Assembly: GCA_963693305.1 (NCBI GenBank)
Contig: OY855906.1
Span: 17,648,161 to 17,712,160 of the forward strand
Length of the DNA: 64,000 nt
Direction: 5' to 3'
Origin: Meandrina meandrites
Lineage: Eukaryota > Cnidaria > Anthozoa > Scleractinia > Meandrinidae
Made by a program: the position numbers and the translations under genes. Of this stretch, positions 1-64,000 are shown in pieces (the first letter of the stretch is position 1; each line of letters starts with the position of its first letter). The notes beneath the pieces are model-generated. The model had not been told where the DNA came from, did not search any database, and was given only the letters and a program-made list of their open reading frames with translations.

Positions 1-509
1 CACTCGGCCAAATCGTGATTGGGGCTTTGAAATCACGCAACCTATGATGTTTATTCGCCAAAAGCTGTTGAAACATTAATGTACCGAAAATGTTGCGGAT
101 ATTGTTTTCTTTATTGTGTATAAAGTATATTTTCTTTTGGTTTTATCGAAGCGTTGGATTGAAAGCGAATGTTGAATACGCTGAAAAAAGGTATTACATC
201 AGCCATGGAATGCGCTGATGTTGCAGGTTTCACTTTCATTACGTGACAAATAACATTGTGTTTTATTTGCATGTTTATGTTGGCAGAAGCGACGGTCATT
301 AATTTAATTTGTTTCCTCTTCTGCGAGTATTTCTTGTGGGTTTAGGCAATCGAAGTGAATTCTTTGGCTGTTTCATCGAAGTGAGTTCAAAGATTTGAAA
401 GGAAATGAAATATTTGCTAAAGTAAATAATTGAGCGTGCCCGAACGTGTAGGGGTTACGTCATTAGAAGGGAAAAACCCCTAAGCTAAAGATAGCCGGGG
501 ACAACTTAA

Positions 510-2247
510 ACACGAAGACGCGCTATAAAAGGAGAGGTACCTAAGGTACCTCCAAATCATTTGTCAATCAACCTCGCCAGCATACAGACATGAAAGAATC
601 ACACCGTAACTCGCTATATACATTTTCTGCAAAGTTTGATATCCATAAAATTATTTAAGAACAAATTGGAAAAATATATACTTAGTTTCTATCTTTTCAG
701 TTCTCTGTTGAAATATTCCTCTCAGTTTGCGCGGCAAAACACCGGGAAAAAGTCCGAGCGCTTTCAAAATTAAAACGGTTACTTCAGTCTGCTACTTCAC
801 AAGTATAATCATGTGTGGATTGCTTTTCCCGTTGTTGATTTGAAAATGTTAGGCATATAATATTTTCGCGAAAACAAACCCACTTGCCATCAAAAATTCT
901 AACTCTCATTTGAATTCTATAATCGTTCAGTTGAATTCAAATAAACGGCAGAAAGTAAGCCCGGGTAAGAAAGAAACTTGACTCTTTTGATTCATGCAGT
1001 TTCTTCAGATGTCTGGATATCTAACACCTTTGAACTTCAAATGTTTTGAGATAGCAAATAAATCCGAACTTCAAAGTAAAGTTGCAGCGAATCTGTTTTA
1101 CTCTACTCCCAGGAGCAAGCGAAACGATACTGGGATATTTAGAAAGACCTTATGAACTGTGAAGCGATATGCGGGTAAAATCTTCTCCAGACAATCGGGC
1201 ATAAAATTTCAGTGAACACTTTTCAGAATGAAATCGAAATGATTTGTGTTACTGTACCTCGATCGCGTATCTAGAAATCCACCTCAATGAAACGTCCTGG
1301 TGCAATTCAGGTGTTAGACAGTCGATACAAAGGTTTTCGTTGAGTCGATATAGCATGTCCGACGATTTGCAAATGTCATGCAGTAGTAGTAGAGCGCACA
1401 TTCAACAGACAAACGTTCACTATATATGCATCATCACTTTTATTAGGTGCTGCACGGTGTCGTTAGACCAAACAAATAATGCACCAAGGTTTTTCTTGAA
1501 TAAATGAGTCCAATGACAGTGACTTTCTCTCCATGGGCTAAACAAAACCCGGTCCAAAGTCAAATGATATTCCCTCACATGAGCTTCGGGTTCGTGTGCC
1601 GCCGATCCGCGGCCGTACGCATGATGCACAAGAAGGCATAGTTCGGGTTTTCTCTCTGAAGAATTGGCCAAAAACGCATCACGTAGCAAAGCCGAATTAA
1701 CAGTAAACTTGAAACTTAAAGGACAAGTGTTAGCGATGAACGAAAAGCGGTTCGATCCAAGACAGAAGGTGACTTTCAAATGATGGCGCAACGTCCGCCA
1801 TGAAACAAAGAGTTGCCTTTTAGCAAAGGATTTACTTCGATTAACCATTAAACCACAAACTGAGCATGCTACGATAAGAAAGGCCACAAGCCATTCATTT
1901 TGAAGGCTCAAAAAGGTGCATTGCAGCTGAGAGGAGTCTGTGCGCCATTCTGCAGCATCTCACTATTGGGGGAACCGTTACGGGCGCGAAATTCAAATTT
2001 TGCAAGCCAAAATCTTAGTTGTTAGCTACGAAACATCAATTGCTGGTGTTGGTTTGGATCCATTTCATGAAAATGAGTCTTTTGAAGTAAAATAAAAGAT
2101 CCCAAGGTAGGGTTCAACTTTTATTTTGGATCAACGACTTTTCCCTTCCTTGCTCGCATGGTCCGCCATATTTGATTAAACCACTGAAACAGGGATTTCG
2201 TGACAAAGAGGGGGAGGAGCTATTCCTTTTATAGGGCGTCTTCGTGT
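510..2247. mobile_element. TTAA-flanked (piggyBac-type) non-autonomous DNA element
   Basis: The ends are ACACGAAGACG and CGTCTTCGTGT, and the inverted repeats continue to about 23 bp with one mismatch (CTATAAAAGGA). The element is flanked on both sides by TTAA (506-509 and 2248-2251). The neighbouring tandem units show the uninterrupted target (ACAACTTAAACCTCGG type), so the insertion is exact. TTAA duplication is the hallmark of piggyBac-like elements. No transposase is visible; one open frame is listed separately. Confidence 0.85.
1420..1911 (-). CDS. unrecognised 163-codon open frame inside the TTAA element
   Basis: An open frame of 163 codons with a hydrophobic start (LVAFLIVACSVCGL) and then a mixed, histidine- and tryptophan-containing sequence. 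I do not recognise a family. It does not resemble a piggyBac transposase. It could be a captured host gene segment or chance. The frame fills about a quarter of the element, which is the only argument for keeping it. Confidence 0.2.
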   Translation of the reverse strand: MSLQNEWLVAFLIVACSVCGLMVNRSKSFAKRQLFVSWRTLRHHLKVTFCLGSNRFSFIANTCPLSFKFTVNSALLRDAFLANSSERKPELCLLVHHAYGRGSAAHEPEAHVREYHLTLDRVLFSPWRESHCHWTHLFKKNLGALFVWSNDTVQHLIKVMMHI

Positions 2248-5232
2248 TTAAACCTCGGATTGTGTGACTAACGTGACTACTTTGCTAGTCCTTTACTCAT
2301 AATGCAAACAGATTAAATTTAACCGTGACTTTTGAGAAAGAAAGCTGTTAATGAGCCAAAAATATAAGCGCGGTTTTAAGTTGCTATAGCAGCTTCTTGT
2401 TAGCCAATAATATAAGCGCGGTTTTAAGTTGCTATAGCAACTTCTTGTTTTTTTTTTTTATGTCGGTGACCAGACGCAAACCTCCACTCGGCCAAATCGT
2501 GATCGGGACTGAATCACGCAACCTGTGATGTTTATTCGCCAAAAGCTGTTGAAACATGAATGTACGGAAAATGTTGCGGATATTGTTTTCTTTATTGTGT
2601 ATAAAGCATATTTTCTTTTGGTTTTATCGAAGCGTTCGATTCAAAGCGAATGTTGAATACACTGAAAAAGGTATTACGTCAGCCATGGAATGCGCTGATG
2701 TTGCAGGTTTCACTTTCGTTACGTGACAAATAACATTGTGTTTCATTTGCATGTTTATGTCGGCCGAAGCGACGGTCATTAATTTTATTTTTTTCCTGTT
2801 CTGCGAGTATTTCTTGTGGGTTTAGGCAATCGAAGTGAATTCTTTGGCTATTTCCTTGAAGTGAGTTCAAATATTTTAAAGGAAATGAAATATTTGCTAA
2901 GTAAACAATTGAGCGTGCCCGAACGTGCAGGGGTTACGTCATTAGAAGGGAAAAACCCCCAAGCTAAAGATAGCCGGGGACAACGTAAACTTCGGATTTT
3001 GTGACTAACGTGACTACTTTGCTAGTCCTTAACTCATAATGCAAACAGATTAAATTTAACCGTGACTTTTGAGAAAGAAAACTGTTAATTAGCCAAAAAT
3101 ATAAGCGCGGTTTTAAGTTGCTATAGCAACTTCTTGTTATTATTTTTTTTTATGTCGGTGACCAGACGCAAACCTCCACTCGGCCAAATCGTCATCGGGA
3201 CTGAATCACGCAACCTGTGATGTTTATTCGCCCCAAGCTGTTGAAACATGAATGTACGGAAAATGTTGCGGATATTGTTTTCTTTATTGTGTATAAAGTA
3301 TATTTTCTTTTGGTTTTATCGAAGCGTTCGATTCAAAGCGAATGTTGAATAAACTGAAAAAGGTATTACGTCAGCCATGGAATGCGCTGATGTTGCAGGT
3401 TTCACTTTCGATACGTGACAAATAACATTGTGTTTCATTTGCATGTTTATGTCGGCAGAAGCGACGGTCATTAATTTAATTTGTTTCCTCTTCTGCGAGT
3501 ATTTCTTGTGGGTTTAGGCAATCGAAGTGAATTCTTTGGCTATTTCCTTGAAGTGAGTTCAAATGTTTTAAAGGAAATGAAATATTTGCTTAAGTAAACA
3601 ATTGAGCGTGCCCGAACGTGCAGGGGTTACATCATTAGAAGGGAAAACCCCCAAGCTAAAGATAGCCGGGGAAAACGTAAACCTCGGATTGTGTGACTAA
3701 CGTGACTACTTTGCTTGTCCTTTACTCATAATGCAAACAGATTAAATTTAACCGTGACTTTTGAGAAAGAAAGCTGTTAATTAACCGCGCGGCCATGGGC
3801 CGAGCGCGGTTCTTGCTTTACACGGGATTTTTTTTTTTTTTTTCGTTTTTTTGTCGGTGACCAGACCCAAACCTCCACTCGGCCAAATCGTGATTGGGGC
3901 TTTGAAATCACGCAACCTATGATGTTTATTCGCCAAAAGCTGTTGAAACATTAATGTACCGAAAATGTTGCGGATATTGTTTTCTTTATTGTGTATAAAG
4001 TATATTTTCTTTTGGTTTTATCGAAGCGTTGGATTCAAAGCGAATGTTGAATACACTGAAAAAGGTATTACGTCAGCCATGGAATGCGCTGATGTTGCAG
4101 GTTTCACTTTCGTTACGTGACAAATAACATTGTGTTTCATTTGCATGTTTATGTCGGCAGAAGCGACGGTCATTAATTTAATTTGTTTCCTCTTCTGCGA
4201 GTATTTCTTGTGGGTTTAGGCAATCGAAGTGAATTCTTTGGCTATTTCCTTGAAGTGAGTTCAAATATTTGAAAGGAAATGAAATATTTGCTTAAGTAAA
4301 CAATTGAGCGTGCCCGAACGTGCAGGGGTTACGTCATTAGAAGGGAAAAACCCCCAAGCTCGGATTGTGTGACTAACGTGACTACTTTGCTAGTCCTTTA
4401 CTCATAATGCAAGCATGACTTTTGAGAAAGAAAGCTGTTAATTAGCCAAAAATATAAGCGCGGTTTTAAGTTGCTATAGCAACTTCTTGTTAACCAAAAA
4501 TAAAAGCGCGGTTTTAAGTTGCTATAGCAACTTCTTGTTTTTCGTTTTTTTGTCGGTGACCAGACCCAAACCTCCACTCGGCCAAATCGTGATTGGGGCT
4601 TTGAAATCACGCAACCTATGATATTTATTCGCCAAAAGCTGTTGAAACATTAATGTACCGAAAATGTTGCGGATATTGTTTTCTTTATTGTGTATAAAGT
4701 ATATTTTCTTTTGGTTTTATCGAAGCGTTGGATTGAAAGCGATTGTTGAATACGCTGAAAAAGGTATTACATCAGCCATGGAATGCGCCGATGTTGCAGG
4801 TTTCACTTTCGTTACGTGACAAATAAAATTGTGTTTTATTTGCATGTTTATGTTGGCAGAAGCGACGGTCATTAATTTAATTTGTTTCCTCTTCTGCGAG
4901 TATTTCTTGTGGGTTTAGGCAATCGAAGTGAATTCTTTGGCTGTTTCATCGAAGTGAGTTCAAAGATTTGAAAGGAAATGAAATATTTGCTAAAGTAAAC
5001 AATTGAGCGTGCCCGAACGTGCAGGGGTTACGTCATTAGAAGGGAAAAACCCCTAAGCTAAAGATAGCCGGGGAAAACTTAAACCTCGGATTGTGTGACT
5101 AACGTGACTACTTTGCTTGTCCTTTACTCATAATGCAAACAGATTAAATTTAACCGTGACTTTTGAGAAAGAAAGCTGTTAATGAGCCAAAAATATAAGC
5201 GCGGTTTTAAGTTGCTATAGCAACTTCTTGTT

Positions 5233-6903
5233 AGTATTCAGCACGTGCAGGACCTTCTACTTCAGCCCACACAGCGCATACACGCAGGTCTTGTCGCATA
5301 GGCTTGATCCGACAACATAAATTGAAATAGCTGTATGCATCTTACCTGAAACCAACGAATTTATTGCAAAGAGTTATGAAATTAAGATGACGGGATATGG
5401 TTTGCTGTGGATATACAGACTAAAAATTTTTCTTGTAGTACTGAAGGTCCGTTCAAACGAATCTTTCTTCTGCAGTGTTACGCCTTTTCTGCAGGGATGA
5501 AACAAACGCGCATTATCTATCTTATTTCTCTCTAAAAAAAAAACTAGCTTTGTGTCCAAGTTCGTCAATATGGATTATATAGCCTGCATTAATATTTTGG
5601 TGAACTGAAATGTTCGCACATTGAACTTAATGCGACTCCATTTAATATCAATTGTAAAAGCTTAATGAAAAATTCACACAACAAACAAAAAATCAATACA
5701 ATGTTCTTTCGTAACGCACGCCTGGCTTGGTACAGATGAAGTTTACGATATTTCCTGTAGTGAGTTGCCTATTTGTCTGAGTTCGGGATTTTTTTCGACT
5801 GGAATTGCGACATTCATTTTTTCTGTTTTATGAGCCAGGTCACTGACATGAAATTTTTCCCATACCTGACTTGAAATTTTTTTTTTCAATATCAAGAATA
5901 TAGTAGCGACTGTTAATATAACAATCACTATCCTCAATATCAAAAACCAAGAATAGCAACTATTAATATAACAACCATATTTTGATCAGCGTTTTATTTA
6001 ATATCAGTGTTAAAATCAGAACACCATTGAAAAAAAACATGCCACCATTATCGTACGGTGTTTGTGTAAATACATTTACTCTTATTTTTATCTTATTTGG
6101 TAAAAATGAAAAAAAGCTGACACGTTTAGATAATGTCCATGGGAACGCAGTTCGTTTGCTTTTTTACTATTTAGGATTAAAAGTTCCTTCGTTTTCAGAA
6201 ATCTTCTAGCCAAATTTAACTCAGATTGTTTAGCAAAAGTTGTCTTTCATCGATAAGTAATACTACAGAAATACCTTCATCTTGGTCGCAATTTACATTT
6301 ATGTGCCCGTTATCGTTCGTCGGTTGCCTAGCAACTTGTAAACATGTATAAACGCCAAATCAATATGCTAACAATGTTACAAAATGTTTTGTCAAAAGTT
6401 AAAAATAATAGTCCTTCTTTTCTTGCTTGGACTTGTTAGTCAATTTTGTGTTCAAAACTAAGTCTAATTTGCGTCCACATGATATGTCCACCACTATCGT
6501 TTGTCAGCGAATAATTCTTGTTCGTAACATGCCTGGATTGACAGAAATGAAATCTTTTCTCATAAAAGAATCGTGTTGCCTTGAAGAAATTGAAGTAATG
6601 TTGATCTGCCAATTAAGCACGCAATTCTCGAACACGCGACTTTGCATCCCGACTCCACTGTTGGGTTCTTCGTATTCGAGTGTGTATCTGTCTGGGTTGG
6701 CGAAAAGGAACGAAGTATATTTGTTGTCCATCTCTGTGTAATCGACAAATGAATGAGATACAAGACGAAAGTGAAGGAGAACTAGGCAAGTGCGAAGGGA
6801 GAAGAAAAGAAAAGGAACAAAGCTGATTCTGCATGAAATGAATGAAAGGCCTGGTATAATCGAAAACTGACTAAATAAACAACTTGCTAGCCACAAATCA
6901 AAG
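5233..6903. repeat. dispersed ~1.7-kb repeat (family B), copy 1
   Basis: Begins at TATTCAGCACGTGCAG and ends at CACAAATCAAAG. Diverged copies recur near 35265, 46608 (split by insertions) and 60303, always downstream of the tRNA-Leu cluster in the repeating unit. Here it directly follows the 0.7-kb tandem array, with no tRNA genes. The copies share ORF-like stretches on the minus strand (6504-6941 here), but these carry indels and stops between copies, so I treat the repeat as non-coding. Confidence 0.8.
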
Positions 6904-6910
6904 CAACCTC

Positions 6911-6964
6911 GTTCCCAGGGTCTCTCTCTCCCCGCCCCCAAGAGCGAGAGAAGAGAGACCCTGG
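6911..6964. repeat. short inverted repeat, probable truncated MITE
   Basis: CCAGGGTCTCTCT (6915-6927) is mirrored by AGAGAGACCCTGG (6952-6964). It sits where repeat family B breaks off, so it may mark the insertion boundary of the next 10 kb. No target duplication could be identified. Confidence 0.4.
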
Positions 6965-7145
6965 TTTGGTCTGGTCACGTGTCTGCTAGATTCTAGCAGA
7001 TTACAAATAAACAACATGGGGGAGGGGCAGATAAGTGTTGTGTTTGTCACTACTGAGTATAGGGGAGAGCGGAAAGTGTTGTAAATCAAAACAACCGCAC
7101 GTGGACGTGTTTTCGCGCTTGAGCACTTTCGTTGTTCGAGAACAA

Positions 7146-7577
7146 ATGTCGAATGGGAATCTTTCGCAAACGCCCAAAAAAGTTTGTAGACCATCTGCTA
7201 ACGTAAATTCAAGTTGCTGCAGGCTGTGTAAATCGATAGGAGATGTATCCTTCTCAAAGAACATCTTTGCGAAAGGAAATCGAGCATTGCTCGCCGCTGC
7301 AGAAGACATTTGTGGTGGGCCGTTGAGACGAGATCAATTATTGCCACATCTACTATGTAGGCCATGCGAAAGACGTTTGAAAAATTTTGTAAACTTTAAG
7401 ACCACCATCAAAGAAAGCCAGAGTTCTTTCGAAAGGGTGAAAAGATGTGTCGAGATATCGCCGTCCGTTTATCGCACGCTGGCCAAAAGTGCAAAGGAGT
7501 CGGGATCGCGAAGCCGCCGTGGTCTCAGTTTTGGAATTTCCAGGGCTGGAGAGCTGCAGCCTTCAACAGGGAAGGAG
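7146..7577 (+). CDS. exon 1: ZAD-like zinc-binding N-terminus
   Basis: Chosen start ATG at 7146; an in-frame ATG also exists at 7035, but the sequence between is low in conserved character. Residues 25-28 (CRLC) and 71-74 (CRPC) form a C-x2-C...C-x2-C arrangement followed by a basic helix (ERRLKNFVNFK), as in ZAD-type zinc modules. The exon ends GAG|GTAAGG on a codon boundary (phase 0). Reading into the intron gives an unrelated tail that stops at 7697. Confidence 0.65.
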
Positions 7578-7712
7578 GTAAGGGAGTTTTTTTTTAACCC
7601 TCGTTTCTTCGGTGTCGATGTATTTCTTTCATTTTTTATGGCCTTGAACGGCATCGCTTGTTTCGCCGCATTACCGAGTCGAGTTGTTAAAAGGTGACAA
7701 ATTTTCTTTCAG

Positions 7713-7784
7713 AATGACCGTCCAGAATCCTCACAAGTCACCGCAAGCGGTTGCAATCTTCAAGAAAATTCAGCTCATCTCCAG
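7713..7784 (+). CDS. exon 2: 24-codon linker exon
   Basis: Bounded by TTTCTTTCAG| and CAG|GTAAAC, exactly 72 nt and open in phase 0. This fits the phase of exon 1's end and exon 3's start. It encodes a polar linker with no recognisable domain. It is too short for ORF callers, and support is the splice signals plus phase agreement. Confidence 0.55.
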
Positions 7785-9813
7785 GTAAACTATGTTGCTG
7801 CCTGTTTCTTTAAATTTCTTGCCGCTGTAATTGAAGTGAGCACGTAAACCACGAGCAGTCAACATACACGAATGTTATCGACAATTTGTTTACCTGGGAT
7901 CGCTGATGTGCTAGATTATTCAGCTTTAAAAATAGCTTATAGCAAAACTATAAAGAGTCGTGGAGTTGCAAAAGAATGAAACTTTGATTGTCCGAGCTAA
8001 GTTAAACTCGGGCTGCTTCTCTTCTTTATTTTTTTAACAGAGTTAAAATCACAGCATGAAAACATGAATTTACGTATTTTTACCGCTTGCGTAAAGATTC
8101 GTAAATAAATGGCCTTTTCTTTACGGACAAGTTTCGCGTACCGTAAATATGCGTAAATGCAGAAAACGCGTAAAGAATGCGTAAATTATATTACATGTTC
8201 GTAAAGGATAACGATCTAGATGGATATAATTCAAGGTAATTTACTACGTTCTATTGAGAGAAATACTAAGGAAGTGAAACAACATCCGTCTTAAGTAGAT
8301 TTAGAGTTGTTTTGATCAGCTTCATTGTTAACTCTTTACGCGTCTTTATCATTCTTTACGCTCCTTTACGAACTGAAATCAGTCCTTACGCGCCTTGGAT
8401 ATAAGTCACTACTTTCTAATAAGGAAAATGCTAAAAAAAAGTGATAGCTCATCGATCAGAGCAGAATTAAAAATATAATTATCAGTTTTGTTGTTAAAAA
8501 TTTACGCATCTTTAACATTCTTTACGCACCGTTCTTTACGGAGCTTTAACTTTCTTTACGCACAACGTCACCCGCCTTTTATTTCTTTAAGAACCTTACT
8601 AGTTCTTTAAGGCCATTTGATTTTCTGTACGCACAATTAAACTACTTTTAAATGTCTTTCCGAATATGTATAAGTTTTTTTTTACATGGCCATAAACTGT
8701 CCGCTGTAATTACCTTTTTGACGCACCTTTAGCATTAAAACACAAGGAGTTGTCATATGACGAAAGTTAACTGTTTTGTTCTTACAATGGTGCCTGCAAT
8801 GACGGATATATGCAAGCATGCTGCTTTTACAGTTAGCTTTTCCAACTTTAAGATTAGACTGTCAAGGTTTCTTGCATTGGCCTAGCCTCCGGCCGCGGTT
8901 TATCCTAAAAACCGATCCACGTACACTTCCCGAAATCTATATTTCTCGCTTGTTTGCATGTCAAAACACATCTTATCTTTTAAATAAAACAGTGCTCCGT
9001 TCAATTTATAGACACTATTACAAAAATCCACGGAATTGTTACCCTGAAGCTTGAACACGTCACATTTTATGAGGCTTGCGAGCCGCCGAGCGATTTATCT
9101 GTCCCTCGGAGACTGGGCTCCGTTATACGCCGCTATCAACGGTCAGCGGGTTTACGCGTGTGTTTGAAATTGGCGTCCATTTTGAAAGTGACGATGATTC
9201 ACAACTTGGACAACGATCCACTTCGAAGTCTTCTTTTCTGTTGTTGTTGAGCTTAGTTTATCGAAAACTTGTCCTAAAATATAATGCAAGCCTTCGGACA
9301 AGAAAGAGGTTGAAATGAAATGTGTGGTGGACGCGTACATCGTTCCATTCGTCAGATAACTTCACGACTTCGAGTCGACAGCAGGAACAATTCAACACTA
9401 AATACATGTAGGTGGGTAGGTTTTCTCTTTTTCTCTCTTAAGCTAGCTATGTATAATGTCTTACCTTTTCTATGCTGTACATCCCTTTTAGAACATATTT
9501 CTTTACAGGTTAGATCTGAGCAATAATTTTACTTATCATGTTCGAATCGCAAGGAGTTCATGACAAACAAATTATTGCAATAAACATTCACTCATAATTC
9601 ACCCATAATATTTGAAGTGTGTTAGACTCTTTCATTCGAACTGCAAACGTGATAAATAATATTATACGCCCAGGGTTACATGCTTGCGTTATTAAATACA
9701 TTTCGTAAATCGATCACACTTTCAAAATCATAAGGCATGGATACAGATTAAAGCTGGGTAGATGGGAATACACTGATTGTTTGTTGCATGAATCTTATGG
9801 TCTCTGCACACAT

Positions 9814-10113
9814 GGGGACATGTCACAGGGACACGTCGCAACAACATGTACATGTAGAAGTGACAAAATCATGTGTTGTTCACACTGAGGGGACGTGGAG
9901 CAGGGACATGTAGCAGCAACATAATCACAATGTGTACACACAAGGAAATGTAGCTACTATACAGGGACATGTCACAACAACTTGTCCCCTCATGTTTGCC
10001 GATTATTTTTGGCATTAGCAACACGATCTTTGAAGCTGTCCCCAGTAAATGTCCTCTCAGTGTGAGCAACACATGATTTTGTCGCCGCTACATGTTGCTG
10101 CAATATTATGTCC
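9814..10113. mobile_element. ~300-bp inverted-repeat element (MITE)
   Basis: Arms share long complementary blocks. GACAAAATCATGTGTTG near 9858 mirrors CAACACATGATTTTGTC near 10068, with the outer parts ending GGGACATG.../...ATGTCCC. Internal repeats of GGGACATGT are present. The target duplication was not resolved, so the exact ends are approximate. Confidence 0.6.
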
Positions 10114-10763
10114 CTTCGTCTTAAATTAAGTCATAAATCGACTGATTTGTGAATAATAACAAATTCACTTTATCAATTCTGACTCTTACTCTCTCAGAGT
10201 GCATTGTTTTTGCAATATGGAAATTGCAGTTTTCTTATTACACACTTATTACATTTGTATCATGCAAGACCAGTCCCTGATTACAACTTTTTGTTACACA
10301 CTACAATCTTAAGGGACCCCTGTCAGCCACACCTACAAAAAAAAGCAGGACAAGATATTTTCAGTTGAATCCTAACCTCGAGCAGAAAATTTAAGAAGAT
10401 TATCGATCGTATGAATGTGATGAATAGCGAATAAAGTCGGCGTACCGGCCGCTCCCGCAAACGAATAGTCGACTGCAAATTATTCATACGCAAGTACAGA
10501 CTTTCGTTGTAGAATTTACAGTAAATACTGATAAGTCAATAAATCTTATACCTTTTTAAAACTCTGAGGCAATTCAATTTATTTAACTAAACTGTGCATG
10601 CTGTGCGAAGGTCAAGAATTCATGTTGTGTTGTTGTTGTTGTTTGATGAACCCTCGACTTCTAAGTCGTACTCGACCTCGGCGGCCTCAGAGTCCGAGCT
10701 AGAGTCATAGCTAGAATCGCTGGACGACATTAAAAGTTCTTTTGACGAAAAACTAACCTTCAG

Positions 10764-10854
10764 GCCCCAGTTGTTCAAAGGGTGGATAACGCTATCCACC
10801 GGATAAATCGCTATCCAGCGGATAAGTGTTGGCAAAACAAACTACGCTATCCAC

Positions 10855-10891
<37 letters not shown>

Positions 10892-10908
10892 CTTTGAACA
10901 ACTGGGGC
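10764..10908. mobile_element. 145-bp palindromic MITE with CAG duplication
   Basis: Perfect arms from GCCCCAGTTGTTCAAAGG to its mirror, containing GTGGATAACGCTATCCACC. CAG flanks both sides (10761-10763, 10909-10911). The 3-bp duplication and palindromic form fit a Harbinger-like MITE. Related decayed fragments (GGATAACGCTATTCAC) occur near 21383 and 58210 in the tRNA-bearing units. Confidence 0.8.
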
Positions 10909-11661
10909 CAGTACTCTATCCCACACACAAAACAACGTGAGAGTTACTGGAGCGACGCTGGCAATGGCCTGGAATGACGTCACTAGTCCCATTCTCCCGA
11001 ATGCTCGGTCGTGCTGTTAACAGCGCCAACTTTAAAAATTCGTAAAAAATTCGGGTTTTAACCGAATTCAAAAATTTTTTGCGACATTTTTCCCAATTCC
11101 ATACAGAGATTTGATTAGGCGAAAAAATTTTTTTGGGGTTATAGGCACTTTAAGGTAATTAAGCAAACTTCCAGTAGTACAACTTACAGTACATGTGCAG
11201 CAATGCAATAAGATTTCGCTTCACCATACAGTTTTCATAATTTTGATGGCACCCAAAGTGGCAGAGGCTGACTAGGGTCCTTTAATAAGAAAGCTCTTAC
11301 CACTCTGGTAACAATGCATGCCCAATGGTAATATTAATGTCAAAGTAACTGTTTTGACTCAAGTACTGAGTAAATGTAACAGGAAATATTGGTAAGAATT
11401 CTTATTTTGCTAATTGGCTTAATGAATGAGGAAAGTGCTTATAATATAACAATGGAGTTGATGTTAATAATTGTCTCTCAAACATCTAATCTGACACTGT
11501 GACTGAATTATTATTTTTTCTCCATTTAATAGAAATTGAAAAGGCATCACTCTGCATATAAAATGTTGAAGTACATGATGACACCAAAAGAAAGACACTG
11601 CAGCTATGGTTGCTATTGTGAGACTACTGTATCTTCATGGACTACATGAGTGGGAGGTCTA

Positions 11662-12280
11662 ACCATCAACATCTCATGGGTTTGTCATTGCCCTTGCATA
11701 TGGCATTAGAATGTTTCTGTGGGTGTAAGACTGGCCCTCTCCTATGGTAGCTGCATGGCAGCATGTTTCATTGTTTTTTTCTGTCTGTCTCACCCATAAT
11801 GAAGACCACTCATGGAGAGTAAAGTTTCTATGAGTCAAATGAGTCAAGTGATTTTTACACAAAGTAGGTTGTTATCTTTTATACCATGGTTTTCCTTTAT
11901 GCAAGTTAGCTTAAAAGTTAGAAGCACTCTACTTTGCTTATGGTTGGTTCTATCCCGGTTTGCTTGCGGTTAGTTGCACTCCAGTTTCACTTTTCTTGCG
12001 GTTAGTTCCTCTCTGGTTTACTTGCCTTTTGTTCACTCAGGTTTGCTTGCGGCTACACATGTAGTTCCACTCTAGTTTACTTGCAGTTAGCATTCATTTA
12101 ATATTGGACTCGTAGTCATTGACTCATTTAACTCATCGAAACTTTACTCTCCATGAGTGATCTTCATTATGGGTGAGACAGACAAAACAAATAATGAGAC
12201 ATGTTACTATGCAGCTTCCATGGGAGAGGGCCAGTCTTCAAAATGCAAGGGCAATGACAAAACTATAAGATGTTGATGGT
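11662..12280. mobile_element. ~620-bp foldback element with internal tandem repeats
   Basis: The left arm starting ACCATCAACATCT (11662) is complementary to the right arm ending AGATGTTGATGGT (12280). The arms run about 190 bp with scattered differences. The unpaired centre (about 11900-12110) holds five diverged ~40-bp repeats built on TTTGCTTGCGGTTAGTT. No protein is encoded. Confidence 0.7.
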
Positions 12281-13406
12281 AAGTCAGAGAGGCCTGCAAC
12301 TGCTGGCCCGCTTTAGACCTGTAAGGAACATCACAACAGAGAAGAAACTAATGTGGACATGATTAGAATTTACACCAAAAAATAGTATTGTGCTTCTCTG
12401 ATCTGCATAGTGATAATAGTAACTGCCACTTTAAGCGTACACAGCTGAAAATTCAGTGAACTTATTACCTGGACACATCTCTAAGAAAATGTATAATTGC
12501 CAAAGGAAATATTTTACAGTACAGTAACAATAATTATTTCGTGTTCACATGCAGGAACTTAAACCAAACAACCTTGAACAATGGAAACCTGTTTTTGTTT
12601 CAAGTATTTTTTAGTGTAAATCCACTTTTATTTACAATCAGTGATGAGTTAAAAAATCAAACTACATGTGCAGTGCAGAGTAAAAAACCATTCCTATACA
12701 GCTGTGGCTAAACGTTTATTCTTGAAATAACTCACATGTATGTTTCGTTTTGAGTTATGGCAATAAAATAAACTGCAAGGTATTAAACATGTATTGTTGT
12801 TTTGTTGGGGCTGGGTCAGTCCTTGGGAGTCATACGTAAATTATATCCCAGTTTACGGAAGCGGAAAATATCGTAAACGTTCTCAATAGGCCTTTTACGG
12901 TGTGCGTTAAGGAACTCTAGCGTATTATGTGGATGTTGACACAAACCTGCATTTATAATAATATTTAATTTATAATAGTCGGATTACCAAAAAGGAGACA
13001 TTGCCGAAGAATACTGAAAAATACAAAGCCGTCAACGGGCTTTTAAATACTGCCCATTTAAGATAGTTTAATAACGCGTAAAGATCCCCTTTCTGATCTT
13101 TTTTCAGTCGCCGTAAAATATCGTAAACGTTCTCTTTACGATTTTTTACAATGCGCGTAAAGATGCGTTTAAAGTCTACCTACGGAATCTTTACGCACTA
13201 TCGTTTTCAGTACGTAAAGACGTTCTTTACGAAAGTGTAAAGAGGTTCGTTAAGATGCGTAAAGAGGATCTTAACGCTTTCTTTACGGTATCGTTACGGA
13301 ATCGTAAATTTAAGATTTCATGCTGTGAATGCCAAACAAGTTCATGCTCTATAAACCACTTTGAAAAATGCATACAGATTCGCAACATGTCTTTTTTGTT
13401 TCTTAG

Positions 13407-13762
13407 ACATCAAGCACTGAGTCACATTTACAAGTTGAAATGCTATCTAGACTTTTGTCCCAAGTCGACAAGGAGATGGTGGAGGTGGCAAGAAGGGAGA
13501 CAAGTTCTGTTCTCAGACTGAGAAGTTATATTGGTATGAGCACTCTGAATTTTGCAGAAATCATCGAAGAAATGAAAACACTGTGTCCAACAGTGTTTGC
13601 ACTACTATCGCAGATGATCTTACTTGATCACAATCCAGGACAGAGGACTGCCCCGTTGGCACTTCTCTATGGCATTATCATGTTTCATAGATGCAAGGAA
13701 ATCGGAGCCGGATCCAAAGAGTCAATACTGTGTTGGTTACAGAAGGAGATGCAAGCCAGGAG
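13407..13762 (+). CDS. exon 3 (contains a 1-nt frameshift)
   Basis: Acceptor TTTCTTAG|ACATC, donor CAGGAG|GTACAT. Upstream of about 13701 the frame is open in phase 0 (TSSTESHLQVEMLSRLL...). After RCKE the family-like sequence VNTVLVTEGDASQE continues one frame over and ends exactly on a codon boundary, which fits exon 4. A single-base deletion near 13701-13703 therefore breaks the frame. It could be a real mutation or an assembly error. Confidence 0.6.
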
Positions 13763-14477
13763 GTACATTATTCTCCTCTCTGTACTAATAGCAATGAATA
13801 ATGAATAATTATTAATTATATTATAAACCAGAGTTTATTGTGAAACATTCTGGGTGGGGGAGGCAGAAAGGGGGGCTGTCTCCATGCTTGTCTGACAGTT
13901 GTATAAATAAATATATATAAGTGGCATAAAATTGTCATCACTCAATTTGGGTTTTCTTGTCACTACAATGGGTATTTTTATTATAATATTTTTATTTGCC
14001 AGTTTTTGGGCTGCGTTGCCTGTCAGAATGTTACCACGACAGGGCTTCATTACAAATTTCTTGGATGACCACTGGTAGTAGTCCTGTTTTTTTTTCTTTG
14101 TCTTGAGCAAAGGTGGACTCAAATTCTTGGAAACACCTTTTCCCATCATCTCTCTTTTATTTGTCCATAGAAGATTTGTGAACCTTTTAATCAGTTAATA
14201 TATATAGTTTTAATTCATTTTTGCAAAATTGTAACAACAGTATAATAAAGATGATTGTCTTCTTGTCTTTCAACAACAAGGGTAAGGGTACATAAAATCA
14301 AATCATTTGTTTTAAATTGGGTTGAAATGCTGCTTCCCTGAGAGGTATTTAAGGTCTCTTTTTAGACAGTATCGAAACAATCTTTTAATTTAAACAAAGG
14401 TACCGGTATATTTAGTGTCAATAATAATATTTAAAATGATTGTTATAAATAGTCTCTTTTTCTCTTACCCTTTTTAG

Positions 14478-15294
14478 CTTGTAGACCGGCTCCATAAATA
14501 TGGGTTTTGCCTCTCAAAAACCATGAAATATACCATCCAGGAAGAGATTGGAGATCATTTCCTAGATCGTGCAGTTGAAATGTTAAAGGAAGGCAGAAAA
14601 TTTGCATTTGTTCTGGACAACATAGACTGGGATGTTCGGGTCCATGACATGCGTTCTGAGAATCAGAACAAAAGTGTCCATGCCGTAGCCACAAGTATAG
14701 TGTTCAGCCGCGTCACTTCTGATCACTTATCTGATGATGGTCCCAAGAGAAATCTGGCCGATTGTGAGATGAAAGACCTGCTCACCATAACTGACGAGGA
14801 AAAGCGGTGTACACGAGAGCGCTGCAAAATATTCATAGCCAGAATATTGTGTGAGTCATTGTCAGCTTTTGAGTTTCTCAAAGAAGTCCTGCCACCTCAT
14901 ACACCTTGCCAATATCAAGAGCAGATGAGTTCAAAGTCTGTTGTAGTTCCCCTACCGGTACTAATGAAGGACGAAAAGAAATATGCAGATCTCGTTGATG
15001 TATTGGATCAGCTTGAGGCTTGGTTACGAGAATTGTACACAAAAGCTGGCTGGTGTGTTCCTATTGAAGAAGAACATTTCCCACCCGGTCCACCAATAGC
15101 TGCCCCTTCTAGACCAGATCAGCCATTATCACATGTGCCGCCAGTGGCAATGCCCGATGATCCTTTGGCAAATGTCAAAATACCTTGTTTTGGTGACCAA
15201 CTTACAAGAGTGAGGCTGGCTGGTGCCAAAGATTTGAGAGCTGGAAGCCGTACCCCGCAAGATAGATTTGATCACCAAAAGAAGCTTTCTGAAG
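14478..15294 (+). CDS. exon 4: core block of the DUF6589-like protein
   Basis: Acceptor CCTTTTTAG|CTTGTAGAC, donor CTGAAG|GTAAAC. It encodes about 272 residues, including LDNIDWDVRVHDMR, a histidine/alanine-rich continuation (NKSVHAVATSIVF), and near the end IPCFGDQLTRVRLAGAKDLRAG, which I recognise as recurrent in this cnidarian family. The aspartates in LDNID could be part of an RNase-H-like acidic site, but that is speculation. The last 12 residues look divergent, and the exon ends with one extra base that does not fit exon 5. Confidence 0.65.
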
Positions 15295-15777
15295 GTAAAC
15301 ACAATTAATGCTAAATTGGACGAGATTAGGCCAAAAAATCTCAAAAAAACTCCACAGCAATTCATTTAACAAGTTCTGATATTAAGGTCACAGGATTTTT
15401 TTAAATGATTCCTCTGTGTGGCTAAATATTTGATTGTCACCACTCTTGCATCAAAAAAATACAAACAAACAAAACGACGTCCCATCCACATCAGTTGGTG
15501 AAAGAGCCTGTAACATTTTCAAAAGTTTAAAATAAATAGAATCAGAAACTTTATACATTTTGTTTTCATTTTTTTAGGTTTAGAAAAATGGAAGATCTTG
15601 TTTACATTAAAGCATTTATACCTCTTGAAATACATTTACCTATCATTTTTAAAAATGAACTCTTTGAATTTAATTTTGGCTAGTCATCTGTCTGCTAAGT
15701 CCATAATGTAATCATCCCAATTTCCTGACTGTTAGTATTTTTATAAGCATTCCATGCTGATTGATTTTTTTTTTCAG

Positions 15778-16800
15778 CTTGTCTTCAAGAAGCTTTACAA
15801 GAACTCCGGAAGAGAAAACGGGACCCTGCGGTACTTTAGGGAGAAGCTCCAACGCAGAAATGTGACACAGGATGTCAAGCATTACGAAGATTGTGAGCAG
15901 CTTTTTATTAGTGTTGGCAGGAGCTTTACAATTGAGGCACTGATCCAGTTTTTCAATATGGAGAATAAAGATGGCCGTCCAACCAAAAACAGGCCCCCAT
16001 ATCATATCTTAGATGTGGGGGACCACAAAAGGCAGTATTTTCATTCTGTGTTGGACAAATTTATTGATCACTTTCTTTTACTGCCCAGCCCTGTTCCCAA
16101 CGGTGACGAGGATTTTAACCCTGAGGAGGATTTTGTTTCAAACTATTCTCTGTGCCTTCTTAAGTATTTTTTCATTCTTGTTGACTTCAAGGATGCAGTT
16201 AAAGAAGGAAATGGGGAGAGGCTTGCCACCCTTCACAAAGTCTTACTTCCCCATTTTAAGTCATTGCCTGGCTTTAATGCCTATGCAATAGAGATGCTAA
16301 TAAGTATTATTCAAAATGAGGTTTTTCTCAGTGATGCAGAAGCTCATAACTGTACATGGGCTTCCACTGCAAATTGGAAGGGTGGTGTAGGAAAGAACAT
16401 TGAGATTGATCTTTTTCAAGAAAATCGCAACAGAGATCTTAAGAAAGAAATCAAATCTATGGGTGCCAACAAGACGGATAAGGCAATCGATCGATCTAGT
16501 AGAGCGTCTGGGGGAGAAAGGCAAACTGTGGAGAACTTTGACAATCAGGTCAACAGAGGTATCCAAGCATCTTCCCACGGGCATCAATCTTCAGATGCAG
16601 ATGAAATGAAAGTGCTGGCAGACCTGAGAGTCCTAAAGCCATTTAACACAGTACCAGGTCGAAAGCATGACTCCTTTCAAGATATTATGGGTGACCCTTT
16701 GGCAACCCTTAACGAAGCCGAATTGGAGAAGTGGCTACGACGGCACAAGAGGAATCTGCTCCTGGATGCACCAATGTTTAATGATGAAGATGAGTCCTAA
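15778..16800 (+). CDS. exon 5: C-terminal block of the DUF6589-like protein
   Basis: Acceptor TTTTTTTTTCAG|CTTGTC. 340 codons to the stop at 16798-16800. Contains GTLRYFREKLQRRNV, ILDVGDHKRQYFHSVLDKF, NCTWASTANWKGGVGKNI, a basic GANKTDKAIDRSSRAS segment and a conserved-looking end (LKPFNTVPGRKHDSFQDI). The frame is phase 0 at the acceptor, so it cannot follow exon 4 directly without a frame change. A missed small exon or a second lesion is needed. Confidence 0.65.
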   Translation, partial: LVFKKLYKNSGRENGTLRYFREKLQRRNVTQDVKHYEDCEQLFISVGRSFTIEALIQFFNMENKDGRPTKNRPPYHILDVGDHKRQYFHSVLDKFIDHFLLLPSPVPNGDEDFNPEEDFVSNYSLCLLKYFFILVDFKDAVKEGNGERLATLHKVLLPHFKSLPGFNAYAIEMLISIIQNEVFLSDAEAHNCTWASTANWKGGVGKNIEIDLFQENRNRDLKKEIKSMGANKTDKAIDRSSRASGGERQTVENFDNQVNRGIQASSHGHQSSDADEMKVLADLRVLKPFNTVPGRKHDSFQDIMGDPLATLNEAELEKWLRRHKRNLLLDAPMFNDEDES

Positions 16801-17314
16801 ACTTTTGTGCCAGTTGTCTACAGCAACAGGGTCTACTGCCTTTAGAACAGTTGTCTTTCATATCGCCCAGCCTAGACAATCAAATAGATCCTAACAAAAA
16901 ATGCAATCAAACACAATCAAAGTTCAATAGCTTGTTTGGCCTTCCATTGGTTCAGCAATCAAACATAATCCAACAGCAACTTTTGGGTGAGTTCAATAAC
17001 TGAGTTCAGTTTCTGAAGTTATTTGACGTGATATGTTTTTTTTCTATCGGTCCAGTGTTTGATTCTGTCCAATAAAATAATCGTTCAATTTTCAAATGTT
17101 GGATTGTGTTGGATTGGCAACACATTTGGGTGAATTCAATTATGTTTAATTACCAAACCCAATCCAAATCAATTGAATGATTGGAGTCCGATGGATTGAG
17201 TTTGACTGTTGTTTGATTGACTTTGCTGGTATCTCAGAGTTGTAACAGAGCTACAGGTTAGAAAACCAGATTTGTGTTTTCCTTGGGAAATGGAAGTCTT
17301 TCCCAGAGCAAGGC
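16801..17314. repeat. 3' flank with CAATCAAA/TTTGATTG inverted repeats
   Basis: From about 16875 to 17222 the sequence is rich in CAATC/GATTG words and begins and ends with an 8-bp inverted pair (CAATCAAA ... TTTGATTG). This suggests a small AT-rich MITE. No target duplication is clear. No gene is seen. The tRNA-bearing repeat unit begins just downstream near 17315. Confidence 0.4.
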
Positions 17315-18067
17315 TACTAAAGGCTTGCCCGTTTTGATCAGAGATAGGTAAATTTCGATGTTAGGTAATAATTTTATAGCGGCTGCGCGCAGACGCCTTT
17401 GCGGAAATAGGAGACGTCTAGCGCAGCGCGGGCTCATTTTTCCAGTAAAAGACAAAAAAAAAAAAAAAAAAAAAAGGGAAACAGGAATTAAAGTACACTT
17501 TTAATTGAATTGAATTTTTTCACTCCTTTGTAGGAATTTATTAACATGATATTTGATGTAGTTGTTTGTTGTCAGCGGCTGGAAATCAAGTCATATAGAT
17601 AACAACTGAATACCTCTAGATCGAGCTATGATCTACAAGAAATGTGCTAATGGTTTCCAGGTTTTCTTATATGCAGCATTAGCTTTTTAGGGCGCACCCT
17701 AAATGTCTTCTCAGCTTGGTGGAAAACAACAGGTCAAGGCCATTCTCTCTAGACAGGAACTGTTAAGGTATTCAGTGCAGTAACAATAGCAATAATGATT
17801 GTGAGTAGATTACCCCATAAAGAATTCAACAACAGCTGAAAAAATAAAGCTCTGACAAGTTGAAAAAGTAATTACAGCGATCTAAACGAACTTTTAAAAA
17901 ACGTTGTACTCATCGTTAAATATATACTTTGTACTATTCCACCTGCAGATTAACGCATTTTGAGATCTTCATTGATCAGTCTTTCTTTTCTTCTCAATTC
18001 CTTTGTTTCTTTTATCGGTCTTATGATCAAGTAATGACTGGTTAAAACTACGCGATAATTCATGTAA

Positions 18068-18149
18068 GGTAGCGTGGCCGAGTGGTCTAAGGCGCTGGTT
18101 TAAGGCACCAGTCTCTTCGGAGGCGTGGGTTCGAGTCCCACCGCTGCTA
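18068..18149 (+). tRNA. tRNA-Leu (anticodon AAG)
   Basis: 82-nt type II tRNA: acceptor GGTAGCG, A box TGGCCGAGTGG, anticodon loop TTAAGGC (anticodon AAG, reads CUU/CUC), a long variable arm with a CUC-UUCG-GAG hairpin, and B box GGTTCGAGTCC. The 3' acceptor strand is CGCTGCT, making the terminal pair G-U. A T-run (TTTT) follows about 10 nt downstream. It matches animal cytosolic tRNA-Leu(AAG) closely. Confidence 0.9.
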
Positions 18150-18715
18150 AGGTTCGCTTTTGCAGTAATTGAATAAAAAATGTAAAACATTTCGGAATGA
18201 GGTGTCAGGGAATTAACGTAAAATAATAAGTTGATTTCTTTTATTCACAAAACTACATTTCTACGGGCATCTTGGCAATTTAAATATTAAAAAAATTTTA
18301 GTTTTGTTTCAGAACTATCTGGCTAGATAATTAGAAGTATCTATTTCATATAAAAGGGCCTCCAAAGAGATTAACACCGAAATAATTTGCACGAAGTGGT
18401 TTATCAAGATAGAATAAGACCATTAACTTAAAAATAACAATTTTTGAAGGGTCAAGGATATCGATAATCCGGGATCGATAGTTACGTCCTACTAAGATTA
18501 AGATGGATAACGAATCAAAGCTTCACCAGGAATGACTTTTGAACAAGGCTGAACTTTACAAGAAAGTCTTTTAGATATGTACTTTAAAAAGCGGTTTTGA
18601 GATTGAAACACTTTTCCTTCATGATTTCTTAAGTTTTATTGGACTGAAACAACAGCGGGAAAAATTCCTCATAATAAAAATAAACCTGGTTATAGGTATT
18701 TAGCAGTACATGACC

Positions 18716-18797
18716 GGTAGCGTGGCCGAGTGGTCTAAGGCGCTGGTTTTAGGCACCAGTCTCTTCGGAGGCGTGGGTTCAAATCCCACCGCTGCCA
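18716..18797 (+). tRNA. tRNA-Leu (anticodon TAG)
   Basis: Anticodon loop TTTAGGC gives anticodon TAG (reads CUA and, by wobble, CUG). The B box is GGTTCAAATCC, with A in place of the usual G. Acceptor strands pair fully. Confidence 0.9.
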
Positions 18798-19401
18798 CAG
18801 TCATCATTTTGTTGTGATTGCAAAAAATAATAGCAAACAGGAACTAGAACGTACTTAAACGGGCGAATACAACAGCTTCATTTTTTTACAGCGAAGGACC
18901 AAGATTTACCAGCCGTAACTGATCGCTCATCAGAAGTTTAAAGCAAAAGCTCACATTGACGAAGTTTAATTACTGGGAGCTTGACCGGGATCATAAGTAG
19001 CCAGGAAAGTATGCTCAGAGAGTTTTAACATGTGACACTCTTGTATGAACCTAAAAAATCCAGCCTGACACATTGTGTCCACCTAGAAACCCGACGATTT
19101 TTGGAAAGCTACCCTGCGAGCAGAGTCTTCTTCGATCTTCCTAGATTAAGATTCTGCTCGCAGGGTATGGAAAGCAGATTTCCATCCGAAAATAAGCCCC
19201 CCCCCCCCCCCCCCCCCCTCCGTGTATACACCCTCACCGAAATAAGTCCCATCTGAACGGAACTTTGAGCAAAATATAAACCGAGGGATTATTTTTGGAA
19301 TTTGACGGTAGGATTCTCAATAATTACATTGAGTTTTTGCGCTCTATTTTTAGTTTGAGATCGCTAACGTTTTTTGTTGTTGAGAGTATTTTGGCCGATT
19401 C

Positions 19402-19483
19402 GGTAGCGTGGCCGAGTGTTCTAAGGCGCTGGTTTAAGGCACCAGTCTCTTCGGAGGCGTGGGTTCGAATCCCACCGCTGCCA
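19402..19483 (+). tRNA. tRNA-Leu (anticodon AAG), D-loop variant
   Basis: Anticodon stem-loop intact. The D-loop reads GAGTGTTCTAAGG instead of GAGTGGTCTAAGG, replacing one of the conserved GG pair; the same change is found at 57402. Confidence 0.75.
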
Positions 19484-20209
19484 TGGTCATATTTTTGTGG
19501 TGCTTGTGATAACAAATAATTTACAGGGAACTGGAACTTGCTTGTTTTCGCGAATACAACCACTTCAATTTTTTTTTTACACGAAAGGTTCAAGTTTTAC
19601 CGCCTTAACTGATCACTCTTCAGAAATTTCAAACGATAGCTCACTATTTATGACCGGGAAAAGATTTAGGACCGGGAACTTGACCGGGGGGCATGAGTCA
19701 GAGAGTTTTACCATGTGGCAGTCCATTCTCGTCCCCATAGCCCTTTTCGCTTCTCTTAGCCGACTGGGGCCGTTTGATTGTCTGATTGGCTGTTTGAAAC
19801 AAAGAAATCCTGAGCGGAAGTAAAAACCGCCATGACTGTCCAACAGAGTCTTTAGAAACATCACGACTGCATACATGAAGAGCGGAAGTCCTAGAATCTA
19901 GGACTGGAAATCCTGTGTACCCAGAACTCTTCGTTTCTCGTGCCAAGGTCCCGCCGGCTAAGAGAAGCGAAAAGGGCTATGGGGACGAGAATGGTGGCAG
20001 TCTTCTATGCACCAAAAAAAACTAGCGGGGGTCACATTCTGTCCATCTAGAAACCCGACGAGTTTGGAAAGCAAATTTCCATCAGAAAATAAGCCCCCCT
20101 CCTCCCTCCGTATAAGCCGAAATAAGCCCACCTGAAAGGGACGTTGAGTAAACCCAGGCATTATTTTTGTAATTGTTCGTTCTGTTTTAGAACAACCTTG
20201 GCAGATCTG

Positions 20210-20290
20210 GTAGCGTGGCCGAGTGGTCTAAGGCGCTGGTTTAAGGCACCAGTCTCTTCGGAGGCGTGGGTTCAAATCCCACCGCTGCCA
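20210..20290 (+). tRNA. tRNA-Leu (anticodon AAG), 1-nt shorter
   Basis: 81 nt: one C is missing from the D-stem (TGGCGAGTGG for TGGCCGAGTGG). This affects the A box and the D-stem pairing. The remaining arms are intact (B box GGTTCAAATCC). It could be a pseudogene or a base-call error. Confidence 0.65.
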
Positions 20291-21744
20291 AATTTACTTT
20301 TTCTTTTGCTATTATTGCCTTAAAAATACAAAACTTAGATGTGTGAACTGTAATGCGAACAGTTATGGGTAAGCAGGGGTGGCGAGTGGCGATTTCTGGA
20401 CAACATGGGCTACGTTTGTTCATGGTGCTCGCCCTTTCTCCGTGCTCTGGGTTCTCCGGTAGCGTGCTCTATCGAGCTGTGTTTATACGAGGGAAACTGA
20501 TAAGCACAAAACAACCGAAAGACTAGCTCGAGGCGATAGCCTTGAGCAACTCTAGTTTCTCGAGTGCTTTGCAGACCTACAAAGTGAACCCATAACTCAA
20601 TAGTACAGTTTGCGACGTTTACCTGATTAGTTAATTGCTTATAGTTTATAAGTTAACATCAACACGTTAGAGTAAAAGAGGTCCTTTTTAGTGGTGTATT
20701 CTTTTAAATAGGTGGACATTTTCCTAACATATCTTAATATATCACCACGAAACCCTTTCTGAGGTGTATACACAGGTGTATACACAACAACTATGTAGAC
20801 ACGGACCCTACAACCTAAGAGGACACCTAAAAGCGGTTGTCCCACGATTTTCAACGTCATTTTTAAAGAACTCAATCCGGTACAGAGGTGCAGTCTTATG
20901 GAATTTTGTGTCATGCTATTTTAATAACGCTACCAACCACAAGCAGTTTTGCAAAAAAGCGAGAATAGACCCCATATTTAAAAAACTTAATCGATCCAGA
21001 CAACTCCGAAACACATGAGTGATTTTCAATTTTAAATCTTAATCTTATTAAAACATAATATCGTTTAATTTAGTTTATCACAATGTAATATTAAATCTTT
21101 CTTAGGTAGGTAGATAGTCACACGACCCCTCAAGCATGTATTTGCTTTAAAACAGATCGTGGTTAAATAAAGGTTTATTATTATTATTAGAAATGCAAAA
21201 AGGTCAAAGAATAGAAAACTGTTCTTTAAACGTCATTTCAAAATCGAATAGTGCCGTGTCCGTAAAACGATTTCGTAGCACTTCTTTAGTCTCGAACTGC
21301 ATGGGAAACTGTAGACCTGCTCCAAGTTTACAATTCATAAATATTGCGCCATGTTTGCAACTGGACTTGGTTCAGTCAAAGGGCGGATAACGCTATTCAC
21401 TCGCTGGGTGATAGCGTCACTCTCTGTGAGAAGAACCAGAACTGACGAAAGTCTAAAAGCATGAAGCTCTCCTACAGTGAGAGCCGGTCCAAAAGAAATT
21501 GCGTGATCGTTTAACATCCAAACGGGTCCGGGGCATGTTAATTCTCCCGGAAAATTTTTACTGTTTGCTAGCCACCCAATCCTTTCTTGCTCTAAATCCG
21601 TCTCTGAGATTGAAGAAATTTTAGCAAGGTAGATGTTCTTTCGTATCCTTTTTTAGTTCTCACTTGAAAGTGGCCGAATTTTTGGCTTTAGGCGGCGTTT
21701 TAGATTTTTTTCTAGATACCAAACTGAAAATAACAACATAAAGG
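20291..21744. other. gene-free tail of unit 1
   Basis: Holds a decayed SINE-like box region (near 20370), the conserved block AGACTGATAAGCAC-like near 20500, and a decayed MITE fragment near 21383. All are shared with 57480-58590. No gene is supported. Confidence 0.6.
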
Positions 21745-22096
21745 GAAAAAATCGAGTGTAGGTTTTTGTCGAGTGTCGAGGGTCGAGGGTAAAATGTCGA
21801 GGGTTCATTAAAAGATGTCGTCTGATTATCTATTATCTTTTTTGTTTATATTTTCATATTATTGTTTTATTTTTTCCGCAAGATTTCCCGCCTTTTTCGA
21901 TAAGATCTTACAGACTGAAATGAGCGGATGTTAGTTGGCGCGTTTCCTCTCACTTCAGCGATCGTATTTCACTTGCACTGTCACGTCTCACTTGCGCGTT
22001 TCTTAGTTGTACGTGGAACACGAAGTGGGAGTATTTCTGACAGTATTCTCCTGTCACAGTACAGTTTGTCGAGTTGTCTCATGTACGGTGTTAGAA

Positions 22097-22252
22097 ATGG
22101 AAAGCAAATTAGAACAGCTAGGATTTGAAGTATCATTTAATCCGCCAGGGGACGGGGATTGTTTTTATTCCTCGGCTGCAAAGGCGCTGGGAATTCCGTC
22201 GCAGACGCTGAAGAATGTAGTCTTCGACTACCTAAGGAATCACCAATTTGAC
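22097..22252 (+). CDS. OTU-like cysteine protease first exon (partial)
   Basis: 52 codons from the ATG at 22097 to a strong donor (TTTGAC|GTGAGT, phase 0). An in-frame upstream ATG lies at 22007. The residues PGDGDCFYSSAAKALGI match the OTU catalytic block (Asp19, Cys22 nucleophile). The catalytic histidine would lie in later exons, which are not visible in the element, so the gene is truncated here. OTU domains are deubiquitinase-type proteases and occur in several transposon families. Capture by a MULE versus an original element gene cannot be decided. Confidence 0.65.
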
Positions 22253-22585
22253 GTGAGTATTTATAGCTTACTCTGGTACGATAAAGATAAGTCTGTTTTG
22301 TCAAGTGACAGCGATCAGTTATAGAATATGAAGTTGTCGTATAAAGTATAAAGATGTTTTCTTCTTTTGTTAGCCAGCAATGCATGCGGTTGTTGATATT
22401 TCGAACGGATCAAGGGCACCCAACGGAATATTTCGGTAAAATATCTGTTCGGATGGAAGGTCGCCTAAGAATTTCGAAATTTTTTCCCAGCGACGCTCTA
22501 GACTTCTCAAATTTTTTCGGAAAACCATAAAGTTTCCCTAGAATTTTCGGAATTGATGTGCTCACTTTTATCATGTCCCATAATT

Positions 22586-22771
22586 GGCCGTTTTTATACT
22601 AGAGACGCGTTACCCGTCTGGACGAGGTTGGGCAAACATTTTGCAAACCGTCCGGTTATCCGTCTCTAGTATAAAGACGGGCGCAAGACGCGTTACCCGT
22701 CTGGATGAGCTACTTTTGGAAATCCGTCGTTCAGGACGCATTTCCAAAAGTAGCTCGTCTAGACAGGTAAC

Positions 22772-22802
<31 letters not shown>

Positions 22803-22877
22803 GATAACCGGACGATTTGCAAAATGTTTGCCGAAACTCGTCCAGACGGGTAACGCGTCTCTAGTATAAAAACGGCC
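22586..22877. mobile_element. 292-bp near-perfect palindrome (MITE)
   Basis: Symmetric about 22731.5. Ends GGCCGTTTTTATACTAG and its mirror, flanked by ATT on both sides (22583-22585, 22878-22880). The two strands give nearly identical 89-residue open frames (22584-22853 plus, 22610-22879 minus), a by-product of the symmetry and not a gene. Repeated GACGCGTTACCCGTCT words occur in both arms. Confidence 0.8.
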
Positions 22878-23547
22878 ATTTTCGGACGGTTTTGTTTGTT
22901 CTCTAAAATTTTCGTTTGGCTTAATTATTCCAAAAGCTGCTAAAAGTTTCGGTGAGCATTAGAGGTAATCAGGAATGTACGTGAACCTAATGAAAGATAA
23001 AGGCAATTGAGGTGATTGAGTTCAGCATTAGCCTACTTATCAGATTATTGGAGAAGTTATTTTTGTGGTCAGAGCATCTAAAACGATCAAATTATTCGGT
23101 TTTGACCGTAAAACTGATTCCTACGCCAACAACAATCCCTTGATCGTACTCGATCCTGTCGTATAATTTACACCCCCTAACGTTTTCGGATGAATAGGTT
23201 TAACGCCTATAATATTCGGATAAACATTTATATTGCCTAGTATTTTCGCGAAATTTCGATAGGCACACGTATAACGAAAAACTTCCCCTAAAATTTTCTA
23301 GTGAAAATATGGTCTCTCAGTGTCCTCGAACTTTCGACAAGATCCATCAGGATAGCTAAAACTTTCGGATGACTCAAAAAAGGACCCTAGAATTTTCGAA
23401 ACGACGAAAGTTCCCCTTAAATATCCGAACAGATTAATATTTTTTAGGGCATCTCCAAATTAACTAAAAAGCCTTCTAGAACATAGAGAAATCCATTTAC
23501 GACACTTCTGACGTCTTTGGAAAGATTCGGTCGTTGGGTGCCCCTGA

Positions 23548-23680
23548 TAGTGTATGAGCCAAGGGGGGTTGTCGGTACCATATTGATGGACAAAGAATGA
23601 TGTGATTTTTCTTAATGTACTTCACCTATAGTTTAAAAATATGTGTGATAGCATTATTCAAAGTGTCATATTCTGTGTTT
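23548..23680 (+). repeat. left terminal inverted repeat of the nuclease transposon
   Basis: Outer 13 bp identical to the mirror of the right end. Inner similarity is scattered up to CAAAGTGTCAT at 23659-23669, followed by a G-rich tract. Confidence 0.75.
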
Positions 23681-24291
23681 TTAGGGGGGGAGGGGTGTGT
23701 CGTATTTTGCCCGATGGTGTTTTGTAATTCTCCTTCAACAGGTGCCTGGAATCTCTGTAAATATGTATAATAATACGTTACAAACATTACTTTTGATATG
23801 AATTTCAGGTTGACGCTACGCAATTATTTAAGAAATTATTTGTAGTCATCATTTACCTTAGGGGGTGGGGGTGGGGGAAAATTATTGCATGTAAATTTTG
23901 GATTCAGTCCCAAAACAAAAATTATTATTTGGAAACAAGATAACAGTTACAATGTTTTTGTATAATAAAATTGTTTTTCCGGCCCAAGCAGAATGTTCTT
24001 GTGTTTTTTCTGCCGTTGGTAGGCTGAAAATATTCTTGCGGATATTCTACAAATAATTAACACACATAATAACAATCTTTTCTAAATCTCTGCTTTGGTT
24101 TTAGTTTTAGAATTTATTCTCAGAATTTTGCAATTTTCAGCCTCAATATTCTTATGAAATAAATTCTTGTAGAAAAAAGAGTGCAAGAACCACTTTTTTC
24201 TCTTTTCCTGGGCTACCTGTGTGGTTTTTTGTAAGTTGAGCCTTCAGTACCAACTGCTGACTTCGTCCAGTGAGCTTTCTTTGAAGCTGAG

Positions 24292-24932
24292 GTAAGTTTT
24301 AAGTTCATATTTTTGCATCGTTGCGCTTCAAAATGAATAGTTTACACTAAAAAGATTAATTTTTACCTTATGTAGAAGCTTCTTAACCGTTTGTATTCCA
24401 AAAAACGAGATTTCAGACAATATTTTCGTCTCTTTAATATCTGTAAGTATTCAAGATGGCGGCCACAAACTGAATGTGATTTGTACGCTTTTTATATCCA
24501 TACTTTCGCATTGTTGCACCTGAAAATGAATGTTTTACACTACAAAGATTAATTTTGATCTTCGGCAGAAGCTTTTTATCCGTTCATCTTCCTAATAGAA
24601 GGAGCTTTTAGACAATATTTTCGTCTCTTTGATAATTGTAAAATTTCAAGATGGCGGCCATAAATTGAATAAGATTTTTAATCCTTTTTTTGATATGTAC
24701 CCTAGAGCTTCTGTTCATCGAAAAATATCACCTTATGATTGCATCTGCCTAAGTGATAATTAAGGGCAAACGCCCGGTGAATACGGCATGTTTTGTTTTT
24801 GAATTATGCCAGAAACTTGCTATTTTTCTAGTGACATAGTTTACTAGTCATCCTAGGAAATATTACAAAACGAATTATTTATGCTTTGGCCTGAAATATA
24901 GGCTTTATCTCTTTTTTATTCGACTTATACAG
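24292..24932 (+). other. probable 5'-UTR intron of the nuclease gene
   Basis: Perfect donor CTGAG|GTAAGT at 24292 and acceptor CTTATACAG| at 24932, 17 nt before the chosen start codon. The interval contains two ~190-bp direct repeats. Transcription start is not visible. Confidence 0.45.
24300..24690 (+). promoter_or_regulatory. two direct ~190-bp repeats each with a YY1-like AAGATGGCGGCC site
   Basis: The units begin near 24300 and 24493 (shared GCATYGTTGCRCYT, TTTACACTA, ACAATATTTTCGTCTCTTT) and each ends with AAGATGGCGGCC (24453-24464 and 24648-24659). That sequence matches the animal YY1 consensus, commonly near transcription starts. A regulatory role is inference from motif identity and duplication upstream of the gene. 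Confidence 0.5.
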
Positions 24933-24949
24933 TCAATGTCAGCAACCAC

Positions 24950-26779
24950 ATGGATGGACACAAGGGAACTTGCATAATTCATAAGAAAAGCTTGAAAATT
25001 GATGACGATCATTTGATTAGCCCCCAAAGCTTTGATTCCTGGGCAACGCTGTTAGAAGCGGCAAAGATTCAACAACACGACTCCCTTCTTCAAATTGCAA
25101 GAAATACCCGGGAAGGGGAAGTACCTGAAATATTTTATCATAGGAAATGTCGCAGTGTATTTACCAATAAGAGAGATCTGGAATCACTCAAAAGAAAACG
25201 TGCCCTGGAAGAGGAATTTCATGAAGGCGAAGCCTCACTTGAAACGCCGAGGAAAAGAAGTGCAACTTCCTCATCATCTCGTGTCTACCAACAGGAATGC
25301 ATTTTCTGTGAGAGACCCAAGTATGTAAACCGTATGCTAGAGAAGCTCGTTAAAGCTACTCAGCTAAGAGCGGACAAAACGTTGCGCCAGATAGCTACCA
25401 CTAGATGTGACGAGAAGATCATGGCAATTACAAGTAGAGAAATAGTCGCCGCAGAAGCACATTACCATCGATCCTGCTACCGTGACTACACCAGGCCCGC
25501 TCAACAGCGACAATCAGTAAAAAGTGAGCCGGGGGAGGATGCTGAATATGACGCATTTTCCGATTTGTTTCAATTTATTAGAAATGAAGTTCTAGATTCG
25601 CAGGTCGTAACAACAATGATAGAGTTAACAAAGAAGCTGGAGTCCTTTCTTCAATCCAGAGGTATAGAAAAGCTGAGGGAATCGACCAAGAAGCACATCA
25701 CAAGGAAACTGGAGTCAGAGTTTGGTTCCTTGTTAGAAATTTTTCCAGACGAGAAAGGAAAGCTACTAGTTATGCCTGCAAACCTGGATATAAAAACAAC
25801 AGTGAAACAGAAGATTAACCTCGAAAAGGAACTAAAGAGAATGAAGTCCAAAGCCACAGACCTGCAGAGCGTCGTTGATCAGAGCGCTGCACACTTGAGA
25901 AGTGCGATTTCAGATATAAAGTGGACGATGCCTTGGCCTATTCTACCATCTGATTTATCTGTCGATCAGTTCCCGATACCAGAGTGTCTTCGCCAATTCT
26001 TGATGGGTCTACTTACATCTAATCCTGACGTGACTGATCCCTCTCCACGAGTGAAGATGTTACTTGAGTCCTTCAGTCAAGATCTTATCTATGCAGTGAC
26101 CTGTGGCAAGACAAAACCACCGAAGCAGATTCTCTTATCATATGGAGTCAAATCCTTGACTGGCAATGTAGAGGTTATCCGTATGCTCAACAGATTTGGT
26201 CATGGTGTGTCGTATTCCCAGCTTGAAGAGAACGACACAGCCTTGTGTCTCCAGAAAATCGCTGCCAACCTCAATCAGACGACAATACTGCCTGGAACAA
26301 TTCAGCCTTACGTTTTTACCAATCTAGCGTGGGACAACATCGACCGCCTGGAGGAAACCTTGACTGGAGGAGGCACTACCCACAGAGTGAATGGCATCGC
26401 GGTACAGCCAAGAGTCTTTGGGCCACATCCGCCACCTCCACAGCTACCTCCAATCTTAAAGCGCAAACAAAGGAGCATCACTTACGAAGAGCAACCTTTG
26501 CCCGCATACATAGCCGGTGAAAGAGTCGGTCCAGGTGCTATCGTAGCGAGCAGTGCCATGATGAACGTCCAGGAGGAAGAAGCCCAAAAAGCTCAAGAAA
26601 AGAATCTGATTTGGGTTGTAGCACGACAAACCAATGTAGACAACCAGAGTGTACCAAGCTGGACTGGTTTCAATGTTCAAACGCGATGCGAGGAGGATGT
26701 GAATGAAGATGTGGTGGCTTATTTACCAACAATAAATGCCCCAGCTACGGAGCTTAGCACCGTCAATGAGATCCTGTGA
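24950..26779 (+). CDS. nuclease-transposon protein, N-terminal part (ends at an in-frame TGA)
   Basis: 609 codons from ATG 24950. Two zinc-binding modules can be seen: residues 8-67 (C8-x2-H11 ... H64-x2-C67) and 117-176 (C117-x2-C120 ... H173-x2-C176). Both end in Y-H-x2-C-[YR], separated by a basic/serine linker; they probably contact nucleic acid. Residues about 200-340 are charged and helical. From about 400 there is a conserved-looking block (YGVKSLTGNVEVIRMLNRFG, TNLAWDNIDRLEETLTG, GIAVQPRVFGP) I associate with unnamed multicopy cnidarian proteins. The TGA at 26777-26779 is followed by the same frame, so this is one gene with a premature stop. Confidence 0.8.
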   Translation: MDGHKGTCIIHKKSLKIDDDHLISPQSFDSWATLLEAAKIQQHDSLLQIARNTREGEVPEIFYHRKCRSVFTNKRDLESLKRKRALEEEFHEGEASLETPRKRSATSSSSRVYQQECIFCERPKYVNRMLEKLVKATQLRADKTLRQIATTRCDEKIMAITSREIVAAEAHYHRSCYRDYTRPAQQRQSVKSEPGEDAEYDAFSDLFQFIRNEVLDSQVVTTMIELTKKLESFLQSRGIEKLRESTKKHITRKLESEFGSLLEIFPDEKGKLLVMPANLDIKTTVKQKINLEKELKRMKSKATDLQSVVDQSAAHLRSAISDIKWTMPWPILPSDLSVDQFPIPECLRQFLMGLLTSNPDVTDPSPRVKMLLESFSQDLIYAVTCGKTKPPKQILLSYGVKSLTGNVEVIRMLNRFGHGVSYSQLEENDTALCLQKIAANLNQTTILPGTIQPYVFTNLAWDNIDRLEETLTGGGTTHRVNGIAVQPRVFGPHPPPPQLPPILKRKQRSITYEEQPLPAYIAGERVGPGAIVASSAMMNVQEEEAQKAQEKNLIWVVARQTNVDNQSVPSWTGFNVQTRCEEDVNEDVVAYLPTINAPATELSTVNEIL

Positions 26780-29291
26780 AAGTCTGAAGACATCAGAAAA
26801 AGGCTTAATCAGAAAGACATCGTGGTAGTATTGGACCAAGCATTATACGCCAAAGCATGCGAAGTTGCGTGGAAAAGTAGAGAGCTTTACGAAAACATCA
26901 TTCTTCGCTTAGGGACATTTCATACGATCTGCAATTTACTGTCCATCTTAGGGAAGCGCTTTCAAGATGCAGGCTTGAGAGATATTTGTATCGAATCTGG
27001 CATACTAGCTGAAGGATCAGTGTCTAGTGCTGTTGAAGGGAAGATGTATAATCGTGGTGTTCGCATCCACAAGTACATCTATGAAGCCCTAATGCGACTC
27101 ATATGGAAGCAATTCTTGCCATGGCTTACAGCTAACCATGAAGATAAATTGCGTGAGCTACGTAACCTCGAAATCAAGGTCACCGACATGGTTGATGAAG
27201 TAGACCTCAAGCAGTGTGAAACTATTGTGAACAGTGATTGTTTCAAAGAAATTCATACGCTCTGGAGGCAATACTTGCAACATTTGCGCTCTGAGAATGG
27301 TCCACTGTCCTGCTTTTGGATGTCGTACATTGACATTGTAGGTGATATACTACTTGGATTGATCCGAGCATCCCGTGAAGGTAACTGGCAGCTCCACCTC
27401 CATGCCATTCGCAACATGATCCCGTGGTGCTTCGCCTACGACAAAATCAACTATGCCAGGTATCTACCTGTCTACCACGCTCGGATGATGAATCTGCCCT
27501 CCGAACACCCCGACGTGTATTCCAACTTCATGGCTGGGATGTTTTCTGTCCAACTGACTGGAGGAGGCTCCTTTGGCCGCATTCCTGTGGACCAGACGAC
27601 CGAAGTCACTGTCAACAAGGACACGAAATCAAGTGCGGGCATAACTAAGTATAGTCTGAAGACAGGAGCAGTAAACAGGTTCTTTATGACAGCTGAGTAC
27701 CGATGCTCTTTTCTTGCTCATTTAAGAGACATGGTTCAAGTGAAGCGACCATCCTATCATCATGACGAGATGCTGTCAACAAGGAAACGCAAAGATGAGC
27801 AAGCAGTAACAGCAGTAGAGAGTCTGATTGAAAGCTGGAACAACCCCTTCACGGAACGCAAAGAGCTTGTTAGTCTGTCTACCGCCAAACAAGCACCTGG
27901 AGATGTAACTAGAGACCTGCTTAACGCGCAGCAAGTCGGCGAAAAGGCCTACCAGGAGTTTAGAGAGCAACGGCTGGAATCGTTCCCACCACAGAAGAAA
28001 TTCCATGACACAATTAATTTGAAGAAACTGAAAACCTTTTCTTCCATTAGTAAGAAAAAAAAGGTCTTAACCGACGGCAGGACGATGATCTTGAAAGCTG
28101 ACAGATCCCTCTTCGGACGAATCATAATCATTGGTCAGAACCGGAAAATCGACATCAGAGAACTACTCCAGTACAGCCTCGGGCCACTACCGTGGTCTTT
28201 AGCTACTGCAGAAGGGTTTCCCCGGAAGACTAACAAAGCCACGCTGGCCACCTCCCTCCAAATGGATGTGCAGTTAGCTGATGGTCTCCCTCAGAACTCA
28301 GCTACTATCATTGATGGTATGAGTCTAGTTCAGAAGTTGAGCGTTGGTGGAGGACAGACGAGTTTTGGAATGGTTGCCTCTTCACTTCTAACAAAAGTTC
28401 TTCACGAGGGTTGTCAGAGCAACAGAATCGACGTAGTATTCGATACTTACAGAGAAAAGTCAATAAAGAATGCAGAGAGAACCATGCGTGGAGAAGTTGC
28501 AGGAGTCCAGCTGTCACATATCAGCGCTACCCAACTGGTCAAACAGTGGAGAATTTTCTTGTCAGAGGTCAATAACAAGACAAGTCTGATCAAGTTCATT
28601 TCGAAAGAATGGAGAGGGGAAGAGTGCAGGAGAAGGCTGAAAGGGAAGACGTTGTTTGTCACTGCCGAAAGCGAGTGCTGGAAGATAACTGAAGAGGGAA
28701 GTGAGAATGTAGCTGAGCTGAAAAGTAACCAGGAGGAAGCTGACACGCGTCTGCTGCTCCACGCCGCACATGCCTCCCAGGAAGGGTACCTGTCAGTCGC
28801 AATCAGCTCTGAAGATACGGACGTGTTTATCTTGCTCCTAAACTTCTCCAGCATCATCAATGCCAAGCTTTTTATGAGATGCTGCTCCAGAACCAGGACC
28901 CGTCTCGTGGACATCACAGAAGTGGTTCGGAGAATCGGGAACGAGGTATGCAATGCACTGATTGGGTTGCACTCTTTCACAGGGTGTGACACAGTCAGTG
29001 CATTTGCTGGAAAAGGGAAACGAGGTGCCCTAAAAATTCTGAAGACCAACTCAGATGCTAGAAGAGCTTTTCTGGAGCTTGGCAAGTCATGGAAGGTATC
29101 AGAAGATCTCTTAATTCTCCTCGAGAAGTTCACCTGCTCCATGTACATGCCTGTGGGCAACAACACCACCTGCGTGAATGATGCACGGTACAAGCTATTC
29201 TGTGCAAAGAATGGGGAAGTGGAGTCGCACCAGTTACCCCCTTGCAAGGACTCCCTTCGAAAACACATCCTTCGTGCAAACTACCAAGCAG
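26780..29291 (+). CDS. nuclease-transposon protein, XPG/FEN1-like nuclease part
   Basis: Continues in frame from codon 611. Counting from the ATG, acidic motifs occur in the order and context of the XPG/FEN1 superfamily: D1122 (ATIIDGMSLV), E1263/D1265 (QEEADTRLLLH), D1289/D1291 (SSEDTDVFILLL) and D1347 in FTGCDTVSAFAGKGKRGALK, which resembles the GCDY...GIG helix-hairpin region that binds DNA. The expected role is divalent-metal phosphodiester cleavage of branched DNA. The ~450 residues between the TGA and the core contain ILRLGTFHTICNLLSILGKR and GSFGRIPVDQTTE, of unknown function. The exon ends A|G GTTAGT, phase 1. No whole-length homolog can be named without a search. Confidence 0.8.
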
Positions 29292-29391
29292 GTTAGTGAA
29301 CACTTTAATTTCCATGCAGTATTTGTAACTTGTTTGTCGCTTGAAATCAGATAAGGATGATATCAAATGCAGTATTGCATTAATCCTGCAG
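29292..29391 (+). other. 100-bp intron in the nuclease gene
   Basis: Donor CAG|GTTAGT, acceptor CCTGCAG|CT. Only this acceptor restores the frame, giving ANYQAAIWRRSLEANPDIPS across the junction, which I recognise as a recurring phrase of the family. Two nearer AG sites (29350, 29372) lead to stops. Confidence 0.75.
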
Positions 29392-29726
29392 CTATATGGA
29401 GACGGAGCCTAGAGGCTAATCCAGACATCCCCAGTCCAGATGGTGTGGGGTGGTTGACACAGACCTCTACTGACGGTGAATCCACTGAACTTCTAATCGA
29501 TTGGATGGATGGACAGCCGGCTCCTTCCGCTGTGCTACAATTACTGGCTTGTAAATGCAAGAAGGCCTGTGAACTACCGAGCTGTGTTTGTATGAACAGT
29601 GGGTTAAAGTGCACGGATCTCTGCACGCTTAAGGATTGCACTAACCAGTCGGTTCAAGACGATCCCGCAGATGTTATCGATAATGACACTGACGAGGATG
29701 ATGATGCCTTTTTTTTAACTATGTAG
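29392..29726 (+). CDS. nuclease-transposon protein, last exon with CXC cysteine motif
   Basis: 111 residues plus stop. After SPDGVGW and a WMDGQPAP linker comes a cysteine array: CKCKKACELPSCVC then CTDLCTLKDC. Its spacing (C-x-C-x3-C-x5-C-x-C ... C-x3-C-x5-C-x-N) resembles half of the tesmin/TSO1 CXC (CRC) DNA-binding domain. The tail is acidic (DNDTDEDDDAFF). The whole spliced frame is 1,558 codons counting the internal TGA. Confidence 0.8.
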
Positions 29727-30399
29727 TTCATTGCTATTGTTAAAAGTTCTTAGAGCTACAAAAAAATCCAATTTTTTTCGTAATTGTTTGTGGATGATCA
29801 CTGTGATGATCACACCATGCATAAACTGAGCGGCCAGCTTTTTTTAGGCTAAAAGTTACTCAAAAGAATAACAAAGCATTTTCTTATGCATTAGCTTAAG
29901 TTAACTTGCCTGAAAAGAATAGATTCGGCGATAAAAATAGTTTTTCTACAGAGATTTCAAGCAGCAATGCCAAAAACAGGTTTGACCGTGAGCCCGGGAG
30001 TCTGGGACCGAGTTTGCAAAAGTGAATATTTTTACATAATTGTGGTTAAATATCACCGTTTTGATATTGAATTACATGCTTGTACTATCGAACCTTATTT
30101 TAAGTGAAACTTATGGGATAACATTTAACAATTATGTGAGAAAATACAAAATATAGGGTGTTTGTCAATCTGAAACCTGTCTTTCGGTATATTTGATGTT
30201 TCGCCGATCACGTGATCACTATGACGCGACGTGCACTTGTGAGTTAAGAGTGATTGTTATTCAATTAAGTGTAACTTTTGCATGAATTAAGCATGTATAG
30301 ATACGTTAGGTACTTATAAATGCTTTTACCCCACATTAAGAAATCTATGCAAGCAAAACTTTCCTGTGGGGGAGGGGTAAGAAAAAATGGCATTCTACC

Positions 30400-30537
30400 C
30401 CCTAAGATGACACTTTGTGCAGTGCTATCATACAAAAATAAAAACTTGGGTTAATAACCTAACTTGATATGGGTATGAGTCTTTGTCCATTTGAGTGGTA
30501 CCAATCGACTAATTTTAGGGTCCTGGCTCATACACTA
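30400..30537 (-). repeat. right terminal inverted repeat of the nuclease transposon
   Basis: Ends GGCTCATACACTA. ATGACACTTTG at 30407-30417 mirrors the left-end block at a similar distance from the terminus. 29727-30399, between stop and TIR, is AT-rich and shows nothing coding. Confidence 0.75.
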
Positions 30538-30894
30538 TGACGGATTATGACATGTACACTAAAGTCTAAAGGTCACATCGCGAGTCATTCAGTATACTGC
30601 ATGTTTTGATGGCCTTTTTAATATAATATTGAACCACTAAAGTTAAGCCGCGATTTACCAAGACTGAAAAGTATAATGTTCTGAATGTTGTTGTTTAGTT
30701 TTGGCAGAATATTCAAACAGGGCAGATCATAGCTTAAATACTTATTTCCTTGACTAGCTTTAACGATTCTTTGAAACTTCGAATTCACCTTATTTTTACC
30801 CCCGGAAAGCGGGCCAATCATCAGTAAAACCGAATATGCATTTACTTTACATGGTAGATTTAATTGTTTACTCTTAGTAAATTATTATTTTTAA

Positions 30895-31051
30895 TGAACC
30901 CTCGACATTTTAATGAACCCTCGACATGTTACCCTCGACACTCGACATTTTACCCTCGACCCTCGACATTTTACCCTCGACCCTCGACATTTTACCCTCG
31001 ACCCTCGACATTTTACCCTCGACCCTCGACACTCGTCAAAAACCTACACTC
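30895..31051 (-). repeat. right TIR of the Mutator-like element with CCCTCGAC minisatellite
   Basis: About four tandem 21-bp units (TTTTACCCTCGACCCTCGACA register) plus two ATGAACCCTCGAC variants, ending at CCTACACTC. The left TIR has only one unit. Open frames of repeated YPRPSTF / LPSTLDI residues are products of this repeat. Confidence 0.85.
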
Positions 31052-31306
31052 GAAAAAATCAGACCAAGAAGAATACATTACTTTAAGAGAGAAATAGTAG
31101 ACTATTGAAACTGAATTGGAAAATTTTCGGTTTCGAAAGCGAAGAATAATGGCCATAGTTTCGAGTAGTTTCAGAAAAAAAATAGAAAACTTCCAGGTGT
31201 ACTAACATTTCAGATAAACAGAAATCTACTTTTCAAAAAGCGGCAGTGAAAAGTCGGTCTTATGATCAAATAATGAGTGGTTAAAACTACGTGACAATTC
31301 ATGTAA

Positions 31307-31388
31307 GGTAGCGTGACCGAGTGGTCTAAGGCGCTGGTTTAAGGCACCAGTCTCTTCGGGGGCGTGGGTTCGAGTCCCACCGCTGCCA
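31307..31388 (+). tRNA. tRNA-Leu (anticodon AAG), A-box variant
   Basis: A box TGACCGAGTGG (G to A). The variable arm has an extra G (CTTCGGGGG). Anticodon and T arms are intact. Flanks match the 18068 and 39763 loci, so it occupies the same position in its unit. Confidence 0.8.
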
Positions 31389-31653
31389 AGGTTCTCTTTT
31401 GCAGTAATTGAATAAAGAACATTTCGGAATGAGGTGTCAGGGAATTAACGAAAACGTCGAGAATACGTTGATTTCTTTTATTCACAAAACTACATTACTG
31501 CGGGCGTCTTGGCAATTTAACTATTAAAAAAGTTTAGTTTTGTTTCAGAACTATCTGGCTAGATAATTAGCAGTATTTTATTTCATATAAAAGGGCCTCC
31601 AAAGAGATTAACACCCAAATAATTTGCACGAAGTAGCTTATCAAGATAGAATA

Positions 31654-31900
31654 ATACCTGATTCACATCAACAAAACATGTTTAGTTAAACCAGGTTTAA
31701 GAAATTGAAAATCAGCAATAGACAACTGACAGACTAAATTTTACATAAGGTTCAAGTATGCTCCGGCTAACTTGTGCTTTTATTGTGCTAAATTTGAAGT
31801 CGATAAACATCAGTCAGCAACCTCTATGAAGAAAACAATTTTAAACCGTGTTTAACTAAACAACATTTAAACATGTTTAAGCTTTGGTGTGAATGGGGTA
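31654..31900. mobile_element. 247-bp MITE, TA duplication
   Basis: Ends ACCTGATTCACA... and ...TGTGAATGGGGTA with internal mirrored AAACATGTTTA. Other units read uninterrupted (ATAGAATAAGACC), giving TA on both sides (31652-31653, 31901-31902). Tc1/mariner-type target. Confidence 0.65.
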
Positions 31901-32196
31901 TAAGACCATTAACTTAAAAATAACAATTTTTGAAGGGTCAAGGATATGGATAGTCCGGGATCGATTGTTACGTCCTATTAAGATTAAGACGAATAACGAA
32001 TCTAACCTTCGCGAGGAATAACTTTTGAACTAGGCTGAACTTTAAAAGATAGTCTTTTAGACATGTACTTTAAAAAGCGGTTTTGAGATTGAAACACTTT
32101 TACTTCATGATTTCTTAAGTTTTATTGGAGGAAAGCAGGAAAAATTCCTCATGATCTAAAACAAAGCTGGTTACAAATATCTAGCAACACATGTCC

Positions 32197-32278
32197 GGTA
32201 GCGTGGCCGAGTGGTCTAAGGCGCTGGTTTTAGGCACCAGTCTCTACGGAGGCGTGGGTTCGAATCCCACCGCTGCCA
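32197..32278 (+). tRNA. tRNA-Leu (anticodon TAG), variable-arm loop variant
   Basis: Loop of the variable arm is TACG (CTCTACGGAG) instead of TTCG. Otherwise identical in all stems to the consensus of the array. Confidence 0.88.
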
Positions 32279-32548
32279 AGTTTATTATTTTTGTTTTTTG
32301 CAATTAATCCCATAAAAACTACAAGACTGAGATGTGTGAACCGTAACGCGAACAATCATGGGGTCGCTGTAACGTTTTTGGCTAGTTCTCACAAGCTGTA
32401 GAAGAAGTGCGACAAGTTTATATCTTAAACATTGAACATTATTTTTCCTTCACGATTTCTTAAGTTTTATTGCACTAAAATCAAGTGCAGGAAAAATTCC
32501 TCATGATCAAAAACGAACCTGGTTACAAATATCTTGCGGTACATGCCC

Positions 32549-32630
32549 GGTAGCGTGGCCGAGTGGTCTAAGGCGCTGGTTTAAGGCACCAGTCTCTTCG
32601 GAGGCGTGGGTTCGAATCCCACCGCTGCCA
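32549..32630 (+). tRNA. tRNA-Leu (anticodon AAG)
   Basis: Consensus copy with B box GGTTCGAATCC and complete acceptor pairing. A TTTTTG run follows 10 nt downstream as a Pol III terminator. Confidence 0.92.
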
Positions 32631-33246
32631 CGGTCATCTTTTTGTCGTGATTGTAATAACAAATAACTTACAGGGAACTGGAACTTGCTTGTTTTCGCAA
32701 ATACAACCGCTTCAATTTTTTTACAAGGAAGTGCCAAGTTTTACCAGCCTTAACTGATCACTCTTCAGAAATTGAAAACAATAGCTCACTTTGAAAAAGG
32801 TTTATGTCCGGGAGCTTAACCGGGGAGCATGAGTCAGAGAGTTTTACCATTTGGCATTCTTAGATGCACCAAAAAATCTAGCCGTTACATGTTCTGTCCA
32901 CCTAGAAACCCAACGATTTTTGGAAAGCAAAGTTCCATCCGAGAGTGAGCCCTCTCCCCCGTATATAAGCCCACCTGAAGGGGACGTTTAGCAAATATAA
33001 ACCCAGGGATTATTTTTGGAATTTAACGGTAGGTTTCTCAAAACTTATATTAAGTTCTATCGCTCTATCTCTAATTTGAGATTGTTAACGTCGTTTTGTT
33101 GAAAGGGACTTTGATCGAATATAAACCCAGGGATTATTTTTGGAATTTTACGGTATGTTTCTCAATACCTATATTAAGCACTATCGCTCTATATTTAATT
33201 TTAGATTGCTAATGTTGTTTTGGTTTGGGACACGTTTGGCAGATCT

Positions 33247-33328
33247 GGTAGCGTGGCCGAGTGGTCTAAGGCGCTGGTTTTAGGCACCAGTCTCTTCGGA
33301 GGCGTGGGTTCGAATCCCACCGCTGCCA
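33247..33328 (+). tRNA. tRNA-Leu (anticodon TAG)
   Basis: Consensus copy. Its 5' flank (GATTGCTAATGTTGTTTTGG) and 3' flank are shared with the locus at 57053, which has anticodon AAG: same position, different anticodon. Confidence 0.92.
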
Positions 33329-33513
33329 AGTTTATTACTTTTATTTTTTGCAATTATTGTCATAAAAATACAAAACTGAGATGTGTGAACTGTGATTCTC
33401 ACAATTTTATATCTTAATCTGCATTGATCATTTTTTCCTTATGATTTCTGAAGTCCGAGTATTGGTCTGAAATCAAGTGCAGGAAAAAATTCCTCATGAT
33501 GAAAACCAAACCT

Positions 33514-33612
33514 GGCGTGGCCGAGTGGTCTAAGGCGAGTGGTCTAAGGCGCTGGCGCTGGTCTAAGGCGCCAGTCTCTTCGGAGGCGTGGGTTCGAATC
33601 CCACCGCTGCCA
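33514..33612 (+). pseudogene. scrambled tRNA-Leu pseudogene with internal duplications
   Basis: Starts GGCGTGG (GTA lost). GAGTGGTCTAAGGC is duplicated and GCGCTG repeated, giving a 99-nt sequence whose 3' half (variable arm, T arm, acceptor) is still consensus. The anticodon stem can no longer form normally. Confidence 0.8.
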
Positions 33613-34143
33613 CGGCCATCTTTTTGTTGTGATTGTGATAACAAATAATTTACAGGGAACTGGAACTTACTTTTTTGCTCGAATACAGCAGCTTCAATTT
33701 TTATTTTACACGGAGGGCCGAGTTTTACCAGCCGTAACTGATCACTCATCAGAAATTTAAAACAATAGCTAACTTTGAAAAAGATTTGTAACCGGGAGCT
33801 TGACCGGAATCATAAGTAGCCCGTTGAGCATGCTCAGAGAGTTTTACCATGTGGCATTCATGTATGCAACAAAAAATCTAGCCGTGACACATTCTGTCAA
33901 TCTAGAAAGTAGAAATCCGACGTTTTTAGAAAAGCAAATTTCCATCCGAAAATAAACCCCTCCCCAACCTCGTAACGAGGTTGCCCCCTTCCATTCCGTA
34001 TGGAAGCCCTCGCCGAAGCAAAAAGTTAGTTCTGCTGATAGGGAGTTTGACCAAATATAAACTCAGGGCTTATCTTTGGAATTTTTCGGTAGGTTTCTCA
34101 ATACAAAACAAACCTGGTTACAAAAAGTCAACGATACATGTCC

Positions 34144-34225
34144 GGTAGCGTGGCCGAGTGGTCTAAGGCGCTGGTTTAAGGCACCAGTCTCTTCGGAGGC
34201 GTGGGTTTGAATCCCACCGCTGCCA
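34144..34225 (+). tRNA. tRNA-Leu (anticodon AAG), B-box variant
   Basis: B box GGTTTGAATCC (C to T in the invariant TTC), which may weaken TFIIIC binding. All other arms are consensus. Confidence 0.75.
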
Positions 34226-34299
34226 AATTCACTTTTTCTTTAGCTATCAATGCCTTAAAGATAGATGTGTGAACTGTAACGCGAACAGTTAAGAGTTTG

Positions 34300-34610
34300 C
34301 GAGGGTGGCGCAGTGGCAAAAGCCATCGCCTCTCACCAATGTGACCTGGGTTCGATTTCTGGGCCACACGTGTTGAGTTTTTGGTTGGTTCTCGTCCTTG
34401 CTCTACGATTTTTGCTCTGGGTTCGCCGATTTTCCTCCCTGCACAAAAACCAACACGCCTAAATTCCAGTTCGATCTGAGAACAGTGAATGAAGAGCCAC
34501 TTTCCGTTTTGGAAATGCCACAGCCAATTCCCATTTTTATTATTGTTGTTGTTGTTGTTGTTGTTGTTGTTCTTCTTCTTCTTCTTCTTCTTCGCCTTCT
34601 TCTTATTATT
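34300..34610 (+). mobile_element. tRNA-derived SINE with trinucleotide tail
   Basis: Pol III A-box-like GTGGCGCAGTGG (34305-34316) and B-box-like GGTTCGATTTC (34349-34359), then a ~150-bp unrelated body (CCTGCACAAAAACCAACAC, AATTCCAGTTCGATCTG) and a (GTT)n(CTT)n(ATT)n tail. A second copy lies at 42386, where a LINE has entered the tail. Confidence 0.7.
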
Positions 34611-35264
34611 GAGACGTTTAGTTCGAGCCGCTTTCCCCCGCGTTCCAAGCAACTACCTTTACTTTTACGAGTCCCTTGTGTTGCGTTTCGTGCTTTCGTT
34701 CATGGTCGGAACAAAATGGAGGAATCTGGGTCGCGGTTGAGTTAATTATGGTGCATGGCAACGGAATAAACAAGTAAACTAAATGAGAAGCCTTAGTTAG
34801 TCTCATGAGGCTTTCAGTGTACATATTATGAAAGGAGAGATTACAAACAAGAATGTTCACAAAAATGAATGAAAAAAATATTAAACAGCGTAGCATGCTC
34901 TGTTGATTTGTATATATACGCAGGAGACTGATAAGCACAAAAAAGCGAAAAAGTAGCTCGAGGCGATAGCTGAGAGCACCTCTAACTTCTTTAGTACAAA
35001 GTGAATCTATAACTCAAAAGTACAGGTGGCGACGTTTTCCTGGTTAGTTTATTGCTTATAGTTTATAAGTTAACATCAACACGTTTAGAGTAAAAGAGGT
35101 AGTCTTTTCAATAGGTCAAAAGTTTCATTGTTACTGTTACGTGGTTCGAAATATTCTTCTAAAAGTTAGTGTGGCTAAAAGTTATGTACCTTTTCTTCAC
35201 GTCTGAGGAGAAAGAAAACGTAAAACGTCTTGTTTGCTATATGAGATATAAGGATATCTCATAA

Positions 35265-37284
35265 GTACTCAGCACGTGCAGCACCCTCTAATTCAGCCCA
35301 CACAGCCCATACATTCAGGTCTTGCCACATAGGCTTGAAGCCTTGATCCGACAACGTTAATTGAAATAGCTGTATGCATCATTCCCGAAACCAAACAAAT
35401 AGGCCATTTTCGTATTCTCGGTTTTGAACTGGAACTAGCGTGCAATGGAGGCTAATGCGGGGGAATATCATTAAAACAGCTTAATCTCATTTGCATTAGA
35501 AAAGATTTACCCGCATTAGCCTCCATTGCAAGCTAATTCCAGTTCGATACCGAGAATACGAAAATGGTCTATTAATAGCAAGGAGTTATGAAGTTAAGGT
35601 GCTGGGATATAAATTTTCTGCGGATGTACAGTCTAAAATTTTTTCTTGTAGTAGTAAAGTGCCTTATGGTCTTTTTTTTGTGCTAAGAAATACAAAAATC
35701 CGTCCAAACGAATTATACTTTTGCTGTGTCACGCCTTTTCTCAAAAAAAAGAAAACTAGCTCGGTGCCCAAGTTCTTCAATATGGTATGTAGCCTGCATT
35801 AATATTTTGCTAAACGGAAATGTTCGCACATTGAACTGAATGCGACTTCATTTAATATCCATTATAAAAGCTTAATGAAAAAAATCACACAACAAACAAA
35901 GAATCAATACAATGTTCTTTCTTAACGCACGCCTGCCTTATGAAGTTTACGATATTTCCTGTAGTGAGTTGCCTTCTTGTCTGAGTTCAGGATTTTTTTC
36001 GACTGGAATTGCGACATTCATTTTTTCTGCTTTATGAGCCAGGTCACTGACATAAAATTATTCCCATACTTGACATCTTTTTTTTCAATATCAAGAATAT
36101 AGTAGCGACTATTAATATAACAATTACTATCCTCAATATCAAAAACCAAGACTAGCATCTATTAATATAACAACCATATTTTGATCCGCGTTTTAAATAA
36201 TATCAGTGATAAAGTCAGAACACCATTGAAAAAACATGCCACCATTATCGTATGGTGTTTGTGTAAATACATTTACTCTTATTTTTACCTTATTTGGTAA
36301 AAATGAAAAAAAGTTCTCACGTGTAGATAATGTCCATGGGGAGGCAGTTCGTTTGCTTTTTTACAATTTACGTTTTAAAAGTTCCTTCGTTTTCAGAAAT
36401 CTTCTAGCCAAATTTAAGCGCAGATTGTTTAGCAAAAGTTGTCTTTCATCGATAAGTAATACTACAAAAATACCTTTAGCTTAGTCGCAATTTATAGTTA
36501 TGTGTTCGTTATCTTTCTTCGGTTGCCTAGCAACTTGTAAACTTGTACAAACGCCAAATCAATTTGCTAACAGTGTTACAAAATGTCTTGCCAAAAGTTG
36601 AAAAAAAATAGTCCTTTTTTTCTTGCTTGGACTGCTTAGTCAATTTTGTCTTCAATACTAAGTCTACATGTCTAGATTGACAGAAATGAAATCTTTTCTC
36701 ATAAAAAGATAAAAGAATCGTGTTGCCTTGAAGAAATTGAAGTAATATTGATCTGCCAATTAAGCACGCAATTCTCGACCACGCGACTTTGCATCCTGAC
36801 TCCACTGTTGGGTTCTTCGTATTCGAGTGTGTGTCTGTCTGGGTTGGCGAAAAGGAACGAAGTATATTTGTTGTCCATCTCTGGGTAATCGACAAGTGAA
36901 TGAGATACAAGACGAAAGTGAAGGAGAACTAGGAAAGTGCGAAGGGGGAAGAAAAGAAAAGGAACAAAGCTGATTCTGCATGAAATGAATGAAAGGCCTG
37001 GTATAATCGAAAACTGGCTAAATAAACAACTTGCTAGCCACAAATCAAAGTAGCATTCTTAGGGGTCGGGGTGGAGAAGTGCAATTCGCTTGTTACTCAC
37101 GTAAAAAAGACCAGAAAATTTTTGAAGCATTAAATTTAAATTTACGCGCGGAATTTCGGCAGAATATTCTAGACACATCTGATATTTAAGTGGAGGGAGG
37201 ATTTGGATGAAAACTCGTCAATGTTGGACATGATCTTACACATACACACATACATACAGCTGGTCATGTACATGCAACTGTTTG
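35265..37284. repeat. dispersed repeat family B, copy 2
   Basis: Matches 5233-6903 through CACAAATCAAAG and continues about 240 bp further (GGGGTCGGGGTGGAGAAGTG ... ATATTTAAGTGGAGGGAGG). It therefore shows the sequence that is interrupted in copy 1. Split by a MITE at 35401. Confidence 0.8.
35401..35570. mobile_element. 170-bp MITE (AGGCCATTTTCGTATTCTCG ends)
   Basis: Arms mirror each other across TTCGTATTCTCGG and GCAATGGAGGCTAATGC. The homologous copy at 46738 reads straight through (CAAACAAATTAATAGC), giving a 2-bp AT duplication. Confidence 0.75.
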
Positions 37285-37730
37285 AGGTCATTCCTCTGTT
37301 TTGCATTGCGCATCCTTACTGCGCACGATTTCTTTCGCCATTAGCGCGCGCACATCAACAAAATGACGGCTTTTTCTATGCAACTTAGTCCGCGCGCGAG
37401 AGAAATAAATCGTCGATTTCTCGTAAACGAGTATGCGGACCTATCAATTTTTTCACGTATTTTGGATGTAACGATCAAACTCTTTCTATAAAATGAATAC
37501 ATATCAATTTCTATGTTTGAAAAAAAGATTATCACCGAAAACGTGTACTTTGCCAGTATTCGCAATGGAATTATAAGGAATTATGTGGTAAACACAAGGT
37601 CTTCCCGCTCCTAAACGAATGTGGTGACCCCCGTTTTTTATGTCAAAATTTAAGTTCCCTTTAGGTAATCAACCAATAGGCAAAGTTTGGTTGAAAATCT
37701 ATGTTCAGTTCTATTTCGGGGGAATGACCT
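37285..37730. mobile_element. ~446-bp inverted-repeat element (AGGTCATTCC ends)
   Basis: AGGTCATTCC at the left is mirrored by GGAATGACCT at the right. The homologous units at 53650 and 61283 lack this sequence between GCAACNGTTT and AAGCTCATAAAC. No target duplication was resolved, and no gene is seen. Confidence 0.5.
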
Positions 37731-37733
37731 TAA

Positions 37734-38124
37734 AGGAGCTCTGTCACGGGGATTTTGCAGATTCTTGGTCTAAACTGCTCTGAAATTAGTGGTAGGCAAC
37801 TTAATCCATGAAAATCATTACCTTTGAACATTTGAAGGAAGATATAACCTTAATATGTGAATAGAAATCTAATTACGCCTTTTAATATTGATTTTTTGTA
37901 GGCGTGCGGAAACAACTTGAAAAGTTTAGCTAAACGTTTCAAGTTGTAATCCATTTCCATCGTAGCCATCTTCAGCTAAAGACGCTTGTTAACAGTTTCA
38001 GTGCTCAAATATAGCAATTGTTAATAAAAATGGAATATTATGTTTTGGTTTCCTTCGACACAAATATAAAATTTGGCTGTTCAAAGGTCTTCAAACATCT
38101 GTTAAAATCCGTGATAAAGCCCCT
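37734..38124. mobile_element. 391-bp TTAA-flanked MITE
   Basis: Ends AGGAGCTCTGTCACGG and CCGTGATAAAGCCCCT, with TTAA on both sides (37730-37733, 38125-38128). PiggyBac-type target duplication; AT-rich and non-coding. Confidence 0.7.
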
Positions 38125-38144
38125 TTAAGCTCATAAACAACTTA

Positions 38145-38852
38145 AGCCTGGTTTATACTAGCGACGGAAGCGACGGAAGCGGAGTCGGAATCAGAAGAAC
38201 ATTTTCATCAAGTGTGAATCGGCGCGACGGAAGCGGAATCGTAAGCCTCGCTTTCAGCGTAAGCCTCGCTTTCATTTGCAAACATTCAAGATGGCGGACC
38301 CTGGAGATGAAGAAGACTGCTGTTTTTAATTTGCTTTTGCTTTTTCTTCTCATACGACGAAGAACAAGTCTGCAACGGAACCAGAGAAGGAGAAGGTTGT
38401 GGGTATGTGGAGTATTTTTAAAAAGGAAAAGTCAAGGCGAATTTGGAAACCTTGTGAGAGAACTTCGTACGTCAGACAGAGAGCTCTACTTTCGATGTGT
38501 TGTCAGTTTTGTACTTTGGTTTTCAAAGTGATTGCGAGTGTTTTACAAACTTGTTCGACGTCCCAGATGCATGAAATAAAATATAACACACACCTCTACA
38601 TAGTTTTTTGATTGGCTGATAATTCCGCTTCCGCTTCCGATTCCGTTCACCTTGTTCTCACTGGATCGGAAGCGACGGAAGCGGAAGCAGAATCGGAAGT
38701 AAAAGAAACTCTTCTGATCCTTCTGACTCCGATTCCGTCGAGCTTCCGACTCCGCTTCCGATTCCGTTTTTTGATTTACACTGGATCGGAACGCTCCTTG
38801 CGCTTCCGATTCCGACTCCGCTTCCGATTCCGTCGGTAGTGTGAACCAGCCT
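38145..38852 (+). mobile_element. PIF/Harbinger-derived element, internally deleted
   Basis: Ends AGCCTGGTTTATACTA and its imperfect mirror (TAGTGTGAACCAGCCT), flanked by TTA on both sides, as in Harbinger targets. Both arms contain runs of GGAAGCGGA / TCCGCTTCC words. The centre keeps a transposase N-terminus (next entry). Other units read CAACTTTACAAAC without the insertion. Confidence 0.8.
38307..38531 (+). pseudogene. N-terminal fragment of a PIF/Harbinger transposase
   Basis: 75 codons. RRRRLWVCGVFLKRKSQGEF followed by NLVRELRTSDRELYFR matches the start of animal Harbinger transposases (R-R-F-W-V-R-P...GEF-x-NLV-x-EL...D-x-E-x-FF). The DDE catalytic part is absent: after WFSK the frame stops. 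The segment is preceded by AAGATGGCGGACC, a YY1-like site overlapping an out-of-frame ATG. Confidence 0.7.
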
Positions 38853-39184
38853 TTACAAACACTGAGAATTTATGAGAAAAATACGGACATCAGATTATTT
38901 CTGCGGTAATGATACTGTTAAGTTTAACTTAAAAACTTTTTTTCAGATCAACAACAAGTTCGTTGTTTGAGTAAACATTTTTGCGCTACTTTCCCTGAGA
39001 AGGAGGCCATTATTTATATTACCGAAGCATAAAGCTAAGGGTTAAATTCCAACCAGGGATATTAAGAGGAAACATCTTTAAGGACAATATTGATAGCTGT
39101 TGTAGATGTTGTCGTAACTGATATGAATTTTTTTAATCCACTGAAGGAATCAGAATAGCATACATTCTAATTAAACAACAAAAG

Positions 39185-39250
39185 TAACAACAACAGCAAC
39201 AACAACAATAACAACAATAACAATAACAGTAACAACACCGGCAAAGCAAA
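39185..39250. repeat. (AAC)n / (AAT)n simple repeat
   Basis: AACAACAACAATAAC-type tract after GAATAGCATACATTC. The same tract at 61650-61735 is longer. It marks the end of a repeating unit. Confidence 0.8.
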
Positions 39251-39762
39251 TAACATTCCTCTAGACCGAGCTATGATCTACAAGAAATGTGCTAATGGTT
39301 TGAAAGTTTTCTTATGTGCAGCATTTGCTTTTTAGGGTACACCCTAAATGTCTTCTCAACTTGGTAGAAAACAACAGTCAATGGTCAAGGCCATTCTCTC
39401 TAGACAGGAACTGTTAAGGAATCAGTTCAGTGACAATAGCGATAATGACTCATCTGCTCCTCCCCCCCCCATTAAATACTATAAATTGTATAAATGTAAG
39501 TAGATTACCCCATATAGAACTCAAAAAGAGCTGAAAAAATAAAGCTCTGACAAGTTGAAAAAGTAATTACAGCGATCTAAACGAACTTTTCAAAAACGTT
39601 GTTCTCATCGTTAAATATACACTTTGTATTATTCAACTTGCAGGCTAACGCATTTTGAAATCTTCATTGATCAGTCTCTCTTTTCTTCTCAATTCCTTTG
39701 TTTCTTCTATCGGTCTTATGATCAAATAATGACTGGTTAAAACGACGTGACAATCCATGTAA

Positions 39763-39844
39763 GGTAGCGTGGCCGAGTGGTCTAAGGCGCTGGTTTAAGG
39801 CACCAGTCTCTTCGGAGGCGTGGGTTCGAGTCCCACCGCTGCCA
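39763..39844 (+). tRNA. tRNA-Leu (anticodon AAG)
   Basis: Consensus stems with B box GGTTCGAGTCC. Same position in its unit as 18068, 31307 and 54550. Confidence 0.9.
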
Positions 39845-40364
39845 AGGTTCTCTTTTGAAGTAATTGAATAAAAAATGTAAAACATTTCGGAATGAGGTGT
39901 CAGGGAATTAACGTAAACTTCGAGAATAAGTTGATTTCTTCTATTCACAAAACTACATTGCTGCGGGCTTCTTGACAATTTAACTATAGAACTATCTGGC
40001 TAGATAATTAGAAGTATTTATTTCATATAAAAGGGGCCTCCAAAGAGATTAACACCCAAATAATAGAATACGACCATTAACTTAAAGGTAACAATTTTTG
40101 AAGGGTCAAGGATGTCGATTGTCCGGGATCGACAGTTACGTCCTATTAAGATTAAGACGGATAATGAATCTAACCTTCGCCAGGAAAAACTTTTGAACAA
40201 GGCTGAACTTTACAAGATAGTCTTTTAGACATGTACTTTAAAAAGCGGTTTTAAGATTGAAACACTTTTACTTCATGATTTCTTAAGTTTTATTGGAGGA
40301 AAGCAGGAAAAATTCCTCATGATCTAAAACAAAGCTGGTTACAAATATCTAGCGACACATGTCC

Positions 40365-40446
40365 GGTAGCGTGGCCGAGTGGTCTAAGGCGCTGGTTTTA
40401 GGCACCAGTCTCTTCGGAGGCGTGGGTTCGAATCCCACCGCTGCCA
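40365..40446 (+). tRNA. tRNA-Leu (anticodon TAG)
   Basis: Consensus copy. Upstream flank (AAAACAAAGCTGGTTACAAA) is shared with 32197. Confidence 0.92.
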
Positions 40447-40661
40447 AATTTACTTTTTGTGAACTGTAACGCTAGCAGTCATGGAATTAGTATCAACACG
40501 TTTCATGGGGTCCGCTTTTGCTTTTTTTAAATTAGTTCTCACAAGTTTATATCTTGCTCTGCATCGATCATTTTTTCTTATTGGTCTGAAATCAACTGCA
40601 GGAAAAAAATTCCTCATGATAAAAAACAAACCTGGTTACAAATATCTAGTGTTACATGTCC

Positions 40662-40743
40662 GGTAGCGTGGCCGAGTGGTCTAAGGCGCTGGTTTTAGGC
40701 ACCAGTCTCTTCGGAGGCGTGGGTTCGAATCCCACCGCTGCCA
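40662..40743 (+). tRNA. tRNA-Leu (anticodon TAG)
   Basis: Consensus copy. The 3' flank (AAGTTTATTATTTTTAGTTT) is that of the AAG gene at 57053. Confidence 0.92.
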
Positions 40744-41013
40744 AGTTTATTATTTTTAGTTTTTGCAATGAATGCCATAAAAAACTACAAAACTGAGATG
40801 TGTTAACTGTAACGCGGACAGTCATGGGGAATTAGTATCAACACGTTTCATGGGGTCCGCTGCAACTTTTCCAATTTGTTCTCACAAGTTTACTCTTACT
40901 CTGCATCGATCGTTTTTTCTTTATGAGTTTAACTGGTCTGAAATCAACTGCAGGAGAAAATCCCTCATGATCACAAACCCAACCTGGTTACAAACGTCCA
41001 GCGATACATGTCC

Positions 41014-41095
41014 GGTAGCGTGGCCGAGTGGTCTAAGGCGCTGGTTTAAGGCACCAGTCTCTTCGGAGGCGTGGGTTCGAATCCCACCGCTGCCA
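41014..41095 (+). tRNA. tRNA-Leu (anticodon AAG)
   Basis: Consensus copy. The 5' flank (CCTCATGATCACAAACCCAAC) resembles that of 57402. Confidence 0.92.
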
Positions 41096-41534
41096 CGGTC
41101 ATCTTATTATTGTGGTTGTGATAACAAATAATTTATAGGGAACTGGAACTTACCTTTTTGCGCGAATACAGCAGCTTCAATTTTTATTTTACACGGAGGG
41201 CCGAGTTTTACCAGCCGTAACTGATCGCTCATCAGAAATTTAAAACAATAGTTCACATTGAAAAAGAAAAATTTTTTCCCGGACCTCCGTGAAGCGCAAA
41301 AATATAAACCATTTTCAGAATAAATAAGTTTAAACACAATATGAACTAATGAGCTGAGGAGCTAAACCCACTTGACGATGCCCTGGGAACAAGCCTGCAG
41401 TGCTCATAATAAATGCACAATAGTAGCTCTAAAAGAGAAATTACTATTATAACCCAAAATGGCACTATTTTGCCCGCAAAATAGCACTATTATTCCGGCA
41501 TTATGCCCGCTGCTCCACCTATAGTATTAGTATG

Positions 41535-41665
41535 GGTAATCAAATGGTGACGAGTGAAATTAGGAAATAGTTTCACGCGCGTTTTGTCAAAATTCTAATA
41601 GTTTCCCGAGCCTTATTCGCCAGTGAAATTATTTCCTAATTTCACGAGTATAAAATTTGGTTACC
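41535..41665. mobile_element. 131-bp MITE
   Basis: Arms GGTAATCAAATGG...GTGAAATTAGGAAAT and ATTTCCTAATTTCAC...TTTGGTTACC are complementary. It sits in a ~730-bp insertion (about 41270-42000) that is absent from the matching place at 33770. Target duplication not resolved. Confidence 0.6.
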
Positions 41666-41670
41666 TTTTA

Positions 41671-41962
41671 ATATCATGGGTGACAAATTACTCTTAAAAC
41701 TTGTTTATTGTATCGTCATGAACGAACCATTCATGTTATCGCTAAAAGTTTATAAGACGACCAAACAAACTGGCCAAGGTGAAATTCAAGCAGAAATTTG
41801 CAAAGTTTAAGGTATAAATTATCTTTTAAAATCCTGTACGCCATCTTGGCACTGAGACATGGGAAACGTTGCCATGGCAATTTTGTAATTTTTCATGTGA
41901 AATTATAAATTAGCGCTAAGATTTCGCGCCAAAATTAAGGAGTAATTTGTCATCCATGATAT
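41671..41962. mobile_element. 292-bp inverted-repeat element
   Basis: ATATCATGGGTGACAAATTACTC at the left mirrors GAGTAATTTGTCATCCATGATAT at the right, with two mismatches. Non-coding centre. Confidence 0.6.
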
Positions 41963-42231
41963 TATGCTCGAAATTTTGCCAGCATATTGTGTCAACCCCT
42001 ACTAGAAATCCGACGTTTTTAGAAAAGCAAATTTCCATCCGAAAATAAACCCCTCCCCAACCTCGTAACGAGGTTGCCCCCTTCCATTCCGTATATAAGC
42101 CCTCGCCAAAATTAGCTCTGCTGATAGGGACTTTGAGCAAATATATAAACTCAGGGCTTATCTTTGGAATTTTTCGGTAGGCTTCTCAATACAAAACAAA
42201 CCTGGTTACAAAAAGTCAACAGTACATGTCC

Positions 42232-42318
42232 GGTAGTGTGGCCGAGTGGTCTAAGGCGCTGGTTTAATGCACCAGTACAGTCTCTTCGGAGGCGTGGGTT
42301 CGAATCCCACCGCGGCCA
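42232..42318 (+). pseudogene. tRNA-Leu pseudogene with 5-nt insertion and altered anticodon loop
   Basis: Anticodon loop TTAATGC (would read as AAT) and a TACAG insertion between anticodon stem and variable arm. Acceptor strands GGTAGTG/CGCGGCC pair poorly. Same position as the AAG gene at 34144. Confidence 0.75.
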
Positions 42319-42385
42319 AATGTGATTTTTCTTTTGCTATTAATGCCTTAAAACTGTGAACTGTAACGCGAACAGTCATGGGTAA

Positions 42386-42629
42386 GCGAGAGTGGCGCAG
42401 GGGCAAGAGCTCTCGCCTCTCACCAATGTAGCCTGGGTTCGATTTCTGGGCCACACGTGTTGAGTTTTTTTTTTAGTTTTTTGTTGGTTCTCGTTCTTGC
42501 TCCGTGGGCTTTGCTCTGAGTTCGCCTATTTTCCTCCCTGCACAAAAACCAACACTTCAAAATTCCAATTCGATCTGGAAACAGTGAATGAAGAGCACTT
42601 TAGGTTGTGGAAATGCCACAGCCAATTCC

Positions 42630-42720
<91 letters not shown>

Positions 42721-42738
42721 AATTATTATTATTATTAA
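42386..42738 (+). mobile_element. tRNA-derived SINE copy 2 with long (ATT)n tail
   Basis: A-box region GTGGCGCAGGGGC and B box GGTTCGATTTC (42436-42446), body as in copy 1, and a pure (ATT)n tail from 42631 to about 42720. Poly-Leu and poly-Tyr open frames over the tail are artefacts. The tail continues on the far side of the LINE (44528-44620). Confidence 0.75.
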
Positions 42739-42850
42739 AGATTCGCACAGCTATTGATAATATTGAAGCTGGTTTCGTCATTGGCTCCGGGCAACAACAA
42801 GTTGCCTAGGGAAGCCAAGAAACACCCCTTGTTTGCTTTTTCTGTTTTTT

Positions 42851-43321
42851 CTACATCTCCAGCACCTTTCTAAGAATTCTTGCCGACCCCAACAATGCAC
42901 ATCTCTGGATCAGTCCAAGAGGAATGCCGACCTCAATGGCTCTCAAATTGTCATTCAATCTCAGTGGTATTGATCCCAATGCTCCCACTACCACTGTCCT
43001 CACACCCCACATTTTTCGAACTTCTCTTGCTAGATCTTGATACTTTTCAACTTTTTCATCTTCCTTCTCTCTCACCCCATTATCCTCTGGAATTGCGACA
43101 TCTATAATCTGACAGCTCTTGTCTCTCTTGTCAATGATCACCAAATCCGGTCTCCTAGCCCCTATTTCATGGTCTGTTCGCACACTGAAGTCCCATAGAA
43201 GTTTGTAATCCTCATTTTCAAGCACACTCCCTGGAACATGGTCATACGATCTCTCCTTTCGTTCAAACCCACATTTTCCTGACATGCAGGTCCCAATGGA
43301 TTGCTGTAGCCACGTTATCAT
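42851..43321 (-). pseudogene. LINE restriction-like endonuclease domain
   Basis: 156-codon open frame. RPDLVIIDKRDKSCQIIDVA contains the R-P-D...D-V catalytic pattern of the C-terminal endonuclease, followed by a K-Y-Q-D-L helix (EKVEKYQDLAREVRKMW). The first ~20 residues are out of frame; the true join with the upstream frame is near 43285. Confidence 0.75.
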
Positions 43322-43526
43322 GTCTCCTTTTGTATTCTTTTTGTGCCATTTTCGAGCACGAACTTACAATATGGCTAATGGTCTCGTTACTCTGTTTACA
43401 GATTCTACATTTCGGGTCATTCTGTGACTTGTCAACCATCGTTTTAATAGTTTGTTCGTATTGCTTGATCTTGTGCAGCAATGATAAGAGCTTCTGTTTC
43501 TCTCTTGAGCTTTTAACCAGGTCCAT
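43263..43526 (-). pseudogene. LINE CCHC segment
   Basis: Contains CRICKQSNETISHIVSSC (C-x2-C-x8-H-x4-C), the zinc module between RT and endonuclease in R2/R4-type elements. One frame off from the RT frame (shift near 43520) and from the endonuclease frame. Confidence 0.75.
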
Positions 43527-44523
43527 GTTTCCTCACTTCTTTGTTCTTCACCCTGTCTTGCAAACTGTCCATATAACGGCTTTTCTTTCCATTCTTGAAT
43601 ATTTTCAGTTCTTCTCCTCGCTTTAAAGCTAAGTTGGCAGCTGTTTCTCTATTCTCATCCCCATTCCTCCTGACAGCTTTTAACAGTTCTTCCTCGCTTG
43701 TTTGGACATAACATTCTAGCGATATCTTTGCTTGATTGACACAATCCTCTACGAATATCAAACCTCTCCCTCCGTCCTTCCTTGGCACATAAAGTCGTGC
43801 CACACAGTCCCGTGGATGGAACCCTCCATTCATGGTTAGCAATTTTCTTGTTCTGCGATCTAGATCCCGAAGTTCTTGTTTCCTCCATTCAAGCATTCCT
43901 CCTGCATATCTGACGAGTGACACTGCCCAGGTGTTTATGACTTGTATCAAGTTTCGACCGTTCAACTTCGAGCGGGCAACTTTTTTAACACGTCGTAAGT
44001 ATTCTTTCCTGATTTTGTCCTTCATTTGGTCATGAAGCATGTCGCTGACCTCAAGCACTCCTAGATACTTGTACCCTTCGCTTTCTTCCATTGCTCTTAT
44101 TGTAGTGTCATCTGGTAGTGTTATGCCTTCTGTCTGTGCCAGTTTGCCAAATTTCATACTAATGTCATTGCTGAATATTCTCACTGATTGTATTAGTGAG
44201 TTCAGTTGGAACTCACTTCTGGCGTAAAGCTTTAGATCATCCATAAAGAGAAGATGATTGACCTTTTTCTTGTTGGCATATGTGTATCCCGCTTCGCACT
44301 TTCTGAGGACTAGGGACAGCGGAATCATGGAGACCACAAAAAGGAGGGGGGATAGGGAATCACCCTGGAAGATGCCCCTTTTGATGGAGACACTTCCAAG
44401 ACTTTCTCCATTTGATGTAAGTTCCGTTTGCCAGCCATTCATGGAATTTTCCAGTAAGGTCTTAACATTTTGAGCTGCACCAAATAGTTCTAGACATTCA
44501 AGAATCCAGGAATGCGTTATCAT
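43513..44523 (-). pseudogene. LINE reverse transcriptase, truncated at motif A
   Basis: 336 codons. It begins within motif A (KAYDMITHSW; the lysine-alanine-tyrosine lie upstream of the ATG). Motif B is GIFQGDSLSPLLF, the catalytic motif C FMDDLKLYA, followed by GYKYLGVLE and the thumb. Fingers and any upstream zinc fingers are missing, as expected for 5' truncation during target-primed insertion. Confidence 0.8.
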
Positions 44524-44527
44524 GTCG

Positions 44528-44568
44528 TAAGCCTTCTTCTTCTTCTTCTTCTTCTTCTTCTTCTTCTT

Positions 44569-44599
<31 letters not shown>

Positions 44600-44620
44600 T
44601 TATTATTATTATTATTATTG
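44528..44620. repeat. (CTT)n(ATT)n microsatellite
   Basis: Pure CTT then ATT triplets. This is the far half of the SINE tail interrupted by the LINE; it continues into GAGACGTTTAGTTCGAG exactly as at 34612. Confidence 0.85.
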
Positions 44621-45004
44621 AGACGTTTAGTTCGAGCAACTTTCCCCGCGTTCCAAACAACTACCTTTACTTTTACCAGTCCCTTGTGTTGCGTTTCGTG
44701 TTTTCGTTCATGGTCGGAACAAAATGGAGAAATCTGGGTCGCAGTTGAGTTTATTGTGGCGGCAACGGAATAAATAAGTTAACTAAATGAGAAGCCTTAG
44801 TTAGTCTCATGTGACTTTCAGGGTAAGTATTATGAAAGGAAAGATTACAAACAAGAATGTTCACAAAAAATGAATGAAAAAAAATTTAAACAGCGTAGCA
44901 TGCTCTATCGATTTGTATATATACGCAGGAGACTGATAAGCACAAGGAGGAAATAGCTGAGAGCACCTCTAGCTTCTTTAGTACAAAGTGAATCTATAAC
45001 TTAA

Positions 45005-46358
45005 GGTCGCGCAGGACCCTTGCTCATTAATAAATTCATTAGCCAAATTTCTCGAGGGGGTGTTATTTTTGTAAAGCTTTAATTCCGAACTTTGAACATC
45101 GATTCCTCTAAATCTTATCAAGGATATTAGGGGATGCTGTAATTACATCATAGTCGTAGTTTAGGGGGTGGCGAATGGCCTTTCAAAAATGTTGAGTCTC
45201 GGCAAATTTACGCCGAGTCTCGGAATCTCGGCGCTTAAAAATAGCGTCTCGGAATCTCGGATTTCTGGAAATATGACGGTCTCGGAGTCTCGGATTTTGA
45301 AAATTTGGATCTCGGAGTCTCGGATTTTGAAAATTTGGATCTCAAAATCTCGCCAATGGGACTTCAATTTTTTTGTCCGCAAGCTTATCCGAACGAGAAA
45401 TTAAGAAATTTACCCCTGCCGGAATCTGCATTTACAATTGTTATGTAAAATATATATATAGGAAACCGTAATTTCCACTTTATAGAGGAAATCATGTCAT
45501 GATAATAGTACATGGGTACCCAACGACAATCGTTTGAGAATTGAACTGTTTCTCGTATTTTCTGATCAAGTGCTTCCCGGGCTCGGATTTTTGTAGCGCT
45601 AAGTCTCGGGCTCGGATTTTACAAACAAATTCAAGTCTCGAGCTTGGATTTTTAAACTAGGTCTCGGCGTCTCGGCAAGGCTTGGATTTTACCATTCGCC
45701 ACCCCTTAGTTTTACTGGCAGCTTGCCGGTTACGGTGATGTTTCAAGCTCTCGAAGCTAAACTGTAGATAATGCGATTTTGTGTCCAAGTTTTCTGCTAG
45801 AATAGCGCACCAAATTAAATGACTATATAACCTAGTGATAAATCATAACCTCTTTTGTGCCCTGACAGAAAGAAATTTCTCGAATTCATAAATTCCTAAA
45901 AGGTATTGACTTCGAAGAGAGTAGATGTGAAATCTTAACTTTGAAACATTATATCTTCTTTTTGAAAGGGAGTTTGGTAAATTCGCTTCTGTCAGGGCAC
46001 AATAGAATACACCAAGTTTATGTTCCTCGCGAATCAACTCCCGGAATTCTGCATCGGTGGAGAAAACTTGGCACAAAATTGCAGGTTTTGCCGCTTCCGA
46101 AGACCTTCCGAGTCAATGTTTACAACAACGTGCGCTTTTTCGAAGCTCCGAATTTAATTATGCTGAATTATGATAATTCCCTACAATCCAGTTCACGGGA
46201 AACAAAGCTGAGAACAATAACGTATAATTGCCTATACAAAGAACTTTAAGAAATATTTTCTCATGAATATTTCGATTGTTGTCGGCTTCAGTCGTCGCAG
46301 TTCGTACATACTCTTTAAATAAATACATACATAATGATAGCAGAGGTCCTGCGCGGCC
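45005..46358. mobile_element. 1,354-bp TTAA-flanked DNA element
   Basis: Ends GGTCGCGCAGGACC and GGTCCTGCGCGGCC; TTAA at 45001-45004 and 46359-46362. The equivalent site at 35010 is uninterrupted. The interior carries a nested element (45163) and a 102-codon open frame (45941-46249) that I do not recognise. A hairpin-forming pair TTGTGCCCTGACAG / CTGTCAGGGCACAA lies at 45854 and 45990. Confidence 0.8.
45163..45706. mobile_element. 544-bp element with TCTCGG minisatellite interior
   Basis: Ends AGGGGGTGGCGAATGG and CCATTCGCCACCCCT, with TAGTTT on both sides (45157-45162, 45707-45712). The interior is built of diverged ~30-bp units around TCTCGGAGTCTCGGATTTTG. Both-strand peptide frames (ISESRILK / RDSEIQIFK) are repeat products. 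Confidence 0.7.
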
Positions 46359-46960
46359 TTAAAAGTACAGGTGGCGACGTTTTCCTGGTTAGTTTATTGC
46401 TTATAGTTTATAAGTTAACATCAACACGTTTAGAGTAAAAGAGGTAGTCTTTTCAATAGGTCAAAAGCTTCACTGATTGTTACTGTTACGTGGGTTGGAA
46501 TATTTATCTAAAAGTTAGTGTGACTAAACTACTTTTTCTTCACATCTGAAGAGAGAGAAAACGTAAAACGTCTCGTTTGCTATATTAGATATAAGGATAT
46601 CTCATAAGTACTCAGCACGTGCAGCACCCTCTAATTCAGCCCACACAGCCCATACATTCAGGTCTTGCCGCATAGGCTTGAAGCCTTGATCCGACAACAT
46701 TATTTGAAACAGCTGTGTGCATGTTACTTGAAACCAAACAAATTAATAGCAAGGAGTTATGAAGTTAAGATGATGGGATAAAAGTTAATTTGTTGCGGAT
46801 GTACAGACTAAAATTTTTTCCTGTGTAATGAAGATCCTTATGGTCTTTTTTGTGCCAAGAAGTACAATCATCCGACCAAACGAATTATACTTTTGCTTTG
46901 TCGCGCCTTTTCTGTAAAGGTGGAACAAATTACAACGCGCATTATCTATCTTATCTCTCC

Positions 46961-47080
46961 AAAAAAAAAAGAAAACTAGCTCGGTGCCCAAGTTCTTCAA
47001 TATGGATTATGTAGCCTGCAAAAAAAAAAAGAAAACTAGCTCGGTGCCCAAGTTCTTCAATATGGATTATGTAGCCTGCA
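46961..47080. repeat. exact 60-bp tandem duplication
   Basis: Two identical consecutive 60-bp units, each starting with ten A and ending GTAGCCTGCA. The other family B copies have one unit. Confidence 0.9.
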
Positions 47081-47889
47081 TTAATACAGTTTAGCTAAAC
47101 GGAAATGTTCGCACATTGAACTGAATGCGACTCCATTTAATATCCATTATGAAAGCTTAATGAAAAAAATCACCCAACAAACAAAGAATCAATACAATGT
47201 TCTTTCTTAACGCACCCCTGCCTTATGAAGTTCACGATATTTCCTGTAGTAAATTGCCTTCTTGTCTGAGTTCGGGATTTTTTTCGACTGGAATTGCGAC
47301 ATTCATTTTTCTGCTTTATGACCCAGGACCCGGTTGCATAAAACGTCTACTTTTAAGTGCAAACTTAAGTAGGACACTTACGAGTCCGTTAAGGGTACAC
47401 TTACGGGTGTTGCATGGAACATACTTAGCACACTCTTAAGTATTTGCCTTACGGGGTAACTTTCGGGTTTACTAACGGTCACACTTAATTTTGTTATGGT
47501 CATTTTATTAATGACTCCGACTCTGTTTTTCAACTGATAAGTAACGAAAGTAGTGTCTGGTAGTTTAATTAGAACACTTTTAAGCTTCTTTTAAATGAAT
47601 AGGGAAAAGTCTGTTTTAAGATAAAGCTAAATATCAAAAGAAAGTTTTTTCATCATTTTATTTTGAAAAACTTAATCAAAGAGTTTCCTTTTTTCACTAA
47701 TTCCTGACTTGGTATTGAGCTTCCCATTATTGATCTAGTCATATGTTTTTCGCTACCTAACTAAAAAGTTTCAGAAGAGACTCGAAGGACAAGACCCATA
47801 ATTTACGAGCTTGTAAATAGGGTGTGTATAGGGCTAGAGTATGGCACAACACGAAACCACGCCCTTAAAGCTGCACAGCAATTGACGAT

Positions 47890-48575
47890 GGCCAGCTGGA
47901 AAATATAGACTGGACTCTGGACTGGACTATGAACTTTTTTTTATAGGCGTTTTGGGAGTCCTGAAGGAGTCTTGTTATGAATAGCGTGACCAAGGTGACG
48001 TGCAATATTCTTGACCGCACACTGCGAACTAAAGAATTTCCCCAAACTGCTTAGGGAAAAACATTTTTCGGGCGAAAACTCATTCTAACAATATAATGGC
48101 GTTCATCGGCGTATTCAACACTGAAAAGTATGAAATGGTGCAATTGTAGAATGTATCAGAATAACAGATGTACTTTCCGTATCTAAAAGATCGAACAATG
48201 GCAGGTATTGAACAAACGTGTCACGTCATGTACTGACCACAGTCAGCCCGACATGATAACGTACGTGTACGCTTCAAACCTGGCAGCATTCACGCAATAG
48301 AAGCCAAACGGCCTGGATTTGTCTAAAATTACCGGGTATTGTTTCAAAGTGTGTTTTACCGAAATATGGAGAAAATCGTTCAGGTTTTTGCAAGAATTTA
48401 GAGATTTCGTGACATTTTTGTGAAATTTCAAAATTCACGATATCCATCCTTTGTTATATTTTTTTTTAGGTAATTATTAACTTTTTTGTTAACTATATTA
48501 AAAAAGGTTCATAGTCCAGTCCAGAGTCCAGTCCAGGATCCAGTCCAGAGTCCAGTCCTTGTTTTCCAGCTGGCC
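47890..48575. mobile_element. 686-bp Mutator-type MITE, 9-bp duplication ATTGACGAT
   Basis: Ends GGCCAGCTGGAAAA and TTTTCCAGCTGGCC. ATTGACGAT at 47881-47889 and 48576-48584. Both subterminal parts carry GGACTCTGGACT / AGTCCAGAGTCC repeats, with more units on the right. Non-coding. Confidence 0.85.
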
Positions 48576-48684
48576 ATTGACGATAGCGCTTCGCTGCTTA
48601 GAACACAATAAACGTAAATAAAAGACACAACTCTTAGGTCTCACTTAGGGCGACCAAAAGACGCCCCTGAACCAACTAAACAAG

Positions 48685-48872
48685 TCAGTGTTGTCTGTGA
48701 GATTCCACGTGAATGCGGAAAAGTATATATTGGGGAAACAGGGAGAGCGATGCAAAAAAAGGATAAAAGAACACGACAGAGATATACGGTTTGCTCGTTC
48801 GCAAAACTCCGAAGTTTAAGAACACGCTAATGAAACGGAAATCAAGTTTATTGATCGTGACCCTCATTGGTA
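48685..48872 (+). pseudogene. GIY-YIG endonuclease remnant (Penelope-like)
   Basis: CEIPRECGKVYIGETGRAM is the first half of a GIY-YIG domain (V-Y-I-G-E-T-G-R). After an extra A in a run of seven (near 48758) the frame continues QKRIKEHDRDIRFARSQNS..., then stops. It resembles the C-terminal endonuclease of Penelope-like retroelements. No RT is present. Confidence 0.7.
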
Positions 48873-50290
48873 AACACTTTTAGTGCAAAAGAGTTACAAT
48901 AAGGCTTACAAATCGGTATTCCAAAAAAGATGGGCGTTCCTCTTGAAGTTGAAAATGATGATGCAGACGCCACTGGTGACAACGATACCGATGGCATTTA
49001 CCAAGACGGCAATGAAACTGAAGGGGTCGACAAAGACGTGTCGAAATTTGAGGGTTAAGTTTTTCAAAGATTTTGTAATTCGATTAAAGGGATGTATCTT
49101 TGTGGATTTGAGAAAAGTATACATTTGAGTTTGAGTAAACAAGTGAGTGGAACTCATCAAGCCCGCTGAATTCTGTTTAATTACAGTATGAATCGTGTTT
49201 TTACTTTAATATCCATTTGACATGTTTGGGTTCCTTGAAGGACAAGTTTAAAACGTGGGCAGTGGATCATAAAGGGCATTATAAGTATTTAAACAAGAAA
49301 ATACCTTTTCCTTTCACCTGTCAGAAAAAGTTCGCGTTAACTTCAGTAAAGATACGGGACCTATATAGGTCCCGTAAAAAAGTTTTATGCAACACCCGCA
49401 ATTTATATTGCATAAACGACACTTAGGTTCACACTTACGAAAATCGTAAGTGCAGCCACTTACGTGCACTCCGTAAGTGGATCACTTAAGTGATTTAATG
49501 CAACTCATTTAAGTTATGAGTACACCTATGTGTATCCGTAAGTGTTACAGGCGTTTTATGCAACCGGGCCCAGGTCACGGACATAAAATTATTTCCATAC
49601 TTGAAATTTTTTTTCAATATCAAGAATATAGTAGCGACTATTAATATAACAATTACTATACACAATATCAAAAACCAAGAATAGCAACTATTAATATAAC
49701 AACCAAATTTTGATCCGCGTTTTATTTAATATCAGTGATAAAATCAGAACACCATTGAAAAAAACATGCCATCATTATCGTAACTTGTTGTGTAAATATA
49801 TTTACTCTTATTACTCACGTGTAGATAATGTCCATGGGAATGTTTTGCCAAATGTTTTGCCAAAAGTTGTTTGTAACATGTCTAGATTGACAGAAATGAA
49901 ATCTTTTCTCATAAAAAGATAAAAGAATCGCGTTGTCATGAAGAAATTGAAGTAATGTTGATCTGCCAATTAAGCACGCAATTCTCGACCACGCGACTTT
50001 GCACTCCCAACTCCACTGTTGGGTTCTTCGTATTCGAGTGTGTATCTGTCTGGGTTGGCGAAAAGGGGCGAAGTATATTTGTGTAATCGACAAGTGAATG
50101 AGATACAAGACGAAAGTGAAGGAGAACTAGGCAAGTGCGAAGGGAGAAGAAAAGAAAAGGAACAAAGCTGATTCTGTATGAAATGAATGAAAGGCCTGGT
50201 ATAATCGAAAATTGACTAAATAAACAACTTGCTAGCCACAAATCAAAGTAGCATTCTGAGGGGTCGGGGTGAAGAAGTGCAATTCGCTTG

Positions 50291-50466
50291 TAGACTACGA
50301 GCAGCGCCTAGTTTTTCTCAGTCCGTCGAGCGTGAAGCAAAAAAAAAAAAAGAGCGTGCGAAAGTATTGGAAAATATTGGGGACTCGTCCCTAATTTTCG
50401 CGCGGTCTTTTTTGTTTTGCTTCACGCTCGACGGACTGAGAAAAAATAGGGGCTGCTCGTAGTCTA
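50291..50466. mobile_element. 176-bp MITE, 9-bp duplication ATTCGCTTG
   Basis: Ends TAGACTACGAGCAGC and GCTGCTCGTAGTCTA, with long mirrored GTCCGTCGAGCGTGAAGC arms. ATTCGCTTG at 50282-50290 and 50467-50475. The family B copy at 37089 is the empty site. Confidence 0.85.
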
Positions 50467-50520
50467 ATTCGCTTGTTACTCACGTAACAAAGACCAGAAA
50501 ATTTTTGAAGCATTAAATTT

Positions 50521-51059
50521 GTTTGACGCAAAGATTGTCACTCTGCAGCCCCTGATAGGACCCAAGAGGGATCTGCTGCTGGAAAACCGGAAGAATCCAT
50601 CACCTGAAACCCTTGCTGCCCTAAGGCTGGCCAGGAGTCACGCTAAGGAAGAGTGCACTAGGTGCGCCAACAAATTTTGGCTGGATCTTTGCTCCACCAT
50701 CCAGGTTGCCGCTGACACTGGCAACATCCGAGCCATGTTTGAAGGCATTAAGAAAGCTATAGGTCCAACTCTAACCAAATGTGCCCCACTGAAATCCTCA
50801 AATGGCGAAATAATTCAAGGCAAGGCCAAGCAACTCGAAAGATGGGTTGAACACTATTCTTAGCTTTACGACCATGAAAACCTAGTCTCCGCAACTGCAC
50901 TCGACCAGATCGAGAGACTGCCAAACATGCCTGAACTAGATAATGCCCCTACTCTAGAGGAGCTTCTAGATGCCATCAAAGACATTTCATCAGGCAAGGC
51001 ACCAGGATCAGATGGTATACCCGCAGAGGTCTTTCCAGCTTCACAATGTACTCCATCAG
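50521..51059 (+). pseudogene. RTE-like LINE, linker before RT
   Basis: One frame, interrupted by TAG after WVEHYS (50860-50862) and resuming at YDHENLVSATALDQIERLP. It ends with the RT entry motif SSGKAPGSDGIPAEVF (fingers). A 1-nt shift near 51035 precedes LHNVLHQLL, which continues after the inserted LINE. Confidence 0.75.
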
Positions 51060-51069
51060 TTGTTGTGCA

Positions 51070-51813
51070 CTGTTGTTGTGCACTATTGTTTCACTGTAAA
51101 GACACTGAGGTTTTCTGGAAAGAGGTATTGTCGTGGTTGGCCATCCATAGAAAAGAGATATTAAATTTTTCACTAATAGATGTTTTGTTTGGTAAATTCG
51201 ATATCGAAAAAGACTTTATGGTAATTAACCATGTCCTTTTGCTTGGAAAATTATTTATTTATAGGTGCAAGCTAGATATTGTTAAACCATCCTTGGAAAT
51301 TTTTAAGGCTAAATTAAAAGCTACTCTAAATTTAGAATTTTACATTGCCAGAAAAAACGGCACACTCGCACAACATTACAGAAAGTGGGATCCCTTTATT
51401 TCAATATTATAATGTAGATAATTTCTCTTTCCTCTTTCCTCTCTACCATTTTATTAATTCAAATATGTATTATTTGAGGTCACTCGTATTTCAAAACCTG
51501 CTTTTTAGCTACATCCGATTTGAAAGCTGTTTTTTTGTTATTTTTCTAACTTTTTTTCATCGCACCCCATGGTATAATGTTCACTTTATTGTATCTGTAA
51601 TTTATTGTAATGTTAGTCTTGTAAGTAACTTAAGTAGTGTTAGTAATTTTAGTCTTGTAAGTAACTTAAGTAGTGTTAGTAATGTTAGGATTGTAAGTAA
51701 GGATTTATTTTGTAAGTGTCGGTATTTCTTGTAATATGTGTGTATTATAAATGGTGTTAAATAATGGCAAATAAATAAAAAAAATTCCCCCCCCACCAAA
51801 AAAAAAAAAAAAT
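51070..51813 (+). mobile_element. L1/Tx1-like LINE 3' fragment inserted in the RTE-like LINE
   Basis: TTGTTGTGCA is duplicated exactly (51060-51069, 51814-51823). The insert is a 3'-end fragment with an A-rich tail (about 51770-51813, including a C8 tract). The 3' UTR has tandem GTAAGTAACTTAAGTAGTGTT units. Same orientation as its host LINE. Confidence 0.85.
51090..51412 (+). pseudogene. C-terminal piece of an L1/Tx1-like LINE protein
   Basis: About 107 residues: FHCKDTEVFWKEVLSWL (the HLF-x-C...FW motif downstream of RT in L1/Tx1-type elements), VLFGKFD, LLLGKLFIYRCKL, PSLEIFKAKL and HYRKWDPF, ending at the natural stop. RT itself is missing. Confidence 0.65.
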
Positions 51814-51823
51814 TTGTTGTGCA

Positions 51824-53463
51824 AATGCTGGGAGGAGGGAGCAGTCCCCCAAGAGATGCGAGATTCTATCATCACAACGCTGTACAAGAACAAGGGTGAC
51901 CGCAGTGACTGTAACAATTAATGCGGCATCTCTCTCCTTTGCGTTGCTGGCAAGCTCTTTGCTCGTGTGGCACTTCGTCGCCTTCAGCAGCTTGCAGAAA
52001 GAGTGTACCCTGAATCTCAGTGTGGTTTTCGATCGCAACGCTCAACAGTTGATATGATTTTCTCTGTGCGACAGCTACAAGAAATGTGCAGGGAACAACG
52101 ACAGCCTCTCTTCATTGCCTTCATTGATTTAACTAAGGCTTTTGATCTGGTTAGCAGAGATGGCCTCTTTAAGATCCTGCCTCTCATCGGCTGCCCACCA
52201 AAGCTTCTGAGCTTTCTGGAGTCTTTCCACAACAACATGCACGGAACTGTTCGTTTCGATGGCAACATGTCTGAGGCATTCAACATTCGCAGCGGAGTCA
52301 AACAAGGCGGTATGCTGGCTCCCACCCTCTTTGGAGTCTTTTTCTCAGTGCTCCTGAAACATGCCTTTAGAACAACAAATGCTGGCATTCTTCTGTGTTC
52401 CCGCACTGATGGCAAACTTTTCAATCTTTCCCGACTCAGATCGAAAACCAAAGTCAGCCAAGTTCTCCTCAGAGACTTTTTATTTGCCGACGATGCAGCT
52501 CTGGTTGCTCAAAGTGACAACGATCTCCAAAACCTCCTCAATGGCTTTTCGAACGCCTGTGATGACTTCGGCCTAATCATCAGCCTCAAAAAAACCAAAA
52601 TCATGACTCAGGGTACCGACGCTTCCTCCTCTCTTTTCATCAAGGACTATGGACTTGAAACGGTCAACAGCTTCATCTACCTTGGTTCTACTCTCACTAG
52701 CACCACCTCCCTTGACACAGAAATAGGAAAGAGGATTGGACACGCTGCAACCAACATGTCAAAGCTTTCACAACGTGTCTGGGAAAACCAGAAGCTCACT
52801 ACTCCCACCAAAATAGCTGTATACAGAGCCTGCATCATCAGCACGCTCCTCTATGGTAGCGAGTCCTGGACAACATATGCATCAGCACAAGAAAAACGCC
52901 TGAATGTGTTCCACCTGCGTTGCTTGCGGCGCATCCTCTCCATCTCCTGGCAGGGCCACATTACGAACAGTGCTGTCTTAGAGAGAGCAGGCACCCCTTC
53001 CGTATATGCATATGCCCTTCTTCGCCAAAGACGTCTGCGGTGGATTGGCCATGTACATCGAATGGATGAGGGCCGCATTCCCAAGCAGCTCTTGTACGGA
53101 GAACTAGCACAAGGAAAAAGACCGGTTGGACGACCCAACTCCGTTTCAAGGATGTGGTTAAGAGGGACATGCTGGGACATGCAGGCCATTGGTCTTCCAA
53201 TCGATTCGTGGGAGACTCTTGCCAGTGACAGGAGTGCGTGGAAAACAAATTGTGCCAAAGCCCTACAAGAGAGAGAAAAGATTCTGCACATCAATGTGGA
53301 TACCAGGAGAGAACGTCAGAAGGCCACCACTAATTCCACCCACCCACCCACTAATTCCACCTATGTCTGTGGTTCTTGTCACCGCATCTGCCGATCAAGA
53401 ATTGGACTCCAAAGCCATCTCAGAACATGTTTAAGGAAATGTACAATTACGAACTCATGCTAA
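51824..53463 (+). pseudogene. RTE-like LINE reverse transcriptase and C-terminal zinc module
   Basis: After CWEEGAVPQEMRDSIITTLY an in-frame TAA occurs near 51920; from 51967 a 498-codon frame is open. RT motifs: FIDLTKAFD (A), VKQGGMLAPTLF (B), FLFADDAALVA (C), FIYLGSTLTS. Downstream: RWIGHVHRMDEGRIPKQLLY and a terminal CGSCHRICRSRIGLQSHLRTC-type C-x2-C-x12-H-x3-C finger. Two stops and a shift make the copy inactive. Confidence 0.8.
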
Positions 53464-54549
53464 AATTATGGACGAGAATGTCCCATAATGCCAATACTAC
53501 TACTAAATTTTAATTTACGCGCGGAATTTCGGCAGAATATTCTGGACACATCTGATATTTAAGTGGAGGGAGGATATGGATGAAAACTCGTCAATGTTGG
53601 ACATGATCTTACACATGCACACATGCATACAACTGGCCATATACATGCAACGGTTTAAACTCATAAACAACTTTACAAACACTGAAAATTTGTGCGAAAA
53701 CTACGGACATCAGGTTATTTCTGCTGCTAAAACATGAACTGTGAAATGTGTTTTTGTTTCTATCGCCCTTTCTGGTAGTGTTGCTGATAAAGGCTTGCCC
53801 CTTTTGATCAGAGATAGGTAAAATTTCGGTGTTAGGTAATAATTTTATAGCGGCTGCGCGCAGACGTCTTTGCGGAAATAGAAGACGTCTATAGCGCAGC
53901 GTGGGCTCATTTTTCCAGCAAAAGACAAAAAAAACAACATAAAGGGAAACAGGAAATAAAGAGCATTTTAAATTAAATTAAATTTTTTCACTCCTTTGTA
54001 GGAACTTATTAACATGATATTTGATGTAGTTGTTTGTTGTCAGCGGCTGGAAATCAAGTCATATAGATAACAACTGAATACCTGTAGATCGAGCTATGAT
54101 CTACAAGAAATGTGCTAATGGTTTCTAGGTTTTCTTATATGCAGCACTTGCTTTTTAGGGCACACCCTAAATGTCTCCTCAGCTTGGTAGAAAACAACAG
54201 GTCAAGGCCATTCTCTCTAGACAGGAACTGTTAAGGCATTCAGTTCAGTGACAATAGCGATAATGACTCATCTGGTCCTCCCCCCCATTAAATACTATAA
54301 ATTGTATAAATGTAAGTAGATTGCTCCATAGCTCCCACAAGTTAAAAAAGTATTGAAGCGATCTAAACGAGCTTTAAAAAAAACGTTGTACTCATCGTTT
54401 AATATATGCTTTATACTATTCCACTTGCAGGTTACCGCATTTTGAAATCTTCATTGATCAGTCTCTCTTTTCTTCTCGATTCCTTTGTTTCTTTCATCGG
54501 TCTTATGATCAAATAATGAGTGGTTAAAACTATGTGACTATTCATGTAA

Positions 54550-54631
54550 GGTAGCGTGGCCGAGTGGTCTAAGGCGCTGGTTTAAGGCACCAGTATCTTT
54601 GGAGGCGTGGGTTCGAGTCCCACCTCTGCCA
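54550..54631 (+). tRNA. tRNA-Leu (anticodon AAG), degenerate
   Basis: Variable arm changed to ATCTTTGGAG and 3' acceptor CTCTGCC, which breaks one acceptor pair. Anticodon loop intact. Possibly a pseudogene. Confidence 0.55.
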
Positions 54632-54639
54632 AGGTTCGC

Positions 54640-54890
54640 TTTTGCAGTAACTGAATAAGTAGCATAATTTTCGGTGCAGGAATTTGTTTTTTTAAGTCCT
54701 ACTTATCCGAAGGAATTTTTTTTCTCTCGTTTGCACGAATATTTTTTTAAGGCGCAACCGCTTGCAGGATTTTTTTTTTTTGGGCAAGGTTCCCTTGCAT
54801 AAATTTTTTTTGGGAAAAGTTACCCCCCCCCCCCCCCCCCCCCCACTCCGGTTATTTCTAATGGTCTGTCCCGTATTCACAAAACTACAT
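54640..54890. repeat. T-rich/C-tract segment replacing unit sequence
   Basis: Between GCAGTAACTGAATAAG and ATTCACAAAACTAC the usual ~70 bp is replaced by about 230 bp with repeated GGAATTTTTT/GCAGGATTTTTT and a C22-type tract at 54823-54844. Probably an inserted element; ends not resolved. Confidence 0.5.
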
Positions 54891-55358
54891 TATTGCAGGC
54901 CCCTTGGCAATTTAACTATTAAAAGAAGTTTAGTTTTGTTTCAGAACTATCTGGCTAGATAATTGGCAGTATTTTATTTCATATAAAAGGGCCTCCAAAG
55001 AGATTAACATCCAAATAATTTGCACGAAGTAGCTTACCAAGATAGAATACAACCATTAACTTAAAGGTAACAATTTTTGAAGGGTCAAAAATATCGATTG
55101 TCGGCAGGGATCGATAGTTACGTCCTACTAAGATTATGACAGATAACGAATCAAAGCTTCACCAGGAATGACTTTTGAACATTGTCAGGCTGAACTTGAC
55201 AAGAAAGTCTTTTAGACATGTACTTTAAAAAGCGGTTTTGAGATTGAAACACTTTTCCTTCATGATTTCTTAAGTTTTATTGGACTGAAAACAACAGCAG
55301 GAAAAATTTCTTTTGATCAAAAACAAACTTGGTTACAAGTATTTAGCAATATATGACC

Positions 55359-55440
55359 GGTAGCGTGGCCGAGTGGTCTAAGGCGCTGGTTTTAGGCACC
55401 AGTCTCCTCGGAGGCGTGGGTTCGAATCCCACCGCTGCCA
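55359..55440 (+). tRNA. tRNA-Leu (anticodon TAG)
   Basis: Consensus stems; variable-arm loop TCCTCGGAG. Same position as 18716 and 63376. Confidence 0.88.
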
Positions 55441-55976
55441 CGCTCATCATTTTGTTGTGATTGCAAAAAATAATAGCAAACAGGAACTAGAAGCTACTTG
55501 AACGCGCGAATACAACAGCTTCATTTTTTTTACACGGAAGGACCAAGATTTACCAGCCGTAACTGATCGCTCATCAGAAATTTAAAGTAATAGCTCACAT
55601 TGTACAAGATTTATGACTGGGAGCTTGACCGGGATCGCAAGTAGCCAGGAAAGCATGCTCAGAGAGTTTTAACATGTGGCACTCTTGTATGAACCTAAAA
55701 TATCTAGCCGTGACACATTGTGTCCATCTTGGAAAGCAAATTTCTATCCGAAAAGAAGCCCTGCCCACCACCCCCCCCCCCCCCCCCTCCCTCCGTGTAT
55801 ACACCCTCACCGAAATAAGTCCCATCTGAAAGGAACTTTGAGCAAAATATAAACCGAGGGATTATTTCTGGAATTTGACGGTAGGATTCTCAATAATTAC
55901 ATTAAGTTTTAGCGCTCTAATATCTCTAATTTGGATCGTTAACGTTGTTTGTTTTTGAGACTACCTTGGCAGATCC

Positions 55977-56058
55977 GTTAGAGTGGCCGAGTGGTCTAAG
56001 GCGCTGCTTTAAGGCACCAGTCTCTCCGGAAGCGTGGGTTCGTATCCCACCGCTGCCA
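55977..56058 (+). tRNA. tRNA-Leu-like (anticodon AAG), degenerate
   Basis: 5' strand GTTAGAG no longer pairs fully with CGCTGCC; anticodon stem CTGCT/ACCAG has a C-C clash; T loop TTCGTAT. Likely pseudogene. Confidence 0.5.
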
Positions 56059-56323
56059 AGTTTTTTTATTTTTTGTAATTAATCCCATAAAAACTACAAG
56101 ACTGAGATTTGTGAACCGTAACGCGAACAATCATGGGGCCACTGTAACGTTTTTGGCTAGTTCTCACAAGCTGTAGAAGAAGTGCGACAACTTTATATCT
56201 TATACATTGAACATTATTTTTCCTCCACGATTTCTTAAGTTTTATTGCACTAAAATCAACTGCAGGAAAAATTCCTCATGATCAAAAACAAAGCTGGTTA
56301 CAAATATCCCACGGTACATGTCC

Positions 56324-56405
56324 GGTTGCGTGGCCGAGTGGTCTAAGCCGCTGGTTTAAGGCACCAGTCTCTTCGGAGGCGTGGGTTTGAATCCAATCGC
56401 TGCCA
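56324..56405 (+). tRNA. tRNA-Leu-like (anticodon AAG), degenerate
   Basis: 5' acceptor GGTTGCG; AAGCCGCTGG; B box GGTTTGAATCC and T-stem GTGGG/CCAAT broken. Likely pseudogene. Confidence 0.5.
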
Positions 56406-57052
56406 CGGTCATCTTTTTGTTTTGATTGTGATAACAAATAATTTGCGGGAACTGGAACTTGCTTGTTTTTGCAAATACAGCCACCTCAATATTTTTTACA
56501 TGGAAGCGCCAAGTTTTACCAGCCTTAACTGTTCACTCTTCAGAAATTTAAAACAATAGCTCACTTTGAGAAAGATTTGTGACCGGGGGCTTAACCGGGG
56601 AGCATGAGTCAAAGAGTTTTACCATTTGGCATTCTTAAATGCACCAAAAAATCTAGCCGTGACATGTTCTGTCCATCTAGAAACCCGACGATTTTTGGGA
56701 AGCAAAGTTCCATCCGAGAGTAATCGCCCCCCCCCCCCCCCCCCCCTCCCGTATATAAGATCTCGCCAAAATAAGTCCACCTGAAAGGGACGTTTAGCAA
56801 ATATAAACCCAGGGATTATTTTTGGAATTTAACGGTAGGTTTCTCAAAACTTATATTAAGTTCTATCGCTCTATCTCTAATTTTAGATTGTTAACGTCGT
56901 TTTGTTGAAAGGGACTTTGAGCAAATATAAACCCAGGGTTAATTTTTGGAATTGTACGGTAGGTTTCTCAATACCTATATTACGTTCTATCGCTCTATAT
57001 TTAATTTTAGATTGCTAATGTTGTTTTGGTTTGGGACACCCTTCGCAGTTCT

Positions 57053-57134
57053 GGTAGCGTGGCCGAGTGGTCTAAGGCGCTGGTTTAAGGCACCAGCCTC
57101 TTCGGAGGCGTGGGTTCGAATCCCACCGCTGCCA
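57053..57134 (+). tRNA. tRNA-Leu (anticodon AAG)
   Basis: Variable arm CCTCTTCGGAGG, other stems consensus. Positional counterpart of the TAG gene at 33247. Confidence 0.9.
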
Positions 57135-57401
57135 AGTTTATTATTTTTAGTTTTTGCAATTAGTGTCATAAAAATACAAAACTGAGATGTGTTATTTGTA
57201 ACGCGGACTGTCATGGGGAATTAATGTCAACACGTTTCATGGGGTCCGCTGCAACTTTTCCAATTTGTTCTCACAAGTTTACTCTTACTCTGCTGCATTG
57301 ATTGTTTTTTCTTTATGCGTTCTTATGTTTTATTGGTCTGAAATCAACTGCAGGAGAAAAAAATCCCTCATGATCAAAAAGCAAACCAGCGACACATGTC
57401 C

Positions 57402-57483
57402 GGTAGCGTGGCCGAGTGTTCTAAGGCGCTGGTTTAAGGTACCAGTCTCTTCGGAGGCGTGGGTTCGAATCCCACCGCTACCA
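57402..57483 (+). tRNA. tRNA-Leu (anticodon AAG), D-loop variant
   Basis: GAGTGTTC in the D-loop as at 19402; TACCAG in the anticodon stem is paired normally; 3' acceptor CGCTACC restores a Watson-Crick A for the T at position 3. Confidence 0.75.
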
Positions 57484-59207
57484 AATTTACTTTTTCTTTT
57501 GCTATTATTGCCTTAAAAATACAAAACTTAGATGTGTGAACTGTAATGCGAACAGTTATGGGTAAGCAGGGGTGGCGAGTGGCGATTTCTGTACAACATG
57601 GATTACGTTTGTTCTTGGTGCTCGTCCTTTCTCCGTGCTCTGGGTTCTCCGGTAGCGTGCTCTATGGAGCTGTGTTTATACGAGGGAAACTGATAAGCAC
57701 AAAGAACCGAAAGACTAACTCGAGGCGATAGCCTTGAGCAACTCTAGTTTCTCGAGTGCTTTTCAGACCTACAAAGTGAACACATAACTCAATAGTACAG
57801 TTGGCGACATTTATCTGATTAGTTAATTGCTTATAGTTTATAAGTTAACATCAACACGTTAGAGTAAAAGAGGTCCTTTTTAGTGGTGTATTCTTTTAAA
57901 TAGGTGGAATGTTTCCTAACATATCTTAACATATCACCACGAAACCCTTTGTGAGGTATATACACAACAACTATGTAGAAGAAGAGCAAAAAGGTCAAAG
58001 TATAGAAAACTGTTCTTTAAACCTCATTTCAAAATCGACTCAGTTCAAGAGGATCGTTTAAGTTTGCAAGTTTCGAATAGTGCAGTGTCCGAAAAACGAT
58101 TTCATAGCACTTCTTTAGTCTCGAACTGAATGGGAAACTGTACTGCTCCAAGTTCACAATTCATAAATATTGCGCCATGTTTGCAACTGGACTTGGTTCA
58201 GTCAAAGGGCAGATAACGCTATTCACCCGCTGGATGATAGCGTCACTCTCTGTGAGAAGAACCAGAACTGACGAAAGTCTAAAAGCCTGAAGCTCTCCTA
58301 CAGTGAGCTGTTGAGAGCCGGCCGGTCCAAAAGTAATTGCGTGATCGTTTAACATCCAGACGGGTCCGGGCCATGTTAATTCTCCCGCAAAATTTTACTG
58401 TTTGCTAGCCACCCAATCCTTTCTTGCACCAAATCCGTGTCTGCGATTGAAGAAATTTTAGCAAGGTAGATTTACTTTCGTATCCTTTTTTAGTTCTCAC
58501 TTGAAAGTGGCCGAATTTTTGGCTTTAGGCGGCGTTTTAGATTTTTTCTACATACTAAGCTGAAAATAACAACATAAAGGGAAAAAACCAGACCAAGAAG
58601 AATAAATTACTTTAAGAGAGAAATAGAAGACTGTTGAAAATGAATTGGAAAATTTTCGGTCGCGAAAGCGAAGAAAAATGGCCATAGTTTCGAGTAGTTT
58701 CAGAAAAAAGAGAAAACTTCCAGGTGTACTTATATTTCAGAAAAACAGAAATCTACTTTTCAGAGAAATTCCAAGCCTTTCTATGTTACGGGTGCGAGTC
58801 ATAAGTTTCAAACTGTAGAGCATTTTCATACCAGGGCTCTGTGGGTCACATTTAGGGCGAGCCGGCTTCTATACAGCTATTTAAACTAACGTTGTCGGAC
58901 AAGGCTAGGCGAGATGACCCGATGGTGGACTGGGTATTTACTGGAATTTTGCATATCCGAGTGTAGAAGAAATCTAAAAGTTGTATTGTTGCTCGTGATG
59001 CACTTTTTTCCTTTTCGTGAGACCTGTTTTTGTTTTTGTATCTTTCCTTTCATTACTACGTGGTTTGGAATATTCTTCTAAAAGTTAGTGTGGCTAAAAA
59101 TACCTTTTCTTCACGTCTAAAGAGAAAGAAAAAGTAAAACGTCTTGTTTGCTATATCGTTATATCTCATATCTCTCTAAGCCTCTTATATCTCTCTAAGC
59201 CTAGAAG

Positions 59208-59626
59208 TCAAACCAACTTCCCTGAATTGGATCATAGATTTTCTAAGGGACAGACAGCAAAGGGTGAAGCTACACGGGACCTTCTCCACCTGGCTAAACG
59301 TCACTGCAGGAGTACCACAGGGCACCCGACTCGGACCTTGGCTGTTTCTCGCGATGATCAATAACCTTGATCTACCTGGAGAGTCCATGCTTATGTGGAA
59401 ATTCGCTGATGATACCACCATTTCCGAGATAGTGCAGCCGTCCAATGTCAGCAATTTACAGCATGTTGTCGATCACGTCAATAAATGGTCTCATGAAAAC
59501 CACCTTCAGCTGAACCCAAGGAAGTGTAAGGAGATGCTGACATGCTTCAAAAGATCGCCACCTCTGTTTGACCCAGTCGACTGGATGGACTTAATTTTGA
59601 AAGAGTCTCTTCCGCCAAAGTTCTAG
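59208..59626 (+). pseudogene. CR1/L2-like reverse transcriptase segment
   Basis: LNWIIDFLRDRQQRVKLHG leads into GVPQGTRLGPWLF (motif B) and MWKFADDTTISE (motif C, FADD), then the thumb. Ends by frameshift near 59600. Motif A and everything upstream are missing. Confidence 0.8.
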
Positions 59627-60132
59627 GAATTACTCTCAGAAATGATTTAAAATGGAACGATCACATAGAAATAATCACATTAAAAGCTGCTAAGCGTCTT
59701 TACTTATTACGTCAGTTAAAACGTGCCGCAGTCAGCTCTAATGATCTAGTTCTATTTTATTGTAGTGTAATAAGATCAGTCCTTGAATATTCATGCCAGT
59801 TGTTTCACAGCAGCCTTCCTGGCTATCTGTCAGTGGAATTAGAACGCATCCAGAGGCGTGCTATGCGTATAATTTTCCAAAATTCAGGATACATAAAGGC
59901 ATTGGAAGAGGCTGGTATCCCTACCCTTGCTGGCAGGTGTGATTTGCTTTCAAAGAACCTATTTAATGATATTGTAATTACAAAAGACCACAAACTAGTC
60001 AATCTGCTGCCTAAAAGGTCAACTAACAGTCACAAACTTCGCAACAGGAGAGTGTTCGACACACCAGTTTGTAGTACGAACCGTTTTAAAAACTCTTTTA
60101 TTATAGACAATAGTTTAAATTACATCGCATAG
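59600..60132 (+). pseudogene. CR1/L2-like LINE C-terminus
   Basis: Continues one frame over: VLGITLRNDLKWNDHIE (the typical LG-x-x-x-x-x-D-L-x-W-x-x-H motif), SVLEYSCQLFHSSLPGYLS, LERIQRRAMRIIF, and RVFDTPVCSTNRFKNSFI before the natural stop. Confidence 0.75.
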
Positions 60133-60302
60133 ATCGCTTTTAATAGTTCTTAATATATTATAATGTTAATAGCTTTTAATATTTTTTAATCTTGTAATAT
60201 ATAGTTTAAACATTTTTATGAATTGTAACAGTACACGTAATTCAGTCCAAGGACTGCAAAGTTTTATACTTTTAATAAACGATATTTCTTCTTCTTCTTC
60301 TA

Positions 60303-61265
60303 GTATTCAGCACATGCAGGACCTTCTACTTCAGCACACACAGCCCATGCATGCAGATCTTGTCGCATAGGCTTGGTCCGACAACATAAATTGAAATAGC
60401 TGTATGCATCTCGCCTGAAACCAACGAATTTACTGCAAAGAGTTGTGAAGTTAAGATGACGGGATATAAGTTTGCTGTGGATGTACAGACTAAAAATTTT
60501 TCTTGTAGTACTGAAGGTCCGTTCAAACGAATTTTTCTTCTGCAGTGTTACGCCTTTTCTGCAGGGATGAAACAAACGCGCATTATCTATCTTATTTCTC
60601 TCTAAAAAAAGTAGCTTTTTGTCCAAGTTCGTCAATATGGATTATGTAGCCTGCATTAATATTTTGCTGAACTGAAATGTTCGCACATTGAACTGAATGC
60701 GACTCCATTTAATATCAATTATAAAAGCTTAATGAAAAATTCACACAACAAACAAAGAATCAATACAATGTTCTTTTGTAACGTACGCCTGGCTTGGTAC
60801 ACATGAAGTTTACGATATTTCCTGTAGTGAGTTGTCTATTTGTCTGAGTTCGGGATTTTTTTCGACTGGAATTGCGACATTCATTTTTTCTGCTTTATCA
60901 GCCAGGTCACTGACATAAAATTATTCCCATACTTGATTTTTTTTTTTTCAATATCAAGAATATAGTAGCGACTATTAATATAACAATCACTATCCTCAAT
61001 ATCAAAAACCAAGAATAGCATCTATTAATATAATAACCATATTTTGATCCGCGCTTTATTCAATATCAGTGATAAAATTAGAACACCATTGAAAAAACAT
61101 GCCACCATTATCGTATGGGAACTCAGTTCGTTTGCTTTTTTACAATTTAGGATTTAAAAAAGTTCCTTCGTTTTCAGAAATCTTCTAGCCAAATTTAAAC
61201 GCAGATTGTTTAGCAAGAGTTGTCTTTCATCGATAAGTAATACTACAAAAATACCTTTAGCTTTC
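60303..61265. repeat. dispersed repeat family B, copy 4 (3'-shortened)
   Basis: Collinear with copy 1 from TATTCAGCACATGCAGG to CTACAAAAATACCTTTAGC, then jumps to the CATATACATGCAACGGTTTAA block, so about 900 bp present in copy 2 are absent. Confidence 0.8.
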
Positions 61266-61649
61266 GCTACAACTGGTCATATACATGCAACGGTTTAAGC
61301 TCATAAACAACTTTACAAACACTGAAAAATTGTGCGAAAAATACGGACATCAGATTATTTCTGCGGTAATGATACTGTTAAGTTTAACTTAAAAACTTTT
61401 TTTTTCAGATCAGCAACAAGTTCGTGGTTTGAGTAAACATTTTTGCGCTACTTTCCCTGAGAAGGAGGCCATTATTTATATTACGGAAGCATAAAGGTAA
61501 GGGTTAAATTCCCACGAGGGATATTAAGAGGAAACATCTTTAAGGACAATATTGAAAGCCGTTGTAGATGTTGTCGTAACTGATATGAAATTTTTTTTTA
61601 ATCCACTGAAGGAATCAGAATAGCATACATTCTAATTAAACAACAAAAG

Positions 61650-61653
61650 TAAG

Positions 61654-61701
<48 letters not shown>

Positions 61702-61735
61702 AAAAAAATAACAATAACAACAACAACACCGGCAA
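61650..61735. repeat. (AAC)n simple repeat
   Basis: About 15 AAC triplets followed by AATAAAAAAATAAC. Corresponds to the tract at 39185. Confidence 0.9.
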
Positions 61736-61838
61736 AGCAAATAGCATTCGTATACTGTTGGACGTTTTGCATTGTACATTGTCTACATGCTAAAACATGA
61801 ACTTTGAAATGCTTTTTTGTTTTTATCGCCCTTTTGCT

Positions 61839-64000
61839 GGTACTGTTGCTGATAAAGGCTTGTCGCTTTTGATTAGAGATAGGTAAAATTTCGATGTTCA
61901 GTTATATTTTTCCAGCGGCTGTGCGCAGACGCCTTTGCGGAAATAGGAGACGCATAGCGCAGCGCGGGCTTATTTTTTTTCCAGTTAAAAAAAACAAAAC
62001 AAACAAAAACAAAAAGCGGGCAAACAAGAAAAAAGGTTTATCTTTAATTGAATGGATTTTTTTACTTTTTTGAACTAACTTATTACATGTAATATGATAT
62101 TTCATGCACTTGTTTGTCGTCAGCGACTTTAGATAACAACGGAATACCTCAAAATGAATTTTTTGCTGAGTTGTGCACGTGGACATGACAGTAAAAAACA
62201 ATACACGTGAATAATGAGTACACTCGCTTGTAAACAAAATCTGCGAGAGAAAAGTAGTACATTGGAGACCCGATTTTATTATCTTACATGTTTTCAATGA
62301 CCTTGAAACTTGCAGTCCATATAAACTGATGACAAACCTCGAGATTGACAAGATTTTAAAAAAATTCATCGAGCGGTTTCCAAATAATTATCACATTTGT
62401 AGGTGTAGACCAAATTATTTCCAAAAGTGGCAACAAGAGCACCTGAATGCACGCTCACCAAATCCGTTTTTTTCGCAATCGGTCGTGGCGATCCCCATCA
62501 ATTTTGTATACACAATTTTAAATGGCATCAAATTACTATGAGATGAAACTACATTCACAAAGCGCGTCGTGTTCTTTAGATATTACCCCATTATCTCCAT
62601 AGTATGTTTTTTATTGTATTTACAACCCTCAAAACTTCATCCCCAAAAATTTCGATAACGCTCTTACAGAATTTGTTCAAACTCTGCGAACATTGAGTCA
62701 GGTATAGGAGGTACATGCTCCCTTGAGCGATTTCCGAAAAATTCTCCTGGTGCCGAGCAATACGAACGAAATTGATAAGCGTGATGACGTCATTACGTTA
62801 CTATGACAACTCCGATGTCAAAATAACACTGCTCATAAAAAAATTTCATCTCGGCGTAATTCAGCTGTGGTGATCGTTTTTCGATGGCATTGTTAATGAC
62901 GATCTGGTTAGTTCTCAAACTTGAGCGGTGTTGCCCCTAAAAAATCCAGTCGAGCCACCTTAACTATAGAACTATCTGGCTAGATAATTAGAAGTATTTT
63001 ATTTCATATAAAAGGGCCTCCAAAGAGATTAACACCCAAATAATTTGCACGAAGTAGTTTATCAAGATAGAATAAGACCATTAGCTTAAAAATAACAATT
63101 TTTGAAGGGTCAAGGATATGGATAGTCCGGGATCGATAGTTACGTCCAACTAAGATTAAGATGGATAACGAATCAAACATTCGCCAGGAATAACTTTCGA
63201 ACAAGGCTGAACTTTACAAGATAGTCTTTTAGACATGTACTTTAAAAAACGGTTTTGAGATTGAAACAATTTTCCTTCATGATTTCTTAAGTTTTATTGG
63301 ACTGAAAACAACAGCAGGAAAAATTCCTCATGATCAGAAACAAAACTGGTCACAAATATCCAGTGACACATGTCCGGTAGCGTGGCCGAGTGGTCTAAGG
63401 CGCTGGTTTTAGGCACCAGTCTCTTCGGAGGCGTGGGTTCGAATCCCACCGCTGCCACTGTCATCATTTTGTTGTGATTGCAAAAAATGATAGCAAACAG
63501 GAGCTAGAAGCTACTTGAACCCGCAAATACAACAGCTTCATTTTTTTACACGGAAGGACCAAGATTTACAAGCCGTAACTGATCGCTCATCAGAAATTTA
63601 AAGCAATAGCTCACATTGTAGAAGATTTATGACTGGGAGCTTGACCGGGATCATATAAGTAGCCAGGAAAGCATGCTCAGACAGTTTTACCATGTGGCAG
63701 TCTTGTATGTACCAAAAAAATCTAGCCGTGTCATATTGTGTCTATCTAGAAATCCGACGATGTTTGGATTGTTTCCATCCGAAAAGAAGCCCTCCCCCCC
63801 CCCCTCTTATGTAGATACGCCCTCACCGAAATAAGTCCCATCTGAAAGGAACTTTGAACAAAATATAAACCGAGGAATTATTTTTGGAATTTGACGGTAG
63901 GATTCTCAATAATTACATTAAGTTTTGGCGCTCTATCTCTATTTTGACTGGGGGATCGTTAACGTTGTTCGTTTTTGAGACGACCTTGGCAGATCCGGTA
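61839..64000. repeat. segmental-duplication unit 5 (start)
   Basis: Begins TTGCTGATAAAGGCTTGTCG. About 62130-62950 is an insertion relative to units 1 and 4, with no recognised gene (a 70-codon frame at 62329-62541 is unremarkable). It resumes at AACTATAGAACTATCTGG and contains one tRNA-Leu. The last four bases (63997-64000, GGTA after GCAGATCC) are the start of the next tRNA gene, judged from units 1 and 4. Confidence 0.7.
63376..63457 (+). tRNA. tRNA-Leu (anticodon TAG)
   Basis: Consensus copy. TTTTG follows 14 nt after the 3' end. Flanks match 18716 and 55359. Confidence 0.92.

Follow-up and report, generated by a model that had tools for sequence, protein, structure and literature searches.

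A 6,990-bp element of Meandrina meandrites, lying at positions 23548 to 30537 of the window (the whole stretch of 64,000 nucleotides that was analyzed), is very probably a cut-and-paste Academ transposon of the AcademX type; it encodes one protein that would combine a DDE/RNase-H core with an XPG/FEN1-like nuclease and whose two ends bear possible zinc-binding motifs. The element illustrates well a kind already described rather than a novel class of transposition enzyme. It probably represents a new AcademX family, placed there by published description. The features are as follows (coordinates in the window, strand, feature).

23545..23547, no strand: target-site duplication TGA, left copy
23548..30537, + strand: whole transposon, 6,990 bp
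23548..23560, + strand: left terminal inverted repeat, 13 bp, TAGTGTATGAGCC; looser inverted similarity to ~23672
24950..29291, + strand: transposase gene, exon 1 (interrupted in the window copy by a single in-frame stop)
24971..25480, + strand: N-terminal Cys/His motifs, possible zinc fingers (by eye)
26321..27730, + strand: predicted DDE/RNase-H transposase domain, residues ~458-927 (structure model and structural second look)
26333..26335, + strand: D462, proposed first catalytic Asp (WDNID), strand 1 of the fold
26777..26779, + strand: in-frame TGA at codon 610 of the window copy, not present in four other readable copies
26834..26836, + strand: D629 of VVLDQ, the proposed second catalytic Asp, immediately past strand 4 of the fold
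27602..27604, + strand: E885 of VDQTTE...N, the proposed catalytic Glu, located in a helix
28232..29290, + strand: predicted XPG/FEN1-like nuclease domain, residues ~1095-1447 (structure model)
29292..29391, + strand: intron, GT...AG, 100 bp; the exons join in frame
29392..29726, + strand: exon 2, coding for the C-terminal part with its Cys-rich, CXC-like motif (PF03638 matched weakly, E 0.02, below cut-off)
30525..30537, - strand: right terminal inverted repeat, 13 bp; looser inverted similarity from ~30404
30538..30540, no strand: target-site duplication TGA, right copy

Both ends of the element consist of an exact 13-bp inverted TAGTGTATGAGCC, with TGA on each side; the coordinates, the length, the 13-bp ends and the duplication had all been given exactly in the first-pass annotation made from the sequence. 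The imperfect inverted repeats of ~130 bp described there were seen in part: similarity does extend to ~125 bp, but past the first 13 bp it is patchy (ungapped blocks of 28 bp at 75% and 43 bp at 74%). It had also been claimed that removal of the transposon restores the end of an enclosing element; indeed, when 23548-30537 was excised in silico together with one TGA, the interrupted element regained its matching inverted end (TCAAGGGCACCCAACG / TCAGGGGCACCCAACG) and a CGGA duplication. This host element (22412-23547, ~1.1 kb, with TCAAGGGCACCCAACG ends and the CGGA duplication) received the transposon at its very end; it contains a hairpin at 22582-22881 with 147-nt arms that are 94% complementary. 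Directly upstream of the nested elements a short frame (22007-22324) has a weak match to an OTU cysteine protease (E 0.011, below cut-off).

Searching the host genome (551 Mb in 56 contigs) for the element's ends, we located 8 places with the left end and 7 with the right; seven copies had both ends, and six of the seven were flanked by a 3-bp duplication (TGA, AAA, TTT and three times TAA), the exception being copy L017. A set of seven two-ended copies within one genome, six of them with a 3-bp duplication, could not have arisen by chance; the transposon is real. The checks on copies proposed at first pass came out positive: the ends are shared among copies, the gene is present in all five full-length copies (6,960-7,005 bp), and there exists a short internally deleted copy with a duplication (L012, 2,267 bp, a large internal loss, TAA). 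The remaining copy is 6,256 bp long. Pairwise difference among the six longer copies (with the 2,267-bp copy left out) was 0.5-1.0%, indicating fairly recent activity.

The joined exons make up 1,558 codons before the final stop; the exon junction reads YQA-AIWRRSL, and the corresponding sequences of two relatives are AIWKRSL (P0002) and AIWRRSL (P0018). Both exons of the single gene are as first described, but the frame of the window copy is interrupted at codon 610, where four other copies have TGC instead of TGA (L017 has no such stretch; L012 was left out). Frame shifts or interruptions also affect the other four full-length copies. The protein collection contains a related protein, P0001 (1,226 residues), which is free of the codon-610 stop and 99% identical over the queried 823 residues. 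The next named relative, at 87%, comes from Actinostola sp., a sea anemone; further named relatives come from Nucella and Mercenaria (molluscs), Nymphon (sea spider), Branchiostoma (lancelet) and two fish.

Neither the two long reading frames nor exon 2 had a Pfam match above the cut-off (the N-terminal Cys/His region, 24971..25480, included), and a profile search of PDB sequences with alignment A2 gave 0 matches at E <= 10; neither fold of the protein is thus visible from sequence alone. Structure models point to two catalytic domains. The polypeptide is predicted to carry a DDE/RNase-H transposase, whose residues D462, D629 and E885 are conserved in the alignment of relatives. We found 258 relatives, 120 of which were listed; alignment A1 took 49 of those listed and A2 took 54. 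In 50 of the 62 relatives of A1 and A2 the second Asp, the Glu and a GCD motif occur jointly; the motif of the first Asp was seen in 34 of 62, a set in which many proteins fall short of full length. A structural second look gave the P-element transposase as the best neighbour of the predicted DDE region; plain Foldseek on the DDE model returned no significant match. The Foldseek superpositions were weak, which slightly lowers our confidence in the overall reading.

The nuclease domain, in turn, is predicted to adopt a PIN-like fold with acidic residues in the FEN order (D1122, D1165, E1262/E1263, D1265, D1289, D1291 and D1347). The earlier call of an XPG/FEN1-like core agrees with this model, and the acidic motifs on which it was based (IDG, EEADTR, SEDTDVFILLL and one further motif) are present. 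The acidic residues are 98-100% conserved across 55 alignment rows. An XPG/FEN1-like fold of the domain is supported at the level of a structure prediction. The FEN1/XPG/Exo1/GEN1 family shares with it the fold, the order of acidic residues and a conserved Lys/Arg after the second acidic motif; unlike that family, the element's domain is fused to a transposase, is only ~10-16% identical to its best matches and has no Pfam match to any of the XPG families.

The two domains mostly travel together in the host genome. Considering best-scoring candidates only, the XPG part matched 125 places and the DDE part 112; when 78 XPG places were compared with 91 DDE places, 57 of the 78 had a DDE part at most 3 kb upstream on the same strand, and for XPG places of near-full length the DDE part was just upstream in 51 of 57. 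Many of the paired places are copies of the same families, so the 57 pairs are not independent cases. The pairing persists among families that share ~28-58% identity. We observed 0.29-0.30 for nonsynonymous versus 0.82-0.86 (saturated) for synonymous differences; with the nonsynonymous value far below the synonymous one, the protein is under purifying selection.

The first-pass annotation missed the DDE domain. It read the element as either a new non-DDE transposition nuclease or cargo moved by another enzyme, and named a DDE transposase in the element as evidence against that reading; just such a domain, with conserved D-D-E, is now predicted in the same protein, and the reading is not supported. 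One could still imagine a transposon devoid of a DDE enzyme, with the XPG/FEN1-like nuclease itself acting as a transposase of a new type: the XPG-like domain is supported, its acidic residues are conserved, and plain Foldseek gave no transposase call for the other part of the protein. With the D-D-E conserved in the predicted DDE/RNase-H domain, and with 51 of the 57 near-full-length XPG places compared accompanied by the DDE part, this is extremely improbable. The claim of a eukaryotic transposase free of DDE, which would have amounted to a major discovery, does not hold.

Another possibility is that the nuclease is passenger cargo, a captured and dispensable host repair gene, with the DDE domain doing all the cutting. 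Transposases of the DDE class, those of P elements and hAT among them, do move DNA without an XPG-like domain; also, the host genome has DUF6589 transposase-like genes, and at L040 (4.3 kb), the sole such locus whose frames were read, no such nuclease was seen by eye. We consider this possibility unlikely, given the near-invariant active site of the nuclease across the 55 rows, the pairing kept among diverged families and the low nonsynonymous change. Conservation of both active sites argues that both matter.

Related families have similar ends. Two sister families, with proteins ~55% identical, end in TAGTCCGTGAGCCAG and TAGTCCATGAGCCAG, a near-match to the ends of the element. The sister-family end TAGTCCRTGAGCCA occurs 287 times in the host genome versus 5 times for the reversed control. 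Of ten convergent TAGTCCRTGAGCCA pairs picked among the places listed, eight were flanked by an exact 3-bp duplication: all four pairs enclosing an XPG place, and four of six ~3.7-kb pairs within which no DDE or XPG match was listed. The ~3.7-kb elements, with sister-family ends TAGTCCATGAGCCA (for example, C1:26576932-26580637 and C1:40118458-40122151 in G000), may constitute a non-autonomous family.

Academ elements combine an XPG nuclease with a Cys-rich zinc finger (Cys8), and the nuclease of AcademX is reportedly of the XPG type. The Cys-rich finger, a feature of AcademX, has here as its possible counterpart the C-terminal CXC-like motif (the PF03638 match below cut-off). Academ is counted among the DDD/E superfamilies in a passage of PMC9587614, and a passage of PMC3627910 mentions RecQ helicase in Academ among accessory enzymes of other transposons. 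As a passage of PMC10045372 has it, target-site duplications are of 3 or 4 bp in AcademX and of 9 or 10 bp in AcademH, the difference being related to the encoded helicase and nuclease. The combination of a DDE transposase, a nuclease and duplications of 3-4 bp led us to file the element under AcademX: it has a 3-bp duplication in 6 of 7 copies and in 8 of 10 sister pairs, a predicted XPG/FEN1-like nuclease beside the transposase in the same protein, and a predicted DDD/E RNase-H-fold transposase. No difference from AcademX was found in the features compared, which are those of its description. AcademH, of the same superfamily in that source, differs by its helicase and longer duplications; the element has 3 bp and no helicase Pfam match. 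In a literature search, no paper linking Academ with an XPG nuclease by name was found by whole-word match, and a search on XPG, transposase, terminal inverted repeats and target site duplication returned only a paper on a CSB-piggyBac fusion.

The element could also belong to some other, unnamed DDE superfamily that acquired an XPG-like nuclease independently; the P-element transposase is the best structural neighbour, and the AcademX fit is by description rather than by reference sequence. The P element, similar in predicted transposase fold, makes 8-bp duplications and has no XPG domain; the duplication of our element is 3 bp. The XPG and Cys-rich zinc finger combination of Academ tells against this alternative, as does the match of the nuclease and of a 3- or 4-bp duplication to the description of AcademX in the relevant passage of PMC10045372, and it appears very unlikely.

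For the protein of the element, the following division of labour between the DDE and XPG sites can be inferred. The protein would bind the TAGTNNRTGAGCC ends; the DDE site would cut the 3' ends and link them to the target at two sites separated by 3 bp, which would produce the 3-bp duplication; the XPG site would remove or trim the 5' strand, which could happen during excision, as the cut of the second strand, or once the ends are joined, as the removal of a flap. For the nuclease we favour such a role in processing the 5' strand of the element. One could speculate further that the fused nuclease is an obligatory second catalytic centre, with DDE handling the 3' ends and XPG cutting or trimming the 5' ends, in a eukaryotic one-chain, two-nuclease transposase with a logic like that of Tn7 TnsA/TnsB; we put this forward tentatively, as a possibility short of an even chance. 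The analogy would be that a DDE enzyme works beside another nuclease to which it is unrelated; TnsA is a restriction-enzyme-like, separate protein. The value of the element lies in a clean, recently active family with well-defined bounds, in which specific residues have been assigned to each of the two proposed catalytic centres; the residue map makes the role of the nuclease in AcademX transposition open to site-directed mutation.

In three of the eight relatives scanned, the Pfam domain DUF6589 matches part of the DDE region (P0069 with E 2.2e-7, above the cut-off; P0096 and P0107 just below it), an indication that this domain may itself represent a DDE transposase; a literature search on DUF6589 found nothing. 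The host genome has at least 99 DUF6589 places. One is a separate transposase-like gene of the window (14478-16800), with DUF6589 in two frames, 14478-15308 (E 4.9e-11) and 15736-16800 (E 1.8e-19); no convincing pair of ends for it was recognised in the window. A zf-AD zinc finger upstream (7035-7697, E 1.9e-8) may or may not belong to this gene.

The transposon sits within a cluster of tRNA-Leu genes: 22 tRNA genes, all on the + strand, were predicted at 18068-63458, and 20 of them are tRNA-Leu (aag or tag anticodon). A tandem repeat, ACCCTCGACATTTTACCCTCG, with a 21-bp unit in 6.5 copies, occupies 30898-31031. Farther downstream, frames at 43513-44523 and 51967-53463 resemble, by eye, retrotransposon reverse transcriptases.
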